Assembly: GCA_947385875.1 (NCBI GenBank)
Contig: CANDMV010000002.1
Coordinates: 1 to 64,000 of the forward strand
Length of the DNA: 64,000 bases
Reading direction: 5' to 3'
DNA from: an uncultured Eubacterium sp.
Lineage (GTDB): Bacteria; Bacillota; Clostridia; Lachnospirales; Lachnospiraceae
Of the stretch, positions 1 through 64,000 are shown one piece after another; within the stretch, counting starts at the first letter, position 1, and the number at the start of each line of letters is the position of its first letter. A program made the position numbers and the translations under genes. The notes below the pieces were generated by a model. The model worked only from the letters and a program-made list of their open reading frames with translations, was not told where the DNA came from and ran no database searches.

Positions 1-53
1 ATATCATGCCCTGTGGGTACATCTCACGGAAAGCATTTTTCAAACACGCTCTA
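1..53. repeat. Family A palindromic element, one arm, cut by window edge
   Basis: The arm ends in TTTTTCAAACACGCTCTAG. The same sequence recurs at 41390-41411 and 49891-49913, and its reverse complement at 12216-12233 and 41226-41272. It carries CATGCCCTGTGGGTAC in front of the terminal arm, as the copies near 41 kb and 49.8 kb do. No coding content is visible. It is probably a small non-autonomous mobile element that ends at CTAG. Confidence 0.7.
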
Positions 54-149
54 GATCTGAAATCATATGCTTCGCACCCTTTGTTTGGATACGGTTATCA
101 AGAGTGCAAAGCACAAAATCTTTACACTCTCAACCGTCATCCATTTTCC

Positions 150-1361
150 TTATGCATATATTTTTTCTAAAGCTTCACGTACTGCCTTAATAAATCCTTC
201 ACTATTCAGCACTGTAGGGTTATCAATCTCCGTAATCAGGGCAAGGTCCTTTGTCATTCTGCCGGATTCAATCGTCTCTACACACGCCTTTTCCAGATGA
301 TCTGCAAATTCCATCAGCTCCGGCAGACTGTCCAGCTCGCCTCTCTTGCGCAGTGCCCCTGTCCATGCAAAGATCGTAGCCACAGAATTTGTAGATGTCT
401 CCTCGCCATTTAAGTGCTTATAATAATGACGCTGAACCGTGCCATGCGCCGCCTCATATTCATAATATCCTTCAGGAGATACAAGCACGGAAGTCATCAT
501 GGCAAGGGAGCCGAACGCAGATGAGATCATGTCACTCATCACATCGCCGTCATAATTTTTACATGCCCAGATAAAGCCTCCTTTGGATTTCATAACACGC
601 GCTACCGCATCATCAATCAAAGTGTAAAAATAAGTAATGCCCGCCTCTTCAAATTTCTCTTTATATTCAGCATCAAAAATTTCTTGAAAAATATCCTTAA
701 ATGTATGATCGTATTTTTTGGAAATCGTATCTTTTGTAGCGAACCACAGCTCCTGCTTCATATCCAAAGCATAAGTAAAGCAGCTCCTTGCGAAGCTTTT
801 AATGGATTCTTCGATATTATGCTGCCCCTGAATAATCCCTGGTCCTTTAAAATCAAAGATGGTTTCCTTGATCTGGGTGCCGTCTTCTGCAGTAAATACC
901 AGCTCTGCTTTTCCTGCACCCGGCACTTTTATTTCTACATTTTTATATACATCGCCATAAGCATGTCTTGCGATCGTAATCGGCATCTCCCAGTTCTTCA
1001 CACATGGTTCAATCCCTTTTACCTTGATCGGAGTACGGAATACTGTACCGTCTAAAATCGCACGGATTGTGCCGTTTGGACTTTTCCACATTTCTTTTAA
1101 ATTATATTCACTCACACGCGCTGCATTCGGTGTAATCGTTGCACATTTAACCGCAACTCCATATTTTTTCGTTGCATTTGCTGAATCGATTGTTACCTGA
1201 TCGTCAGTTTCATTACGATGTGCCAGTCCCAGATCATAGTACTCTGTTTTTAAATCAATAAACGGCTCCAACAGCTCATCCTTAATGATTTTCCAAAGAA
1301 TTCTGGTCATTTCATCGCCATCCATCTCTACCAATGGCGTCGTCATCTTTATTTTTTCCAT
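150..1361 (-). CDS. icd: NADP-dependent isocitrate dehydrogenase
   Basis: Cytosolic enzyme converting isocitrate to 2-oxoglutarate, supplying glutamate precursor and NADPH. The 403-residue product has the length and features of the eukaryote-like NADP-IDH subfamily: N-terminal [13 protein letters not shown], the substrate-binding [17 protein letters not shown], and [12 protein letters not shown] near the C-terminus. The start at 1361 is preferred over an ATG-like start at 1412 because GGAGGGAACGGAA directly precedes it. It lies alone on its strand with its own promoter. With the citrate synthase at 29.5 kb it gives the oxidative branch towards 2-oxoglutarate; aconitase is not in the window. 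Confidence 0.95.
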
Positions 1362-1426
1362 TTCCGTTCCCTCCATTCCATACCAGCATACTGACAAGGC
1401 ACGCTGATACATCCTTGTATGTGACC

Positions 1427-1478
1427 GTTCAAACTTTTGAACTGTATCATTGTAAACAGAAAATCACATGTTTGTCAA
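1427..1478 (-). promoter_or_regulatory. icd promoter with palindrome at +1
   Basis: On the minus strand TTGACA (1473-1478) and TACAAT (1449-1454) are separated by 18 bp. Just downstream is the palindrome GTTCAAACTTTTGAAC (1427-1442), with perfect 7-bp arms, lying over the expected transcription start. That position suits a repressor site. The regulator is unknown. Confidence 0.55.
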
Positions 1479-1600
1479 TGCATGTTTCATTTATTCTGCT
1501 ATTTTTTTGTTTTTTAAATCTTTTTATTTTTTTGTAAACCTATACAAGCCGCCTTCATAGTATAAACCATAAACAAAATAAAAAAATGGAGGCAATCATA

Positions 1601-1843
1601 ATGAGTGATTTAGCTGCAACAAACTGTGGATGTGGAGAAAACAATGGCTGTGGATGTGGATGTTCCAATAATTCTTCTTTTATCTGGATTATCCTGTTAT
1701 TATTCTGCTGCTGTGGAAATAACAACAGCTGTGGCGGCGGTTTCTTCGGCGGCGGCAACTGCGGCGGCGGTAATGACTGCGGATGCATCTGGCTGATCTT
1801 ACTGCTTCTGTGCGGCTGCGGCAATGGAAATGGCTTCTTCTAA
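1601..1843 (+). CDS. Cysteine/glycine-rich miniprotein with two hydrophobic segments
   Basis: An 80-residue product rich in Cys, Gly and Asn, with CGCG-type clusters and two short hydrophobic stretches (FIWIILLLF and CIWLILLLL). Proteins of this composition are annotated in Lachnospiraceae as chorion class high-cysteine protein; that label is compositional and gives no function. The start at 1601 is chosen over 1586 because ATGGAGG (1586-1592) serves as its ribosome binding site. It is monocistronic and followed by hairpins. Metal binding or a surface/spore role is possible but unproven. Confidence 0.8.
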   Translation: MSDLAATNCGCGENNGCGCGCSNNSSFIWIILLLFCCCGNNNSCGGGFFGGGNCGGGNDCGCIWLILLLLCGCGNGNGFF

Positions 1844-1858
1844 AATCCGCATATAGCT

Positions 1859-1947
1859 CGGGGTTGTCATACGACAACCCCGCACTAAAAATCAAATGGG
1901 TACTATGCCCAGCAAATAAGGCTGTCTGAATTATTGACAGCCTTTTT
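1859..1947 (+). terminator. Two hairpins ending the miniprotein transcript
   Basis: The first hairpin is GGGGTTGTC-ATAC-GACAACCCC (about 1860-1881), without a clear T-run. The second, GGCTGTC (1920-1926) with GACAGCC (1936-1942), is followed by TTTTT and reads as a standard intrinsic terminator. Confidence 0.75.
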
Positions 1948-1955
1948 GCTATAAT

Positions 1956-2076
1956 AAAGCGTGTCAGAAATATTATCCATGCATAGTATCTCTGAGAAAA
2001 TATTTTCATGGATATCATATTTCAGACATGCTCTAACCTGCTAAAGAACTGTTCAGAAATTTCTGAACAGTTCCTT
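1956..2076. repeat. Two adjacent palindromic elements
   Basis: AGCGTGTCAGAAATATTATCC near 1958 pairs with a near-complement ending in CAGACATGCTCT near 2033. Next to it, 2047-2072 is a perfect palindrome (AACTGTTCAGAAA and its complement). The 1844-2203 gap holds only these and the terminator. Confidence 0.6.
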
Positions 2077-2203
2077 AAAGCTGCAAATCACAGTTTACAT
2101 TTATAAAGCTATAAATCATAATTCACATTTTCAGTATACTCATTACAATCTTACATTTCGCTTCTGCATCGGTACACTTACGGCGAATCATATTTCGAAT
2201 TCT

Positions 2204-2356
2204 TTATCTGCGAGCACGCTTCTTATGTTCTTCCTGCTGTTTTTGAATGCCTGTCTCCTGTTCACGTATCTGAGCCAGCGTTAAGTTTTTTCTTTTCATA
2301 CAAGTCTCATCTACCGTATATACTTTATTTCCATCAATAACTAATTTTCCCATCAT
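2204..2356 (-). CDS. Small hypothetical protein (50 aa)
   Basis: The short frame begins MMGKLVIDGNKVYTVDE and ends EEHKKRARR, basic and glutamine-rich in its second half. AGCAGGAT precedes the start at a normal distance. It is not recognised as a named family. A short beta-hairpin-like N-terminus followed by a charged helix can be inferred. No partner gene is adjacent. Coding status rests on the RBS and on plausible composition. Confidence 0.45.
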   Translation of the reverse strand: MMGKLVIDGNKVYTVDETCMKRKNLTLAQIREQETGIQKQQEEHKKRARR

Positions 2357-2546
2357 TCATATATCCTGCTTTTATTTAAATTTATTTATAATCTTTTACC
2401 CGTTTATAACAGTCACACATTGACCTGTTACACAAAGTCCACTTTATTGAATCAAAATACCTCCTTGCTTTATTATATCTGGATAACTCAAAATGGTGTC
2501 ATAAACGGCTGATGATGCACATACACTAAATAAAAAAGGAAATTTT

Positions 2547-2876
2547 ATGGACAACAATTATATACCAACTGCTTTTGACGAAAAGATTCAGAGTAAAGAC
2601 CTGCAGATCTTAAAGACGGCACTCCCCTACATGAAAGGCTCACGCCAAAAAGAAATACTCACACTCATTAAATCAATGGAACTAAAAAAATCCATAGAAC
2701 TGATCGACAGCAATGATACCTCACTATCTATTTGTTCTACCGATAACCCTATGGAAAATACTTTGAATATGCTGAGCGATATACGACAATTCTGCAGCGA
2801 ACAGGAGCAGGAGCATATTGACCTGATGCTGAATATATTCTCCATGTTCTCTACATACGAGACTATGTTCTCATAA
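2547..2876 (+). CDS. Hypothetical helical protein (109 aa)
   Basis: Not recognised. The product is soluble and mostly helical by composition, without a signal peptide or membrane segment. It contains LQILKTALPYMKGSRQKEI near residue 20 and a Met/Phe-rich tail (LMLNIFSMFSTYETMFS). AAAAAGGAAATTTT precedes the ATG. It is followed after about 100 bp by another small Met-rich helical protein in the same direction, so the two may be co-transcribed. Confidence 0.6.
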   Translation: MDNNYIPTAFDEKIQSKDLQILKTALPYMKGSRQKEILTLIKSMELKKSIELIDSNDTSLSICSTDNPMENTLNMLSDIRQFCSEQEQEHIDLMLNIFSMFSTYETMFS

Positions 2877-2978
2877 AAACACATATAGTTTCCAATCAGT
2901 TTATGCTCACATTAAAGTATGACCAGCATAAACTGAAACTAAGTTCTATTCTAATTATGTAAATACATGGAGGACACT

Positions 2979-3257
2979 ATGAACTTTGATGATGTATTTA
3001 ATGCACAGAACACAAGCGGCATATCCCCGGAAAAGCTTGCTTTTTTAAAAGCAATGTCAAACAGACAGGCAGGAGGCAATGCCCAGGAGATGATGGCAAC
3101 GCTGATGTCTATCTCCAACTCAGCAAAAAAACAGGGTGTTACATTCAGTGATTCTGAGCGTGACATGATGCTTGAGCTGCTGCTTAATAATTTATCCCCA
3201 GAAGAAAGCAAAAAAGCAAAAAGCATGATCCAGATGATGAAGCGAATGAAACGATAA
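2979..3257 (+). CDS. Hypothetical Met-rich helical protein (92 aa)
   Basis: Not recognised. The start at 2979 is chosen because GGAGG lies just upstream inside the longer frame that opens at 2967. The product is helical, with repeated methionines (NAQEMMATLMSIS, SMIQMMKRMKR) and a basic C-terminus. It has no signal peptide and no cysteine. Its size and style resemble the preceding protein, suggesting a two-gene unit. Function unknown. Confidence 0.6.
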   Translation: MNFDDVFNAQNTSGISPEKLAFLKAMSNRQAGGNAQEMMATLMSISNSAKKQGVTFSDSERDMMLELLLNNLSPEESKKAKSMIQMMKRMKR

Positions 3258-3260
3258 TTC

Positions 3261-3411
3261 TAATGTACCGGCCCGCTGATCTTTAGCATAATCACTCGTC
3301 TATTTTCCCGATAGCATATATCAAAAATCCTTAACACAGGAATGGATATGGCTGGGATTTTTGATATACACCATGGGTACTTATACTAGATATCAACGGG
3401 CCAGTACACGA
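3261..3411. repeat. Family B inverted-repeat element, copy 1
   Basis: Outer arms TGTACCGGCCCG and CGGGCCAGTACA, with an inner pair TATCAAAAATCC / GGATTTTTGATATA. Family B recurs at 49914-50072 and in part near 15003-15108. This element fills most of the gap before the leucine-rich-repeat gene; nothing coding is visible in the rest. Confidence 0.75.
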
Positions 3412-3604
3412 ATGATAAAAATATAAAGCTAAATGATACATTTAAATATCTAAAAATATTAAAACATAAAAGGACTACAGCCTAAAAGTTATGCAGACAA
3501 TATAACCATAGATTTGAACTATCTTCTTACCACATGATGATTGAAAAATGCCTGCTTGTAAGGCTTCTATTTAAAATTCATATAAATATGACAGATACAA
3601 AACT

Positions 3605-5422
3605 TTATGCTTCATCCTCCATATATCCATCTACGATTACATCAATATCACAGTTCAAAAAACGTAAGAGTGTATTTGCACTTACATCAATGGCAGTCAG
3701 CTTATTGTTCGCGCATCTAAGCTCTTCCAATGCGGTATTTGCATATAAGTCAAGGTTCTCTATGCGGTTCTTTTCACAGTTAAGACTTTTTAAAGCTGTA
3801 TTTCCACTTACATTCAGCTCCGTCAGCTGGTTCTTAGAACAATCCAAAGAAGTCAATGCTGTATTTAATCCCAGATCCAGATGCTGTATATGATTGGAAC
3901 CACATGAAAAAGCCTCTAACGCTGTATTTGAACTAAGATCAATCTCAATCAGCTGATTAGCTGCACAATCCAGCTTCGTCAGCATCGTATTTGCACTCAA
4001 TGAAAGACTTGTCAGCTGATTCACAGCGCACTGCAGATTTGTAAGCGCCGTATTCATACTTAAATCTAAGCTTTCGATCTGGTTCGAACTGCAATAAAGT
4101 TCAGTCAGCAATATATTGATGCTTACATCCAGACTCCCCAGTTCATTAAAAGAACAATTCAAATCTTCCAATGCTGCATTTTTAGATAAATTCAAACTGC
4201 TCAGTGCGTTATCACTGCAGGACAAAGTTATTAATGCTTTATTCTTTTTTACATTCAGGCTTGTGATTTTATTGGCACTGCAGTATAAATGCTCCAATGC
4301 ACCCGCACCGCTTACATCCAGATTAGTCAGTTTATTGGAGGAACAGTTCAAATCCTTCAGCAGTTTACTTTTCCCCATATCCAGGCTTTTTAAGCTATTG
4401 GCTGAACATTCCAGCTCTTCCAGAGCCGAAGTCTCACCAATCGTCAGCTTCTGCATATCATTGGAAGTACAGCTTAGTCTGGACAGCATAGTGTTTGCAC
4501 TTATATCCAGGCTTTTTAGCTGGTTCGCTCCACATTCCAGTTCCTTCAGGGCCAGATTCTTTTTTAAGTTCAGGCTCTGAATCTGATTAATGCTGCATGT
4601 TAAGACAGCAAGCACTTTATTTTTCTTGACATTCAGGCTGATCAGGCGGTTTTTCCCGCATCTTAATGTCTCTAATACCTTATTTGCGCTTACATCCAGC
4701 TGAGTCAGATTATTTGACGTACAATCTAAATACTGAAGATTTCGGTTTTGGGTAACATCCAGACTTTTTAAACTGCTATAGCTGCAGTCCAGATACGTAA
4801 GCTTTGGCAGTTCAGCAAAAGACAATTCACCCTTCAGCCCGGCCTGCGGCCATTCGATTCTCGTCAGCCGGCTTTCTTTGCCAAAATCTGTCCATGTGTA
4901 CTGGTTAATATCATCTAAATCCTCGCTGATTGCAAAGCTGCTGCCCGAAGATACAGCAGCTGTCTGCTGCTGTATCATCTTTTTGACTGCAGCCACATCA
5001 CCGGCATTTTTTTTCTTTTTGGCAGCATCTACGACATAAACCGTGCAGACTGCTGAGTCATCCGTCCCCTTTAAGGCAGCAGTTATCTGTACGGTACCTG
5101 CCTTTTTGGCCCTGATATATCCTTTTTGATTGATAGATACTACTTTCGTATCACTGCATGACCATTCCAGTGCACTTGCGCTGATGTTAGACTCTGCTCC
5201 ATCCTCAATCGCCGCATACATTGCTGTCAGCTTCATCTTGCTTCCAGTTTTCAAAGTGCATACAGACTTACTTAAAATAATACCCATTCCATTGTCAGCT
5301 GCACTGACAGCAGTCAGTGTATGCATACTGAATAATGGCAAAAATAACGCGGCAGTCAGTAAGATGGCTGCCAGTGCTGCAGCAATTCCTTGTATCCCTA
5401 GATGTTCTTTATTTTTTCCCAT
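3605..5422 (-). CDS. Secreted leucine-rich-repeat protein with Ig-like (Big2) domain
   Basis: The 605-residue product has a signal peptide of about 40 residues (hydrophobic GIAAALAAILLTAALFLPLF). A Big2-type bacterial Ig-like domain follows at about 45-135 (LEWSCSDTKVVSINQKG), then from about residue 195 some 18 leucine-rich repeats, each 21 residues, of the form LxxLxCsxNxLxxLdvsxNtx. No LPXTG motif or C-terminal membrane segment is visible, so it is probably released or bound non-covalently. The ATG at 5422 follows GGAGG by 8 bp; the TTG at 5428 is too close. A binding or adhesion role is inferred only from the fold. Confidence 0.85.
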   Translation of the reverse strand: MGKNKEHLGIQGIAAALAAILLTAALFLPLFSMHTLTAVSAADNGMGIILSKSVCTLKTGSKMKLTAMYAAIEDGAESNISASALEWSCSDTKVVSINQKGYIRAKKAGTVQITAALKGTDDSAVCTVYVVDAAKKKKNAGDVAAVKKMIQQQTAAVSSGSSFAISEDLDDINQYTWTDFGKESRLTRIEWPQAGLKGELSFAELPKLTYLDCSYSSLKSLDVTQNRNLQYLDCTSNNLTQLDVSANKVLETLRCGKNRLISLNVKKNKVLAVLTCSINQIQSLNLKKNLALKELECGANQLKSLDISANTMLSRLSCTSNDMQKLTIGETSALEELECSANSLKSLDMGKSKLLKDLNCSSNKLTNLDVSGAGALEHLYCSANKITSLNVKKNKALITLSCSDNALSSLNLSKNAALEDLNCSFNELGSLDVSINILLTELYCSSNQIESLDLSMNTALTNLQCAVNQLTSLSLSANTMLTKLDCAANQLIEIDLSSNTALEAFSCGSNHIQHLDLGLNTALTSLDCSKNQLTELNVSGNTALKSLNCEKNRIENLDLYANTALEELRCANNKLTAIDVSANTLLRFLNCDIDVIVDGYMEDEA

Positions 5423-5586
5423 CCGCAAGTCCTCCTTATCTGAATATGCATGAAGTTATACGCGCAGTCAAAGCATATCAATTAACAAACTCAAAAATGC
5501 TGCTGTTTCAAGCAATATGAAAATTCTATCTGCATTTTGAGTATTTTCCCACATATTCATTAAATCTGTCTTAAAACCGTACCGCT

Positions 5587-8004
5587 TTATTTTTGCACAA
5601 TATTAACAATCCTTCCCGGAACATAGATTTCTTTTACCACATTCCCGGTCAGCTTATCTGCAATCGCCTCTTTCGCCTGCGCGATGACATCGTCCTTAGC
5701 AGCATTTTTATCGATCTGAATCGCAGCCTTCACTCTTCCATTGATCTGCACCGCGATTTCAACGGTATCTTCAACGGTCTTTGCCTCATCGTAATCTGGC
5801 CATGCCGTCTGATATATATGACCAGCCTGTCCTACGATCTCCCAAAGCTCTTCTGTAATATGCGGCGCTACCGGATTTAGAAGGATAAGAAGAGTCTCGT
5901 ACTCCCCCTTCGTTAAACTGCCCTTTTTATAAAACTCATTAATCAGCGCCATCATTGCTGCTATCGCTGTATTGTATTTCAGATTTTCATAATCACTGCT
6001 GACCTTTTTAATTGTCTGATGCATTTTTGTTTCAAGATCTTTGGAATAGCCTGTTTCATCCGTCACCAGATCCTGCAGCTTCCATACACGCTCCAAAAAT
6101 CTGCGGCAGCCCTTTACACCGTCATCCGACCATGCGGCAGCCAGGTCAAACGCACCGATAAACATCTCATACGTACGCAGCGTGTCTGCACCATAATCCC
6201 TGACAATATCATCCGGATTGACAACATTGCCCCTTGACTTGGACATTTTTTCGCCATTTTCTCCAAGAATCATGCCATGTGAAGTACGCTTCTGATACGG
6301 TTCTGCGCAAGGGACTACATGCTGGTCGTACAAAAATCTATGCCAGAATCTGGAATATAGTAAGTGCAGCGTTGTATGCTCCATGCCGCCGTTATACCAG
6401 TCTACCGGCATCCAGTAATCCAGCGCTTCCCTGCTCGCTAAAGCATTATCATTTTTAGGGTCTGTGTAGCGCAGGAAATACCATGAAGAGCCGGCCCACT
6501 GCGGCATGGTATCTGTCTCGCGCTTTGCAGGGCCGCCGCAGCACGGACAGGTTGTATTTACCCAGTCTGTCATAGCAGCTAATGGTGATTCGCCGTTATC
6601 CGTCGGCATATAGCTGTCTACCTCCGGCAGCTCCAGGGGAAGCTCACTCTCGTCAATCGGCACAAACCCACATTTCTCACAATGTACAATCGGAATCGGC
6701 TCGCCCCAGTAGCGCTGACGTGAAAATACCCAGTCACGCAGCTTATAATTCGTCTTTGCCTCGCCAATCTGCTTTTCTTCTAAAAATTCTATCATTTTTT
6801 TCTGGGCTTCTTTTACATCCAGGCCATTTATAAAATCAGAATTTACAATAATACCCGTAGCTACGTCTGTAAACGCCGCTTCTGAAATATCAGCTTCCTT
6901 CCCGCCTTTGGAAACGACCTGAATCATCGGAAGATTAAATTTTTTGGCAAATTCCCAGTCTCTCTGGTCGTGTGCCGGCACTGCCATAATCGCGCCGGTA
7001 CCATAAGACATCAGTACATAATCAGAAATCCAGATCGGTATTTCCTTTCCATTGACAGGATTTACCGCAGTCAGCCCGTCGATGCAGACACCTGTCTTTT
7101 CTTTTGCCAGTTCCGCACGCTCAAAATCAGATTTGCGCGAAGCCTGTTCGCGGTATGCCTGAATTTCATCCCAGTTTTTTAACTCGTCTTTATATTTTTC
7201 AATCATCGGATGCTCTGGTGAGACTACCATATACGTAACCCCGAATAATGTATCCGACCTCGTCGTATAGATGCGCAGTTTGTCTTCTTTGCCTTTTATG
7301 GAAAAATCAACCTCGGCACCCTGCGATTTTCCAATCCAGTTCCTCTGCTGTGTCTTTACACGTTCAATGTAATCTACATCATTTAATCCTTCAATTAACT
7401 TTTCTGCATAATCTGTAATTTTCAGCATCCATTCGCTCTTTACCTTGCGGACAACCGGCGAACCGCAGCGCTCGCAGACGCCATTTACGACTTCTTCATT
7501 TGCCAGTCCGACCTTGCAGCTGGTACACCAGTTAATCGGCATTTCTTTTTTATATGCAAGTCCTGCTTTGAACAATTTTAAAAAGATCCACTGCGTCCAT
7601 TTATAATATGCCGGATCTGTTGTATTGACTTCGCGCTCCCAGTCAAAGGAATATCCTAAAGCATGGAGCTGCTCTTTGAAATGAATGATATTATTCTTTG
7701 TAACGATTTTTGGATGTATTTTATTTTTAATTGCAAAATTTTCTGTCGGCAGGCCAAAAGCGTCAAATCCCATTGGGAATAAGACATTATAACCCTGCAT
7801 CCTTCTTTTACGTGCTACAATATCCAGTGCTGTATATGGTCTTGGATGCCCTACATGGAGCCCCTGCCCAGAGGGATATGGGAACTCTACTAACGCATAA
7901 TATTTTGGTCTGGAATAATCCTCTGATACCGTAAAAGCTTTTTCATTATCCCAAAGATCCTGCCATTTCTTCTCGACAACTTTGTGGTTATATACTTCTG
8001 ACAT
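5587..8004 (-). CDS. leuS: Leucyl-tRNA synthetase
   Basis: Class I aminoacyl-tRNA synthetase charging tRNA-Leu. The 805-residue length fits bacterial LeuRS. The HIGH motif appears as HVGH (residues 50-53, in [12 protein letters not shown]). KMSKS lies in the C-terminal third ([14 protein letters not shown]). The editing (CP1) domain and a zinc-like CxxC pair ([10 protein letters not shown] with CERCGSP) lie between. The start at 8004 follows GGAGG; the frame upstream is leader. No T-box motif is visible in the roughly 150-nt leader, unlike pheS. Monocistronic. Confidence 0.97.
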
Positions 8005-8160
8005 ATTTTCCTCCATCTCCCGCTGAATCTCCGCTCTAATACTGTCTGTATAAAAGCCGGATACAGCTGCTTTCACTAAATGTTTCCAAATTTATTCCTG
8101 AATTTCCTAATGCAAATATTTTTGGTGCAATAAACTGTCAATAAAGATGGAAACACTTAA

Positions 8161-8188
8161 ATTCTACCACATCATGCCTATTTGTCAA
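8161..8188 (-). promoter_or_regulatory. leuS promoter
   Basis: Minus-strand TTGACA (8183-8188) and TAGAAT (8161-8166) with 16-bp spacing, close to the sigma-A consensus. The predicted leader to the leuS ATG is about 150 nt and contains no recognised regulatory motif. Confidence 0.65.
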
Positions 8189-8257
8189 TAAAATCATTCT
8201 TTTTGAAAAATTAAAAGTTATAGTTCTGCCCCAATGAATTAACTTAAAATTTTGTAA

Positions 8258-8385
8258 CCGTTCAGATCAGGTGTTATATTGCGGCTTCGCGGACACCGGG
8301 TGAGTGGAACAGTTTCGTCTTCTGGCGACGTTGTAAGAACGTTTAGAAGCTCTTAGCATTCTGGAAAAGTCGCCGAATCTTAACT
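8258..8385. repeat. Dispersed GC-richer repeat, GTAACxGTTCAGATC type
   Basis: Begins GTAACCGTTCAGATCAGGTG and contains ACACCGGGTGAG and TTAGCATTCTGGAAAAGTCG. Related sequence occurs at 15108-15200 and at the ends of the element at 51700-51975. It is richer in GC than the flanks and lies downstream of the gene at 8393. Non-coding. Confidence 0.6.
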
Positions 8386-8392
8386 ATAACAA

Positions 8393-9691
8393 TTAAAAAG
8401 AATCCAGCTGAATTGCAACTAAGTGGTCGAGCGGTGTTCTGGCCTTTCCCTTTCCGTCTGTGCCTTCCATATACTTCTGCGCTCCGGATTCGAATAAAAC
8501 CAGCAGCTCATCACCTGCGATGGCCACTTCTTCGGAGCAGGGAGGCATTTCCACGCACTCCGCCGGTTTTTCCGGATGCTTGCTGAGTGCATATGCAGAT
8601 TCATAGACTTTGATATAAGAAGACCTGTCACGTCCAAATGAGGTACTCAGATACACATGTCCGCCGCTGTCGAATGCAACACCCTGCACCTTATCCGGTA
8701 TCGCAAACTCTTCATGTTCTGTAAGGATTCCTTCTTCATACCGATAGGATTTCATCACCGACTTAAAAAATCTTGTATGCGTGGCAATCCATAGCTTGCC
8801 GCCGAAATATGTCATGCAGGACGGTGAATTGGTTACTCTGTATTCTTCATGCTCCTTATTCATTTCAACCATCTTTCCCGGCTTGTGTTCTGCGATTTCT
8901 TTTACCAGCGCATAATCGATGCGCTCGATTGTCCGATGATTCGAATGGCAGAGCCATAAACTTTCTCCGTCATATGCAATACCTCCCAGATGACTGCCCT
9001 CCTTCATAGAAAGTGTGGCAAGATACTCCATGCTGTAACGGTCAAAGATATATAGGCACCCACAGTTGTTCCTGCTGCCAGTACTATAGGAAGTCACCAG
9101 AATAAAATCTTCAGTAACGCACAATCCCTGAGGGCATTGATCGACACTGTATATTTTCTTCGAAATATAATCCTCAAATCTTGTGACAGGCATTCCCGGA
9201 ATATCCAGTTCTTCTAAAATGCGGTAGTTCATATTAGACAGTTTTTTCTCTGGAGACCTGGTAAGACTGCCGGATACATATGGATACAGCTGTATATTTG
9301 TGGAATCTGAGATTTTTTTTGTCCATTTTGCGTATAAAATAAGATTGCCCCCGTCACAGTCTTTTACTTCTGTCACAGGATGCTTGTAGCTGCTGTCTGT
9401 ATACCAGCCGGCAAAATTATAGTCTTCCCTTTGTGCTGGCATCAGGCTGAACGGCAGCATCTGTTTATAATAGACAGACGGATTCAGATAATGATTTTCA
9501 CCTAGATTTAGATTGTAAATAATGTCATATACCGGTATGCTGCTGCTTACATGTCTCAGCTCATTTAAGCTATAGGTATAATCTAAAGAAGGAACAGCCG
9601 GACACTCCATAACGCCGCACCCCTTCGTCAACTGAGGCTGTTCTATATATAGAATAACCACCAGAAGAATGCAAAGTATCATGCGCGCCAT
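8393..9691 (-). CDS. Putative exported protein: InlB B-like repeat plus beta-propeller-like region
   Basis: The 432-residue product starts with a hydrophobic signal or anchor segment (ILCILLVVILYI). Residues of about 53-122 resemble the Listeria-Bacteroides (Flg_new) repeat, ending FAGWYTDSSY and LILYAKW. The remainder has recurring strand patterns such as HLGGIAYDGESLWLCHSNH and VQGVAFDSGGHVYLSTSFG, typical of a YncE/SMP-30-like propeller. GGAGGAG precedes the ATG. The ligand or substrate is unknown. It stands alone between two inverted-repeat regions. Confidence 0.75.
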   Translation of the reverse strand: MARMILCILLVVILYIEQPQLTKGCGVMECPAVPSLDYTYSLNELRHVSSSIPVYDIIYNLNLGENHYLNPSVYYKQMLPFSLMPAQREDYNFAGWYTDSSYKHPVTEVKDCDGGNLILYAKWTKKISDSTNIQLYPYVSGSLTRSPEKKLSNMNYRILEELDIPGMPVTRFEDYISKKIYSVDQCPQGLCVTEDFILVTSYSTGSRNNCGCLYIFDRYSMEYLATLSMKEGSHLGGIAYDGESLWLCHSNHRTIERIDYALVKEIAEHKPGKMVEMNKEHEEYRVTNSPSCMTYFGGKLWIATHTRFFKSVMKSYRYEEGILTEHEEFAIPDKVQGVAFDSGGHVYLSTSFGRDRSSYIKVYESAYALSKHPEKPAECVEMPPCSEEVAIAGDELLVLFESGAQKYMEGTDGKGKARTPLDHLVAIQLDSF

Positions 9692-9801
9692 TCCGTCCGG
9701 CTCCTCCTCTCATTCAGTCTGCACTCTGATGGGCAGAGACAGACCTGTTTCTCAAATATGATATACGATCAAAAAAGATATTTTTCAATCATCATAAAAT
9801 A

Positions 9802-11892
9802 TTATTCCTCAATATCAACCAGTTTATTTGCTCTGGCATCAATTTCTCGTTTTTGTACATCCTCCGGAGCCTGCTCATAACGATTAAATTCGTAGCGGTA
9901 AACGCCTTCTCCGCCCGTAATAGACCGAAGAACCGTTGTATAGCCGTCCAGCTCTGTATAAGGGATGTCTGCGGTAATTTCCTGCTTGCCTCCGTCGACC
10001 GGATTCATGCCAAGCACACGGGCACGGCGCTTATTCAAATCACCCATAATATCGCCTGTATATTTATCCGAAGCTGTAACTACCAGGGATGCAATCGGCT
10101 CTAACAGCACCGGTGAAGCCTGCATAAAGCCTTTTTTAAATGCCTGTGCAGCTGCAACCTTGAATGCAAGCTCTGAGGAATCTACCGGATGATATGAACC
10201 ATCATATAAATTAGCCTTGATTCCAACGACCGGATAGGCAGCCAGCGGGCCGCTCTTTACAGATTCCTGAATACCCTTTTCCACAGCCGGGAAATAATTC
10301 TTCGGTACTGCTCCGCCTACGACTGTCTGTGAAAATTCATAGGACTCTTCCAGAGTGCCGGATGGCTCAAATGTCATCTTTACGTGCCCATATTGTCCAT
10401 GACCGCCGGACTGTTTCTTATATTTATATTCAACATCTGCTTTTTTACGGATTGTCTCGCGGAATGCCACTTTTGCCTTTCCAAGCTCGATTTCTACCTT
10501 ATATCTGTTCAGCAGCTTGCTGACTACGACATCCAGCTGCTGCTCGCCGATTCCATATAACAGCGTCTGCGCATTTTCACTGTCATTGACTACCTTTAAG
10601 GTCAAATCCTCATGTGTTAGCTTCGTAAGCGCCGAAGATGCCTTATCTACGTCTGCCTTATTTTTTACTTTATAACGCTTGCAGGTATACGGCGTAGAAA
10701 GCGTGGTACGGATATAAAGAATCGGATTTGCCTTCGTAGAAAGCGAATCTGTCGTCCGCGCCGCGGTCAGTTTTGCCAGTGCGCCAATGTCTCCGGCATG
10801 AAGCTCTTTGACTTCTTCTGCCTTGGCGCCGCGCATGACATACAGCTTTCCGATTTTCTCTTCGGTATCCCTGTGATAATTCAACAATACATCGTCTGTC
10901 TTCAAGACGCCGGAATTTACCTTAATAAGGGAATATTTTCCGATGAAAGGATCCTGGATTGTCTTAAATATGTATGCAGACTTCGGCTTCGAGAAATCAT
11001 AGTCAGCCTGATATACTTCATTCGTCTTAGCATTAATTCCCGCACAAGACCTTTTATCCGGGCTTGGGAAATATTTTGTAATATCATCAAGCAGCGTATA
11101 GACACCCTGCGCCAGAATACATGACCCCATAGAAACAGGCACAATACTGCCGTCTAACACATTTACACGCAGTGCCTGGCGGATTTCATTTTCAGAAAAT
11201 TCCTCACCGCCGAAATATCTGTCCATAAACTCTTCACTGGTTTCTGCAACAGACTCGATTAAAGCCTCTCTGCACAGCTCCAGATTTGCTACCGAATAAT
11301 CAGGCATGTCCATAGGCACGACTTCGCCCTTTTCATTCCATCGGTTTGCAGTCTGCGCTACGACATTGACATATCCTACAAACTTTTCATTTTCACGGAT
11401 TGGCAGATGGAACGGTGCAATCTTTTTGCCATACAGTTCCTGAAGGTCTTCTACAACCTGACGGAAACTTGCATTGTCAATATCCATATCCGTAACAAAG
11501 AACATACGCGGCAGCTTATAGCGTTCGCACATCTCCCATGCTTTCCTTGTGCCTACTTCAACACCTGCTTTGCCGCTTACAACGATAATCGCTGCATCAG
11601 CTACACTCACTGCTTCTTCTGCTTCTCCTACAAAGTCAAAATAGCCCGGAGTGTCCAGAATGTTGATTTTATTGTTATCCCAGATAATCGGAACTATTGT
11701 TGTCTGGATGGAAAATGAACGCTTGATCTCTTCTTTATCGAAATCGCTGACGGTATTGCCGTCGCTGATCTTTCCCATACGGTTTGTCTGGCCTGACAAA
11801 TACGCCATAGCTTCTACAAGACTTGTCTTACCTGCGCCACCATGTCCTAAAAGCACTACGTTGCGTATTTTGTCTGTTGTGAAAACCTCCAT
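9802..11892 (-). CDS. EF-G-like translational GTPase with divergent G4 motif
   Basis: The 696-residue product has the full EF-G domain order. The P-loop is GHGGAGKT (16-23), switch II DTPG (81-84), with domain IV and V sequence including SGGHGQYGHV and MGDLNKRRARVLGM. The G4 motif, NKxD in EF-G, reads TDMD (135-138) here, which may alter guanine recognition. The P-loop also differs from the AHIDAGKT of canonical EF-G. It is therefore a paralogue of the FusA2/EF-G-like type rather than the housekeeping fusA; no str operon genes are adjacent. AGGAGG lies 11 bp before the ATG. Confidence 0.85.
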   Translation of the reverse strand: MEVFTTDKIRNVVLLGHGGAGKTSLVEAMAYLSGQTNRMGKISDGNTVSDFDKEEIKRSFSIQTTIVPIIWDNNKINILDTPGYFDFVGEAEEAVSVADAAIIVVSGKAGVEVGTRKAWEMCERYKLPRMFFVTDMDIDNASFRQVVEDLQELYGKKIAPFHLPIRENEKFVGYVNVVAQTANRWNEKGEVVPMDMPDYSVANLELCREALIESVAETSEEFMDRYFGGEEFSENEIRQALRVNVLDGSIVPVSMGSCILAQGVYTLLDDITKYFPSPDKRSCAGINAKTNEVYQADYDFSKPKSAYIFKTIQDPFIGKYSLIKVNSGVLKTDDVLLNYHRDTEEKIGKLYVMRGAKAEEVKELHAGDIGALAKLTAARTTDSLSTKANPILYIRTTLSTPYTCKRYKVKNKADVDKASSALTKLTHEDLTLKVVNDSENAQTLLYGIGEQQLDVVVSKLLNRYKVEIELGKAKVAFRETIRKKADVEYKYKKQSGGHGQYGHVKMTFEPSGTLEESYEFSQTVVGGAVPKNYFPAVEKGIQESVKSGPLAAYPVVGIKANLYDGSYHPVDSSELAFKVAAAQAFKKGFMQASPVLLEPIASLVVTASDKYTGDIMGDLNKRRARVLGMNPVDGGKQEITADIPYTELDGYTTVLRSITGGEGVYRYEFNRYEQAPEDVQKREIDARANKLVDIEE

Positions 11893-12041
11893 AATTTATC
11901 TTACCTCCTGATTTTTATTTGTTTTGTTGCAAACATTATATTAATTTTACCAAAGTTCTTAGGCAATTACAACAATTTTTTCATAATTTTGTGCAGACAT
12001 ATTTAACAAAATGTACAAGGACATATTCAGCATGCAAAGTG

Positions 12042-12240
12042 TTACATTATGGATACCCGAACGCCGGAAGCTAAAGGCTCCGCAGCGCGAACGCAGAATG
12101 CTGAGTCTGGTCAGGGCCAAAGAATGCGGCCTGCCATGCATCCGGCCCTCGCCAAAGGCGAACTTCCAATGGGCCGGATGCCGTTACTTTTTACAACAGC
12201 ACAGCCTCTTTTGGCTAGAGCGTGTTTGAAAAGTAACAGA
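12042..12240. repeat. Composite of repeat families (C core joined to family A end)
   Basis: The left part (GTTACATTATGGATACCCG) matches ends seen near 15124 and 40810. The middle (GGTCAGGGCCAAAGAATGCG through GGGCCGGATGCCGTTAC) matches the family C core at 20.9, 22.5 and 26.6 kb. The right end, CTAGAGCGTGTTTGAAAAGT, is the family A terminus. The gap 11893-12347 contains nothing else recognised. Confidence 0.7.
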
Positions 12241-12347
12241 TCACCTGTTTGCTGCGGACGAGCAAAGACTTTTTCTTGAAACATCACAGAGAATATGATA
12301 AAATCCTTACATTATTTCATCAAATATGAGAAATAAGGAGCTTGATT

Positions 12348-13448
12348 ATGAATATAAATAAAATAGGATTTATTGGTCTGGGATTGATTGGCGGTTCGAT
12401 TGCCAAAGCTCTCCGGCGTGTTTATCCACAGATAAAACTATATGCCGTATCTGGACATCTTTCCACGATTATAAATGCCCATAAAGCCGGCGTGATCGAA
12501 AATGACCGTCTGCTGGCGCTGGAAGAATTATCCGATATGGATTATATATTCCTATGCACCCCCGTGCAGCAGAATCTGACATATCTAAAGCAGCTGAAAA
12601 CAATTCTGACGCCAGGAACGATACTTACAGATGTCGGAAGTGTGAAGGGAGATATTCATCGTGCAGTCATTGAAGAAGGACTGGAGGAGTACTTTATCGG
12701 CGGCCATCCCATGGCAGGATCAGAAAAAACCGGATTTGACGCTGCTACACCTTATTTGTTGGAAAATGCTTATTATGTCATAACGCCTACTGCCAAGACA
12801 GAACCAACACAGACAGAGCGTTTTCGTGCATTGGTATCCTCACTTGGCGCCATTCCATTAATTATGGATTATGAACAGCATGATTTTGCAACAGCTTCCA
12901 TCAGCCATCTGCCGCACATCATGGCCTACAGCCTTGTGAATCTGATAAAAAAAATTGACGACCCTGCCGAAACGATGAAGACGATCGCAGCAGGAGGTTT
13001 TCGTGATATGACGCGCATTGCTGCTTCCTCACCTGTGATGTGGCAGGAGATCTGTCTTTCAAACAGGCATCATCTGCTGCATTTAATGAACCTATATATC
13101 AAAGAACTGGAAGGCATCCGTGCTGCCATCGATACTGAAGACAGCATAGAAATGAATACATATTTTACGAATGCCAAAAACTACCGGGATTCGCTTACTG
13201 TTCGGCAGTCCGGCCCTATTCAGCCGGTATATGAATTATATTGTGATTTAATCGATGAAGTGGGAGGAATCGCTACGATAGCTACACTGCTTGCCAGTAA
13301 TGGAATCAATATTAAAAATATCGGTATTCTGCACAATCGGGAATATGAAGATGGCGTGCTGCATATTGAACTGTATCATCAGCAGGCACTGAATGCCGCT
13401 CATGCGCTGCTGGTAAAATACCACTACACAGTATATCAAAGATCCTGA
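12348..13448 (+). CDS. tyrA: Prephenate dehydrogenase with C-terminal ACT domain
   Basis: Oxidative decarboxylation of prephenate to 4-hydroxyphenylpyruvate in tyrosine synthesis. The 366-residue product has an N-terminal Rossmann motif GLGLIGGSIAKAL, GGHPMAGSEKTGF in the catalytic domain, and a C-terminal ACT-type domain (DEVGGIATIATLLASNGINI), a likely tyrosine-sensing module. The ATG at 12348 follows AAGGAG; the TTG at 12342 is too close to it. aroA follows about 230 bp downstream on the same strand, so they form a small aromatic amino acid group. Confidence 0.93.
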   Translation: MNINKIGFIGLGLIGGSIAKALRRVYPQIKLYAVSGHLSTIINAHKAGVIENDRLLALEELSDMDYIFLCTPVQQNLTYLKQLKTILTPGTILTDVGSVKGDIHRAVIEEGLEEYFIGGHPMAGSEKTGFDAATPYLLENAYYVITPTAKTEPTQTERFRALVSSLGAIPLIMDYEQHDFATASISHLPHIMAYSLVNLIKKIDDPAETMKTIAAGGFRDMTRIAASSPVMWQEICLSNRHHLLHLMNLYIKELEGIRAAIDTEDSIEMNTYFTNAKNYRDSLTVRQSGPIQPVYELYCDLIDEVGGIATIATLLASNGINIKNIGILHNREYEDGVLHIELYHQQALNAAHALLVKYHYTVYQRS

Positions 13449-13505
13449 TGCTCTATCCAGACAGAAATTACAGTATCATGCAGTCTGACAGCTGAATTTG
13501 TAACA

Positions 13506-13592
13506 AAAAATCCATTTAAAATCGCTTCGCGATGAGATTTTTGCACTCCCGAATCACTTTCTTACGTCCTGCACAGTAAATGCGCAGGACTG
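13506..13592. repeat. Hairpins between tyrA and aroA
   Basis: ATCGCTTCGCGAT inside a wider AAAAATC/GATTTTT stem (family I, also at 16385-16410 and 35935-35960), followed by GTCCTGC / GCGCAGGAC. They could attenuate read-through into aroA, but the first is a dispersed repeat. Confidence 0.5.
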
Positions 13593-13680
13593 CCTGAACT
13601 GTTACCTGAATTTCAACAGCGGTCAGCACCGTAAAACAAGGTTATTATCATACGATTAAAAAGATAAGGAGAACTCCATT

Positions 13681-14961
13681 ATGCTAGTAGAACCCGCACA
13701 TTCCTTAAAGGGGGAAGTAAATATTCCAGGAGATAAATCCATCTCCCACCGCAGTGTCATGTTCGGCGCTCTTGCCGACGGCCTGACCGAGGTTACACAT
13801 TTTTTACAAGGAGCGGACTGTCTTTCTACAATTTCCTGTTTTCGAAAGCTGGGGATTGAAATAGAAAATACGCCGGAACGCATTTTAATCCACGGCAGGG
13901 GGCTGCATGGCCTGCGCCCTTATGATAGTATGCTAGATGTCGGCAACAGCGGCACTACTATCCGCCTGATTTCCGGCATACTGGCAGGACAGACATTTCC
14001 ATCTGCTTTAAACGGCGATTCTTCTATCCAAAAACGTCCCATGAAGCGTATCATCACACCTCTTCGGGAAATGGGCGCTGATATCTTTGGGCTGAATGGA
14101 AATGACTGTGCTCCGCTTAAAATAAACGGTTCACCGCTTCATGCAGTCGATTATCAATCTCCGGTTGCCTCTGCGCAGGTAAAATCATGCGTACTGCTTG
14201 CCGGATTATATGCGGACGGCCCGACAAGCGTTACAGAACCTTCTTTGTCCAGAAATCATACCGAATTAATGCTCTCCTCTTTTGGAGCGCGGCTGTCCAG
14301 CCATGATACAACTGCCACAATCTGGCCTGACCCATTGCTGAAAGGACAGAAAATCGAAGTTCCCGGCGATATTTCCTCTGCGGCTTATTTTATTGCCGCC
14401 GGATTATTAGTGCCTAATTCCGAACTACTCATCCGCAATGTCGGCATTAACCCGACCAGAGACGGCATACTGCGTGCCGCCATGGCTATGAACGCTGATA
14501 TTACAAAATTAAATATACATGAAACATCTGGAGAGCCTGTCTGCGATCTGCTCGTGAAATCTAGCGAACTAACCGGAACGACTATATCAGGAGACCTGAT
14601 CCCGGCTCTTATTGATGAAATACCGGTGATTGCTGTTATGGCTGCCTATGCACAGGGAACGACAATTATCAAAGACGCTGCCGAACTCAAGGTCAAGGAG
14701 TCCAACCGCATCGAAACGATTGTCACCAATCTAAAAGCAATGGGTGCTGACGTTACGGCTGAGGATGACGGTATGGTAATTCACGGCGGAAAGCAGCTGC
14801 ATCACGCGCTCATACATACCTGTCAGGATCATCGAATCGCAATGTCCTTTGCTGTCGCAGCACTGTGTTCGCAGGGAGGCGCTGAGATTGCAGATGCAGA
14901 GTGTGTAGATATATCTTATCCAAATTTTTATCGGGATTTTAAAAAATTAAAGTGTCTTTGA
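13681..14961 (+). CDS. aroA: 3-phosphoshikimate 1-carboxyvinyltransferase (EPSP synthase)
   Basis: Sixth step of the shikimate pathway, joining shikimate-3-phosphate and PEP. The 426-residue product has the N-terminal signature PGDKSISHRSVMFGALADG, the GNSGTTIRLISG motif, and the C-terminal catalytic segment with DHRIAMSFAVAALCS. An AAGGAG site precedes the ATG. It lies downstream of tyrA on the same strand. Other shikimate genes are not in the window. Confidence 0.95.
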   Translation: MLVEPAHSLKGEVNIPGDKSISHRSVMFGALADGLTEVTHFLQGADCLSTISCFRKLGIEIENTPERILIHGRGLHGLRPYDSMLDVGNSGTTIRLISGILAGQTFPSALNGDSSIQKRPMKRIITPLREMGADIFGLNGNDCAPLKINGSPLHAVDYQSPVASAQVKSCVLLAGLYADGPTSVTEPSLSRNHTELMLSSFGARLSSHDTTATIWPDPLLKGQKIEVPGDISSAAYFIAAGLLVPNSELLIRNVGINPTRDGILRAAMAMNADITKLNIHETSGEPVCDLLVKSSELTGTTISGDLIPALIDEIPVIAVMAAYAQGTTIIKDAAELKVKESNRIETIVTNLKAMGADVTAEDDGMVIHGGKQLHHALIHTCQDHRIAMSFAVAALCSQGGAEIADAECVDISYPNFYRDFKKLKCL

Positions 14962-15002
14962 TAATAAAGAATTATAAAAAGATCTAATAACTATAGTACA
15001 TC

Positions 15003-15200
15003 GAACACAAAATAACGCATAGTTAGACGAAGGATATTTTTTCGAGAGTGCATGTCAAAAACCGGAGGTGTACGGGGAAGTACCTCGGATTTTTGACGTG
15101 CGTTCGTAACAGTTCAGATCGGGTGTTACATTTATGGATACCCGGATGCCGGGTGAGAGGAGCTGTCCCGTCTTCCTGTGACTTTTCCAGAATGCACAAG
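15003..15200. repeat. Partial family B element joined to dispersed repeat
   Basis: 15030-15108 contains the GGATATTTTTTCGAGAGTGC and GGATTTTTGACGTGC parts of family B. 15108-15200 (GTAACAGTTCAGATCGGGTG onwards) matches the repeat at 8258. It lies between the convergent ends of aroA and queA. No coding content. Confidence 0.6.
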
Positions 15201-15204
15201 GGTG

Positions 15205-16287
15205 TCAAATTATTAGCATAGCATCCCCAAAACTAAAAAAGCGATATTTTTCCTTCACAGCCTCCTCATATGCGTGAAGCACATGTTCTCGTCCTGCCAG
15301 AGCGCTCACTAACATCACCAGTGTTGATTCCGGCAGATGAAAATTCGTGATTAAAGCATCGATACACCGAAACTGATACCCCGGATAAATAAAGATCTCT
15401 GTCCATCCGCTTGACTCTCTGATATATCCATTTTCATCAGCAGCAGATTCTAATGTCCTCGTACTGGTTGTTCCGACAGCCACGACTTTATGCCCGCAAT
15501 CTTTTGCGCGATTGATTTTATCCGCTTCAGACTGTTCGATCTTAAAATATTCAGAGTGCATATGATGATCCAGTACATTTTCAGCTTTTACCGGACGAAA
15601 TGTGCCGAGCCCTACATGAAGTGTTACCTCTGCAATCTCAACTCCCTGATTCTTAATCTGATCCAACAGCTGAGGCGTAAAGTGCAGCCCGGCAGTCGGA
15701 GCCGCTGCTGAACCGTCATATTTAGCATATACAGTCTGATAGCGATGCTGGTCTTCTAAATGATGTGTAATATATGGCGGCAGCGGCATTTCTCCGAGCC
15801 GGTCTAAGATCTCTTCAAAAATTCCGTCATAATGAAACTGTATCAGACGATTGCCTTCTTCTACGACATCTATAATTTCACCAGTCAGCAGTCCACCGCC
15901 AAAGCTGATTTTTGTGCCGACTTTCGCCCTTTTACCGGGTTTTACTAATGTTTCCCATATATTTTCACTTCTGCGCTTTAAAAGCAGCAGTTCAATTTTT
16001 GCCCCTCCCTGCGGCTGCTCTGCAGTCTGCTGATCCATGCGGCCGCAGTATGCTCCGGACTGCGGCGCAGCCTTGACACCAAACAGTCTGGCCGGTATGA
16101 CCTTTGTATTGTTAATCACCAGGCAATCTCCCGGATGGAGATAATCAACCACATCTCGAAAAGTACGGTGTCCGATGGAACCATCCTCCCGTCCGAGCAC
16201 CATCAGCCTTGAGCTGGAGCGATCTTCTAATGGATCTTGTGCAATCAGCTCTTTTGGCAGATCATAATAAAAATCTTTAACGTCCAT
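15205..16287 (-). CDS. queA: S-adenosylmethionine:tRNA ribosyltransferase-isomerase
   Basis: Transfers and isomerises the ribosyl moiety of SAM onto preQ1-modified tRNA, giving epoxyqueuosine. The 360-residue product has [18 protein letters not shown] at the N-terminus, the [13 protein letters not shown] motif, [10 protein letters not shown], and [16 protein letters not shown]. It is somewhat longer than usual because of a Gln/Gly-rich insertion around residues 75-97. AAGGAAATC precedes the ATG. Monocistronic; no other queuosine genes are adjacent. Confidence 0.95.
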
Positions 16288-16384
16288 ATGATTTCCTTAA
16301 TCATTGCTGTAGTTCTGCATACGTAAAGCTTATAATGCAAGACTACAGCGCCATTTATATGAATTTACCTATTGGTTACTGTGA

Positions 16385-16555
16385 AAGTCCCATCGTGAAG
16401 CGATTTAGATCCAGGGATCCGTATGCGCTCATGACTTTTATTCCTGGTGCACTGACACGATGACATTTTAACTAACTCTAGCAGCTACAATGCTTTTATT
16501 ATATGGCTTGTGTATAATCATATTAGTTAAAATATCAATGTGCCAGTACACTAGT
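16385..16555. repeat. Family I element plus short inverted repeat
   Basis: 16385-16475 is the reverse complement of a repeat at 35868-35960, sharing TAAATCGCTTC(A/G)CGATGG and ATGAGCG-ATACGGA. 16480-16555 is a smaller hairpin ending in CCAGTACACTAG, like family B ends. Confidence 0.6.
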
Positions 16556-16579
16556 GGTGCGTAGATTGCGCATGTAGGT

Positions 16580-19000
16580 TTATTTTCTCAGCTCGATTCC
16601 TTCTGCCTCCAGCGCCTGAATAATCTGATTCAACGGAGTATTCACAGATTCTTCATCCAATGTACGGTCTAAAGCACGGAAAGTAATCGTATAAGCAAGA
16701 GACTTAAATCCAATCTTGATTTGATTTCCTTCATAAATATCAAATAAACGATAGCTTTCCAAAAACTCTCCGCCATTTTTCTCAATAATCTTTTCTACGT
16801 CTCCTGCTAGGATCTTTTTCGGGCATACCATGCTAAGGTCGCGGGTTACGGCCGGGAATTTAGCAATCCCTATATATTTTCTATCGAAGCTAGACTTTTC
16901 AACGATCCAAGGCATATCAATCACTGCCACATACACACGCTCTTTGATCGAATAATTTGCTGCGACAGTCGGATGTATTTCGCCTAAATATCCTATGCAT
17001 ATATCTTCATATATAATATTTGCCTGTCTGCCTGGATGCAGGAACGGTTTTTCAGCATTTGGATGATATTCAGGCTTTTGGGGCATTCCTGCCTGCTGCA
17101 GAAATTCCTCAATGACTCCCTTCATTGTATAGAAATCACCTTCTCCATACATCCCAAGGGTAAACTGCATCCTTTCATCTGGAAGCTCGGCAAGCGGCAG
17201 CGCCTTCGGCAGGTAAATATTGCCAAGCTCATATAAACGTACATCCTTATTTCGCCTGTTATAATTGGTCGCCAGAGAGGTGAGCATACCATTTAGAGTA
17301 ATCGTACGCATAATGCTGAAATCCTCACCCAGCGGATTTGAGATTACAACTGCATTTCTAAGGCTTGAATCCTTAGGCAAAAGCAGTTTATCAAATACTT
17401 TTGGGCTTTCAAATGAATATACCATGCCCTGACTGAATCCGCAGTATTCTGCGACATCTCTTGCAACTGCCTCAATTCTCAGCTTATAAGACAGCTTGCC
17501 GGTTGTCGCCTCGCCAGACGGCAGTGTCGTCCCTATTTTGTCATATCCGTAAAATCTAGCCACTTCTTCTGCAAGATCTGCACTGCATTCCAGATCCTGC
17601 CTCCAGGACGGTATGATAACTTCATTAGAAGATTTATCATATCCTAATTCTATTTTTTCGAAATACGAGAGCATCTGCTCCGGCGCCAGACCAGTGCCGA
17701 GCAGACGGTTATATTTATCCGGCTCAAATAAAATTCTCCTTCCTTCTTTTACCTTTGCATAGACATCTACAACCCCGCCAACCACTTCTCCGGCTCCCAG
17801 CTCTTCTACCAGCTGGCAGGCTCGGTTCATTGCTTCAATAGCGTTATTCGGATCCAGCCCCTTTTCAAATTTTCCAGAGGCATCTGTACGCATACCGATT
17901 TTTTTCGCAGAATGACGAATATTTGTTCCATCAAAACATGCTGCTTCAAAAAGCATCGTCGTGACATGGTCTGTAATCATTGAATTTTCACCGCCCATAA
18001 TGCCGGCAATGCCAATAGGCTTTTGGTCATCGCAAATCATCAGCACAGAATCATCCAGCAAACGTTCCTGCCCATCCAGTGTTACAAATTTCTCGTCGTC
18101 CTTGGCACGGCGCACTATAATCTGCCCGCCTGCTATCGTATCCAGATCATACGCATGCATCGGCTGCCCATACTCTTCCATTACATAGTTTGTAATATCA
18201 ACCATATTGTTAATTGGACGTATCCCCTGCGCTGCCAGCCTGCGCTGCATCCATTCTGGAGATGGAGCGATTTTCACATTTTTTACCACGCGGGCCGTAT
18301 AACGAGGACACAGATCGGCATCTTCTACTTTAACCTTAATATAATTATTTACATCCTCTTCATTTCCGGTAGGCTTTACGACCGGAGGAACAAACGGCTT
18401 ATCAAAAGTAGCTGCTGCCTCCCTGGCTATGCCGATCACACTAAAGCAGTCTACGCGGTTGGATGTAATCTCATATTCTACTGATACATCATCCAGCCCC
18501 AATTCTTTTATGGCATCCGCTCCAACAGGCGCCTGATCGTCAAAAATATAAATGCCTTCTTCCGGCGCATCTGGATACATGTCACGTGAAGAACCAAGTT
18601 CTTCGATCGAACACATCATACCGTTCGAAACAACTCCCCTTAACTTGCCTTTTTTAATCTTAATACCACCTGCTGTCTTGGAGCCGTCATGACCGCCTGC
18701 TACACGTCCGCCGTCTAATACAACCGGAACCTTCTGCCCCTGCTTTACATTTGGCGCGCCTGTAACAATCTGAACCGGCTCTCCGATACCGACATCCACC
18801 TGGCATATTACCAGCTTATCCGCATCTGGATGACGCTCTATTTTCAAAATCTGTCCGACTACAATTTTATCTAAGTCTTTATCAAAAGCTTCATATCCTT
18901 CCACCTTTGTACCGGACAGCGTCATTGCATCCATATATTCCTGCGGCGCAGCATCCAGCCCAGGAACCATATCTTTAATCCACTTTAAAGAAGTATTCAT
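16580..19000 (-). CDS. pheT: Phenylalanyl-tRNA synthetase beta subunit
   Basis: Forms the alpha2-beta2 PheRS with PheS. The 806-residue length fits bacterial PheT. The EMAP-type tRNA-binding domain lies at about 39-150 (ADKLVICQVDVG). The B3/B4 editing and B5 domains follow, including GIMGGENSMITDH. The C-terminal FDX-ACB anticodon-binding domain carries FPAVTRDLSMVCPK. It is downstream of pheS on the same strand, but a 390-bp insertion of repeats separates them, unusual for this normally tight pair. Probably still under the pheS T-box leader. Confidence 0.96.
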   Translation of the reverse strand: MNTSLKWIKDMVPGLDAAPQEYMDAMTLSGTKVEGYEAFDKDLDKIVVGQILKIERHPDADKLVICQVDVGIGEPVQIVTGAPNVKQGQKVPVVLDGGRVAGGHDGSKTAGGIKIKKGKLRGVVSNGMMCSIEELGSSRDMYPDAPEEGIYIFDDQAPVGADAIKELGLDDVSVEYEITSNRVDCFSVIGIAREAAATFDKPFVPPVVKPTGNEEDVNNYIKVKVEDADLCPRYTARVVKNVKIAPSPEWMQRRLAAQGIRPINNMVDITNYVMEEYGQPMHAYDLDTIAGGQIIVRRAKDDEKFVTLDGQERLLDDSVLMICDDQKPIGIAGIMGGENSMITDHVTTMLFEAACFDGTNIRHSAKKIGMRTDASGKFEKGLDPNNAIEAMNRACQLVEELGAGEVVGGVVDVYAKVKEGRRILFEPDKYNRLLGTGLAPEQMLSYFEKIELGYDKSSNEVIIPSWRQDLECSADLAEEVARFYGYDKIGTTLPSGEATTGKLSYKLRIEAVARDVAEYCGFSQGMVYSFESPKVFDKLLLPKDSSLRNAVVISNPLGEDFSIMRTITLNGMLTSLATNYNRRNKDVRLYELGNIYLPKALPLAELPDERMQFTLGMYGEGDFYTMKGVIEEFLQQAGMPQKPEYHPNAEKPFLHPGRQANIIYEDICIGYLGEIHPTVAANYSIKERVYVAVIDMPWIVEKSSFDRKYIGIAKFPAVTRDLSMVCPKKILAGDVEKIIEKNGGEFLESYRLFDIYEGNQIKIGFKSLAYTITFRALDRTLDEESVNTPLNQIIQALEAEGIELRK

Positions 19001-19067
19001 TCCATTTCCTCCAAAATCACTTTATTTCTAATAACTGATCCCTTAGTCGTTACTATTCACGGCCAAT

Positions 19068-19310
19068 GTCAGATGCTGGGGTCAAGGTCATCAGATGAAA
19101 AATTGTATTAATTGTTTGCAAATTGCGTGATTTTTAGTTGAGTTTGAATATGCGTATTATATTGTGAATCAGACTCAATTCTAATTCAATTAACACAATT
19201 TGAACCTCCCATACCTTTTGACCCCAACATCATGTCATTAACTTAATGGCCTCCCTGACAATTCTTCGTCTGGCTGCAAAAAGCTTAAATGAATGACATT
19301 GATTCATGAC
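19068..19310. repeat. Inverted-repeat elements between pheS and pheT
   Basis: Arms GATGCTGGGGTCAAGG (near 19071) and CCTTTTGACCCCAACATC (near 19215) bound an AT-rich interior. Immediately beyond lies ATGTCATTAACTTAA with GCCTCCCTGACAATTCTTCG, a partial family E element as at 37991 and 28795. Non-coding. Confidence 0.65.
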
Positions 19311-19390
19311 AGCGCAGCTTATGCACATTCCTGCCTCATGAATAATAACTCTTGATCACATCTACAGTCTATCATCTGAATATTTCAATA

Positions 19391-20410
19391 TCAGAACTGG
19401 CTTAAAAATCTATCATCATTTTCATATAACAGGCGCATATCGTCTATTTCATATTTCAGCAGTGCAATCCTCTCTAAGCCGACTCCAAAAGCAAATCCTG
19501 AATATTCTTCCGGGTCGATGCCGCTCATTTTAAGCACCTTTGGATGTATCATGCCGCAGCCTAAAATCTCAATCCAGCCGCTGCCCTTGCAAAACCGGCA
19601 GCCGCTGCCGCCGCATTTAAAACAAGTTACATCCACTTCTGCGCTAGGCTCTGTAAACGGAAAGTGATGCGGGCGGAACTTCACCTTTGTATCCTGGCCG
19701 AACAATTCCTTTGCAAACTCAGCCAGAGTCCCTTTTAAGTCAGCAAATGTAATATTTTTATCTATTACCATGCCCTCAATCTGATGAAATGAAGGCGAAT
19801 GCGTCGCATCTACTTCATCCGAGCGGAATACCCTTCCCGGTGCGATCATGCGGATCGGCAGGGGACGATTTTCCATTGTACGTACCTGAACCGGAGAGGT
19901 CTGTGTACGCAGCAGAATTTTGTCATTAATATAAAAAGTATCCTGTTCATCCTTAGCCGGATGATCTTCAGGTATATTCAAGGCCTCAAAATTATAGTAA
20001 TCATATTCGATCTCCGGCCCCTCTACGACCTCATAGCCCATTCCTACAAAAATACTCTCTACTTCTTCTAATGCGATTGTATTCGGATGACGGTGCCCGA
20101 CACGGTTTCTTTTCGCAGGAAGCGTAACATCTATTACTTCCTGCTTGAGACGAAGATTCAGCTCTGCTGCTTCCAGCTGTTTTTTCGTCTGCTCCAGCAT
20201 TTCTTCGATTGCAGCCCTTGTCTCATTCACCAGCTGCCCGACCGCCGGACGTTCTTCCGGCAGCACATCCTTCATACCCTTCAGTACAGCTGTCAGCTCA
20301 CCTTTTTTTCCAAGAAAAGCTACCCTGACATCATTTAATCTTGACAGTTCCTCTGAAGCTTTGATCTGACGCATAGCTTCTTCTTTGATTTTTTGCAGTT
20401 TTTCTTTCAT
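19391..20410 (-). CDS. pheS: Phenylalanyl-tRNA synthetase alpha subunit
   Basis: Catalytic subunit of PheRS. The 339-residue product has an N-terminal coiled coil ([20 protein letters not shown]). Class II motifs follow: motif 2 ([20 protein letters not shown]) and motif 3 ([16 protein letters not shown]). Cys pairs [14 protein letters not shown] are present near the C-terminus. The start at 20410 is preceded by AAGGAG at 9 bp; the upstream ATG at 20431 contains that RBS inside its frame. Regulation is by a T-box leader. Confidence 0.96.
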
Positions 20411-20463
20411 ATATGAATTCTCCTTAATCATGATAATACTATAATAACACTAGATTTTTGCAT

Positions 20464-20814
20464 AAAAAAACTTCCTCCCAAATAGGGACGAAGTAAGATC
20501 CGTGGTACCACCCTTATTCCCGAAGCAATATCCTTAAAACTCCTCCAAGCCTTTAAGAAAACCCTCGGACACTCAACATACGTAACGTGTATCAACGTTC
20601 CAGATTACTTATATGCAGGCCGTCTATTCTATATAATATATAACAAACACTGCACAGTTCATCGGGAATGCTCCAGTGTGAAATTCAAAAACTCTCTGTT
20701 CTGTAAAAAGCTCTCAGCGCGTCACTTTTTCTCTCTGTCAGCAGCATAAGTTTTTGACCGCCCTCTGTCTTTTCTGTCATCGGGCCACCTTCTAAGCATT
20801 TCTTTTATGAAACT
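20464..20814 (-). promoter_or_regulatory. T-box riboswitch leader of pheST
   Basis: Minus-strand leader of about 350 nt. The T-box core AAGGGTGGTACCACGG lies at 20501-20516 and would pair with the uncharged tRNA acceptor end. Downstream is the terminator stem ACTTCGTCCC / GGGAGGAAGT followed by a T-run (20464-20494). Upstream, the stem I region has AGAGAG motifs and GAATTTCACACTGG, in which UUC is a fitting Phe specifier codon; that assignment is inferred. Uncharged tRNA-Phe should favour read-through into pheS. Confidence 0.88.
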
Positions 20815-20820
20815 TATGTT

Positions 20821-20849
20821 ATTATAGCGCAGACTTCCTTTTTAGGCAA
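20821..20849 (-). promoter_or_regulatory. pheST promoter
   Basis: Minus-strand TTGCCT (20844-20849), 17-bp spacer, TATAAT (20821-20826), placed just before the T-box leader. Confidence 0.7.
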
Positions 20850-20878
20850 GCAGAAATTTTTTTATTTCTGGATAAACT

Positions 20879-21056
20879 GAACTACAGATTACTTTTCACA
20901 CCCTGACCAGACATCTGCTGTCTGGTCAGGGCCAAAGAATACGGCCTGCCATGCATCCGGCTCTTCGCCAAAGGCGAACTTCCAATGGGCCGGATGCCGT
21001 TACTGTTCACAGCACAGCCGCTTTTTGGCTGGGGGTGTGAAAAGTAACGAACTACA
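20879..21056. mobile_element. Family C MITE-like element with 8-bp target duplication
   Basis: The element at 20887-21048 is bounded by terminal inverted repeats TTACTTTTCACACCC and GGGTGTGAAAAGTAA and flanked on both sides by GAACTACA (20879-20886 and 21049-21056). The interior contains a GACCAGACA/TGTCTGGTC hairpin and TCGCCAAAGGCGA. At about 162 bp it cannot encode a transposase; translations of it are repeat artefacts. Relatives lie at 12.1, 22.5, 26.5 and 43.5 kb. Confidence 0.85.
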
Positions 21057-21143
21057 TAGCAAATAGCAGCAATCATATAGAAAATTGTTGTAGAAAGCTG
21101 CAATCTATGTTAAGATTGAATTGTTACGAAGAAAGGACTTTTT

Positions 21144-21479
21144 ATGATAGAATTTTTAAACCTTATACTCGACTACATTGTAGAAATAGGCATCTTAATC
21201 TTTGAATTTATCGGTGTCGGTATTATAATAGCAACCTGTCTGATTAGTTTTTATAAATACATTGCCAAAAAACCAGATACCCGGATTTATTTAGGTAAAG
21301 GCCTTTCTATGGGTTTGGAATTCAAGCTCGGCAGCGAAATCCTAAGAACGGTTATCGTTCGGGAATGGAAAGAAATCGCTATCGTTGCAGGAATCATTGC
21401 ACTTCGAGCAACGCTTACCTTTCTGATTCATTGGGAAATCAAGGAAGAGGAAAAAGAAGGAAAGCTGCACAAGGAATGA
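21144..21479 (+). CDS. DUF1622-family membrane protein
   Basis: The 111-residue product has two or three hydrophobic segments (IGILIFEFIGVGIIIATCLISF and a second near EIAIVAGIIALRATLTFLI) and a charged tail. The segment ARKP-like PDTRIYLGKGLSMGLEFKLG matches the DUF1622 family as remembered. It acts at the cytoplasmic membrane; the function of the family is unknown. AGGA lies ahead of the ATG. It stands alone, with a shared terminator against the convergent gene at 21534. Confidence 0.8.
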   Translation: MIEFLNLILDYIVEIGILIFEFIGVGIIIATCLISFYKYIAKKPDTRIYLGKGLSMGLEFKLGSEILRTVIVREWKEIAIVAGIIALRATLTFLIHWEIKEEEKEGKLHKE

Positions 21480-21516
21480 TACAGCTGACAGAATACATTT
21501 CTGCCAGCTGTATTTA
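21479..21516 (+). terminator. Convergent intrinsic terminator
   Basis: ATACAGCTG.CAGA (21479-21492) pairs with TCTG.CAGCTGTAT (21500-21513), followed by TTAT. It sits between convergent genes and could act in both directions. Confidence 0.75.
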
Positions 21517-21533
21517 TCTCCTCTTCTTTGAAA

Positions 21534-22418
21534 TCAGATCCGCTTCTTCTGCCTTCTCATCTGCCTTTTCTGATGCATTTTATCCCAGTGATTTTCTATT
21601 TCCTTATAATAAAATTCGTTAATTTCAGCACAAAACAATAAAATATACATACAAAAATAAATCCAGAACATTGTTAATACAATCGTAGTCAGCGACCCAT
21701 ACATCGAAAATCCATTAAAATATCCTACATAAATCGATACGCCGATTGAAAAAAGATACCATACAACTGTACACAATACAGCTCCCGGCAGCTGATTATG
21801 AAAATTAATCTTGTGATTTACTACTGCCCTGCGGTCTGGCAGTGAATGAAATGCCATCATGACAGTCAAGATCATAATCGGCGTAATAATTAAAATACGA
21901 AAATCTAAGATCCTCGACACAATACGCCCTATTACCGGAAGATAATAGTTCAAAATTTCTTCCAAAGACCGTCCGAATACAAGCAGCACCAAAAAAATTA
22001 CAATAGATACAAGGAAACTAAATGTATAAAACACTGCTTTTATACGCAGGATAAACCAATTTCGCTTTTCCTGAACCTCATTCACTTCATCCAGGCCATT
22101 AGAAAGATAATGAATCCCTTTTGAGGCAGACCAGATCGCAATCACTGCAGTTGTAGATAAAATTCCCACAGATTCTGTATAAACCTCATCGAGAACCGTA
22201 ATGACAAACGGCTCTAGATACTCTGGAAGATACTGATGCACCCACTGCAGCAGCATAGCCTCCGAAATCGGCGTATACTGAATCAGCGTAATAAAAAACA
22301 TAATAAGCGGTACAAAGGACATCATAATAAAGAACGCCGTCTGTGCCGCGTATGCACCAATATTATCCTTTTTGCACTTATCTATCAAACGCAGTCCATT
22401 TAATAACATTCCCTTCAT
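21534..22418 (-). CDS. YihY/BrkB family inner-membrane protein
   Basis: The 294-residue integral membrane protein has about six hydrophobic helices. It carries family features: AAYAAQTAFF-like GAYAAQTAFFIMMSFVPLI at the N-terminus, GIHYLSNGLDEV in the middle, and a C-terminal region with FNGFSMYGSLTTIVLTMFW. It was once annotated as ribonuclease BN, which is not supported for this family; the actual role is unknown. The start at 22418 follows AAGGGG; the frame upstream is non-coding. The tail is strongly basic. Confidence 0.88.
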   Translation of the reverse strand: MKGMLLNGLRLIDKCKKDNIGAYAAQTAFFIMMSFVPLIMFFITLIQYTPISEAMLLQWVHQYLPEYLEPFVITVLDEVYTESVGILSTTAVIAIWSASKGIHYLSNGLDEVNEVQEKRNWFILRIKAVFYTFSFLVSIVIFLVLLVFGRSLEEILNYYLPVIGRIVSRILDFRILIITPIMILTVMMAFHSLPDRRAVVNHKINFHNQLPGAVLCTVVWYLFSIGVSIYVGYFNGFSMYGSLTTIVLTMFWIYFCMYILLFCAEINEFYYKEIENHWDKMHQKRQMRRQKKRI

Positions 22419-22501
22419 GACAACCCCTTCTCTTATATATACTGATAAGCAAAAATTTGCCAGCAATCCTATGAAAAATGATACCGCTCAGGAGTTTATT
22501 A

Positions 22502-22658
22502 TTACTTTTCACACCCAAGCCAAGCACCCGCTGCTTGGTCTGAGCCAAAGAATGCGGCTTGCCATGATCCGGCCCTTCGCCAAAGGCGAACTTCCAATGG
22601 GCCGGATGCCGTTACTTTTTACAGCACAGCCGCTTTTTGGCTGGGGTGTGAAAAGTAA
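22502..22658. mobile_element. Family C MITE-like element, copy 3
   Basis: Terminal repeats TTACTTTTCACACCC and GGGTGTGAAAAGTAA, with the same TCGCCAAAGGCGAACTTCCA core as the copy at 20.9 kb and in the same orientation. Target duplications are not clear here. It lies between the yihY-like gene start and the end of the SpoIID-like gene. Confidence 0.8.
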
Positions 22659-22691
22659 CGTATATCTTTTGATTTGCTGCAGACATCCTGC

Positions 22692-24812
22692 CTATCCAGT
22701 TATTCTTTTTACTGTAACTCCATCATAATAAAATTTTAGTATTTTTTTATAATCCCATCCGTCATCCGCCATACCAGCAGCGCCATACTGGCTCATACCC
22801 ATGCCATGCCCATTCCCTCCGCCTGCAAGCTCAAATCGTCTGCTGTTCTTATGAAAAGATATGGAAAAGTACGCACTAGGCACAAATTCAGCTGACCGGT
22901 CTACGCTGCCATCCGCGTAAGTAATCTTTTCCAGTGCACATCCAACAACTGAACGTATGTTATATTCTGATTTTATTTTCACCTTTCCAAACTCAAATTC
23001 TATTGTCAATTCTAAGATGGCTCCGCTTTTACTCCTCTTTGAACAGCTCAGGTCTATGATGCCTCCAAAGCCTTTGAGAGAGGCTACCTTCTTCTCTGAC
23101 TTTCCAGTGGTTGAGTAATATGTAAAATTCTGCGGATTTATTTTATCGCGCTGCTGAATTCGCTGCTTGATTTCTTTTAAACACGCACTCGGCTCTGCCA
23201 CTGCTTCCCATCGAAAATACTTACTGCTGCTGTCATAAGACCGTTTTTTTGTTGAAGATATGTATTTTCGAAATGCTTTTTCACTAGATAAGTCAAAATC
23301 TCCTTTTTCGGTCACTATCAACGATTTTGCCTTAAGATATGGATAAACCTCCTCCTGATTCCAGATCTCCATACCTGATGTATAACCACAAGAAGATGAA
23401 AAATAATATGCATTCACAATCTCCTTCTGCGAATACATTACCTCTCCTGCTGTTTCCTTCACAGCTTCCAGATCCAGTTCATGAATATCAGACTTATTAT
23501 ATACCTGATAATTCGTACTGTCATCAATCTGGGCATGATATGCCTCATAATCCCCCTTCTCCATCTGCCGATATACATAACTCCTCGCACAGACTGCCTG
23601 TGCCTTTAACGCCTCCAGTCCAAAGGATGCTGGCATTTCGCTTGCAACAACCGAATAAAGGTATTTTTCTATATTTACTTTATTCACGATATAATAACCT
23701 TCTGAATCCTTATATATAATAAAGCTGCCATAATATCCTTTTGATAACCGGCTGCCATTTTTATCCGTGAGATACAGTCTGGCATCGTCTCCAGATGGTT
23801 CAACAACGATATATCTGCCTTTCTTAATCTTTAACTTCTTAACATTCATCAGTTCTGATGCCTTGTATTTCTTATTCGTCCTGCTTTTTTTTAAGATGCA
23901 CGCTCCATCGCAGGTTAAATAAATTTGCTTATAATGAATCGCTCCCTGATTCAGCAGCAGCACTTTAACTGTATCAGACTGTGTCAGAGATGATTGTTTT
24001 GCCTGCTTCGTCCCGGCTCCACCTTCACCCTTCACTGCTTTCAAATCCTTAACCTTTGTCACTCTGCCTGCTTTGATACATAAGGTACCGTCGGCCCTGC
24101 CGCTTAATTCCTCTATATTATCACATAGTATCTGATATTCTTTCTTATGATATTCAAAATCAAGTCTTTCTCCGTCTGCCTGAGAGACTGAAACATTTCG
24201 TAATGCAATCGTCTTGTCAGACTGTCTGCGTACGCCTAAAATCGTATGATCCAGCACATAGGTGTCATATGTATAGAATTGTTCAAATCTAATAGAATCT
24301 ATATTTAATATATATTCACCATCCTGTGTATGGCAAATATTTCCATCTTGTTCCATTAATAGTATCGTCTTTTTTTCTACAGCGCCTGACAGATCCATAT
24401 AATCTAGAATCTGATCATAATAATCCATAAACGCTTCACGTTCTATTTTTTTACTGCCGCCTGTTACGAAAACCGCACCAGACAGCCCTATTTTTTGTAT
24501 AAAGTCCTTCAGCTGCCCCCTTGTTACTGCCTGCTCCGGTTCTTCCTGCCACTGCTTTAAAAGTGAATCTTCTTCTAAAAAACACATCAGAGACGCAAAT
24601 TCTTTCTGCGTCACATAAGTAAGCTCAGACACTTGATTTTTGCTGCGCAGCATAACTAATAATGCTAACACTGCGCCTGCCGCAAGTACGCCCGACGCAA
24701 GCAGCCATACTCTGAATCTCTCCTCTGTGAATCCAAAGATCTGCTGCCTGCTCTTATAACGTTGTTTCATCATGCTTCTACGATATTTTTTTACTTTTGC
24801 TGCCCTGTCCAT
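22692..24812 (-). CDS. SpoIID/LytB-domain protein
   Basis: The 706-residue product has an N-terminal membrane anchor (about 34-54, VWLLASGVLAAGAVLALLVML) after a basic cytoplasmic stretch. A long extracellular region follows. The SpoIID/LytB core then carries YLYSVVASEMPASFGLEALKAQA and, at the C-terminus, HGMGMSQYGAAGMA with WDYKKILKFYY. SpoIID is a lytic transglycosylase of engulfment. This protein is about twice the length of SpoIID, so it may be a LytB-like cell-wall modifier instead. The start at 24812 follows AGGGAAAA. Confidence 0.85.
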   Translation of the reverse strand: MDRAAKVKKYRRSMMKQRYKSRQQIFGFTEERFRVWLLASGVLAAGAVLALLVMLRSKNQVSELTYVTQKEFASLMCFLEEDSLLKQWQEEPEQAVTRGQLKDFIQKIGLSGAVFVTGGSKKIEREAFMDYYDQILDYMDLSGAVEKKTILLMEQDGNICHTQDGEYILNIDSIRFEQFYTYDTYVLDHTILGVRRQSDKTIALRNVSVSQADGERLDFEYHKKEYQILCDNIEELSGRADGTLCIKAGRVTKVKDLKAVKGEGGAGTKQAKQSSLTQSDTVKVLLLNQGAIHYKQIYLTCDGACILKKSRTNKKYKASELMNVKKLKIKKGRYIVVEPSGDDARLYLTDKNGSRLSKGYYGSFIIYKDSEGYYIVNKVNIEKYLYSVVASEMPASFGLEALKAQAVCARSYVYRQMEKGDYEAYHAQIDDSTNYQVYNKSDIHELDLEAVKETAGEVMYSQKEIVNAYYFSSSCGYTSGMEIWNQEEVYPYLKAKSLIVTEKGDFDLSSEKAFRKYISSTKKRSYDSSSKYFRWEAVAEPSACLKEIKQRIQQRDKINPQNFTYYSTTGKSEKKVASLKGFGGIIDLSCSKRSKSGAILELTIEFEFGKVKIKSEYNIRSVVGCALEKITYADGSVDRSAEFVPSAYFSISFHKNSRRFELAGGGNGHGMGMSQYGAAGMADDGWDYKKILKFYYDGVTVKRITG

Positions 24813-25153
24813 TTTTCCCTGCCCTATACTATAATACAATACTTTAAATAACAGTCCAAAATATAGGTTTTGCTGCATTTATACTGCAGCGTCCTAAGCC
24901 TGCCGGTGTTATTAAATACAGCTGCCGCATATATTTTTATCTTGAATAATTATTGAAAATATACTCTTATTTTTCAATAATATATACAAAAAACTTGTTT
25001 TTATTCACAAATGATTTGAAATTCATATACGATCGATCTAATGATTTTATTCATACAAATATTTTGAAGCATATACTTAATTTGGATGCTTTTTTAAACA
25101 TAGCTTCGATATGCATTTCAAATGAACTATATGAGCCGCTGCAGGATAACCAC

Positions 25154-25190
25154 AAAAGAAGCTGACATAGAATCATGCAGCTTCTTTTTT
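25154..25190 (+). terminator. Intrinsic terminator without obvious upstream gene
   Basis: AAAAGAAGCTG (25154-25164) pairs with CAGCTTCTTTT (25178-25188), followed by T residues. No credible plus-strand gene lies just upstream; it may belong to lost coding sequence or to a short transcript. Confidence 0.6.
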
Positions 25191-25463
25191 ATCTAGTTGT
25201 ACCTTATATTGAATAATTTTATCAAGTGGTATCTTCACATCATCACTGATTTTAATGCTTCGAGATGTTTTGATCTGATTGTAATAATTAACTTTTACTT
25301 ATTGATTAATTTTATCAATATATTTTACTACATTTTTTAATATATTTTATCTCAAATATTTCATCGTAGGCAGCTTCTATAAACCTTTATCTATTAGTAT
25401 CTTATTGATTTCTCGTTTTTGCTGATTGTATATTTTGGCATTACATTATCTTCCGCTTATTAA

Positions 25464-25625
25464 TTAATAACCATCTTTTGTACCTAAAAGAACTCTATGA
25501 AAGTCTTCATCTCTTATTTTAAGTCCTTCATCTCTTATTCTAAGTTCTTCATTTCTTACCTTAAGTCCTTCATTCAAACAGGTTATCTGCTTTACATAAG
25601 ACACGTTAATTCTATCTTTTGCAAT
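25464..25625 (-). pseudogene. Decayed coding fragment with heptad-like repeats
   Basis: A minus-strand frame of about 53 codons without a start reads NEGLKVRNEELRIRDEGLK and similar, ending LLGTKDGY before a stop. The 21-bp DNA repeat (about four copies, 25503-25575) encodes a seven-residue Glu/Arg/Leu repeat, suggesting a coiled-coil tail. An upstream stop closes the frame. Family not recognised. Confidence 0.3.
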
Positions 25626-25944
25626 TTATGTATAGTATGCGAATGCTTCTACATGCACATGCTATGAAAACTATCTTCTGTATTTTATGTACAAAATACG
25701 ACGCTTCGGTCTATACATGCTATTTAAATAATCTTTCGTATCTATTCAAGATTATCTTTTGTACTTCATCATTAAGATTTATCTTCTGGTACCATCTTTT
25801 GTACCCTATAAAATTATAATTAAATAAAAATCATAATCTTATTCGTTAATCATTTTATCATTTGCAGTTTTTTAACTCTTTTGTAAAAATACGGCCGCTA
25901 TCCTTTGTGTCTTTGTGTGTCTTAATTCTTTTGTAAAATATTTG

Positions 25945-26136
25945 AAAAAGTATCCCCAAAATGCCGGTCCCACAATTTTGACTCCTAGCAAAGCTAGGTG
26001 GGTAACCTCAATGAAGCTTCTGCCTTCCACTGCGTAATGATGGCCTGACATCCACTTCAAGATCTTGGAATCCCATAAAAGTAAATGTAGGTTCAAAATA
26101 GCAGGTTATCGCACACCTCAGGTAAATACTTTTTAT
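25945..26136 (-). ncRNA. ssrS: Likely 6S RNA
   Basis: A transcript of about 192 nt whose ends pair: AAAAAGTAT at the 5' end (26126-26134) and ATACTTTTT at the 3' end (25945-25953). Inside, CCTGAGGTG can pair with CATTTTGGGG, and CTATTTTGA with TCAAAATTG. A small apical hairpin CCTAGC-TTT-GCTAGG is present. The long rod with a central open region fits 6S RNA, which binds sigma-70-type RNA polymerase in stationary phase. A strong promoter lies at the right distance. The short frame across it on the minus strand has no family match. Identification is by recall of pattern, not by covariance search. Confidence 0.72.
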
Positions 26137-26143
26137 AGAATTG

Positions 26144-26172
26144 ATTATACTCTACTATGTGCAGTATTGCAA
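26144..26172 (-). promoter_or_regulatory. Promoter of the 6S-like RNA
   Basis: Minus-strand TTGCAA (26167-26172), exactly 17 bp, TATAAT (26144-26149). Transcription would start about 26137, at the base of the RNA rod. Confidence 0.75.
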
Positions 26173-26286
26173 CAATTATTTACATACAACATGATGTATT
26201 TTATGGAATTTTGCTGTTGTCCTCATTTTTGCGTTCAAAAATATTTTAATCCGGCCTCTATTGAATCTTAACAGCTTCAACATATT

Positions 26287-26442
26287 TAGAAAATATATTT
26301 AATCATTTAGAAAAACATGTTTAAATGCTTAGAAATAGGTTTAAATACCTGGAAACATGTTTAAATGCCTAGAAACATGTTTAAATGCCTAGAAACATGT
26401 TTAAATGCCTAGAAATAAATTTAAATGCTTAGAAACATATTA
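26287..26442. repeat. Tandem array of a 20-bp unit
   Basis: Seven to eight direct copies of TAGAAACATGTTTAAATGCC. The central copies are near identical and the outer ones degenerate; each holds the palindrome ACATGT. There are no spacers, so it is not a CRISPR. It lies just upstream of the 6S-like promoter and downstream of pckA. Confidence 0.85.
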
Positions 26443-26448
26443 AATAGG

Positions 26449-26700
26449 AGTGTCAGAATTTTTGTAAGTCTTTTCGTATCATCCTATAAATCAAATATTT
26501 TACGAATTCTTACAAGAAGATTCTGACGCGTCACTTTTCACACCCCCGGCCAAAAAGCGGCTGTGCCGCGAATAGTAACGGCATCCAGCCCATTAGAAGT
26601 TCGCCTTTGGCAAAGGTCCGGATAGATGACAATCCGCATTCTTTGGCCCTGACCAGACAGCAGATGTCTGGTCAGGGTATGAAAAGTAACTCTGACACTC
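26449..26700. mobile_element. Family C element inserted in another inverted repeat
   Basis: An outer palindrome (GAGTGTCAGAATTTTTGTAAG at 26450 and CTTACAAGAAGATTCTGAC) is interrupted by a family C element (26531-26689) with ends TCACTTTTCACACCCC and GTATGAAAAGTAA. TCTGACGC precedes and TCTGACAC follows it, an 8-bp direct repeat with one mismatch. Orientation is opposite to the copy at 20.9 kb. Confidence 0.75.
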
Positions 26701-26794
26701 CCATTAAACTAAGTCTTACCAGCACCACAATTTATTGCTCGTATAATTTTAAAACACGTTTCTCGGCCTGCCAAAAAGCAAGCTTCTTCTATCT

Positions 26795-28501
26795 CTATAA
26801 CGTATTTGCCTGGTCTACAACCTTTTGAATTGCCTGCGCTGCATCTTCCGGAAGCTTATTGAAGCCGCCTTCCTTCGTATCTAATTCTTTTACATTATTA
26901 AGACGGTCTGTCATGCGTGCCTTCATCTGAGCTACATAATCTTTATCGTTCAGATCCGGCACAAAGCCTTCCCACTCAAAGATCTCAATATCAGTAAATG
27001 GTCCCCAAGGCTTGAAATCCGCTGTCTTTTCAACGATTGCTTCCAGAATGCCCAGTGTATCCTTCGGCTGTACTTTTTTGCCCATAAAATCACCGGTATT
27101 AATAATGTAACAATCTACATTTTTCTCTGCAACCAGTTTTTTGAACTTCTCATAATCATTTACTAATGGATAGGTTCTGAATGGGTTTGCATATGGCTCA
27201 ATAACAAGAGCATTCGGATCTACTCCAGGAGCCAGTCTTTCTGCTGTAGATCTCTTTGTAGCAAGCGTAGCGCCCATAACGGAAGCTAAGGATGCTCCTT
27301 TTAATTTTACGACCGGCGGAAGTGTCTGGTCTTTCATAATCCAGAAGATTGAATTTACCGGACTTTCGATCTTGTCCACACGGTTTGGAGACCATAATTT
27401 GGACTTGATGGCACGTCCGTTGCCGTTACGAATATCCTCCGTAACCAATACAACCTTGCCTTCATCGTCTAACGTAGCTGAGCAGTTCTGTGCTGTCAGC
27501 AGGAACTTGTTATCCTCACATGCGGTAGGATAATCAGCTGTCTTATCGAAATACGTAGGCTCTAACGCAATAGATGCACAAGTATCTGTATTGATTATGA
27601 ACGCATCATCATGAAGCACCTTAATGGAAGGATATTTTCCACCATGCTTTGCGTGTGTCAGAGTTGACTTTCCAGAGCCTGATAAGCCGAATACAGCTGC
27701 TACATACTTAGAGCCGTCTGCCAGTGTATATTCCTTCTGTCCGCCGTGGCAGGATGCGTAACCATTTCTGTTTGCAATCGCCCATGCAAGTGTTAATGTG
27801 CCTTTCTTATGCTCTCCAAAATATCTCATGCCTAAGATAGCCGCGCAGTTCGTTTCTGTGTTAAAATAGCACAAGCATTTGCCGTCGCATACATCTGTCT
27901 GGTCAGTGCCTTTCCACTGCGGATCCGAGAACAGATATACATCCGGCTCATTGCCGCTTCCGACCGGAATCGACTCGCTGTACATTTTTGTGTAAGTGTC
28001 GTTCATATACTGGAAGTTCAGCATCCAGTTATAAAGAAGATTCTCTTCTCCTTCCGGAATAAGCAGATGTGCTTTTACCATAAATTCAGGATCCAGTCCG
28101 ATAAATACCTGCGCATGATACATCTTCTTCCAGCGGGTATCATATACGGCATCCATAAGGATCTTGTCCAATTTTGCACAATCCGTGCCTTCTTTGCCCG
28201 TAATCCTTCTGGCAGCTGCATAACGTCCAGTAATAGAACCGTCATTAAATAATAATACTTTTGCTTCCGGCTCCAGGCCGATTTCTTCTGCTTTATATAC
28301 CGGCATATCCGTAACAACTGTTCCAGGTGAATTCTTTGCCAGTTCATAAGCTTCCCGCAGAGTGTTTACCTTTACGACGTTGTTCCCGTAAAACGGAGCT
28401 TCAATAATCGCACGTGTATTAGTTACCGGCGATTTTACTTTTGGGAAACCTACCTTATTTGGCCCGATTTCAGTTCTTGGATAAAGAGCTTTTGTTGACA
28501 T
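26795..28501 (-). CDS. pckA: Phosphoenolpyruvate carboxykinase (ATP)
   Basis: Interconverts oxaloacetate plus ATP with PEP, CO2 and ADP. In gut anaerobes it often runs towards oxaloacetate. The 568-residue product has the nucleotide P-loop GLSGSGKST, the metal-binding KVLHDDAFIINTD, and the C-terminal region with NTGDFMGKKV. It is about 30 residues longer than the E. coli enzyme. GGAGG precedes the ATG. It is monocistronic with its own promoter and, with citrate synthase and icd in the window, points to an oxaloacetate-to-glutamate route. Confidence 0.96.
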   Translation of the reverse strand: MSTKALYPRTEIGPNKVGFPKVKSPVTNTRAIIEAPFYGNNVVKVNTLREAYELAKNSPGTVVTDMPVYKAEEIGLEPEAKVLLFNDGSITGRYAAARRITGKEGTDCAKLDKILMDAVYDTRWKKMYHAQVFIGLDPEFMVKAHLLIPEGEENLLYNWMLNFQYMNDTYTKMYSESIPVGSGNEPDVYLFSDPQWKGTDQTDVCDGKCLCYFNTETNCAAILGMRYFGEHKKGTLTLAWAIANRNGYASCHGGQKEYTLADGSKYVAAVFGLSGSGKSTLTHAKHGGKYPSIKVLHDDAFIINTDTCASIALEPTYFDKTADYPTACEDNKFLLTAQNCSATLDDEGKVVLVTEDIRNGNGRAIKSKLWSPNRVDKIESPVNSIFWIMKDQTLPPVVKLKGASLASVMGATLATKRSTAERLAPGVDPNALVIEPYANPFRTYPLVNDYEKFKKLVAEKNVDCYIINTGDFMGKKVQPKDTLGILEAIVEKTADFKPWGPFTDIEIFEWEGFVPDLNDKDYVAQMKARMTDRLNNVKELDTKEGGFNKLPEDAAQAIQKVVDQANTL

Positions 28502-28579
28502 GAATGTATTCCTCCTTTACTTGAATAAATAATATTAGGATTAAACTCCCAATTGATATGGGAAATTTCTCTATTATCA

Positions 28580-28607
28580 ACTATACACAATGTCATTTTT
28601 TTGTCAA
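28580..28607 (-). promoter_or_regulatory. pckA promoter
   Basis: Minus-strand TTGACA (28602-28607), 16 bp, TATAGT (28580-28585), about 75 nt before the ATG. Confidence 0.65.
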
Positions 28608-28627
28608 TCTTTTTTATAAAATTTAAG

Positions 28628-28860
28628 AATTATGTGTAACAGTTCAGCCCAGTACTTTGCATTAACCGCAAAGTACGTAAGAACGTGCAAATTATGCCAA
28701 GAGGGAATCCGGCTCTTCGCCAAAGGCGAACTTTCAATGAGCCGGATTCCGTTACCGTGAAGCCGAAGGCTGAACTGTAACAACTATGTTGTTTTTTCAT
28801 AGCCTCCCGGACGATTCTGCGTCTGGCTTATGAAAAGCTTTAGTGAATGGCATGTTTCAC
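28628..28860. mobile_element. Family D MITE-like element and partial family E
   Basis: 28636-28781 has terminal repeats GTAACAGTTCAGCC and GGCTGAACTGTAAC. It is flanked by AATTATGT (28628-28635) and AACTATGT (28782-28789), an 8-bp duplication with one mismatch. A second copy, inverted, lies at 43335-43482. From 28795 a family E fragment (GCCTCCCGGACGATTCTGCG) continues to about 28860. This fills the 28502-28881 gap. Confidence 0.75.
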
Positions 28861-28881
28861 ACGATTGATATTTTTTAAAAT

Positions 28882-29301
28882 TCAGCAGATTTTGTGAGAT
28901 ATCAAATCTGACTGGGAAAAGGCATATGGATACAGATCGCGAAGCTGAAGCAGCTGATAATCTGTATTATTTTTTGCAAGTATTACCTCAAAGGTGTCTG
29001 CATCGCAGAATTCCATTAATACCTGTCTGCATACGCCGCATGGAGCCAGATATTCTTCTTTGTCTCCTGCAATGGCTATTGCGGCAAAGCTGCTGTATCC
29101 CTCGGATACTGCTTTAAATATGGCTGTGCGTTCTGCGCAGTTGGAAGGGGTGTATGCCGCGTTTTCTATGTTGCAGCCGCTGAATATCGTTCCGTCTGTG
29201 CACAGCAGCGCTGCGCCGACATGAAAGCCGGAATAAGGAGCATATGAATATTTTTTGGCTTCATAAGCTATTTGAATCAAGTCTTGTCTGTTATATTCCA
29301 T
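28882..29301 (-). CDS. cdd: Cytidine deaminase
   Basis: Deaminates cytidine and deoxycytidine in pyrimidine salvage. The 139-residue length fits the homotetrameric class. Zinc ligands and catalytic glutamate are visible: Cys55 and Glu57 in NCAERTA, Cys88 and Cys91 in PCGVCRQ. The substrate-binding FHVGAALL and GCNIENAAY segments are present. Monocistronic, directly before the divergent citrate synthase gene. Confidence 0.95.
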   Translation of the reverse strand: MEYNRQDLIQIAYEAKKYSYAPYSGFHVGAALLCTDGTIFSGCNIENAAYTPSNCAERTAIFKAVSEGYSSFAAIAIAGDKEEYLAPCGVCRQVLMEFCDADTFEVILAKNNTDYQLLQLRDLYPYAFSQSDLISHKIC

Positions 29302-29538
29302 ACTGCACCGCCTCTCTTTTGGATGTTGTAAATTTGATTCAAAATCTATCCTTGCCTGTTATATCGGATACTGCACCGTCTCTCTTTTGGATATTGTAAT
29401 ACATCTGATTGAAAAAATCTATCCTTATTATTCATTAATTTTTTATGAATTATATGAAATATTATTGAATATTTACATTTTTCCTTGTTTTCGTGTTTTA
29501 TCCTGTGGTAAGATAGGTGGCAGACAGGAGGTACGATT

Positions 29539-30915
29539 ATGATAGATAATGAATTTTCCAGGATCACACCTGAAATACAAGAGCTTTCTGATTTAAGCAG
29601 CCGGCATTTCACGATTGATCCGTCCTTATATGCCAAATACGATGTCAAGCGGGGTCTGCGTGATATTAACGGCAAGGGCGTATTAGTAGGACTGACCGAG
29701 ATTTCAGAAGTGTGTGCTACAAAAAGAGACGGCGATCAGATTATTCCTGCCGACGGCGAGCTGTTTTACCGCGGATATAATGTACGGGATCTTATTGACG
29801 GACTTGGGCCGGACAACCATTTTGGTTTTGAAGAAAGCGCATTTCTGCTTATTTTCGGCAAGCTTCCGACCGCGTCGGAGTTAAAAGAATTTACAGATCA
29901 GCTCTCTCACTACCGCTCCCTGCCGACGAGTTTTGTGCGAGATATTATTATGAAAGCACCAAGCCAGGATATGATGAATACTCTTTCACGCAGTGTTCTT
30001 ACTCTTTATTCATACGATGACAGAGCAGATGACATCTCTATGCCTAACGTGCTGCGCCAGTGTATGCAGCTGATCAGTCTTTTTCCACTGCTTTCGGTCT
30101 ATGGCTATCAGGCATACCGCCATTACCATGACGGCGAAAGCTTATTTATACACAAGCCTCTGCCTGAACTATCTACAGCCGAGACGATACTGCATATTCT
30201 GCGTCCGGACAGCAAATATACACCACTTGAAGCAAAATTATTAGATATTGCGCTGATTCTTCATATGGAGCATGGCGGCGGCAATAACTCTACATTTACA
30301 ACACATCTGGTGTCTTCTTCAGGTACGGATACATATTCCGTAATTGCAGCGTCGATCGGCTCGCTGAAAGGTCCAAAGCATGGCGGAGCCAATATCAAGG
30401 TCGTACAGATGATTGAAGATATGAAGTCTCAGCTGAAAGACTGGACCGACGAAGACGAAGTCCGCTCATATTTAAAAGCAATCTTGAATAAAGAAGCTTT
30501 TGACCATGCAGGTTTAATCTACGGCATGGGCCATGCTGTATATTCGCTTTCCGATCCACGTGCCAGAATCTTTCGATCGTATGTAGAGAGGCTTTCTATC
30601 GAAAAAGGCTTTACAGAGGAATTCGGCCTTTATTCTATGGTAGAACGAGTCGCTCCAAAGGTAATCGCTGATGAACGCAAGATTTACAAAGGTGTAAGCC
30701 CAAATGTTGACTTCTACAGCGGCTTTGTATACCGTATGCTTGGGCTGCCTCTGGAACTGTATACACCAATCTTTGCGATTGCCCGAATCGCGGGCTGGAG
30801 TGCTCACAGGATGGAGGAAATATCTTATAACGGCAGAATTATGAGACCTGCCTACATGAGTGTTTCCAGCAGAAGAGACTACATTCAGATGGCAGACCGT
30901 GTTTCCGAATTATAA
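29539..30915 (+). CDS. gltA: Citrate synthase
   Basis: Condenses oxaloacetate with acetyl-CoA. The 458-residue product has the catalytic histidine regions MEHGGGNNST and GSLKGPKHGGAN and the catalytic aspartate in NVDFYSGFVYRMLGLP. It has an N-terminal extension of about 55 residues relative to short bacterial forms, as in several Clostridia. The RBS is AGGAGG. 2-methylcitrate synthase activity cannot be excluded from sequence, but no prp genes are adjacent. A hairpin terminator follows. Confidence 0.93.
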   Translation: MIDNEFSRITPEIQELSDLSSRHFTIDPSLYAKYDVKRGLRDINGKGVLVGLTEISEVCATKRDGDQIIPADGELFYRGYNVRDLIDGLGPDNHFGFEESAFLLIFGKLPTASELKEFTDQLSHYRSLPTSFVRDIIMKAPSQDMMNTLSRSVLTLYSYDDRADDISMPNVLRQCMQLISLFPLLSVYGYQAYRHYHDGESLFIHKPLPELSTAETILHILRPDSKYTPLEAKLLDIALILHMEHGGGNNSTFTTHLVSSSGTDTYSVIAASIGSLKGPKHGGANIKVVQMIEDMKSQLKDWTDEDEVRSYLKAILNKEAFDHAGLIYGMGHAVYSLSDPRARIFRSYVERLSIEKGFTEEFGLYSMVERVAPKVIADERKIYKGVSPNVDFYSGFVYRMLGLPLELYTPIFAIARIAGWSAHRMEEISYNGRIMRPAYMSVSSRRDYIQMADRVSEL

Positions 30916-30921
30916 AATTGA

Positions 30922-30968
30922 CTCCAAACGATAAATGTTTTTATAACTTTTGCGTTTGGAGCCCTTTT
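30922..30968 (+). terminator. Terminator after citrate synthase
   Basis: CTCCAAACG (30922-30930) pairs with CGTTTGGAG (30953-30961), then CCCTTTT. Confidence 0.7.
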
Positions 30969-31090
30969 ATTTCTTTCAAAAACAAATTTAGAACCTTTTT
31001 TATCAATTATTCCAAATTTTTCGTTGCATAATTTGGATTTATCTTGTAAAATTTATACATAAGCTAGTATAGAAAAAGGAGTGTATCATT

Positions 31091-31465
31091 ATGTTATTAT
31101 CGGAATCCAAAATTTTAATCGGGGATGACTCTATCCTGGCGCGGAAACAATTAAAGGATATACTGACAAGGCTCGGCGGGGTACATTATATAGAAGCTGC
31201 GAACGGCCAAGAGGCTATTGATCGATATAAAGAGGAGCCTGCTGATATTGTATTCCTAGATATTGTTATGCCTGTCAAAGACGGCATCGCTGCAACCAGA
31301 GAGATTATCACCCATGATCCATCTGCTATTGTTATAATTGCTTCTTCAATCGGCACAAAAGAACAGTTGAAAAGCGCGATCGAATCCGGGGCAAAGGATT
31401 TTGTGCAAAAACCGTTCAATGCCAACAATATCCAGCGTGTAGTCGAAGCACGTTTTGATCACTAA
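31091..31465 (+). CDS. CheY-like single-domain response regulator
   Basis: The 124-residue receiver domain has no output domain. The acidic pair is in LIGDDSILARK, the phosphoacceptor Asp in IVFLDIVMPVKDG, the switch Ser in IVIIASS, and the conserved Lys in FVQKPF. It probably works by protein-protein interaction. The following gene, 17 bp downstream, encodes a CheX-like phosphatase fused to MshEN-like repeats, a likely partner. No kinase is in the window. AAAAGGAG precedes the ATG. Confidence 0.9.
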   Translation: MLLSESKILIGDDSILARKQLKDILTRLGGVHYIEAANGQEAIDRYKEEPADIVFLDIVMPVKDGIAATREIITHDPSAIVIIASSIGTKEQLKSAIESGAKDFVQKPFNANNIQRVVEARFDH

Positions 31466-31482
31466 TTTAAGGGAGATTAGCT

Positions 31483-32370
31483 ATGTATACACAATTTTTT
31501 GGAAATTTTCTTTTAACCCGAAATGTTGTAACACCAGACCAGCTCATTATGGCAATCGGCAAAGAGTCTACCAGCCATATTAAACTAGGCACGCTGGCCA
31601 TGTATCACAATCTAATGACAGCCAATGAAATTGACGATGTCGTAATCGCGCAGACACACGAAGACAAGCAGTTTGGTGAACTGGCTATTGAACGCCATTA
31701 TCTGACCGAAGACCAGGTCAACCGCCTGCTCTCTGAACAGAGTCCTGAATATCTGCTGCTTGGACAGATTTTAATTGAGGAAGGCATTATAACAAACGCT
31801 GATTTGGAGGATCTCATCATTGATTATGAATCCGAGCATGAGATCTACGATCTGGATCTGCAGATTGACCAGAAAGAACAGGTAACGAAGCTTATCAGCC
31901 ATTATTTTAAGCTAAAAGATTTAGAAAATAGTTCACTATATGAATCTTATCTGACGCTGCTGTTCAACAATCTGATCCGCTTTATCGGGGCAGATTTTAC
32001 TCCCCTGACACCGATTAAGTGCAGTGAATTTGCTACGCAGTTCGGCATATCACAGCAGATTGTCGGCGTATACAATATCACTTCGGCGATTGACATGACA
32101 CGTGAAATGGCGATTGAATTCGCATCACGGTATGCTATGGATACATTTACTGAATTCGATGAATATGTTCAGGCATCCTTAGAAGACTTTTTAAATCTTC
32201 ATAACGGTCTGTTTACAGTAAATATGTCTAACAATAATTCCATAGAGCTTCAGCTGGCGCCGCCACAGATTCATGAAGAAGACCTGGTTGAACTCCGTCC
32301 AGATGCAGTTACGTATCTGTTTCCGGTATTGTATCCGTTTGGCACTGTTAATATTCTTCTCTCTTTATAG
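31483..32370 (+). CDS. MshEN-like plus CheX-like two-module protein
   Basis: In the 295-residue product, residues of about 35-110 hold two related segments, FGELAIERHYLTEDQVNRLL and LGQILIEEGIITNADLEDLI. These resemble the MshEN/GspE-N fold, which binds cyclic di-GMP in some proteins. The C-terminal half (about 155-290) resembles CheX: FNNLIRFIGADFTPL and ASLEDFLNLHNGLF, a degenerate form of the CheC/CheX phosphatase motif. Co-transcribed with the CheY-like gene and ended by a strong terminator. Ligand binding and phosphatase activity are inferred. Confidence 0.7.
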   Translation: MYTQFFGNFLLTRNVVTPDQLIMAIGKESTSHIKLGTLAMYHNLMTANEIDDVVIAQTHEDKQFGELAIERHYLTEDQVNRLLSEQSPEYLLLGQILIEEGIITNADLEDLIIDYESEHEIYDLDLQIDQKEQVTKLISHYFKLKDLENSSLYESYLTLLFNNLIRFIGADFTPLTPIKCSEFATQFGISQQIVGVYNITSAIDMTREMAIEFASRYAMDTFTEFDEYVQASLEDFLNLHNGLFTVNMSNNNSIELQLAPPQIHEEDLVELRPDAVTYLFPVLYPFGTVNILLSL

Positions 32371-32420
32371 GGCAACGATGACTGATCTATGGATTACATA
32401 TGTGTTCAATTACAAAATCA

Positions 32421-32466
32421 ATGGTGCCAAGACAATGTATATACATTTGTTTTGGCACCATTTTTG
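32421..32466 (+). terminator. Strong intrinsic terminator
   Basis: ATGGTGCCAA (32421-32430) pairs with TTGGCACCAT (32452-32461); an inner ATGTATATACAT palindrome is also present and TTTTTG follows. Confidence 0.85.
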
Positions 32467-32474
32467 TTTACATT

Positions 32475-32562
32475 TATACTCACGAGCGATAATATTTGCC
32501 ATATAGCTTTTAAGCATGAACGCTCGTGAGTCGGCATTACTGGCAAATTGTTTGCTCGTCAG
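32475..32562. repeat. Family F element (ACTCACGAGCGAT type)
   Basis: ACTCACGAGCGAT and CGCTCGTGAGTCGGC form a hairpin, followed by TTGCTCGTCAGTTTAAA. The same arrangement occurs at 58318-58412, and more degenerate forms at 34917-35012 and 48985-49045. Confidence 0.75.
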
Positions 32563-32563
32563 T

Positions 32564-34051
32564 TTAAATTCCCAAAAAATTCTTTACCACTGCCGGCATT
32601 TCTTCTACTTCACATACGGTATTGTGGAGGATCCTGGCAGAACGTATATCCTCAATAGCCTTTGGAACCTTAACGTCAGCAATCCTGCTCAGCTCATCTG
32701 CCAGTTCAAAATCGCTCTTCGCGTTGTAAGCCGGGTCAATGGCCTTCATAACACTCCTCGTAAATTTAAAAGGACTTGCCGTAGACGCAATGACTGTCTT
32801 CGTACGGTCGCCCGTTTCCGCCATATATTTTTTATATACACCAGCTGCAACTGCCGTATGTGTATCCAGAACATATCCTGTTTTATCATACAGCTCTTTC
32901 ATCATCTGCGCGCTCTCCTGCTCATCTGTATAATTTCCATAGAAATCCGCAAGCTCAGCCCTCATTGCATCAGAGATCTCATAAACACCATCCTCTGCAA
33001 GCTTTTTCATAAACTCTGCATTCTGTACAGCGTCATTTCCAGCAATGCGGTAGATCAGGCGCTCTAAGTTGCTTGAAATCAAAATATCCATAGATGGAGA
33101 TGAGGTCAGCACAAATTCCCTGTTTTTATCATAGGTTCCCGTCTTAAAAAAGTCATACAATACTTTATTTTCATTTGAAGCGCAGATTAGTTTTGCTACC
33201 GGAAGTCCCATTTTTTTTGCATAATATGCTGCCAGAATATTGCCAAAATTGCCGGTAGGCACAACGATATTGATCTGCTCATTTTCCTGAAGCTCTCCTC
33301 TGGCAAGCATTTTGGCATATGCATACACATAGTATACGATCTGCGGTACCAGGCGGCCGATATTGATAGAATTCGCGGATGAAAACTGAAATCCCTTTTC
33401 TGCCAGCTCCTGCTCCAGAGCCTTGTCTGCAAACATCTGCTTCACACCTGTCTGTGCCTGATCGAAATTGCCTTTTATGCCTACGACATGGGTATTATCA
33501 CCGGTCTGTGTCACCATCTGCTTTTCCTGTATGGGACTGACGCCGTTTTTTGGATAAAATACGATAATCTTTGTACCTTTTACGTCTGCAAAGCCTGCCA
33601 GAGCTGCCTTTCCGGTGTCTCCAGAGGTAGCTGTCAGAATCACAATATCGTTTTTTACATGATTTTTCTTCGCTGCGGTAGTCATCAGATGCGGCAGGAT
33701 GGATAATGCCATATCTTTAAACGCTATGGTTGCTCCATGAAACAGCTCTAAGTAGTATGCACCATCTGCATGTACCAACGGCGCGATTTCTTCTGTATCA
33801 AATTTGCTGTCATAAGCTGCGCGAATGCAGTCTTTTAATTCCTGCTGCGTAAAATCGGTAAAAAACAGCTTCATGATTTCGTAGGCTGTTTCCTGATAGG
33901 TCATTTGAGACAGCTCTTTTAGGCTTACGCCAAGTTCAGGTATATGGTCTGGTACGAATAAGCCTCCGTCTTCGGACAGACCTTTTAATATTGCCTGTGA
34001 TGCTGTTACTTTTATGCCCGCATCCCTTGTGCTTGAATACATTAAATCCAT
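32564..34051 (-). CDS. thrC: Threonine synthase
   Basis: PLP enzyme converting O-phosphohomoserine to threonine. The 495-residue product is of the longer class. It has the N-terminal YSSTRDAG and LSEDGGLFVPDHIPEL, the PLP lysine in ATIAFKDMALSIL, and the phosphate-binding ATSGDTGKAAL. The start at 34051 follows AAGGAAGGT; the frame further upstream contains this RBS. Expressed from a promoter (TTGTCA, 16 bp, TATAAT at 34092-34119) that is duplicated at 34.85 kb. Other threonine genes are absent from the window. Confidence 0.95.
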   Translation of the reverse strand: MDLMYSSTRDAGIKVTASQAILKGLSEDGGLFVPDHIPELGVSLKELSQMTYQETAYEIMKLFFTDFTQQELKDCIRAAYDSKFDTEEIAPLVHADGAYYLELFHGATIAFKDMALSILPHLMTTAAKKNHVKNDIVILTATSGDTGKAALAGFADVKGTKIIVFYPKNGVSPIQEKQMVTQTGDNTHVVGIKGNFDQAQTGVKQMFADKALEQELAEKGFQFSSANSINIGRLVPQIVYYVYAYAKMLARGELQENEQINIVVPTGNFGNILAAYYAKKMGLPVAKLICASNENKVLYDFFKTGTYDKNREFVLTSSPSMDILISSNLERLIYRIAGNDAVQNAEFMKKLAEDGVYEISDAMRAELADFYGNYTDEQESAQMMKELYDKTGYVLDTHTAVAAGVYKKYMAETGDRTKTVIASTASPFKFTRSVMKAIDPAYNAKSDFELADELSRIADVKVPKAIEDIRSARILHNTVCEVEEMPAVVKNFLGI

Positions 34052-34091
34052 GATCTTACCTTCCTTTATCATATTTGCATTTTCATACTTT

Positions 34092-34141
34092 ATTATAAGC
34101 TAGATTTCGGTTTTGACAAGTATTATTGTTTATATTATTTT
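34092..34141. promoter_or_regulatory. Two-way promoter upstream of thrC (copy 1)
   Basis: The minus strand carries TTGTCA (34114-34119), 16 bp, TATAAT (34092-34097), driving thrC. The plus strand carries TTGACA (34113-34118), 17 bp, TATTTT (34136-34141), facing a short terminator-ended region. The core AGATTTCGGTTTTGACAAG recurs at 34850-34868. Confidence 0.6.
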
Positions 34142-34147
34142 AAACTT

Positions 34148-34205
34148 TAAGGCTTGTTAAACGAAATCTTAAGCAACAGCACCCGGCACGCTTAAGATGT
34201 TTTTT
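34148..34205 (+). ncRNA. Candidate short transcript between promoter and terminator
   Basis: Downstream of the plus-strand promoter, ATCTTAAGC (34166-34174) pairs with GCTTAAGAT (34190-34198) and is followed by GTTTTTTC. No gene lies between, so a product of about 58 nt is predicted. Part of it (CTTGTTAAACGAAATCT) is an inverted relative of the promoter core, so it may instead be a dispersed palindrome. Confidence 0.35.
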
Positions 34206-34238
34206 CACTGCTTCACAGGCATTCATAACCGTCTTACA

Positions 34239-34796
34239 CTACTTTGTAACCTCAAATTCCTGCGCCCCTGCGGCACCCGGTGCTATTTCATATCTTTCAA
34301 ATACAATTACCAGATTATCTTTATGGTTCATGTAAAACTTTGTATTCCCATCCATTCCCTTCCAATCATCACCCCAATATTCCATTCCAGTTTCTTTCTC
34401 TCTCTGCTTGATCTGCTCGCGGATATTTTCTTCTGCTGCCTGTATCTGCGCATCATCCAAAATATCACGAATCGTAATCCACCTGACTGCTTCCATATCA
34501 TAATTATAATATCTAGCCTCATAGCCTGAATTAGTCCAGTTATCATTTGCCATGACCGCCAAAGACAGATACCTGTCCGACTGAGACTTTACTTCGTACC
34601 ATACCTTGATCTTAATATCATGTTCCGCCCACTCTTCCTCGGTTCCACCTGTTTCAAGAAAAGCCTGTCTGTATTCGGCTGCCTTGGACACCGCTTCTTC
34701 CGCGTACTGTCTGCAGAATGAGTGGATTTCTTCGTTTACTTTCTCTTCCATTCCTCCCAGTTCCTCAGAAATCATCTCTACGCTTGGAACGTCCAC
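34239..34796 (-). pseudogene. 5'-truncated DUF3298-type (RsiV-like) protein gene
   Basis: The frame of about 185 codons ends with DUF3298-like KFYMNHKDNLVIVFERYEIA and lies downstream of VRWITIRDILDD. Full proteins of this type start with a signal peptide or membrane segment. Here the frame opens from a stop at about 34835 with ENQVIETDDAEISVDVPSVE and has no ATG and no signal; GTG at 34796 has only a weak RBS. The break coincides with a copy of the thrC promoter (34840-34889). It may be a remnant, or a cytoplasmic short form expressed from that promoter. Confidence 0.65.
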
Positions 34797-34839
34797 AGAA
34801 ATCTCTGCATCATCCGTCTCAATTACTTGATTTTCTTAT

Positions 34840-34889
34840 ATAATAAGTCAGATTTCGGTTTTGACAAGCCTTAATGTTCATATTATAAT
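34840..34889. promoter_or_regulatory. Two-way promoter, copy 2, with perfect plus-strand consensus
   Basis: The plus strand has TTGACA (34861-34866), exactly 17 bp, TATAAT (34884-34889), driving the AP2-domain gene. The minus strand has TTGTCA with TATTAT (34840-34845), facing the truncated DUF3298 gene. The sequence is a near copy of the thrC promoter region. Confidence 0.7.
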
Positions 34890-34916
34890 GTATGGAAGTA
34901 ATCCGGGCATCAGCCG

Positions 34917-35012
34917 ATGTCATTATAATCACAAGTGATAAAGTTTTTCATATCGCTTCCGCTATTGGCGCTGCAGATTTTATTGCTCGTCAGTATCGCT
35001 TGAGCATTTCAT
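34917..35012. repeat. Degenerate family F element in AP2 gene leader
   Basis: ATAATCACAAGTGATAAAGT and TTGCTCGTCAGTATCGCTTG resemble the family F ends at 32475 and 58318. It would be transcribed as the 5' leader of the gene at 35047. Confidence 0.5.
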
Positions 35013-35046
35013 AACCAGAGAAAACTTTTAAGGAGCATCAGCATCT

Positions 35047-35862
35047 ATGTTGACAGGAGTATTTCAGGCAGCTAAAAAAGACGGTACTATTTATTATCGT
35101 TCCAATATTACTTATCGAAGCAAGCATATCAGTCTGGGAAGCTTTAGGTCGGAGAAAGATGCTCATCAGGCTTATTTAGAGGCAGACCGGCTGCTGAAGG
35201 ACGCAGCGATTACGATTCATAACGTATCTTTTTCACATTATCAGATTCATCATGAAAAGATTGTTACACTGCTTAATTATAGAGATAATAAAATCTATAT
35301 TAAAAATCCGATTTATATGTATCGTACTTATTTTTGTTATTATCTGACACCGGATGAGATCTATAAGTTTGATATTGATGACTTGTTTTATTTTTCCAGC
35401 CATAAGCTGCTAAGACGCGGCGGACATTTGTATGTCAATGATTATGGAATGCAGATGACTGTACTCTCCCGTTATGGCATTCGTAATTTTGCTGTGGCGG
35501 GAAAGGATTATATGTTTGCCAATCAAGATCCTTATGATTTGAGGTACGCGAATATTATTAATATTAATCCCTTTCATGGTGTAAGACGGTGCAGTAAGAA
35601 TGGAATGATCTCTTATGATACATTTATCCATATCAAGGGAGATCTCAGGGTAGGCTCCTATTCTGCCTTATATGAGGCTGCTATCGCCTATAACAAGGCT
35701 GTCGATCTGGCCAGACAGCATGGCATTACTAAAAATTTTCCTACGAACTTCCTGACAGATTTGTCGGCTAGGGAGTATGCGCAGGCGTATACTGAGGTGA
35801 AAATTTCTGCGAAATACAAAAAATATTTGTCTAATTATATGAATCATTGTAAGAATTCCTGA
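35047..35862 (+). CDS. Protein with two AP2-like DNA-binding domains
   Basis: In the 271-residue product, residues of about 3-50 (GVFQAAKKDGTIYYRS, HISLGSFRSEKDAHQAYLEA) and about 177-225 (FHGVRRCSKNG, LRVGSYSALYEAAIAYNKA) both fit the AP2/ERF-like fold common in bacterial and phage HNH endonucleases. The region between (YGIRNFAVAGKDYMFAN, DLRYANI) resembles a degenerate HNH core without the catalytic histidines. A DNA-binding role, perhaps as a domesticated homing-endonuclease relative, is inferred. It has a perfect consensus promoter and an AAGGAG 12 bp before the ATG. No partner gene. Confidence 0.7.
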   Translation: MLTGVFQAAKKDGTIYYRSNITYRSKHISLGSFRSEKDAHQAYLEADRLLKDAAITIHNVSFSHYQIHHEKIVTLLNYRDNKIYIKNPIYMYRTYFCYYLTPDEIYKFDIDDLFYFSSHKLLRRGGHLYVNDYGMQMTVLSRYGIRNFAVAGKDYMFANQDPYDLRYANIININPFHGVRRCSKNGMISYDTFIHIKGDLRVGSYSALYEAAIAYNKAVDLARQHGITKNFPTNFLTDLSAREYAQAYTEVKISAKYKKYLSNYMNHCKNS

Positions 35863-35867
35863 TCATT

Positions 35868-35960
35868 TGTGACATTTAACCCGCCAAGCATGAAAATCAT
35901 GAGCGTATACGGACATCGCGTCAGTACATTAGGATCTAAATCGCTTCGCGATGGAATTTT
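35868..35960. repeat. Family I element
   Basis: Contains TCATGAGCGTATACGGA and TAAATCGCTTCGCGATGG; the reverse complement of this arrangement is at 16385-16475. Lies between convergent transcription units. Confidence 0.6.
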
Positions 35961-35965
35961 CATAA

Positions 35966-35997
35966 TAAAAAGCCCTGCACATTTTACTGTGCAGGGC
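35966..35997 (-). terminator. leuCD terminator
   Basis: GCCCTGCAC (35972-35980) and GTGCAGGGC (35989-35997); reading on the minus strand the stem is followed by TTTTTA. Confidence 0.85.
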
Positions 35998-36013
35998 ATA
36001 AGCTTGCTGTCAT

Positions 36014-36502
36014 TTACTTTCCTTGATTTATATAATTAACCAATCCTTCCGCTGCAATAATTTTCTGCATAAATGGCGGAAATGCCTGTCCCTGGAATTG
36101 GAGGTTTTTTGTCCTGTTATATATCATACCGCTGTCAAAATCCACTTCTACTTCATCACCGGCTTCAATACCTTTTGATGCCTGTGGACATTCAATAATC
36201 GGCAGACCGATATTGATAGCATTGCGGTAAAAAATACGGGCAAATGTCTCCGCAATGACACAGCTGACACCGGATGCCTTGATCGCTATCGGCGCATGTT
36301 CTCTGGAAGAACCACAGCCGAAGTTTTTATCTGCTACAATGATGTCTCCTTTTTGTACCTTGCTTACAAATCCTGCGTCAATGTCTTCCATGCAATGCTG
36401 TGCGAGCTCTTTCGGATCTGATGAATTCAAATATCTTGCTGGAATGATTACATCTGTATCTACATTATCACCATATTTAAATACATGGCCACTTGCTTTC
36501 AT
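36014..36502 (-). CDS. leuD: 3-isopropylmalate dehydratase small subunit
   Basis: The swivelling domain of the LeuCD isomerase that converts 2- to 3-isopropylmalate in leucine synthesis. The 162-residue length fits the short, archaeal/clostridial type. [17 protein letters not shown] at the N-terminus and [11 protein letters not shown] are the family signatures. It follows leuC with a 12-bp gap, and a terminator closes the operon. The Fe-S partner is LeuC. leuA and leuB are not in the window. Confidence 0.95.
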
Positions 36503-36514
36503 TGATCTGTCCTC

Positions 36515-37771
36515 CTACTCTTCTGGTCCTGATATCCTGCCTGTGATGGCACTTGCAGCAGCTACGGCAGGACTGGCAAGATAAATCTCAGACTCTACAT
36601 GTCCCATACGTCCTACAAAATTGCGGTTTGTGGTAGATACGCAGCGCTCTCCCTCTGCAAGGATTCCCATGTATCCGCCCAGACAAGGTCCGCAGGTCGG
36701 CGCGCTGACGATTGCTCCTGCTTCTACAAATATTTTCAGCAGGCCCTCTTCCATAGCATCCAGATAAATCTGCTGAGTTGCAGGGATAATAATCACGCGG
36801 ATGCCGTCGGCTACTTTTTTGCCTTTTAATATCTCTGCCGCGCAGCGCAGATCATCCAGCCTGCCATTGGTACAAGAACCGATTACAACCTGATCGATCT
36901 TAATGTCTTCGACTTCATCGATCGTCTTTGTATTTTCTGGCAGATGCGGAAAAGCAACGGTGGATTTAAGCGTACTTAAATCAATCGTAATCTCCTGCTC
37001 GTATTCTGCATCAGCATCAGCTTCGTAGATCTTATATGGGCGTTTTGAATGTGCCTTCATATATTCTTCTGCTAATGCGTCTACCGGGAAGATCCCGTTC
37101 TTTGCGCCTGCTTCAATCGCCATATTAGCGATTGTGAAACGATCATCCATTGTAAGGCTGGCAATTCCATCTCCGGTAAACTCTAATGATTTGTACAAAG
37201 CACCGTCTACCCCGATCATTCCAATCAAATGAAGAATCAGGTCTTTTCCGCTGATATACTTTTTCGGACTGCCTGTCACAGTCACTTTGATCGCTGACGG
37301 TACTTTAAACCATGCTTTGCCAGTAGCCATGCCTGCTGCCATATCTGTACTTCCTACACCTGTAGAAAAAGCTCCCAGCGCTCCATACGTACAGGTATGC
37401 GAGTCAGCCCCGATGATGACATCTCCTGCTACCGTCAGGCCCTGTTCCGGCAGCAGTGCATGTTCGATCCCCATCTTTCCTACGTCAAAATAATTTGTAA
37501 TTCCATTTTTACAAGCAAATTCACGGACACATTTGCAGTGCTGCGCCGATTTAATATCTTTATTCGGAACAAAATGATCCATTACAAGCGCAATCTTATC
37601 TTTGTGGAAGACTCCATCCACATTCATTTTTTCAATCTCATGAATTGCAACCGGCGACGTAATGTCATTGCCTAGCACGAGGTCTAAATCCGCCTCAATC
37701 AGCTGTCCTGCAGTTACCGAATCTAATCCGGCATGTGCCGCAAGTATTTTCTGGGTCATTGTCATGCCCAT
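36515..37771 (-). CDS. leuC: 3-isopropylmalate dehydratase large subunit
   Basis: The 418-residue product is of the shorter HacA-like LeuC class. [4Fe-4S] ligands are visible in VIGSCTNGR and CGPCLGG. The substrate region is [29 protein letters not shown] precedes the ATG. First gene of leuCD, under a promoter overlapping a LysR-type palindrome, with a LysR gene divergently placed beyond an inserted repeat. Homoaconitase specificity is possible by family but the ilv genes nearby favour leucine synthesis. Confidence 0.93.
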
Positions 37772-37799
37772 AGCAAATTCCTCCTTATTATGATTTATT

Positions 37800-37838
37800 T
37801 AGTATAATACTAATTCCTATGTTTACACAATAACATAG
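37800..37838 (-). promoter_or_regulatory. leuC promoter region with LysR-type box
   Basis: CTATGTT-N8-AACATAG (37817-37838) has the T-N11-A dyad form of LysR-regulator sites. TAGTATAATACTA, a perfect palindrome, lies beside it (from about 37800) and includes the minus-strand TATACT -10. The divergent LysR gene at 38173 is the obvious candidate regulator. Confidence 0.6.
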
Positions 37839-37990
37839 TTTTTGATATAATACTAATATATAATAAATATATATATCATAACCTGGAGTTATAGTTAAGC
37901 TTCCTGTCCATGCCATGCATCCTGCTGCCCGGCATGTCTAAAATATGCCGTGGATGAGCCTTCTGTAAAAAGGGGCGTGGATGTGAGCCT

Positions 37991-38124
37991 ATGTCATTAA
38001 CTTAAGCCTTACATAACCAGATTCTGCGTCTTCGGGACGGATTTGTCTGGCAGTCACATGAGATGCCAGACAAATCCGTCCCGAAGACGCAGAATCGTCA
38101 GGAAGATCGCTAAGTTAATGACAT
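37991..38124. repeat. Family E element with perfect 32-bp hairpin
   Basis: Outer arms ATGTCATTAACTTA and TAAGTTAATGACAT (38111-38124) enclose two perfectly complementary 32-bp arms, 38021-38052 and 38064-38095, with an 11-base loop. Partial family members are at 19230-19310 and 28795-28860. It sits between the leuC promoter and the divergent LysR gene. Confidence 0.85.
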
Positions 38125-38172
38125 TGGGATGTGAGCCGTAACGTATAGATTTATTTATGAAAGGATTTTCAC

Positions 38173-39090
38173 ATGGAACAGACATTATCTTCTTATTACA
38201 TTTTCTATACTGTCGCAGACTGCGGCAAGATTTCAAAAGCAGCTGAAAAGCTGTATATCAGTCAGCCTGCCGTAAGCAAATCCATTCAAAAGCTGGAAGA
38301 CAGCCTTGGCTGCAGGCTGTTTCTGCGCAATTCGCGCGGCGTCATCCTGACAGAAGAAGGCAGAGTGCTGTACACCCATGTAAAATCTGCCATTGACACC
38401 CTTTCTATCGGTGAAGAAAAAGTACGACGCTCGATTGAACTCGGTGTCGGACATTTAAAAATCGGAGTCAGCTCTACGCTGTGCAGATATGTTCTGCTGC
38501 CATATTTAAAAGATTTTACAGCAAAATATCCTCATATTAATATTTCAATAAAATGCCAGTCCACCAAAGAGACACTTCGGCTTATTCAGGAAGACAAACT
38601 GGACCTTGGGCTGGCAGGGCTTGGGAATCAGGAACTGGCGCATACGCTGCACTTTGATTATATCTCAGATATAGAAGATTTATTTGTCGCAACGAAACAA
38701 TATTTGTATTATCTAAAGCAGCGGGGTGTTTGCGATAATCAAATCTTACAGAACTGCTCTTTAATCCTTTTGGATAAAAATAACATTTCCAGACAATACA
38801 TTGATGAATATCTACAGCAGAACCATATCGAAATACAAGAATGTATAGATGCTTCTTCTATGGACCTGCTGATTGAATTCGCGAAAATTAATTTAGGCGT
38901 TGCCTGTGTCATCCGGCAATTTATAGAACCAGAACTGGCAGAAGGATCTTTAGTGGAAATTCCTCTGCCTGTCCCGATTAAAAAGCGTTCGATTGGATTT
39001 GTATACAAGCCAGAGTGCAGATTCTCTCAGTCTATGGAAAAATTTCTTTCATTTATCCATCCAGATCAAAGAATACCAAATAGGAACTGA
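38173..39090 (+). CDS. LysR-family transcriptional regulator
   Basis: The 305-residue product has an N-terminal winged HTH (KISKAAEKLYISQPAVSKSIQ) followed by a periplasmic-binding-like effector domain. AAAGGA lies upstream of the ATG. It is divergent from leuCD, with a LysR-type dyad at the leuC promoter, so control of leucine genes is the best inference. The effector is unknown. The 3' end of the gene begins a triplicated 55-bp repeat. Confidence 0.9.
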   Translation: MEQTLSSYYIFYTVADCGKISKAAEKLYISQPAVSKSIQKLEDSLGCRLFLRNSRGVILTEEGRVLYTHVKSAIDTLSIGEEKVRRSIELGVGHLKIGVSSTLCRYVLLPYLKDFTAKYPHINISIKCQSTKETLRLIQEDKLDLGLAGLGNQELAHTLHFDYISDIEDLFVATKQYLYYLKQRGVCDNQILQNCSLILLDKNNISRQYIDEYLQQNHIEIQECIDASSMDLLIEFAKINLGVACVIRQFIEPELAEGSLVEIPLPVPIKKRSIGFVYKPECRFSQSMEKFLSFIHPDQRIPNRN

Positions 39091-39207
39091 GGTTATATTT
39101 CTTTGATTTATCCATCTAGGTAAAAAATACCAAACAGGAACTGAGGTTATATTTCTTTGATTTATCCATCTAGGTAAAAGAATACCAAACAGGAACTGAG
39201 GTTATAC
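39043..39207. repeat. Three tandem copies of a 55-bp unit spanning the lysR stop codon
   Basis: TTTATCCATC and GAACTGAGGTTATA recur at 54-55 bp intervals (start points about 39043, 39098, 39152). The first copy contains the last residues and the stop of the LysR gene; the later two are non-coding copies with a few changes. Confidence 0.85.
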
Positions 39208-39250
39208 TACTTTCCTACATGATCGTTTTGCTTCCATGTATCATACTAAT

Positions 39251-39360
39251 GAACGACCCCGCAGCAAGCTGCGGGGTATCAAAAGACCAATCTCGCTTTG
39301 CTCGGTATTAGTTTGTTGCGCAGCAGAGCTACAAGGAATCAGACTCGGAAAGATTGAACG
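39251..39360. repeat. Hairpin repeat with CCCCGCAGC stem
   Basis: ACCCCGCAGC-AA-GCTGCGGGGT (39256-39277) is followed by ATCAAAAGACCAATCTCGC. This resembles a repeat I recall from many gut Firmicute genomes. Open frames across it are artefacts. Confidence 0.5.
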
Positions 39361-39380
39361 AAAAAAGTTCCCCTGCATGA

Positions 39381-40622
39381 TTACTTTGCTGCACTATCGA
39401 TTTGCTCTCTCGTATAGTAGCCTCCTTCAATCAGTGTTTCTTCCAAATTATCCGCATCTACAATCATCGGAGTACATACATAGGCTGGCACGATCAGTAC
39501 ATGATTGTCATAGTTCTCTGTGTCATTAATCTCCGGTTCCGTTCCATCTAATATTGCTTCTGCCATAGAAACACATTTTTGAGCAAGGATGCGTGTATCC
39601 TTATAAACGGAAAAGGTCTGTGTGCCTTCCAAAATATTGCTGCAAGCTGTAATCTCGCAGTTTTGTCCAGATATTACCGGCCAATTCTCAACCGTGTATC
39701 CCGCTGCCTTAAATGCCTCCTGACAGCCATAAGCCAGACTATCCAGGGCAGCTGCACAAAGATCCAAGTCCTCATGATTGTAATACTCAGCCAAAATATC
39801 CGCACACCTCTTCTTGGCCTTTTCTTTTGTCTCTCCTGCTATGGCGGCACTTTTCATCGATGCCCGGCCAGACTTACAGACCAGGGTGCCTTCATCCAGA
39901 TACGGCTTTAAAGCTTCCATCAGCCCTTTATACAAAAGCCGCGCATTACGATTGCCTGAATCACCCATAAAAAATTCGATTGTTTTATATTCACCATCCG
40001 CGAGATGATCTAATCCAGCCTTTTTTATCATTGTCTGCCCAATCAGAATACCAGCTCCTTTATAATCAAATGACAAATAGAATGAGACTGCATCTGTATT
40101 CATCAGAAGACTGTCATATGCTATAACAGGTATACGGGCCTCTCCTGCCTGATCTAATGCATCCGCTAACTCATTGGAACTGACTGGAGCTATTACAATG
40201 CAGTCAGCCTGTGATTTTACAAACTCCTCGATCTGTGCTGCCTGCTTTTTTGCATCATCATCAGCAAATTCTGTAATTACCTGACAGCCGGCTGCTTCGA
40301 ATCCTCTTTTCATATTCGCAGCGTCATCCAGCCATCGCTGCGAAGACTGGTCAGGCAGAGAAATTGCTATTTTCCTATTGCTTTCTGATGCATCTGCAAC
40401 ACTATCAAAAACGGATGAATCTTCCTGATCCTGCATGGTATTATCATCTGCAGCGCTGTCTTCAGCATTGTCTTTCTGCACATGATTGTTTCCGCTGTCT
40501 TCTTCTTTTTCTGTGGAACCAGTTAGTGCACAGCCCGACAGCGCCCATGTACATAATACAATGCATAGGAACATGCTTAACAGCTTTTGGTTCATATGCC
40601 TTATATATTTTATCTGCTTCAT
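39381..40622 (-). CDS. Sugar-type ABC transporter substrate-binding lipoprotein
   Basis: The lipoprotein has a signal peptide and lipobox (LCTWALSGCALTG), an acidic Ser/Asp/Glu-rich linker, then a type I periplasmic-binding fold of the ChvE/XylF class (KIAISLPDQSSQRWLDDAAN, DCIVIAPVSSNELADALDQA). Several in-frame ATGs exist; 40622 is chosen for its distance from AGGAGG, but 40631 is possible. No permease or ATPase gene is adjacent, so it is an orphan that may serve a remote transporter or act as a sensor. Confidence 0.85.
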   Translation of the reverse strand: MKQIKYIRHMNQKLLSMFLCIVLCTWALSGCALTGSTEKEEDSGNNHVQKDNAEDSAADDNTMQDQEDSSVFDSVADASESNRKIAISLPDQSSQRWLDDAANMKRGFEAAGCQVITEFADDDAKKQAAQIEEFVKSQADCIVIAPVSSNELADALDQAGEARIPVIAYDSLLMNTDAVSFYLSFDYKGAGILIGQTMIKKAGLDHLADGEYKTIEFFMGDSGNRNARLLYKGLMEALKPYLDEGTLVCKSGRASMKSAAIAGETKEKAKKRCADILAEYYNHEDLDLCAAALDSLAYGCQEAFKAAGYTVENWPVISGQNCEITACSNILEGTQTFSVYKDTRILAQKCVSMAEAILDGTEPEINDTENYDNHVLIVPAYVCTPMIVDADNLEETLIEGGYYTREQIDSAAK

Positions 40623-40796
40623 ATGTTTCATCTGCCTCCTTATCATAGATCTTTACATAGCTGCTGACATGTCTATGGAAAATATATTAATAATATTCAC
40701 AATTCGTTCATATTTATAATGTTATCCTATCTATTTTTCCTTAATTTGTCAATCACTTTAGATAATTTTAAGAATATACGGGTAATAAATTTTGTA

Positions 40797-41086
40797 ACAG
40801 TTTAGATAACATGTTACATTATGGATGCCCGGCTGTTTTTCATAAGCTTTACAATGAAACAATAAACACAGTAATAAAACTGTATAGGATTGAAAAATAA
40901 GTGCTTTTTTTCAGTCTTCTTGCAGGACTGAAAAATAAGTGCATGTTTCAATCTTCTTGTATGGTTGAAAAATAAAATCTGTTTAATAATCATTTATGAT
41001 TGAAAAATAAAAACATTTTAATAATCAAAAGCTTTGAAACGCAGATCGCCTCTCCGGCTGACAATCGTCAAGTAAAAGCAGAAGCT
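40797..41086. repeat. Repeat end plus degenerate tandem GATTGAAAAATAA units
   Basis: 40797-40840 (GTAACAGTTTAGATAACATG, GTTACATTATGGATGCCCGG) matches element ends at 12.04 and 51.2 kb. From 40895 to 41030, four loose copies of (G/A)(A/C)TTGAAAAATAA(G/A) occur 50 or so bases apart. The 40.6-41.6 kb gap has no gene. Confidence 0.5.
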
Positions 41087-41527
41087 TTCACGTAATGCTT
41101 TCGATAAACAGCTGGGAGAGGGAATCTGCCCGGTCTGCCGGCGGCTTTGGAAGAATGCTAGAAGCCCTTAGTATTCTGCTAGGTAAACAGGCGGCGAAGC
41201 CGCAGCGGCACCTTTAGCTGCTGACATTTGGTCAGGGCGGGCCAGAGCGTGTTTGAAAAATGCTTTCTGTGAGATGTACCCACAGGGCATGATATGGAGA
41301 ATTTATCCCAAATTTATGAGGCATAGCGGGCTATGTTGATTAAATTTGGGATGAATGATCCGCAAAGTGGGGAGTGCAGATCGCGGGAATGATTTTTCAA
41401 ACACGCTCTAGGTGCCGCGACCGTACGGTGCCACAGCGTAAACGCAGAATGCTTAGGGCTTCTTGCATTCTGGAACGGACGCCGGCAGACCGGGCAGATT
41501 CCCTCTCCCAGCGTCCGGCTACCCAAT
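41087..41527. mobile_element. Family L element interrupted by a family A element
   Basis: Outer arms CAGCTGGGAGAGGGAATCTG and CAGATTCCCTCTCCCAGCG enclose the GGCGGCGAAGCCGCAGCGGC core also found at 51.4 and 51.8 kb. Between GTCAGGGCGG and GGTGCCGCGACC lies a family A palindrome (about 41226-41408) ending in CTCTAG. At 51.3 kb the same sequence reads straight through as GGCGGACTAGGTGCC, so the interruption is an insertion at CTAG. Confidence 0.8.
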
Positions 41528-41545
41528 ACCGCACTTTATCTTAAC

Positions 41546-41593
41546 AAAAAACGACTTCCCCAGTCGGCTAAGTCTCCGGGAAGCCGTTTATGT
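41546..41593 (-). terminator. ilvNC terminator
   Basis: Minus-strand AAACGGCTTCCC pairs with GGGAAGTCGTTT (about 41548-41592) and is followed by TTTG. Located just after ilvC. Confidence 0.75.
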
Positions 41594-41616
41594 AATCTAA
41601 TTTGTGTACAAAAATT

Positions 41617-42642
<1,026 letters not shown>

Positions 42643-42656
42643 TTAGCCTCCTAAAA

Positions 42657-43157
42657 TTATTCTAAATATGTAACATCGGAAGAACCTCTGGTTAAACCAG
42701 TTATTCCGGTCCTAGCTAATTCAAGTATCTCAAATCCGGATACCAGATCCAAAAATGCACTCAGCTTCTCCTGATTTCCTGTCAGCTCTATGACCATAGA
42801 ATCGCGCGTGACATCTACTACTTTCCCGCGGAATATTTCAATTACACTCAAAATCTCCTGCCGGCTGGATTCCTGTACACGGAGCTTTACCAGTATCAAT
42901 TCCCTTGTAACAGAGCTTCCTGCCTCCAGTCTCTTAATATCCAATACATCTTCCAGCTTAGCCAACTGATTCTCAATCTGTTCCAAAATCAGCTCGTCCC
43001 CGCTTGATACGATTGTAATCCTCGTATATCTAGGATCTGCCGTCACGCCGGCAGATATGCTGTCAATATTGTAGCCGCGGCGGCTGAATAAACCAGATAC
43101 ATGGCTTAATACGCTAGATGTATTTTCAACCAATAAAGATAAAGCCTGTCTTCTCAT
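42657..43157 (-). CDS. ilvN: Acetolactate synthase small (regulatory) subunit
   Basis: The 166-residue product has an N-terminal ACT domain (LSLLVENTSSVLSHVSGLFSRRG) that mediates valine feedback in the family, and the C-terminal IlvN/IlvH region. It heads a two-gene operon with ilvC. The catalytic subunit ilvB is not adjacent, so it must be encoded elsewhere. AAGGA precedes the ATG at 43157. Confidence 0.95.
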   Translation of the reverse strand: MRRQALSLLVENTSSVLSHVSGLFSRRGYNIDSISAGVTADPRYTRITIVSSGDELILEQIENQLAKLEDVLDIKRLEAGSSVTRELILVKLRVQESSRQEILSVIEIFRGKVVDVTRDSMVIELTGNQEKLSAFLDLVSGFEILELARTGITGLTRGSSDVTYLE

Positions 43158-43277
43158 ATAAAACCGTCCTTCTCTCTGATCTGTGCGAAACTTTTATCAC
43201 GTAATCATTTTGAGAAATTGAACACGCGATACTCTATTGAAATTAACTTATACAGATCACTTATTTGCACAAATCTT

Positions 43278-43305
43278 ATTCTAGCACATTCAAATGGAAT
43301 GTCAA
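43278..43305 (-). promoter_or_regulatory. ilvNC promoter
   Basis: Minus-strand TTGACA (43300-43305), 16 bp, TAGAAT (43278-43283). The leader of about 115 nt to ilvN shows no T-box core. Confidence 0.65.
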
Positions 43306-43334
43306 TAAATTTTATTTGAGTTTCTGTCCTTTTG

Positions 43335-43597
43335 TTAAAGTTCAGCCTTCGACTTCACTGTAACGGAATCCAGCTCATTGAAAGTTCGCCTTTGGCGAAG
43401 TGCCGGATTCCCTCTTGGCATAATTTACACGTTCTTACGTACTTTGCAGCTGATGTAAAGTACTGGGCTGAACTGTTACTTTCTTTTCACACCCAATATC
43501 ATTAACCTGAGATTTTCACAGCTAGAGACAGAAGCTTCTGTCCCGCGTCTTAGTCGGAATTAGCGACCAGCTGCTTGGTCTAGGCGTGAAAAGTACC
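43335..43597. mobile_element. Family D element followed by a divergent family C element
   Basis: 43335-43482 is an inverted copy of the element at 28636, with AGTTCAGCC and GGCTGAACTGTTAC ends. It is followed directly by TTTTCACACCC...GGCGTGAAAAGTA (43488-43595), which has family C ends but a different interior. With the ilvN leader it fills the 43158-43607 gap. Confidence 0.65.
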
Positions 43598-43607
43598 GAA
43601 TTTTTTC

Positions 43608-43793
43608 CTATTTTATTGCAGGTATTGTATTCATACTCCTTCGCACTGCCTCTATTTCGGACTGTGCATATCCGCAGAAATCAGAAATCTGCCGCACTGT
43701 CTTCCCATTTCTAAGCATATATTCGATGTCTTTTTTCCGTCCTTCCTCACGTCCTTCGCGTCTTGCGTCCATTTCATATGCTTGCCACGTCAT
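43608..43793 (-). pseudogene. C-terminal remnant of an Rpn-type nuclease/transposase
   Basis: The 61-codon frame MTWQAYEMDARREGREEGRK followed by a short helical tail matches the charged C-terminal linker and tail typical of Rpn family (PD-(D/E)XK) proteins as remembered. Upstream, the frame continues for about 14 codons (YKEWEVEYM) to a stop, and the nuclease domain is missing. A GGAGG sits before the internal ATG, probably by chance. Confidence 0.55.
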
Positions 43794-43901
43794 ATACTCA
43801 ACCTCCCATTCCTTATAAATGTGAACACAAGATTATAAATAACAACAGCTGCCGCAGTACCAACAGACAATATGCCAGATAGCTTATCTCATCATCTAAT
43901 A

Positions 43902-43993
43902 CTATACAAATGCATATTTCTGCCAAGTATGCAGCAGCTTTTCATCTAACACAAACGCATATTTCTGCCAAGTATACAGCAGCTTATTTTATG
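43902..43993. repeat. Two direct copies of a 45-bp unit
   Basis: GCATATTTCTGCCAAGTAT occurs at 43912 and 43957, each followed by (G/A)CAGCAGCTT. It lies just downstream of the acyl ligase stop. Confidence 0.75.
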
Positions 43994-44008
43994 TGACGGA
44001 TCCGTCTC

Positions 44009-45517
44009 TTAATATCTCTTAATTTTTTTAGAAGGTGTCTTTTCAAATTCCGTCTCACGGACTTTCAAGCTGTATACTTTCTTATAAGCCGGAGCCTCGT
44101 CATTATATCTATCAATAATCTCCTGGAGCGCAGCCCTTATGTCTGTAATTCCCTGTTTCCCGGCATATTCATAATCCGGGAAGATTTCTGCTTCAATCAC
44201 GCCCTGTGCGTCACGGACAAGGATTTCCTGTACCAGACGGGCAGAACCGATTTTATTTTCCAGTTCTTCCGGAGATACGTTTTCGCCATTTTTCGTAATA
44301 ATCAGATTCTTTAGCCGTCCGGTCAGATGGATATAATTGTCTTCATCCACATATCCTAAGTCACCGGTACGCAGCCAGCCATCCACTAACGTCTCGCCTG
44401 TCTCCTGCGGCATTTTATAATATCCCTGCATTACGCTGCTGCCGCGAACCCAGATCTCGTTGTCTACGACTTTGGCTGCACAGTTCGGCATCAGCTTGCC
44501 TACGGTATCTTTTCTAAGGTCCCAGCTCAGATTTGTACTAATGACAGGCGCGCACTCTGTCATGCCATACCCCTGCAGGATTGTAATGCCATAGCTTTCA
44601 AACAGGTCGATGAGTTCCGGATTCAGATAAGCGCCTCCGCTGCAGATTGTATGGAGTTTTTCTCCGAACACTTCCTTTTTTACAATTTCTTTTGGCAGCC
44701 CGGCTGTTTCTTCCAGTTTTTTAGCAAGTGTTTCGATCATAAGCGGCACCATCAGAATCATATCCGGCTGAAAAAGCTTCATATTTTTGGCAACACGTAT
44801 TAAAGAATCGTTAATACAGATAATGCTTCCAAGAGAGATTCCTTTTAATATATCCATACTCAGACAATAAGCATGATGAATTGGAAGAACGGATAAAATC
44901 GTAGTCCTAGGAGGAATCTTCATATCGAGACAGGTCGCATTTTCAGCTAGATTTCTCTGAGTAAGCATAACGCCCTTGCTTTTTCCCGTTGTGCCGGAAG
45001 TAAACATGATGGTACACAGCGCTTCCGGGTTTGCCCAGTGGTCAAATGCACCTGCATGTTCCTGAATCAGCTCGCTGTATGACAACACTTCATCTGTACT
45101 CTTTTCCTGCTGCATGGATATCACATATTTTAACTGCGGACAGCGTTTTTTTACAATCGCCATGACATCCTTGCGCACCTCGTCGACGACAAACACAGAT
45201 GCATCCGCACGGTCAATCAGCTCGCACATTTCTTCGGCCGGAAGGGATACATCCAGAGGAACTGCCACGCTGCCGCTGTTTACCGTGCCTAAGTATGTAA
45301 CCAGCCACGGATAAGAGGTCATGCCCGTTAGAGCAATCTTATTTCCCTGCTCACCCAGCGCCTTTACGACGCAGGAAAAGCTTTCACTGTCCTGCTTCAG
45401 CTGTGTATAAGATTTTGCCTCGATCACATCTTTTTTTACTTTATAGCGGATTGCATCCTCTGCACCAAATTCTTGTTCTGAACGAACGATAATATCCCGA
45501 ATTGTATTGCAAATCAT
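44009..45517 (-). CDS. AMP-forming acyl-CoA/acyl-ACP ligase
   Basis: Adenylate-forming enzyme of 502 residues. Motifs: IMFTSGTTGKSKGV (ATP loop), GYGMTECAP, RTGDLGYVDEDNYIHLTGRLKN (hinge), and the C-terminal catalytic lysine in SKKIKRY. The start at 45517 follows AGGAGG. It is the last gene of a run with a free ACP, a condensation protein, a hydrolase and an SCP2 protein. Activating a fatty acid and loading it on that ACP is the natural inference. Substrate cannot be read from sequence. A 178-bp gap separates it from the ACP gene. Confidence 0.88.
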   Translation of the reverse strand: MICNTIRDIIVRSEQEFGAEDAIRYKVKKDVIEAKSYTQLKQDSESFSCVVKALGEQGNKIALTGMTSYPWLVTYLGTVNSGSVAVPLDVSLPAEEMCELIDRADASVFVVDEVRKDVMAIVKKRCPQLKYVISMQQEKSTDEVLSYSELIQEHAGAFDHWANPEALCTIMFTSGTTGKSKGVMLTQRNLAENATCLDMKIPPRTTILSVLPIHHAYCLSMDILKGISLGSIICINDSLIRVAKNMKLFQPDMILMVPLMIETLAKKLEETAGLPKEIVKKEVFGEKLHTICSGGAYLNPELIDLFESYGITILQGYGMTECAPVISTNLSWDLRKDTVGKLMPNCAAKVVDNEIWVRGSSVMQGYYKMPQETGETLVDGWLRTGDLGYVDEDNYIHLTGRLKNLIITKNGENVSPEELENKIGSARLVQEILVRDAQGVIEAEIFPDYEYAGKQGITDIRAALQEIIDRYNDEAPAYKKVYSLKVRETEFEKTPSKKIKRY

Positions 45518-45694
45518 AGTTTCTTCCTCCTTTTTTCTGTCAGGTCTGTGAACCGCTGTGAACAAATAAGTTTTCCAAATTCATTGAAGTTCGGCGTAAA
45601 TGCAAAGCTGGAAAGGACAGCTCCTGACAGAACTACAATAACTGCTTCCTATCTATCGTAACAGTCCAGACCAGCTGACCTGTTACTGCCTGTT

Positions 45695-45925
45695 TTATTC
45701 TGCGGATAATTTTTCCAGATAATCAACTGCTTCCTGTACGGTACGAATCTTGGCTGCTTCCTGCTGGTCTATTTCAATGTCAAATTCATCCTCCAACTCG
45801 CCGAGCATACTCATAAAATCAAAAGATGTAAACATAAGGTCTTCCATAAACCGTGATTCCGGCTTCACCTGAGACGGTTCAACCTCTACATAATTACTGA
45901 TTATTTCAGCTAATTTTTCAAACAT
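45695..45925 (-). CDS. Free-standing acyl/peptidyl carrier protein
   Basis: The 76-residue four-helix carrier is acidic. The phosphopantetheine-accepting serine is Ser34 in DLMFTSFDFMSM, where Thr-Ser replaces the usual Asp-Ser. The start at 45925 follows AAGGAAAG; the upstream in-frame start contains that RBS. It sits between the condensation-domain gene (50 bp upstream) and the acyl ligase, not near fatty acid synthase genes, so it is probably dedicated to this pathway. Confidence 0.88.
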   Translation of the reverse strand: MFEKLAEIISNYVEVEPSQVKPESRFMEDLMFTSFDFMSMLGELEDEFDIEIDQQEAAKIRTVQEAVDYLEKLSAE

Positions 45926-45974
45926 TTTCACTTTCCTTCTTTCCATATATAAAACTCTGCCAAAACTGTTACTG

Positions 45975-47378
45975 CTAGATCAGCTTTATAATATCACCGA
46001 CCGGCAGGTTCGGATTCTCAATTCCTTTAAACATGATTTTACACAGATAGTAATACAAATATTCCAGTTCCTTTCTGCTCACTGCACGAATCTGATGCTC
46101 AAAATTAAAGTCCAGCCCATTATCCTCCGGGCGATGCATAACTGTCAGATACATTCCCTGCGTTGTTGCTCCATTCGAATACCATTTTGTCTTATACTGG
46201 ATCCCGTTCAGCTTATCCAGGCCATTTTCCTGAAGAGTCATTGGCTGATAAGTCAATGCCATAGGCTCATAGGTCTGTCCCGGCTCTACCGGATAAAGCT
46301 TGCTGCGGTATGCAAAATATTCTACCGGATCATAATTTGCGTGCCTAAACATCTCATTTTGTTTATCACGAATCTCATAGATCGCATCAATAAAGCTCCG
46401 CTCCAGAGGAATAATTGTACGGAACGGGAACGAATGAATCCTTGTGCCGCCTGATTTTTTCTCCTTCAGAGTCGCTCTTCTGGCAATCGCCGTATTGATG
46501 GATACATCATCATTTCCGTTCATTTTCTGAAAATAAGTACGCAGCCCCATCAGCAGCAGGCAGGTCAGGGATACATGATATTTCTCGCAGAAGCTCATCA
46601 GGCGCTTGGTCGGTTCTTCTTCCAGATGAAACGTATCTATTTCCGCATCGACAGAATCAGATACATTTATTGCCGCACGAAGTTTCGGATTTCCGGATCT
46701 TTCACGCTCCATTTCCAGTCTTCCGCTTCCATTAATACCATTATAAATCGGTTCTGATTCTTCAATCAGCTTATGGAAATATTCCTCATCACGCGCCTTT
46801 GCTTTGCTTCCATCCTCATAAGCCAGGTCTTTTTGAATCTGATCGATATAAGAAGCCATATCCTTAGGATATGGTACATCATTATACACTCTGCTGCAGT
46901 AAAGCTCAATAATATCTCTCAAAAATCCAATCAAAGACTGCGCGTCCATAAGCCTGTGGTCAGCCAGCAGATATACTCCGTTAAATCCATCCGGCGTATG
47001 AATCATGACAATCCGATTCATCGGGATTTCTTCTTTTACAAAAGGCACCCTTGTCCAGCTCTTCATAACCGCTTCTGCTTCTTCCATCGTCTGTCCGCTG
47101 AAATCTACAAACTCAATCTCTCGTTCTTCTTTCTCTACGACATACTGATACCAATTTCCTTCTTTATCCGATACAAAACGCACACGCATACATTCATTTC
47201 GATCGTAGGCCTCATAAATACTCTCTTTTAATATATTCCAGTCAAGATCCACCTGAATCGTCAGGCTCGTGCCAATATTCAGCACTTCCTTTTTCGGAGA
47301 AAACTTTAGATAATAAAAATGAAATTTCTGTGCTTTCGTCAGAGGATATACTTGATATCCTTTTCTCGTTTTCATCAT
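45975..47378 (-). CDS. Free-standing NRPS-type condensation protein
   Basis: The 467-residue member of the condensation/CAT-like acyltransferase superfamily contains a single C domain. N-terminal YPLTKAQKFHFYYL fits the C1 region. The HHxxxDG motif appears as DHRLMDA (residues 140-146), keeping the second histidine and the aspartate. A C-terminal half resembling the second CAT-like lobe follows. Its ATG overlaps the hydrolase stop by 4 bp, indicating translational coupling. Likely transfers an ACP-bound acyl group to an amine or alcohol acceptor; the acceptor is unknown. Confidence 0.8.
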   Translation of the reverse strand: MMKTRKGYQVYPLTKAQKFHFYYLKFSPKKEVLNIGTSLTIQVDLDWNILKESIYEAYDRNECMRVRFVSDKEGNWYQYVVEKEEREIEFVDFSGQTMEEAEAVMKSWTRVPFVKEEIPMNRIVMIHTPDGFNGVYLLADHRLMDAQSLIGFLRDIIELYCSRVYNDVPYPKDMASYIDQIQKDLAYEDGSKAKARDEEYFHKLIEESEPIYNGINGSGRLEMERERSGNPKLRAAINVSDSVDAEIDTFHLEEEPTKRLMSFCEKYHVSLTCLLLMGLRTYFQKMNGNDDVSINTAIARRATLKEKKSGGTRIHSFPFRTIIPLERSFIDAIYEIRDKQNEMFRHANYDPVEYFAYRSKLYPVEPGQTYEPMALTYQPMTLQENGLDKLNGIQYKTKWYSNGATTQGMYLTVMHRPEDNGLDFNFEHQIRAVSRKELEYLYYYLCKIMFKGIENPNLPVGDIIKLI

Positions 47379-48319
47379 TTCATAACTCCTTCCAAAAATT
47401 CCGTCATCGCATTCTCATAAGCTTCCATATCTTTATAGTAGCTTTCAGCATGAGCTGCGTCTTTTATAATTAATTTTGTCACCTTAGAGCCGCAGTTTTG
47501 TTCGATTTCATCACACATTGCGCATGGCACAAAGGTATCTGCATCCCCATGAATCAGCAGAATCGGAACCTGTGCATTACGCACTTCTCTGGCAGCATTA
47601 CATTCGTCCAGTCCGTAGCCCGCTTTTTTGCGGTTCATATAATCGGTAATCTGCATCATTGGAACTGCGGGTATATGGTACATGGTATGCAGCACATGCG
47701 TAAATACCTGCTTCGGTGAAGTAAACGCACAGTCTGAAATAATCCCCTTTACCTGTTTTGGCAGCTTCAGCCCGCTTGTCATCAATACTGTAGAACCACC
47801 CATAGAAATGCCGTGCATCACAATCTGCACATCCTCGCCGCACCGCTCAATCACCCAGTCAATCCATGAACAGGCGTCTACGCGGTCCAGACATCCAAAT
47901 CCAATGTATTCTCCTTCGCTCTGACCATGTGCCCTCTGGTCTACCAGCAGCAGACTGTACCCCCGCTGCAGATAATACGAAGACAGCCCGCAGAAGTCGC
48001 TAGATGCCTGTCCTGTGTATCCATGAAAGCAAATGGCAGTCTTCTTCTCATCCTGCTGCGGAAAATAGATCGCATGAAGCCTCAGCCCGTCACCGGACTG
48101 CTTAAATACATCCTCATGCGGCTGAGCCATCAGATTTTCTCTCCGCTCTCCGATCAGCGGAAAATACTGATTCCAGTCGGTCCCTGCCATCTTCATTGTG
48201 CGTTCAACCTTTGCATTGCTTCTTTTCATAGTCCTGCGGTATAAGTATGCTGAAGCCCCTGCCTCTGCAGCCGCCAGCACTCCTGCCAGCACCGCAGTCT
48301 TTTTTAATAATTTCTTCAT
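47375..48319 (-). CDS. Membrane-anchored alpha/beta hydrolase
   Basis: The 314-residue product has an N-terminal hydrophobic anchor (AVLAGVLAAAEAGASAYLY). The oxyanion region is CFHGYTGQ, the nucleophile Ser is in HGISMGG, the acid is in LLIHGDADTFVP, and the histidine is in KDAAHAESYY. Similar to BAAT/prolyl-oligopeptidase-like hydrolases of the YqkD/FrsA sort. It overlaps the condensation gene by 4 bp. It may release, deacylate or export-process the product of the cluster; that role is inferred from position only. Confidence 0.85.
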   Translation of the reverse strand: MKKLLKKTAVLAGVLAAAEAGASAYLYRRTMKRSNAKVERTMKMAGTDWNQYFPLIGERRENLMAQPHEDVFKQSGDGLRLHAIYFPQQDEKKTAICFHGYTGQASSDFCGLSSYYLQRGYSLLLVDQRAHGQSEGEYIGFGCLDRVDACSWIDWVIERCGEDVQIVMHGISMGGSTVLMTSGLKLPKQVKGIISDCAFTSPKQVFTHVLHTMYHIPAVPMMQITDYMNRKKAGYGLDECNAAREVRNAQVPILLIHGDADTFVPCAMCDEIEQNCGSKVTKLIIKDAAHAESYYKDMEAYENAMTEFLEGVMK

Positions 48320-48461
48320 ATTTCTCCATTTCCGGGCAATTTGATCCCCAGCGTACTGTTTCAGCTTAATTACGCGAGATATAATTCACCTAAATATAAT
48401 TGATACAGTACACTATAGCGTATTTGAAACTGCAAAATAAGACTCTGTATTTTTTGCTTTT

Positions 48462-48797
48462 TTATTTCTTCTTTTTGCTTTGAATGAACTCTTTTAACTT
48501 TAATGCTTTGCCGATATCTCCTTCTACCTTGAGCTTCTGCAGAGTAACCGCAGCTACCGGATCAAGCTTTCCAGACGCAATCTTCATAAATGTCTCCGCC
48601 TTGCCGGTAAACATCGCATCCCTGTCATAATATTCATACGGCTCGACATATAACACGCCTTCCTTTACTTCTACATAAAAGATGCCCTCCGCATCCCCAA
48701 CAATATTGAACTGGTATGCCAGATGCTCTGTCACATCGCTCACATCAGCCTCCATAAACTTGCCTTTAATCTCTGAAAAAAAATCTGCGTATGTCAT
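48462..48797 (-). CDS. SCP2 sterol-carrier-like lipid-binding protein
   Basis: The 111-residue product has the SCP2 fold pattern (strand-rich middle, FYVEVKEGVLYVEPY; helix FTGKAETFMKIASGKLDPVAAV; basic tail KSKKKK-like QSKKKK). Family members bind lipids or acyl chains in a hydrophobic tunnel. The start at 48797 follows GGAGG. It is the first gene of the acyl cluster and has two operator-like dyads in its leader, implying control by the divergent TetR protein. Confidence 0.8.
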   Translation of the reverse strand: MTYADFFSEIKGKFMEADVSDVTEHLAYQFNIVGDAEGIFYVEVKEGVLYVEPYEYYDRDAMFTGKAETFMKIASGKLDPVAAVTLQKLKVEGDIGKALKLKEFIQSKKKK

Positions 48798-48817
48798 ATT
48801 TAATCCTCCATTTTCTC

Positions 48818-48881
48818 TTTCGACCATAAGTCGATTTATCTTTTCCATTACATTAACATTTATTCGACCATTGGTCAATTA
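48818..48881 (-). promoter_or_regulatory. Promoter and two operator-like dyads of the acyl cluster
   Basis: TTCGACCATAAGTCGATTT (48819-48837) and TTCGACCATTGGTCAATTA (48863-48881) share TTCGACCAT-N2-GTC(G/A)A. On the minus strand the second overlaps a -35 TTGACC with TAATGT 17 bp on, and the first lies downstream of the start site. This is the usual layout for TetR-type repression, and tetR is the next gene upstream. Confidence 0.65.
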
Positions 48882-48984
48882 GTATTATTAAAAAAAATTA
48901 CCAAATATTAAATTATTTTCTGTGAACATTTTTATAATCAGGTATGTTATAATTGATTTGTTTATTTTTGCATGATCTTTGGTT

Positions 48985-49045
48985 TACTCACGAGCAATGC
49001 AGTCAGTCTTAATTCCTTTTGCTTGTGAGCCGATTTTAATGATTG
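48985..49045. repeat. Family F element, divergent copy
   Basis: ACTCACGAGCAATGCAG and TGCTTGTGAGCCGATTT match the family F hairpin arms at 32.5 and 58.3 kb. It separates the operators from the tetR start. The rest of 48882-49166 is AT-rich without other features. Confidence 0.55.
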
Positions 49046-49166
49046 CTGGGAGCTGATAAGAAAAAGGCGAGATCTATGGATAGGTTATTTCTTAACAGTT
49101 CCCTAGTATATATTCTTTATTATAGTCAGACATCAGCATAATTATTTATCAGGAAGGCGAAAAGAT

Positions 49167-49778
49167 ATGCCAGACATTTCAAAATATGACAGAATCCTAG
49201 ATGCATTACAAACACTAATGGAAAGCCAAAAACTACAGAATATTACAGTCAGTCAGATCGCGCAGGCTGCCGGCATCGGCAAAGGAAGCATTTATTACTA
49301 TTTTTCTTCAAAAGAAGCTATCCTGCAGGCAATGATTGAACGTAATTATAAAAAGCCGCTGGAAACGGCAAAAGATCTGGCTATGCGGACGGATATCCCG
49401 CCTTTTACGCGTATGGCAATGATTCTTCAGGCATGTCGGAATTCTTCTATCGAATATATGCGCCAGGACGCGTCTACTTCTTCCATCGGCGCACAGGAGC
49501 AGGCTTACCTGCACCAAAAATATGTAAATTATCTGATTAGTGAATTAAAGCCGGAACTGACTGCGATCATTGAACAGGGAATTGAAATTGGAGAAATCCA
49601 TTTTGAATATCCATCTGCACTGGCAGAAATTGTTTTGATTGTACTCACGGTTAAGATCGGGAATCTGCTTCTGCCTTCATCACAGGAAAATATTGAAGAG
49701 ACGATGCGTGCGTTGATTTCATTATTAGAAAAGGGAACGGAAAATCCGGCCGGATCGCTGAATTTCCTATTATCTTAA
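49167..49778 (+). CDS. TetR-family transcriptional regulator
   Basis: The 203-residue product has an N-terminal HTH (ITVSQIAQAAGIGKGSIYYYFSSKEAI). The all-helical C-terminal domain is the usual ligand pocket. AGGAAGGCG precedes the ATG. It is divergent from the SCP2-ligase operon, whose leader carries two TetR-like dyads. Repression relieved by an acyl or acyl-CoA ligand is a reasonable guess from the lipid context, not shown by sequence. Confidence 0.9.
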   Translation: MPDISKYDRILDALQTLMESQKLQNITVSQIAQAAGIGKGSIYYYFSSKEAILQAMIERNYKKPLETAKDLAMRTDIPPFTRMAMILQACRNSSIEYMRQDASTSSIGAQEQAYLHQKYVNYLISELKPELTAIIEQGIEIGEIHFEYPSALAEIVLIVLTVKIGNLLLPSSQENIEETMRALISLLEKGTENPAGSLNFLLS

Positions 49779-49845
49779 TAAAATAAACTGTTAAACGACT
49801 GCATCCATTTCGGTCCGCGCAAACGTGTGCCAATAAATCATCCCT

Positions 49846-50072
49846 ATCATGCCCTGTGGGTACAAAGCATAGAGTGCAAATTGCGGGAATGATTTTTCAA
49901 ACACGCTCTAGTGTACTGTCTGCTTGATATTTAGCATAATTACTTGTCTATTTTCCCGATAGCACATATCAAAAATCCTTAACGTAGGCACCACTACGCC
50001 GCGGATTTTTGATATGCACTCTCGGAAAAATATCCTGCGTACTTATACTAAATATCAAGCAGACAGTACACT
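49846..50072. mobile_element. Family A arm abutting a complete family B element
   Basis: 49846-49913 is a family A arm ending CACGCTCTAG. Family B starts at once: CTAGTGTACTGTCTGCTTGA (49910 on) with the matching arm ending CAGTACACTAG at 50073. Inner pair TATCAAAAATCC / GGATTTTTGATATG. CTAG borders both sides. This fills most of the 49779-50158 gap. Confidence 0.8.
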
Positions 50073-50086
50073 AGCTAAAATCCATA

Positions 50087-50125
50087 AGAAAACGGACTTA
50101 GGACGCTGATGCGCCCATAGTCCGT
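50087..50125 (-). terminator. cysK terminator
   Basis: ACGGACT (50092-50098) and AGTCCGT (50119-50125) pair around a GC-rich loop; minus-strand TTTTCTT follows. Confidence 0.75.
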
Positions 50126-50158
50126 CATACCAAACATGTTCTGATTATTATAGTCTAA

Positions 50159-51091
50159 TCATTCATCTTCAAACAATGGTGTAGAAAAGTACCGTTCCGC
50201 CGTATCCGGCAGTATCGTAACAACTGTTTTCCCTTTTCCTAGCTTTTTTGCCATCTGAATCGCTGCTGCTACATTTGTCCCGCTGGAAATTCCGCACATA
50301 ATTCCTTCCCGCCTTGCAAGATCTTTGGATGTCTGGATGGCTTCTTCATCGGAAACGATATAAATATCCTCATAAATCTGCTGATTTAAAATCTTTGGAA
50401 TAATTCCGTCACCAATGCCCATCTGCAGGTGCGTGCCGATTGACCCTCCTGATAAGATCGCGGCATTCTCCGGCTCTGCTGCCCAGATCAATATATCAGG
50501 ATACTGTGCCTTTAATACTTCACCAATGCCGGTAATCGTCCCTCCGGTTCCAATGCCGGAACAAAAGCCGTCAATCGCACCTTCTACCTGCTCTAAGATC
50601 TCAACCGCTGTATGATATTTGTGGGCAATTGGATTTGCAGGATTTTCAAACTGCTGGGGTACAAATACATTCGGGTCATCTTTTGCCATGCGCAGTGCTA
50701 TGTTCATGCACTCTTCAATACAGGCGCCGATATTCCCGGCATCATGAACCAGAATCAGCTCTGCGCCGTAATGCTGCACCAGCTTGCGCCGTTCCTCGCT
50801 GACAGAATCCGGCATGATAATCCGTGTCTTATAGCCGCGAACTGCTCCGATTAAGGCAAGGCCGATTCCCTGATTTCCGCTGGTCGGTTCTACGATGATT
50901 GTATCTTTATGTATGCGCCCTTCTTTTTCTGCGCGGACAATCATCTGATACGCTGTACGTGTTTTAATAGAACCGCCGACGTTTTGTCCCTCACATTTTA
51001 CTAAAACTTCCGCACTGTCCTTGGGTACCAGTCTGTTCAACCGGATCATTGGTGTATGACCCATTGCGGCTAATATATTTTCATAAATCAT
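50159..51091 (-). CDS. cysK: Cysteine synthase (O-acetylserine sulfhydrylase)
   Basis: PLP enzyme making cysteine from O-acetylserine and sulfide. The 310-residue length fits CysK. The PLP lysine is in NVGGSIKTRTA (GSVKDR in most family members), the loop is EPTSGNQGIGLA, and the phosphate site is GTGGTITG. GAGGACAGC precedes the ATG. It is monocistronic with its own terminator. The sulfite reductase-like gene 8 kb away could supply sulfide. Confidence 0.93.
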   Translation of the reverse strand: MIYENILAAMGHTPMIRLNRLVPKDSAEVLVKCEGQNVGGSIKTRTAYQMIVRAEKEGRIHKDTIIVEPTSGNQGIGLALIGAVRGYKTRIIMPDSVSEERRKLVQHYGAELILVHDAGNIGACIEECMNIALRMAKDDPNVFVPQQFENPANPIAHKYHTAVEILEQVEGAIDGFCSGIGTGGTITGIGEVLKAQYPDILIWAAEPENAAILSGGSIGTHLQMGIGDGIIPKILNQQIYEDIYIVSDEEAIQTSKDLARREGIMCGISSGTNVAAAIQMAKKLGKGKTVVTILPDTAERYFSTPLFEDE

Positions 51092-51199
51092 CTTATGCTG
51101 TCCTCTTTCTATGATTTTTCATCGTGTTTTATCATAACACAATCTGGGGACGGCGTAAAGAAAATAGATGAAATTCTTTGTATCACATTTATTGATTGT

Positions 51200-51480
51200 C
51201 AACAGTTTAGATAAGGTGTTACGTAGTGGCTGGCCGGACGCTGGGAGAGGGAATCTGCCCGGTCTGTCGGTGTCCGTTCCAGAATGCAAGAAGCCCTAAG
51301 CATTCTGCATTTACGCTGTGGTACCGTACGGTCGCGGCACCTAGTCCGCCCTGACTGAATGTCAGCAGCTAAAGGTGCCGCTGCGGCTTCGCCGCCTGTT
51401 TATCGAGCAGAATACTAAGGGCTTCTAACATTCTTCCAAAGCCGCCGGCAGACCGGGCAAATTCCCTCTCCCAGCTGTTT
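51200..51480. mobile_element. Family L element, uninterrupted copy
   Basis: Arms GCTGGGAGAGGGAATCTGCC (from 51239) and CCCTCTCCCAGC (to 51474), with internal arms TTCCAGAATGCAAGAAGCCC and GGGCTTCTAACATTCTTCC. The centre reads GGCACCTAGTCCGCC, the empty-site form of the interrupted copy at 41.2 kb. GC-rich, non-coding. Confidence 0.8.
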
Positions 51481-51510
51481 ATGACAAGCATTACATGAAT
51501 CATACTGTCT

Positions 51511-51659
51511 GTAACGGCTGATCAGATCATGACCTATGATAAGCAGTACCCAGTTAACTGTAACGGCTGTATCAGATCGTGATTTATGATAAGCAGTACC
51601 CAGTTAACTGTAACGACTGTATCAGATCGTGATTTATGATAAGCAGTACCCGGTTAATA
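51511..51659. repeat. Three tandem copies of a 50-bp unit
   Basis: GTAACGGCTG...GATAAGCAGTACCC(A/G)GTTAA recurs from 51511, 51560 and 51610. Copies two and three are nearly identical. It lies between two large palindromic elements. Confidence 0.85.
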
Positions 51660-51699
51660 GTTGTCTATGTATTTATCGTCTTTGTTGTAAGGCTGATCA

Positions 51700-51975
51700 G
51701 AAACAGCCGGGTGATGGGAGCTGTCTCATCTTTCTGTGATGTTGGAAGAATGATTAGAAGCCCTTAGTATTCTGTTCAACAGACAGGCGGCGGAGCCGAA
51801 GCGGCACCTTTAGCTACCGGCATTTGGCCGGGGCGGACTTGGTGCCGCGACCGTCCGGTACCACAGTGTAAAAACAGAATACTTAGGGATTCTTATCATT
51901 CTGGAAAAGTCACAGAAAGATGAGACAGCTCCCATCACCCGGCGTCCGGATATTCAAAAATGTAACACATTATCT
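51700..51975. mobile_element. Large palindromic element related to family L core
   Basis: Outer arms GGGTGATGGGAGCTGTCTCA and TGAGACAGCTCCCATCACCC. The core GGCGGAGCCGAAGCGGCACC through GTGCCGCGACCGTCCGGTAC matches family L in inverted orientation relative to its neighbour. It ends with TGTAACACATTATCTAAAC, the complement of the start near 51195. 51092-52125 therefore holds only repeats. Confidence 0.75.
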
Positions 51976-52125
51976 AAACTATTGCATTTTGCGGAACATG
52001 AATGCCGTCGGTTTGGGAAGGTAAACAGGCGGTGGTCCGAAGCGGAGGCTGAATCGTTATCTTTTGCTTTCATCATTCAGCCATTCTGTGTTATATTTGA
52101 ATTATTAAATATTTGGAGAATAAAT

Positions 52126-53040
52126 ATGGACCTAAAAAATTTGAAAACATTTATCCAGACCGCAGAATTAGGCAGCTTTACCAAAGCGTCTGAAAAATTG
52201 GGCTATTCTCAGTCTACTGTGTCCTTTCAGATTAAGCAGCTGGAAACGGAACTAAATACACAGCTGTTTGAGCGTATCAATCATACGGTTGCCTTGACTG
52301 ACAGAGGGAGGGAAATATTAGCATATGCGCACCGGATTATCCGGCTGTCAGACGAAATGATACAAGATGCGCCGGACGGGCAGGCTGCTGTGGGGCATGT
52401 ACGTCTTGCTATGGCTGATTCTCTGTGTGCTTCACTGCTTCGGGAGGATTTTAGTGCCTTTAGAAAGCAGTATCCGGGCATTTCTTTAAAAATCATTGCA
52501 GCCGGAACGGAAGAAATATTCCGGCTGATAAATCACAATGAAGTGGATGCTATGCTGACACTGGACAATCATATTTATAATACGGATTACATCATCGTCA
52601 GAGAAGAGAAGACTGCCATGCATTTTACTGCTTCTTGTGACTGTCCGCTGCGTCATAAATCGAATATTGCAATCGAAGAGCTGATTCAGCAGCCTTTTAT
52701 TCTGACCGAAAAAGGAATGAGCTATCGCAGGCTGTTAGATGAAAAACTGGCTAGAATGTCATTAGAAATACATCCGGTCCTGGAAATCGGCAGTGCCGAT
52801 CTCATCTGCCAGCTTATAGAACAGGGTGTTGGTATTTCCTTTCTGCCGGATTATGTAACTGCTAAAAAAGCAGCTGCCGGCAGATTAACTTACTTAAATG
52901 TAGAGGATTTTGACATCGATGTATGGAAACAGCTGCTGTATCACCGTGACAAATGGGTTTCCCCACAGATGTCATCTGTACTGCGCTACTGCATCAGCAG
53001 GGAATTTTTGTCAGAGCCGCAGGATGTACTTTCAAACTGA
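52126..53040 (+). CDS. LysR-family transcriptional regulator
   Basis: The 304-residue product has an HTH in GSFTKASEKLGYSQSTVSFQI and an effector domain with GVGISFLPDYVTAKKA. The start at 52126 follows TTGGAGAA; the frame reaching back to 51982 is repeat sequence. Divergent from cysK beyond 1 kb of repeats and convergent with the hemC fusion. A role in sulfur or tetrapyrrole control is suggested by location only. Confidence 0.9.
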   Translation: MDLKNLKTFIQTAELGSFTKASEKLGYSQSTVSFQIKQLETELNTQLFERINHTVALTDRGREILAYAHRIIRLSDEMIQDAPDGQAAVGHVRLAMADSLCASLLREDFSAFRKQYPGISLKIIAAGTEEIFRLINHNEVDAMLTLDNHIYNTDYIIVREEKTAMHFTASCDCPLRHKSNIAIEELIQQPFILTEKGMSYRRLLDEKLARMSLEIHPVLEIGSADLICQLIEQGVGISFLPDYVTAKKAAAGRLTYLNVEDFDIDVWKQLLYHRDKWVSPQMSSVLRYCISREFLSEPQDVLSN

Positions 53041-53074
53041 GATTCCACATTGCAGTAAGTCATCTCTTGTTACC

Positions 53075-55432
53075 TTACTGCATAGCAGTTGTTTTACACA
53101 ATTCTGCCAATTTCTCGTAAGACGCCTGCTCTGCTTCCAATACTTCTTCAGCGCCAAGCATCTTCAAACAGGCTGTCGTCTTCGGCCCGATGCTAAACAG
53201 TCTGACTCCTTTTTTCCATTCTTCTCTGACCTGCCCTAACAGACGTTCGGCTGAAGACGCGCATGTAAACAAAATCCCATCGTACTCTGACAAAGCACGC
53301 ATTTTTGATAGATCCGGCTCTACCGCCTGATTTTTGTATACTACGATTTCTTCAAATCGGCAGAATCCCAGCAGGGCCCTGACTAGATGTCCGTCAGTAT
53401 TTTCGGCCTGAAGACAGCAGACTTTTTCTGTCCCAGATAACTGCTTTTTTAATACTTCCGCAAGCGCATCGCTGTGAAATCTATCCGGCTTAAGATCTGC
53501 ATACAGTCCATGAGCACCTAGCGCTTCCTCTGTCTTTTTTCCAATCACAGCGATTCTGCATTCAAAGAGGCATCGCATATCCAGCCGTTTTTTCGCACAT
53601 GCGCTAAAAAATGCTTCAACACCATTTTTGCTTGTAAATACCAGCCAGTCTGTATCCGTAAACGTCTCCGCATGAAAGGTGCATTCAGCATTTACGATCT
53701 CTCCTACTTGTATTTCATCCACACATGCGCCCTGTGCATGGAGCATTTCCCGGAGTCTGGTAGATTTTTTCCCTATTTTTGGAATCAGATACCTTCTGCC
53801 AAACAATGGCTTCTGCTCAAAAAAATTCAGCCCTTCTCGCAGCGCGACGACTTCCCCTACTACAATCAGCGCAGGCGGCGTAAATCCTTCCTGCCGCACC
53901 TTTTTTGCAATATGCCAAAGATCAGATATGCATGTTTTCTGCGACAGTGTGGAGGCATTAGAAATCACTGCGATCTTGGTATCCTTCGGCATTCCCGCAT
54001 CCATCAGTCTTCTCGTAATCTCCTCTAATTTGCCAAGACCCATCAAAAATATGCAGGTTTCATTCCCTTTTGCCATCGATTCAAAATCAATATCTGCCAA
54101 TTCATCATTTTTATCATGAGCTGTCACCACGCGAAATCCCTGTGCGATTCCACGATGTGTAACTGGTATTCCCGCATAAGCCGGCCCTGCCGTACTAGAA
54201 GAAATACCCGGTATGATTTCTACGCTTACTCCATGCTCCTTTAAAAACAGCGCTTCTTCGCCGCCGCGTCCAAACACATAGACATCCCCGCCCTTCAGCC
54301 GAACTACTTTTTCATATTCCATGCTTTTATTCAGCAGCAGACTGTTGATTTCTTCCTGCTTCATAGTATGGTTATGACTTGCTTTTCCTGCATAAATCAG
54401 TTCGCATTCCGGCTTTGCAGCTTCCAGCAGCTCTGGTGCAGCCAGCCTGTCATAGATAATGCAGCCAGCTTCCCGTACAGCCTGCATTCCTTTTACCGTA
54501 ATCAGTCCCGGATCTCCCGGCCCTGCTCCGACCAGAGTGACCTTTCCTGTCATCTGCCGGCGGATCCTGTCTGCTGCTTCTTTTGCAAGTCCTTCCCACT
54601 GCTCAGAACATACCTTTACATATGCCTGTCTGCTTCCCGTCTCATTTCCATACATCGCAGCCAGCTGATAGCGCCCGTCTGACAATTTCGTTAAGACTGC
54701 CCCCACCGGCTTATGACAATCGCCGCCGATCAGCTCCAGATATTCTCGTTCTGCTTTCGCAGCCTTCATCGTCTCTTCATCGCTTAATGCATCTAACATA
54801 CTTAAGAGCTGCGTATCGCCCTTACGGATTTCAAGTGCTAAAATCCCCTGTGCAGGTGCTGGAATCATCTGATCGGTTTCTAAATACTGGGTAATCTTAT
54901 CCTGCATTCCCATTCGATGAAGACCTGCGGCTGCCAGCACAATGCCGTCTAACTGCTCTTCTTCCATCTTCCGAAGCCTTGTATCCACATTTCCCCGGAT
55001 ACCTGCAACTTTCAGCTCTGGATTTAACCGCTTTAACTGAAATTCCCTTCGTCTGCTGCCAGTACCGATGACTGCACCTTCAGGCAGCTCCTCCAACGAT
55101 TTTTTTTCACGCAGAATCAACGCATCTCTGGGGTCTTCCCGCATCCAGGCTTTTGCAAACATCAGCCCGGATGCCGGTATGGACGGCATATCTTTCATGC
55201 TGTGTACACCGATGTCTGCTTCATGGTTTAAGATTTTTTCTTCAATTTCCCTGACAAATACACCTTTGTCTCCGATCTCATGCAGCGGTCTGTCCAGCAC
55301 GAGATCTCCCTTCGTCTTTACGATCTGTATTTCAAATTCATGCTTTGGATATACTTCCGCCAGTTTTTTTCGTACATATTCTGCCTGAATCAGCGCCAGC
55401 CTGGAACCTCTCGAAGCTATGATATATTTCAT
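53075..55432 (-). CDS. hemC: Triple fusion: hydroxymethylbilane synthase, uroporphyrinogen-III methyltransferase, uroporphyrinogen-III synthase
   Basis: The 785-residue product has HemC at about 1-296 (ASRGSRLALIQAEYV, GIRGNVDTRLRK, dipyrromethane cysteine Cys239 in GGDCHKPVG). CobA/SirA-type SAM methyltransferase spans about 297-545 (VGAGPGDPGLITVKG, RLKGGDVYVFGRGGEE). HemD is the rest (LVFTSKNGVEAFF, TCASSAERL). One chain would carry porphobilinogen to precorrin-2, the branch to siroheme and cobalamin. The start at 55432 follows GGAGGAGAAC. Downstream of hemA; hemB and the precorrin-2 dehydrogenase are not nearby. Confidence 0.92.
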   Translation of the reverse strand: MKYIIASRGSRLALIQAEYVRKKLAEVYPKHEFEIQIVKTKGDLVLDRPLHEIGDKGVFVREIEEKILNHEADIGVHSMKDMPSIPASGLMFAKAWMREDPRDALILREKKSLEELPEGAVIGTGSRRREFQLKRLNPELKVAGIRGNVDTRLRKMEEEQLDGIVLAAAGLHRMGMQDKITQYLETDQMIPAPAQGILALEIRKGDTQLLSMLDALSDEETMKAAKAEREYLELIGGDCHKPVGAVLTKLSDGRYQLAAMYGNETGSRQAYVKVCSEQWEGLAKEAADRIRRQMTGKVTLVGAGPGDPGLITVKGMQAVREAGCIIYDRLAAPELLEAAKPECELIYAGKASHNHTMKQEEINSLLLNKSMEYEKVVRLKGGDVYVFGRGGEEALFLKEHGVSVEIIPGISSSTAGPAYAGIPVTHRGIAQGFRVVTAHDKNDELADIDFESMAKGNETCIFLMGLGKLEEITRRLMDAGMPKDTKIAVISNASTLSQKTCISDLWHIAKKVRQEGFTPPALIVVGEVVALREGLNFFEQKPLFGRRYLIPKIGKKSTRLREMLHAQGACVDEIQVGEIVNAECTFHAETFTDTDWLVFTSKNGVEAFFSACAKKRLDMRCLFECRIAVIGKKTEEALGAHGLYADLKPDRFHSDALAEVLKKQLSGTEKVCCLQAENTDGHLVRALLGFCRFEEIVVYKNQAVEPDLSKMRALSEYDGILFTCASSAERLLGQVREEWKKGVRLFSIGPKTTACLKMLGAEEVLEAEQASYEKLAELCKTTAMQ

Positions 55433-55433
55433 C

Positions 55434-55570
55434 TGTTCTCCTCCTCCATGTATACAAAACATCTGCCTGATATACCTATATATTCTTTCTGCTCATTCTA
55501 TGTTCTCCTCTATGCATGCAAAACATCTGCCTGATATACCTGTATATTCTTTCTGCTCATTCTCTATATC
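55434..55570. repeat. Tandem duplication covering the hemC ribosome binding site
   Basis: TGTTCTCCTC and AAAACATCTGCCTGATATACC with ATATTCTTTCTGCTCATTCT occur twice, about 66 bp apart (55434 and 55500 onwards). The copy next to the hemC start supplies its GGAGGAGAAC; the second is a spare copy upstream. Confidence 0.8.
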
Positions 55571-55625
55571 CAGAGATCTTCCATGCATTCACGTTCTTTC
55601 TGCTTTTGGCTGCTATTCGCCGGCT

Positions 55626-56858
55626 CTATCTCTCAATCTGAAACAGCTGTTCCACAAAGCGTTTATATTCTTCCTGCTCTTCCACTGTATCCAGACGCTT
55701 CAGCTCACGAATCGGCTCTCTTAACAGTCTTTGAAGCGAAGCGTGGAGCACCTTTTTTAACAGCTTCTGTTCTCTGGCCGACAGCTCCATCTTGCGGTTT
55801 AGATACTCGTAGCTGTCTTCAGCAATCGCGCTGCACCGCTGCTGCAGGGAATCAATCGTAGGATCCATCCGGCTTTGAAGCAGCCAGACAATCGTCTCAC
55901 GCAGTTCTTCTTCAATCATCTTCCGGCTCTTTTCCAACAGACATTCCCTTTCCTTTTTATTATGAGCTACAATTTCCTGAAGCGTATCCAGATTGATCAG
56001 ATGCACCATTGGATCGTCTGCAAACGCAGTATCAATATCCCTTGGTGCCGCAAGGTCCAGAAAAATCAAAGGCTGCTTTGGACAATAATCTGCCCGGCGG
56101 ACAACCAGATGCGGGGAAGCTGTCGCTGATATGACGATATCACATTGCCCCATCATTTGATACCTGTCTTCATATGAGATTATCTCAATATTCTCGAATT
56201 CACTACGAAGCATCCTTGCATGTGCATAAGTCCTGCTGCAGGCAGCTACATGTCCTGCCTGATATTCATAGATATATTTTAAAGCCAGTACGGCTGTCTT
56301 TCCACTCCCGATAACCAAAACCCGTTTTCCTGCAATCCCACAGACTTCATTGAGCCTGCGGATTCCGACATAACTGACGGAGATTGGATTTTCACTAATT
56401 TTTAACTCTGTCTTAATCCGCTTTGCACAGGTGATGGCGTCACGCACGATTTTATTTAATTCTTTCCCGCTGTAGCCCATCGTCCGTGAATAGTCAAGCG
56501 CTTCCTTCACCTGTCCTAAAATCTGATCCTCCCCAAGCACAAGAGATTCCAGCCCTGCCGCAATGCGAAACAGATACGCCATTGCCTCCTCACCCTGAAG
56601 CATGATTAAATATTCCTCTAATGCTACTTCAGGAAACATTTCCTCATAGATTTTTTTAATCTGCTGATTTTTTTCTTCTTCCTCATATAAATAATATACC
56701 TCGCAGCGATTGCAGGTAGATAAGATCATACACTGATCCACCCCGGCAGCTTCCGCTTTTTGAAAAAAATCCAGTTTCATCACATCTGTCATGGATGTCT
56801 GGTCTCTGACAGAAAGCTGTGCATTTTTATAGTTGATCCCTAACAGAGCAAGCTTCAT
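55626..56858 (-). CDS. hemA: Glutamyl-tRNA reductase
   Basis: First enzyme of C5 tetrapyrrole synthesis, reducing Glu-tRNA to glutamate-1-semialdehyde. The 410-residue product has catalytic Cys49 in ILSTCNRCEVYYL, GEDQILGQVKEAL, the NADPH-binding VLVIGSGKTAVLALKY, and the dimerisation helix at the C-terminus. AAGGAGACAG lies ahead of the ATG. Followed 190 bp on by the hemC-cobA-hemD fusion, probably in one transcript. Confidence 0.95.
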   Translation of the reverse strand: MKLALLGINYKNAQLSVRDQTSMTDVMKLDFFQKAEAAGVDQCMILSTCNRCEVYYLYEEEEKNQQIKKIYEEMFPEVALEEYLIMLQGEEAMAYLFRIAAGLESLVLGEDQILGQVKEALDYSRTMGYSGKELNKIVRDAITCAKRIKTELKISENPISVSYVGIRRLNEVCGIAGKRVLVIGSGKTAVLALKYIYEYQAGHVAACSRTYAHARMLRSEFENIEIISYEDRYQMMGQCDIVISATASPHLVVRRADYCPKQPLIFLDLAAPRDIDTAFADDPMVHLINLDTLQEIVAHNKKERECLLEKSRKMIEEELRETIVWLLQSRMDPTIDSLQQRCSAIAEDSYEYLNRKMELSAREQKLLKKVLHASLQRLLREPIRELKRLDTVEEQEEYKRFVEQLFQIER

Positions 56859-56890
56859 AGAATCTGTCTCCTTTTTCTATTGATTCGATG

Positions 56891-56917
56891 AAAAGAAGGA
56901 CTGCGCATTGGCAGTCC
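56891..56917 (-). terminator. Terminator after yeiH-like gene
   Basis: GGACTGC (56898-56904) and GCAGTCC (56911-56917) with a short loop; minus-strand TTCTTTTC follows. It separates the transporter gene from hemA. Confidence 0.7.
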
Positions 56918-56942
56918 CCGTTTATTCAGCGGTCAGCATACT

Positions 56943-57992
56943 TTATCCGATATACCCGGAAAATACAAATGCAAATATATAAGATGAGGCTGCCACGCAT
57001 GCCCATGTAATTCCTCCTAAGGCGATCGGTTTTAACCCTTTGGAAAATACATCTTTGAATTTAATCTTAAATCCTACGCCTGCGAGAGCAGAGGCAAACA
57101 AAAATTTGCTGGCTGTCGTCAAAAGCTTGATTCCTTTTTCTGTGAAAACACCATAAGTATTCAAGCCTGCCATTACTACAAACCAAAGGATGAACATCGG
57201 GAATGTTTTCTTAACTACGACAAATAAACTATCGTTGCTTCCCAGCTCTCCATTGCTTTTTGCTTCACGCGCCATAAGAATCGTCCAGACGATTGCAACG
57301 AAAATCAGCATCGTCGTACGTACCAGCTTTACATTTAAAGCACCGTTAAAATCAGGATTTCCAATCATTGCCTGAAACGTAGCCTGTGCACCGGCTACAG
57401 AAGATGTATCATTAATTGCCGTTCCAGCTACAAATGCAAACTGATTATCTGTAAATCCGATCGCAGGCGCTATGTATGGATAAGAAAATGCAGATATTGT
57501 ATCAAACAGGAAAATTGCTGCCATACCAAATGCAATTTCCGCATCCGTTGCCTTAATAATCGGGCTTAATGTAGCGATTGCCGTACCTCCGCAGATACAA
57601 GTACCGCCGCCTACTAAAACAGACGTATTTTTTGTAACGCCTATTTTTCTGCCTACTAACATAGCTACCGTAAAGGAAAGGAAAATATTAAAGAGAATCA
57701 ATGGGAAAGCCTTGACGCCGGTTCCCAGAATCGCAGAAAAGCTCAGGGTGCCTCCGGTTAAAATAATGCCCCAGTTTAAGAATTTTTTGCTGCTGAAAGT
57801 AGTTCCCTCTTTAAAGTCCTTATCCAGTGTCGGCATGATATTACATATAATCATTGATACCAATAATGCCACCATCGGCCCGCCCATTACTACACGTCCA
57901 AATACGGCGGACTGTAAATCTGTTGATTTTGTTGCCAGAAATCCTATCACCAGGCACAATAAAATTGCGCCGTTTTTTTTCTTTGAATCCAT
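56943..57992 (-). CDS. YeiH/UPF0324 family putative sulfate exporter
   Basis: The 349-residue integral membrane protein has about ten hydrophobic helices. Family signature segments are GGGTCICGGTAIATLSPIIK and TAINDTSSVAGA. The start at 57992 (MDSKKKNG) is chosen on a GAGG 9 bp upstream; the frame could open at a GTG at 58061 with no RBS. The annotation as a sulfate exporter is by family and weak in itself, but its position beside a sulfite reductase-like gene and a CoA-disulfide reductase supports a sulfur-compound role. Confidence 0.82.
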   Translation of the reverse strand: MDSKKKNGAILLCLVIGFLATKSTDLQSAVFGRVVMGGPMVALLVSMIICNIMPTLDKDFKEGTTFSSKKFLNWGIILTGGTLSFSAILGTGVKAFPLILFNIFLSFTVAMLVGRKIGVTKNTSVLVGGGTCICGGTAIATLSPIIKATDAEIAFGMAAIFLFDTISAFSYPYIAPAIGFTDNQFAFVAGTAINDTSSVAGAQATFQAMIGNPDFNGALNVKLVRTTMLIFVAIVWTILMAREAKSNGELGSNDSLFVVVKKTFPMFILWFVVMAGLNTYGVFTEKGIKLLTTASKFLFASALAGVGFKIKFKDVFSKGLKPIALGGITWACVAASSYIFAFVFSGYIG

Positions 57993-58109
57993 ATCAGGAT
58001 GCCTCGTAATCTTTCTATAAAAAGCAGATAACTGCCTTTGCTGCAGTGTGCCAGCCAGCACCTGTGTCAGCTGGCAGCCCCTGCTTTTTTATAAATACAA
58101 TATTATATG

Positions 58110-58412
58110 AATCATCAGATTGCTCCTCCGCTAAGCGGAGTGAACATCTCGATTCAAAGGCTGCTCCCTATCACAGGTGTTCCCCCGCTTAGCAAAGCAA
58201 GCATATGATCCCTTAGTTACCCAGTGCAGGGCACTTTAATTACGGTGTGACCTTTTAGCCGATAGAGCACACTGCTATAAATATTTTGCCTTGCACTGAC
58301 ATGTATCAAACTTTGCTATACTCACGAGCGATGAAATTGCCATATAGATTTTGCACATTAACGCTCGTGAGTCGGCGTTGCCAGCAAGTTTTATTGCTCC
58401 TCAGTATAAATA
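58110..58412. repeat. Short inverted repeats and family F element
   Basis: GCTCCTCCGCTAAGCGGAG (58124-58142) is a small hairpin. 58318-58412 is a well-kept family F copy (ACTCACGAGCGAT, CGCTCGTGAGTCGGCG, TTGCTCCTCAGTATAAA). Nothing coding is seen in 57993-58413. Confidence 0.7.
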
Positions 58413-58413
58413 A

Positions 58414-59364
58414 TCAGCAGGTTGCTCCTCCGACCAAATGTAGCTGTGCGTCTAAAATCTCCTGCTTTCTATCCAAAATATCATTGGAGAGCAGCTGTTT
58501 TTCTACTTCTTCGAAACCAATTCGGCTGATCGTATCTGCAAAACGCTCTCCCGTTTTTCCCTGTTCACGGAACAATAAGATTGCTTTTTCCACCGTATCC
58601 AAAAGCTCTTCTTCTGTCGTAAAGATCCTGGATAATGGCTTGCCCTGCGCCGTTTTCTTGCCCCATCTGCCTCCGATGTAGATACGGAAACCCGGAGTTC
58701 CTTCTTCGATGACATCAAACGGACATTTTTCGACACATCGTCCGCAGTTATTACAACTCTCCGTGTCAATTTTAATCATGTCGTCTTCCATCTTGGCAGC
58801 GCCCATCGGACATGCAGTCTCTACCTGACATTTCTTACAGCCATTGCACATATCCTCATCTACGTTTGGAATCAGCTGGCCCACGATACCCAGATCATTC
58901 AGATCAGGCTTTACGCAGTTATTTGGACATCCGCCTGTTGCAATTTTAAATTTATGCGGAAGTCTTACAGTACGATAGCCTTTATAAAAACGCTCATGAA
59001 TCTTTTCAGCCAGAGCAAAGGTATCATATAAGCCATACTGGCAGGTCGTGCCCTTGCAGGCTACTACCGGGCGTACAAGAGAGCCCGTACCGCCGGTTTC
59101 CAGCCCGGCCTGTGCGAGATATTCACGGAACGGCTCGATATTATCATAATGAATTCCCCGTACTTCTACGGTCAGACGTGTAGTAAATTCCACCTCTCCA
59201 TTTCCATATTTTTGTGCTGCTTCGGCAATGACTTTTGTCTGTTCCGATGTAATCTTGCCATTCACTGTGATGATACGGCCATTAAACAAATCTGTTCCTT
59301 TGTTGTTCAAAAATCCGAGCGCCTTTACTCTTTTGATTTCTTCGGGTTTTAATGTGCATCCCAT
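58414..59364 (-). CDS. Siroheme/4Fe-4S sulfite reductase-like protein with ferredoxin insert
   Basis: The 316-residue product belongs to the AsrC-like sulfite/nitrite reductase superfamily. The siroheme-Fe-S cysteines are Cys103 and Cys108 (CKGTTC) with Cys146 and Cys150 (CPNNC). Two ferredoxin clusters follow: Cys173/176/179/185 and Cys204/207/210/214. GGAGG lies upstream. AsrA and AsrB partners are not adjacent. It probably reduces sulfite to sulfide for cysteine synthesis or disposal, and needs siroheme from the hem genes 2-6 kb away. It also ends in an unusual Cys (GGATC). Confidence 0.82.
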   Translation of the reverse strand: MGCTLKPEEIKRVKALGFLNNKGTDLFNGRIITVNGKITSEQTKVIAEAAQKYGNGEVEFTTRLTVEVRGIHYDNIEPFREYLAQAGLETGGTGSLVRPVVACKGTTCQYGLYDTFALAEKIHERFYKGYRTVRLPHKFKIATGGCPNNCVKPDLNDLGIVGQLIPNVDEDMCNGCKKCQVETACPMGAAKMEDDMIKIDTESCNNCGRCVEKCPFDVIEEGTPGFRIYIGGRWGKKTAQGKPLSRIFTTEEELLDTVEKAILLFREQGKTGERFADTISRIGFEEVEKQLLSNDILDRKQEILDAQLHLVGGATC

Positions 59365-59407
59365 ACTTCTTTTTCCTCCTAAATATTTTTTGTATTTTAT
59401 ATGCTGC

Positions 59408-59455
59408 AGTTCAGCCTTTGATTTGAACAGCCTCAGTCATAGGCTGAACTGTAAC
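59408..59455. repeat. Minimal family D palindrome
   Basis: AGTTCAGCCT (59408-59417) and AGGCTGAACTGTAAC (59441-59455), the ends of the elements at 28.6 and 43.3 kb with almost no interior. It may act as a hairpin between the two sulfur genes. Confidence 0.6.
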
Positions 59456-59505
59456 TTTTTATACAGATTCTATTTGATATAAAATTTGTTTTAATAAATT
59501 CTGTT

Positions 59506-61128
59506 TTATATTGATACTTCGTTAAAGGTAATTCCGCCTTCCAGCACCTTAGTATTCTTATAGCCAAAGAATTTCAGACGGTTCTGCAGCAGATATGCTC
59601 TCTTGCCCTTATTGCATACGAGAAGAATTTTCTCTTCCGGATCCAGACCCTCAATCGGACCTTCTACTGTCGTCAGCTCTACATAAGGCGCACCTTCGAT
59701 CGAAGGCATCAGGCAGCCGTCTACGACTTTGTAGCCTTCTGCCGCTCCGGCAGCATACTCCGCAGGAGTAAATGTCTCAAATTTGCCGTTTATTTTGTTC
59801 ATCAGGACATTCAGTGTATGTTCAAACGGATGAATCGCTGTGGAGAAAGGCGGCGCATAAGCCAGATCCAGATCTGCCAGGTCTGAAAGCGTTCCTTTTA
59901 ACATGATACCTGTTACCGCAATATCTACGACTTTATCTACAGCTCCTGCACCAATTACCTGTACGCCCAAAAGCCTTAAGGAATCTTTGTCAGCAATCAT
60001 TTTAATAATGAAAGTACCTGCTCCCGGATAATAATGTGCCTTATCATCCACTACCGTAATCACACTTACCGGATGGAATCCTTCTTCCACAGCCTGAGCC
60101 TCGGTCAGCCCGGTTCTGCCTACATTCATTCCTGGCAGCTTACATACAGCTGTTCCAAGCGCCCCTCTATAATTCAGACCTGCTCCCATAATATTCTGAG
60201 CAATCAGACGGCCATGAATATTTGCTGTAGATCCCATCGGAGACCATGCCTGTTTTTCTGTCAATGCATTATGTACCATTGCACAGTCGCCTGCTGCGTA
60301 GACATCTGGCAGATTTGTCTCACCAAGAGCATTGGTAAGAATAGTTCCTTTAAACATCTCAAGTCCAGTTCCCTCTAAAAATGCGGTATTCGGACGGATT
60401 CCTGCACTCAGTACTACAAGGTCAGCCTTATACGCCTTCTTGCTCGTCGTAACCTTTTCTACCTTTCCGCTGCCTTCGATTCCGGTTACGGTCACGCCTG
60501 TGACTACCGGGATGCCGCTTTCCTGAAGCTTTCCTTCTACATATTCTGCCATCTCGGCATCAAAGCCCGGCAGCGCATGAGGAGCCATATCCAGTACAAA
60601 CGGACGTACTCCCAGAAGCTTTAAGTTTTCAGCTATTTCCAGACCAATGTAACCTGCGCCGACTACAACCGCGCGCTTGATATTTCCGGCATCCACAACA
60701 TCACGCAGCGCGATTGCATCCTCAGGCGTACGTACAAAGAACACATTTTCTAAGTCACAGCCTTCGATCGGCGGCTTCACCGGGCTTGCTCCTACAGAAA
60801 TAACCAGCTTGTCATAATCATATTCCTTTTCTTCGCCAGTATTCACGTCCCTTGCCGTTACTTTTTTTGCCTGCGGATCTACTTTTACTGCCTCTGTCTC
60901 CGTCAGGACGGTTACACCCGTCAGCTTGGAATATTTTTCAGGTGTATTGACGATCAGCTGCTCTTTGTCTTCGATCACATGACCGACATAATAAGGCAGC
61001 CCGCATCCTGCATAGGAAATATTTTTTCCTTTGTTCAGCACGATGACTTCATTGCCGCGGTCTTCCCTCATCAGCTTTGCGGCAATCTTAGTTCCTGCGG
61101 CAACTCCGCCGAGTACTAATACTTTCAT
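59506..61128 (-). CDS. CoA-disulfide/polysulfide reductase with rhodanese tail
   Basis: The 540-residue flavoprotein has an FAD site GGVAAGTKIAAKL, the single redox cysteine Cys42 in SYAGCGLPYY, and a second dinucleotide fold VVVGAGYIGLEIAENL. The dimerisation domain is followed by a C-terminal rhodanese-like domain (about 450-540, cysteine in LLVCNKGKRAYLL). This matches the CdrR/Npsr type that reduces CoA disulfide or CoA persulfide and polysulfide. GGAGGAAC precedes the ATG. Divergent from a LysR gene. Confidence 0.9.
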   Translation of the reverse strand: MKVLVLGGVAAGTKIAAKLMREDRGNEVIVLNKGKNISYAGCGLPYYVGHVIEDKEQLIVNTPEKYSKLTGVTVLTETEAVKVDPQAKKVTARDVNTGEEKEYDYDKLVISVGASPVKPPIEGCDLENVFFVRTPEDAIALRDVVDAGNIKRAVVVGAGYIGLEIAENLKLLGVRPFVLDMAPHALPGFDAEMAEYVEGKLQESGIPVVTGVTVTGIEGSGKVEKVTTSKKAYKADLVVLSAGIRPNTAFLEGTGLEMFKGTILTNALGETNLPDVYAAGDCAMVHNALTEKQAWSPMGSTANIHGRLIAQNIMGAGLNYRGALGTAVCKLPGMNVGRTGLTEAQAVEEGFHPVSVITVVDDKAHYYPGAGTFIIKMIADKDSLRLLGVQVIGAGAVDKVVDIAVTGIMLKGTLSDLADLDLAYAPPFSTAIHPFEHTLNVLMNKINGKFETFTPAEYAAGAAEGYKVVDGCLMPSIEGAPYVELTTVEGPIEGLDPEEKILLVCNKGKRAYLLQNRLKFFGYKNTKVLEGGITFNEVSI

Positions 61129-61181
61129 GATTGTTCCTCCTTGCTTGTTAAAAAATTATCAATTACTTTGCATTAATAATA

Positions 61182-61242
61182 GCACTTGATAACCCAAAGG
61201 TAAAATAGTAAAATTAAAATTATCATATAGGTTTTTTCCTAT
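61182..61242. promoter_or_regulatory. Divergent control region with LysR-type dyad
   Basis: ATAGG-N6-CCTAT (61227-61242) is a dyad between the CoA-disulfide reductase gene and the LysR gene. The minus-strand promoter TTACCT with TATTAT lies beside it (about 61182-61205). Autoregulation and control of the reductase by the LysR protein are inferred. Confidence 0.5.
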
Positions 61243-61305
61243 GGGACAAAGAACGGCATCTGAAAAACGATTGTCCACAATATACAAAACAGGAGATTTC
61301 AGATC

Positions 61306-62229
61306 ATGGCAACCTTAAAACAGCTTAAAATCTTTATTGCAGTTGCAGAATATAAAAAAATGAGCGAAGCAGCTAAAAAGCTCTACATATCCCAGCCTAC
61401 CGTAAGCCAGGTCATCTCTGATCTGGAGGATGAATATGAAACTCAGCTTTTTAACCGTTTATCCAAAAAACTGGAAATCACGCCGTCCGGGCTGATACTA
61501 TTAAACAATGCCAAAGAAATCGTATCCATCCACCAAAAATTAGAACAGACTATGAAAACGATCAATTCCCAGCGCCCTCTACGCATCGGCGCAACGGTCA
61601 CGATCGGCAATATATTAATGGCGACTCTGGTAGAAAAACTAAACCAGCAGCATCCAGATATCGATGCGACGGTATACGTCGATAACACGAAAATCATTGA
61701 GCAGAAAATCCTTCATAACGAATTAGATCTTGCTTTGATCGAGGGCATTATCACGCGTCAGGAAATCACTGCACAGCCGGTAATTGAAGACTGCATGTGC
61801 CTGATCTGCGGAAATAAGCATCCATTTGCATCCAAGCCTGCGGTCTGTATAGAAGATTTGCGTCATCAAAATTTTATTTTAAGGGAAAAAGGCAGCGGTA
61901 CACGGGCGATTTTTGAAAATTACATGCTGACCCATCAGATTCCTTATGCGGTCAAATGGGAATGCACCAGCCGGTGCGCCATTATAGATGCTGTACGCCA
62001 TAATCTGGGACTTAGCGTACTCTCAAAACAATGCGTGATAGAATATGCCGAAAAAGGAGATGTTATCATCTGTCAGGTGGAGAATATATCCATGAAGCGC
62101 TTTTTCCACCTCTGCCGAAACCGATTCCATCCGATTACTTCGCAGATGAAGGATTTTACTGATATTGTTATGTCAATCTCCAATTACGGTTCTCGTCCAT
62201 CAAGGCAACGCGACAGCTGCGAGCTGTAA
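61306..62229 (+). CDS. LysR-family regulator of the CysB/CysL type
   Basis: The 307-residue product has an HTH in KMSEAAKKLYISQPTVSQVIS and an effector domain with LILREKGSGTRAIFENY, a segment common in CysL/YeiE-like regulators. ACAGGAGATTTCAGATC precedes the ATG. It is divergent from the CoA-disulfide reductase and followed by a CapA-like gene. YeiE-like regulators control yeiH homologues in other bacteria, and a yeiH homologue lies 3-4 kb away, which fits a local sulfur regulon. Confidence 0.88.
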   Translation: MATLKQLKIFIAVAEYKKMSEAAKKLYISQPTVSQVISDLEDEYETQLFNRLSKKLEITPSGLILLNNAKEIVSIHQKLEQTMKTINSQRPLRIGATVTIGNILMATLVEKLNQQHPDIDATVYVDNTKIIEQKILHNELDLALIEGIITRQEITAQPVIEDCMCLICGNKHPFASKPAVCIEDLRHQNFILREKGSGTRAIFENYMLTHQIPYAVKWECTSRCAIIDAVRHNLGLSVLSKQCVIEYAEKGDVIICQVENISMKRFFHLCRNRFHPITSQMKDFTDIVMSISNYGSRPSRQRDSCEL

Positions 62230-62390
62230 TACGGATGCTATTCACTTTGCGGACTCTAAAGCGGCTCTGTGTTCGGATTTTTGCTGCACCTGCTGCTTAA
62301 GCATAAAAACAGCCGTTCCCGGATTCGTCTGGATTTGTGCCGTATACCCGCCAGACATAATAAATGTTCATAAATGAGGATGTGATAATT

Positions 62391-64000
62391 ATGAAGATAC
62401 AAAAAAATGAATGCTTACATATTTTACGGCAGTCAATAAACAAAAGCCATATTTTTCTATATACTATTTTTCTGGCTCTGCCTCTGCTTTTATGTGGATG
62501 TGCAGATCAAAACACTTTAGAATCCGCCAGTCTAAAGTCCATGAATACTTATCAAAAACTGCCAGCGCCAGACAGTCATATTCATTCTAGTGCAGACAAT
62601 CCAGAGCAGAATACTGACTGGCAGAATGCAGATGATTCCTATGCCGACAGACAAGATGCAGATGATTCCTATGCCGACAGACAAGATGCAGATGATTCCT
62701 ATGCCGACAGACAAGATGCAGGCGATCCCTACACTGAGGAACACAACGCAAATCTGCGAACTACAGATTCCCGGTCTGTATCTGCCATAAATTCGCGGCA
62801 GTCAGAAAAAGCTCCTAAAACTACAGAGGAAATGTATCGGGCTATTTTAAGCATCGGGACAAAATCTTTTTTTGGAAGTCATCCAGTGAACGAATCTTTT
62901 TTTAAATGGCTTGCAAAGAAATACGGCGATCGGCCGATTCGAAAGCTCTTCCATGCTGTGAGTGCAGGAAACCAGAACCCGAAGCTATGGTATCAATCTA
63001 CCGATAATACCATCCATGTCTTATGGCTGTTATACTGCAAAGAGTCTGGTCTTCATCCAAAACAGCTGAAAAATGTCACATGGAAGAACTGCGCTTCTTC
63101 TAAAAAAATCACTCTGGCATTTACCGGGGATTTGAATTTTTCGGAAGGCTATTCCACAACAAGCCATCTGGACAGCTGCGCTGGCGGTATCTATGACTGT
63201 TTTTCTGCCGACCTGTTATCGCTTATGAACAGCTTTGATATTATGCTGCTCAATAATGAATTTACTTACAGCACCCGCGGAACGCCCCTTAGCGGCAAAG
63301 CTTTTACATTTCGCGCCAATCCCTCCCGCGTAGGACTGCTGAAAGTCTTTGGAACCGATATCGTTACTCTGGCAAATAACCATGTCTACGATTATGGGCC
63401 GGATGCACTGCTGGATACGATTGCGACGCTGGATCAGGCAGGCATCCCGCACATAGGTGCAGGTGCAGATCTAAAAAAAGCCAGTGAACCCTATTATTTT
63501 ATCTGTAACGGCAGAAAAATAGCCCTTGTTGCTGCAACTCAGATCGAACGCAGCACAAACTACACGAAAGAAGCTACAAAAGATTCACCCGGCGTCTTAA
63601 AAACATTAAACCCTGACAAATTCACCAAAGTAATCAGAAATGCAAAGAAAAACAGCGACCATGTCATTGCGGTCGTACACTGGGGAACAGAAGGCAGCAG
63701 TGATTATGGACAGGATCAGCGGGATTTAGCAAAAGCATTTGTCGATGCCGGTGCAGATGCCATCATCGGCGGACATACCCACTGCCTGCAGGGATTTGAA
63801 ATTATGAACGGTGTGCCGATTCTATACAGTACTGGCAATTTTTGGTTCAGCAGGCGCACTCAGGATACCGGACTTGCCAAAATAACGATTAACAGACATG
63901 GAAAGCTGGCAATGTCCTTTATTCCGTGCATACAGCAGAATCTGCGTACTTATCTTGTGACAGAGGAAGCGCAGAAACAGCGTATATTCACATTTTTACA
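62391..64000 (+). CDS. CapA-family lipoprotein (partial, runs off window)
   Basis: At least 536 codons are open to the window end. The signal peptide has lipobox LPLLLCGCADQ. A low-complexity linker contains three exact 10-residue repeats (ADDSYADRQD). A region (about 145-235) precedes a CapA/PGA_cap metallophosphatase-like domain with LAFTGDLNFSEGY, LANNHVYDYG, VVHWGTEGSSDYG and IIGGHTHCLQGFE. GAGGATG lies before the ATG. The family was first linked to poly-gamma-glutamate synthesis, but stand-alone members are of uncertain role at the cell surface. Confidence 0.88.
   Translation, partial: MKIQKNECLHILRQSINKSHIFLYTIFLALPLLLCGCADQNTLESASLKSMNTYQKLPAPDSHIHSSADNPEQNTDWQNADDSYADRQDADDSYADRQDADDSYADRQDAGDPYTEEHNANLRTTDSRSVSAINSRQSEKAPKTTEEMYRAILSIGTKSFFGSHPVNESFFKWLAKKYGDRPIRKLFHAVSAGNQNPKLWYQSTDNTIHVLWLLYCKESGLHPKQLKNVTWKNCASSKKITLAFTGDLNFSEGYSTTSHLDSCAGGIYDCFSADLLSLMNSFDIMLLNNEFTYSTRGTPLSGKAFTFRANPSRVGLLKVFGTDIVTLANNHVYDYGPDALLDTIATLDQAGIPHIGAGADLKKASEPYYFICNGRKIALVAATQIERSTNYTKEATKDSPGVLKTLNPDKFTKVIRNAKKNSDHVIAVVHWGTEGSSDYGQDQRDLAKAFVDAGADAIIGGHTHCLQGFEIMNGVPILYSTGNFWFSRRTQDTGLAKITINRHGKLAMSFIPCIQQNLRTYLVTEEAQKQRIFTFL
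62628..62717 (+). repeat. Three exact 30-bp tandem repeats inside capA-like gene
   Basis: GCAGATGATTCCTATGCCGA plus ten more bases occurs at 62628, 62658 and 62688, with a partial fourth. In frame, so copy-number change would lengthen or shorten the linker by ten residues. Confidence 0.9.

Follow-up and report, generated by a model that had tools for sequence, protein, structure and literature searches.

A putative lipid-regulated fatty-acid-amide operon with free-standing adenylation, carrier and condensation proteins in gut Lachnospiraceae

The 64,000-nucleotide stretch of contig CANDMV010000002.1 analysed here (the window), from an uncultured Eubacterium sp., carries at positions 44009-49778 what is probably a lipid-regulated fatty-acid-amide (FAA) operon of the type in which the adenylate-forming ligase, the acyl carrier protein (ACP) and the condensation protein are free-standing. 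Its products are probably lipids resembling host hormones, made when a lipid signal is present. Synthesis of an N-acyl amide had been proposed for the locus in an earlier note on this DNA; it is still the best reading, predicted from sequence through the place of the condensation protein in the OaaC family and through conserved synteny.

The earlier note was also right in the gene content and coordinates of the locus, and all six genes were confirmed by Pfam. Five of them are encoded on the minus strand, and the operon opens with the gene for an SCP2-type lipid-binding protein, S (48462-48797, 111 aa; Pfam SCP2, 2.9e-13, 50 bits). It is followed by a predicted membrane-anchored alpha/beta serine hydrolase, H (47375-48319, 314 aa), assigned from Pfam, conservation of its catalytic triad and an AlphaFold model, and by a free-standing condensation protein, C (45975-47378, 467 aa; Pfam Condensation, 1.4e-38, 133 bits), with the motif DHRLMDA at residues 140-146. 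The H and C genes share a 4-base overlap, ATGA. A free-standing acyl carrier protein, T (45695-45931, 78 aa; Pfam PP-binding, 7.4e-10, 39 bits), which also scores above the cut-off of the NCBIfam acyl carrier protein family, precedes a free-standing adenylate-forming acyl ligase, A (44009-45517, 502 aa; Pfam AMP-binding, 1.3e-60, 206 bits). The sixth gene encodes a TetR-family regulator, R, and is divergent on the plus strand (49167-49778, 203 aa; Pfam TetR_N, 1.4e-12). The A gene starts at the ATG at 45517, and the TTG at 45565 taken from the open reading frame list is not needed. The start of S is likely to be the ATG at 48797, preceded by GGAGG; a TTG at 48878 is disfavoured because it lies inside the operator and -35 element described below.

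Several other features were seen around the operon. Downstream of A lies a 61-aa open reading frame on the minus strand (43608-43793) with no match in Pfam or NCBIfam, perhaps a gene remnant; inspected by eye, it is similar to the C-terminal tail of Rpn/PD-(D/E)XK-type nucleases. An inverted-repeat element with 25-nt arms, 72% complementary, lies at 43334-43479, also downstream of the operon. A MITE-like element at 49908-50074 has 36-nt outer inverted repeats (94% complementary) flanking an inner palindrome, and the genome contains two further near-identical copies and dozens of partial matches. Elsewhere in the window, a 6S RNA was identified at 25949-26127 on the minus strand (Rfam RF00013, 74.3 bits). 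The region 53075-61128 appears to be a siroheme and sulfite-reduction block: it encodes a 795-aa protein in which HemC, uroporphyrinogen methyltransferase and HemD seem, by eye, to be fused, and its neighbours are a HemA-like gene, a YeiH-family transporter, and sulfite-reductase-like and CoA-disulfide-reductase-like proteins.

When compared with PDB chains, C matched chain A of 12KH with E=3e-115 over residues 9-466 and 40.6% identity, and the next best chain gave 7.7e-08. 12KH is OaaC, the fatty-acid-amide condensation enzyme of Coprococcus eutactus, which couples ACP-bound fatty acids with small amines (PMC13142362). An insertion found in OaaC and absent from ordinary condensation domains aligns to C without gaps. 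In a tree of 65 rows, C grouped with OaaC and apart from canonical nonribosomal peptide synthetase (NRPS) condensation domains with a branch support of 98, the canonical domains being represented by three rows only, on long branches. These share Pfam family PF00668 with C and differ from it by their HHxxxDG motif, their occurrence in multidomain proteins and their distant position in the tree. C is thus placed in the OaaC family instead of among non-NRPS acyltransferases, a class that can be ruled out since the best solved match to C is OaaC. The catalytic His and Asp were invariant in 121 of 121 homologues.

Within the family, C is separate from OaaC itself. In the OaaC clade (16 rows, SH-aLRT 99) the motif is DHxxxDS in all but a few rows, whereas in clade 1, to which the window's C belongs, it ends in DA throughout (xHxxxDA). 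C lies outside those 16 rows, with DHRLMDA in place of DHRxxDS. Identity is 41% between the clades, compared with 43-56% to OaaC inside most of OaaC's own clade. In the tree, C is accordingly a member of the sister clade to that of OaaC and not an OaaC subtype. The residue following the catalytic His is highly variable in clade 1 (Met, Leu, Arg or Thr). In a published set of 127 FAA sequences, the position after HxxxD is held by Ser (42%), Ala (36%) or Gly (17%) in most members (PMC13142362); the Ala form is therefore already known, and the split into DA and DS clades is not described in that text. Since C has only 41% identity to OaaC and belongs to a different clade, its acceptor may differ from that of OaaC and could in principle be an alcohol or amino acid.

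The remaining features of C and its neighbours are those of FAA-type systems. C is a stand-alone protein within 300-520 aa, is related to OaaC and has a noncanonical (D/H)HxxxD motif followed by Ala; free-standing adenylation and acyl carrier proteins adjoin it, and an acceptor carrier domain is absent. The closest NCBIfam model to A was the long-chain fatty-acid-CoA ligase PRK06187 (243 bits, under cut-off), and A did not reach the curated threshold of any specific ligase family in NCBIfam. Its A3 motif TSGTTGKSKG, its TGD and its C-terminal Lys are kept in about 107-113 of 114 homologues. The phosphopantetheine Ser of T, in FTSFDF, was invariant in 115 of 115 homologues, and two phosphopantetheinyl-transferase-type (ACPS) genes are present elsewhere in the genome.

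The nearest characterised system is OaaA/OaaACP/OaaC of Coprococcus eutactus, which makes oleoyl aminovaleric acid (PMC13142362, PDB 12KH) and belongs to the FAA clusters from gut Clostridia published by Chang et al. 2021 (PMC13142362). It resembles the window's unit in its free-standing A, ACP and C proteins, in the full-length homology of C and in the shared insertion and noncanonical D/H-HxxxD motif. It differs in that the motif of C ends in Ala in the window and in Ser in OaaC, in separate, well-supported clades; the window's unit moreover has S, H and a different TetR protein with a tandem operator. Neither an SCP2 gene nor the operator pair was found next to DS-clade C genes in the clade-2 (OaaC-type) loci examined. 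Another system of this kind is reportedly the lauroyl-tryptamine cluster of Eubacterium rectale, from the 2021 work of Chang and co-workers. That founding FAA paper may already show accessory genes.

To place the six genes in a wider setting, their order was compared in around 80 named GTDB loci and 40 further stretches, some genomes being present in both sets. The order R<S>H>C>T>A> was complete in 69 loci, which are homologues related by descent and not independent events; most of the others were cut by contig ends or were without S or R. The five genes, whose synteny the earlier note had left to a survey, are thus found in order and together with the TetR gene across Lachnospiraceae, and because the same order recurs in 69 loci the arrangement is not due to chance. 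With C placed in the OaaC family and the genes found together, the cluster idea withstood both checks that the earlier note had named as able to refute it. C was present in 13 of 13 genomes searched within the genus. In a phylum-wide sample of 398 genomes, containing few members of the family, only the window's own genome matched (1/398), which rules out a general feature of Firmicutes. In gut Lachnospiraceae the six genes thus form a unit under tight conservation.

H has a predicted active site comprising the nucleophile Ser172 (in GxSMG), the acid Asp261 and His290, and S172, D261 and H290 were invariant in a 35-row alignment. The triad was kept in nearly all rows of a wider homologue set, and catalytic residues of A, T, C and H are conserved across about 110 homologues. 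The AlphaFold model (pLDDT 90) has an N-terminal helix at residues 2-30 and an esterase-like fold. In Foldseek its best match was the esterase Pf2001 (E=1.7e-17), followed by monoglyceride lipase and feruloyl esterase folds, and NCBIfam gave a weak similarity to the N-acyl-homoserine lactonase family. An esterase, a thioesterase, a lipase and an amidase would all be compatible with the modelled fold. Among 397 Lachnospiraceae genomes, H (at least 53% identity) was found in exactly 39 of 39 genomes with a DA-type C and in 0 of 358 others (Fisher 6e-55, ignoring shared ancestry). H therefore belongs to the DA-type amide subtype.

The AlphaFold model of S (pLDDT 91) has an SCP2 fold, and both profile and fold assign S to the SCP2 lipid carriers. 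The closest Foldseek matches were solved SCP2 proteins, including palmitate-bound mosquito AeSCP-2 (1pz4). This protein and rabbit SCP2 (1c44) share the fold of S with E of about 1e-5 and differ in that identity is about 18-24% and S is bacterial and operon-borne. In the same 397 genomes, S (at least 54% identity) was present in 37 of 39 clade-1 genomes and in 14 genomes without C, which weakens the case for S as an obligate part of the pathway. Most clade-1 loci have R as a divergent neighbour. In several of the 14 genomes without C, R and S are paired across the same tandem operator with no adjoining H, C, T or A (loci L160, L165 and L173), and in others S stands alone. By gene content, R and S appear as a unit of their own that the amide genes share, and as both can be found in the absence of the enzymes, neither belongs solely to the amide pathway. 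The stand-alone units at L160, L165 and L173 form a small SCP2 regulon in their own right. The SCP2 protein and the hydrolase had both been taken for accessory parts; this did not hold for H, a fixed one-to-one partner of the clade-1 C, and S is linked more to the TetR gene than to the enzymes, as the stand-alone units with their shared operator show.

The gap between R and S contains a tandem operator, which is new in this analysis. Copy 1 (GACCAATGGTC on the minus strand, 48866-48876) overlaps the -35 hexamer of a putative minus-strand promoter at 48850-48878, and copy 2 (GACTTATGGTC on the minus strand, 48822-48832) lies just downstream of its putative transcription start. The promoter consists of the -35 hexamer TTGACC (48878-48873), supplied by the upstream operator copy, a 17-bp spacer and the extended -10 element TGTTAATGT (hexamer 48855-48850). 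In the 74 loci having both R and S, a pair of TYGACCRNYGGTCGAA sites 43-45 bp apart was present in 65 gaps, compared with 0 of 14,800 first-order Markov randomisations. The pair at 48822-48876 is the only one in the genome: a genome-wide search for a second site found none. A -10-like hexamer follows TYGACC by 16-18 bp in 62 of 64 homologous sites, compared with about 33% of shuffles. A generic promoter scan performed no better than chance, with 17 found against 17.5 expected, and did not pick the site at 48850-48878, so that the case for the promoter rests on conservation across loci. From its adjacency we infer that R is the protein that binds the tandem operator, and the predicted layout is that of a repressor blocking its promoter. 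Two Blautia-genus loci (L184 and L187) have a series of three operator copies, each about 44 bp from the next.

By analogy with reconstituted OaaA/OaaACP/OaaC, A would activate a free fatty acid in an ATP-dependent reaction and load it on the phosphopantetheine arm of T, and C would transfer the acyl chain from acyl-T to a small free amine; an acceptor carrier protein would be unneeded because the chain passes to a small free amine. Judging from its fold, S would be the cytosolic holder of either the fatty acid or the lipid that is made. H, held at the membrane by a one-helix tether, would most likely free fatty acids from esters to feed A, or hydrolyse the product or stalled acyl intermediates. 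R would be a repressor acting as two dimers on the tandem operator, flanking the transcription start; the operator is defined by conservation, the binding is what we infer, and a lipid ligand, which might be a fatty acid or a sterol, would bring about its release.

Other readings differ from this one in the product, in the role of H or in the part played by S and R. The product could be an N-acyl amino acid, an acyl ester or another acyl conjugate in place of the amide of a biogenic amine. The distinct clade of C, the varied residue after its catalytic His, which suggests varied acceptors, and a dedicated hydrolase that the OaaC clade does not closely share, hinting at different chemistry, all point that way; however, FAA condensation domains, in a set that includes Ala-motif members, exclude proteogenic amino acids (PMC13142362), and the locus has no acceptor carrier protein or amino-acid adenylation domain, which makes such a product unlikely. 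A slightly better case can be made for H as an amidase that degrades fatty acid amides of the operon itself or of the host, the operon then being a module for synthesis and degradation. Its one-to-one occurrence with C and their translational overlap, its membrane anchor, the monoglyceride-lipase-like fold among its Foldseek matches and the weak lactonase similarity would all fit, but the nearest solved relatives are esterases, and with a fold that cannot tell an amidase from an esterase, thioesterase or lipase we regard this as doubtful. The least improbable of these readings, though still one we do not favour, is that S and R were recruited from a lipid-stress response of a general kind and do not themselves contribute directly to making the amide, as the R-S units lacking H, C, T and A but carrying the same operator pair (L160, L165, L173), and S alone elsewhere, might suggest; against it, S is retained at 54% identity or more in 37 of 39 clade-1 genomes and heads the same transcription unit.

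A 2026 paper bears on both S and the signal for R. In Blautia hominis, the SCP2-like gene RS03310 is induced by cholesterol and was described as a cholesterol-binding or oxidising factor; its predicted partner is the condensation protein RS03300, two locus tags away, and a sterol pathway was proposed (PMC13029680). The RS03310 protein, of about 20.6 kDa, had an activity of about 5.7 nmol/min/mg, obtained from refolded protein, and a Kd of 0.56 mg/ml (PMC13029680). Its neighbour gene fits the window's operon, and the pocket residues listed for it (I10, Y28, F30, L101 and F104) are in register with the window's S, with G21/I22 found in the Blautia homologue L190. Sampled Blautia genomes carry the S-H-C order. 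RS03310 was described without a link to FAA synthesis (PMC13029680), the identification with the window's operon being drawn here: it is probably the first gene of a DA-type amide operon whose amide genes went unrecognised in that paper, and its induction by cholesterol is probably a hint about the signal of R. Against this, a protein of 20.6 kDa exceeds the expected size of S, and no close S was found in the large Blautia genomes that were sampled. A search of the literature for a regulon of SCP2, condensation and TetR genes gave nothing beyond the Blautia paper (PMC13029680). Were the operon chiefly sterol-handling, with S binding or transforming cholesterol and C acting in a sterol-modifying pathway as proposed for RS03310/RS03300, the matching pocket residues would be accounted for. 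This is very improbable, however: C, T and A make up a set of the OaaC type for passing an acyl chain to an amine, the unit is without a sterol oxidoreductase, SCP2 folds are lipid carriers with no known NAD site, and the reported activity came from refolded protein with a weak Kd and a size above that of S in these loci.

Fatty acid amides of gut Clostridia act on human receptors, and the FAA sources compared here describe the three core proteins only. With a conserved promoter-operator pair, a repressor and a dedicated hydrolase, the timing and limiting of the amide level become testable. The FAA reading of the operon would also recast the cholesterol-induced Blautia SCP2 protein as the product of amide operon gene 1, not a sterol oxidase. 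More speculatively, the DA-type operon might be a self-contained make-and-break system responsive to host lipids, in which a host or dietary lipid releases R from the operator pair, S carries the lipid, A, T and C conjugate fatty acids to an amine, and H cleaves or recycles the product. If true, this would be a bacterial parallel to the mammalian N-acyl amide cycle, in about one in ten Lachnospiraceae species.
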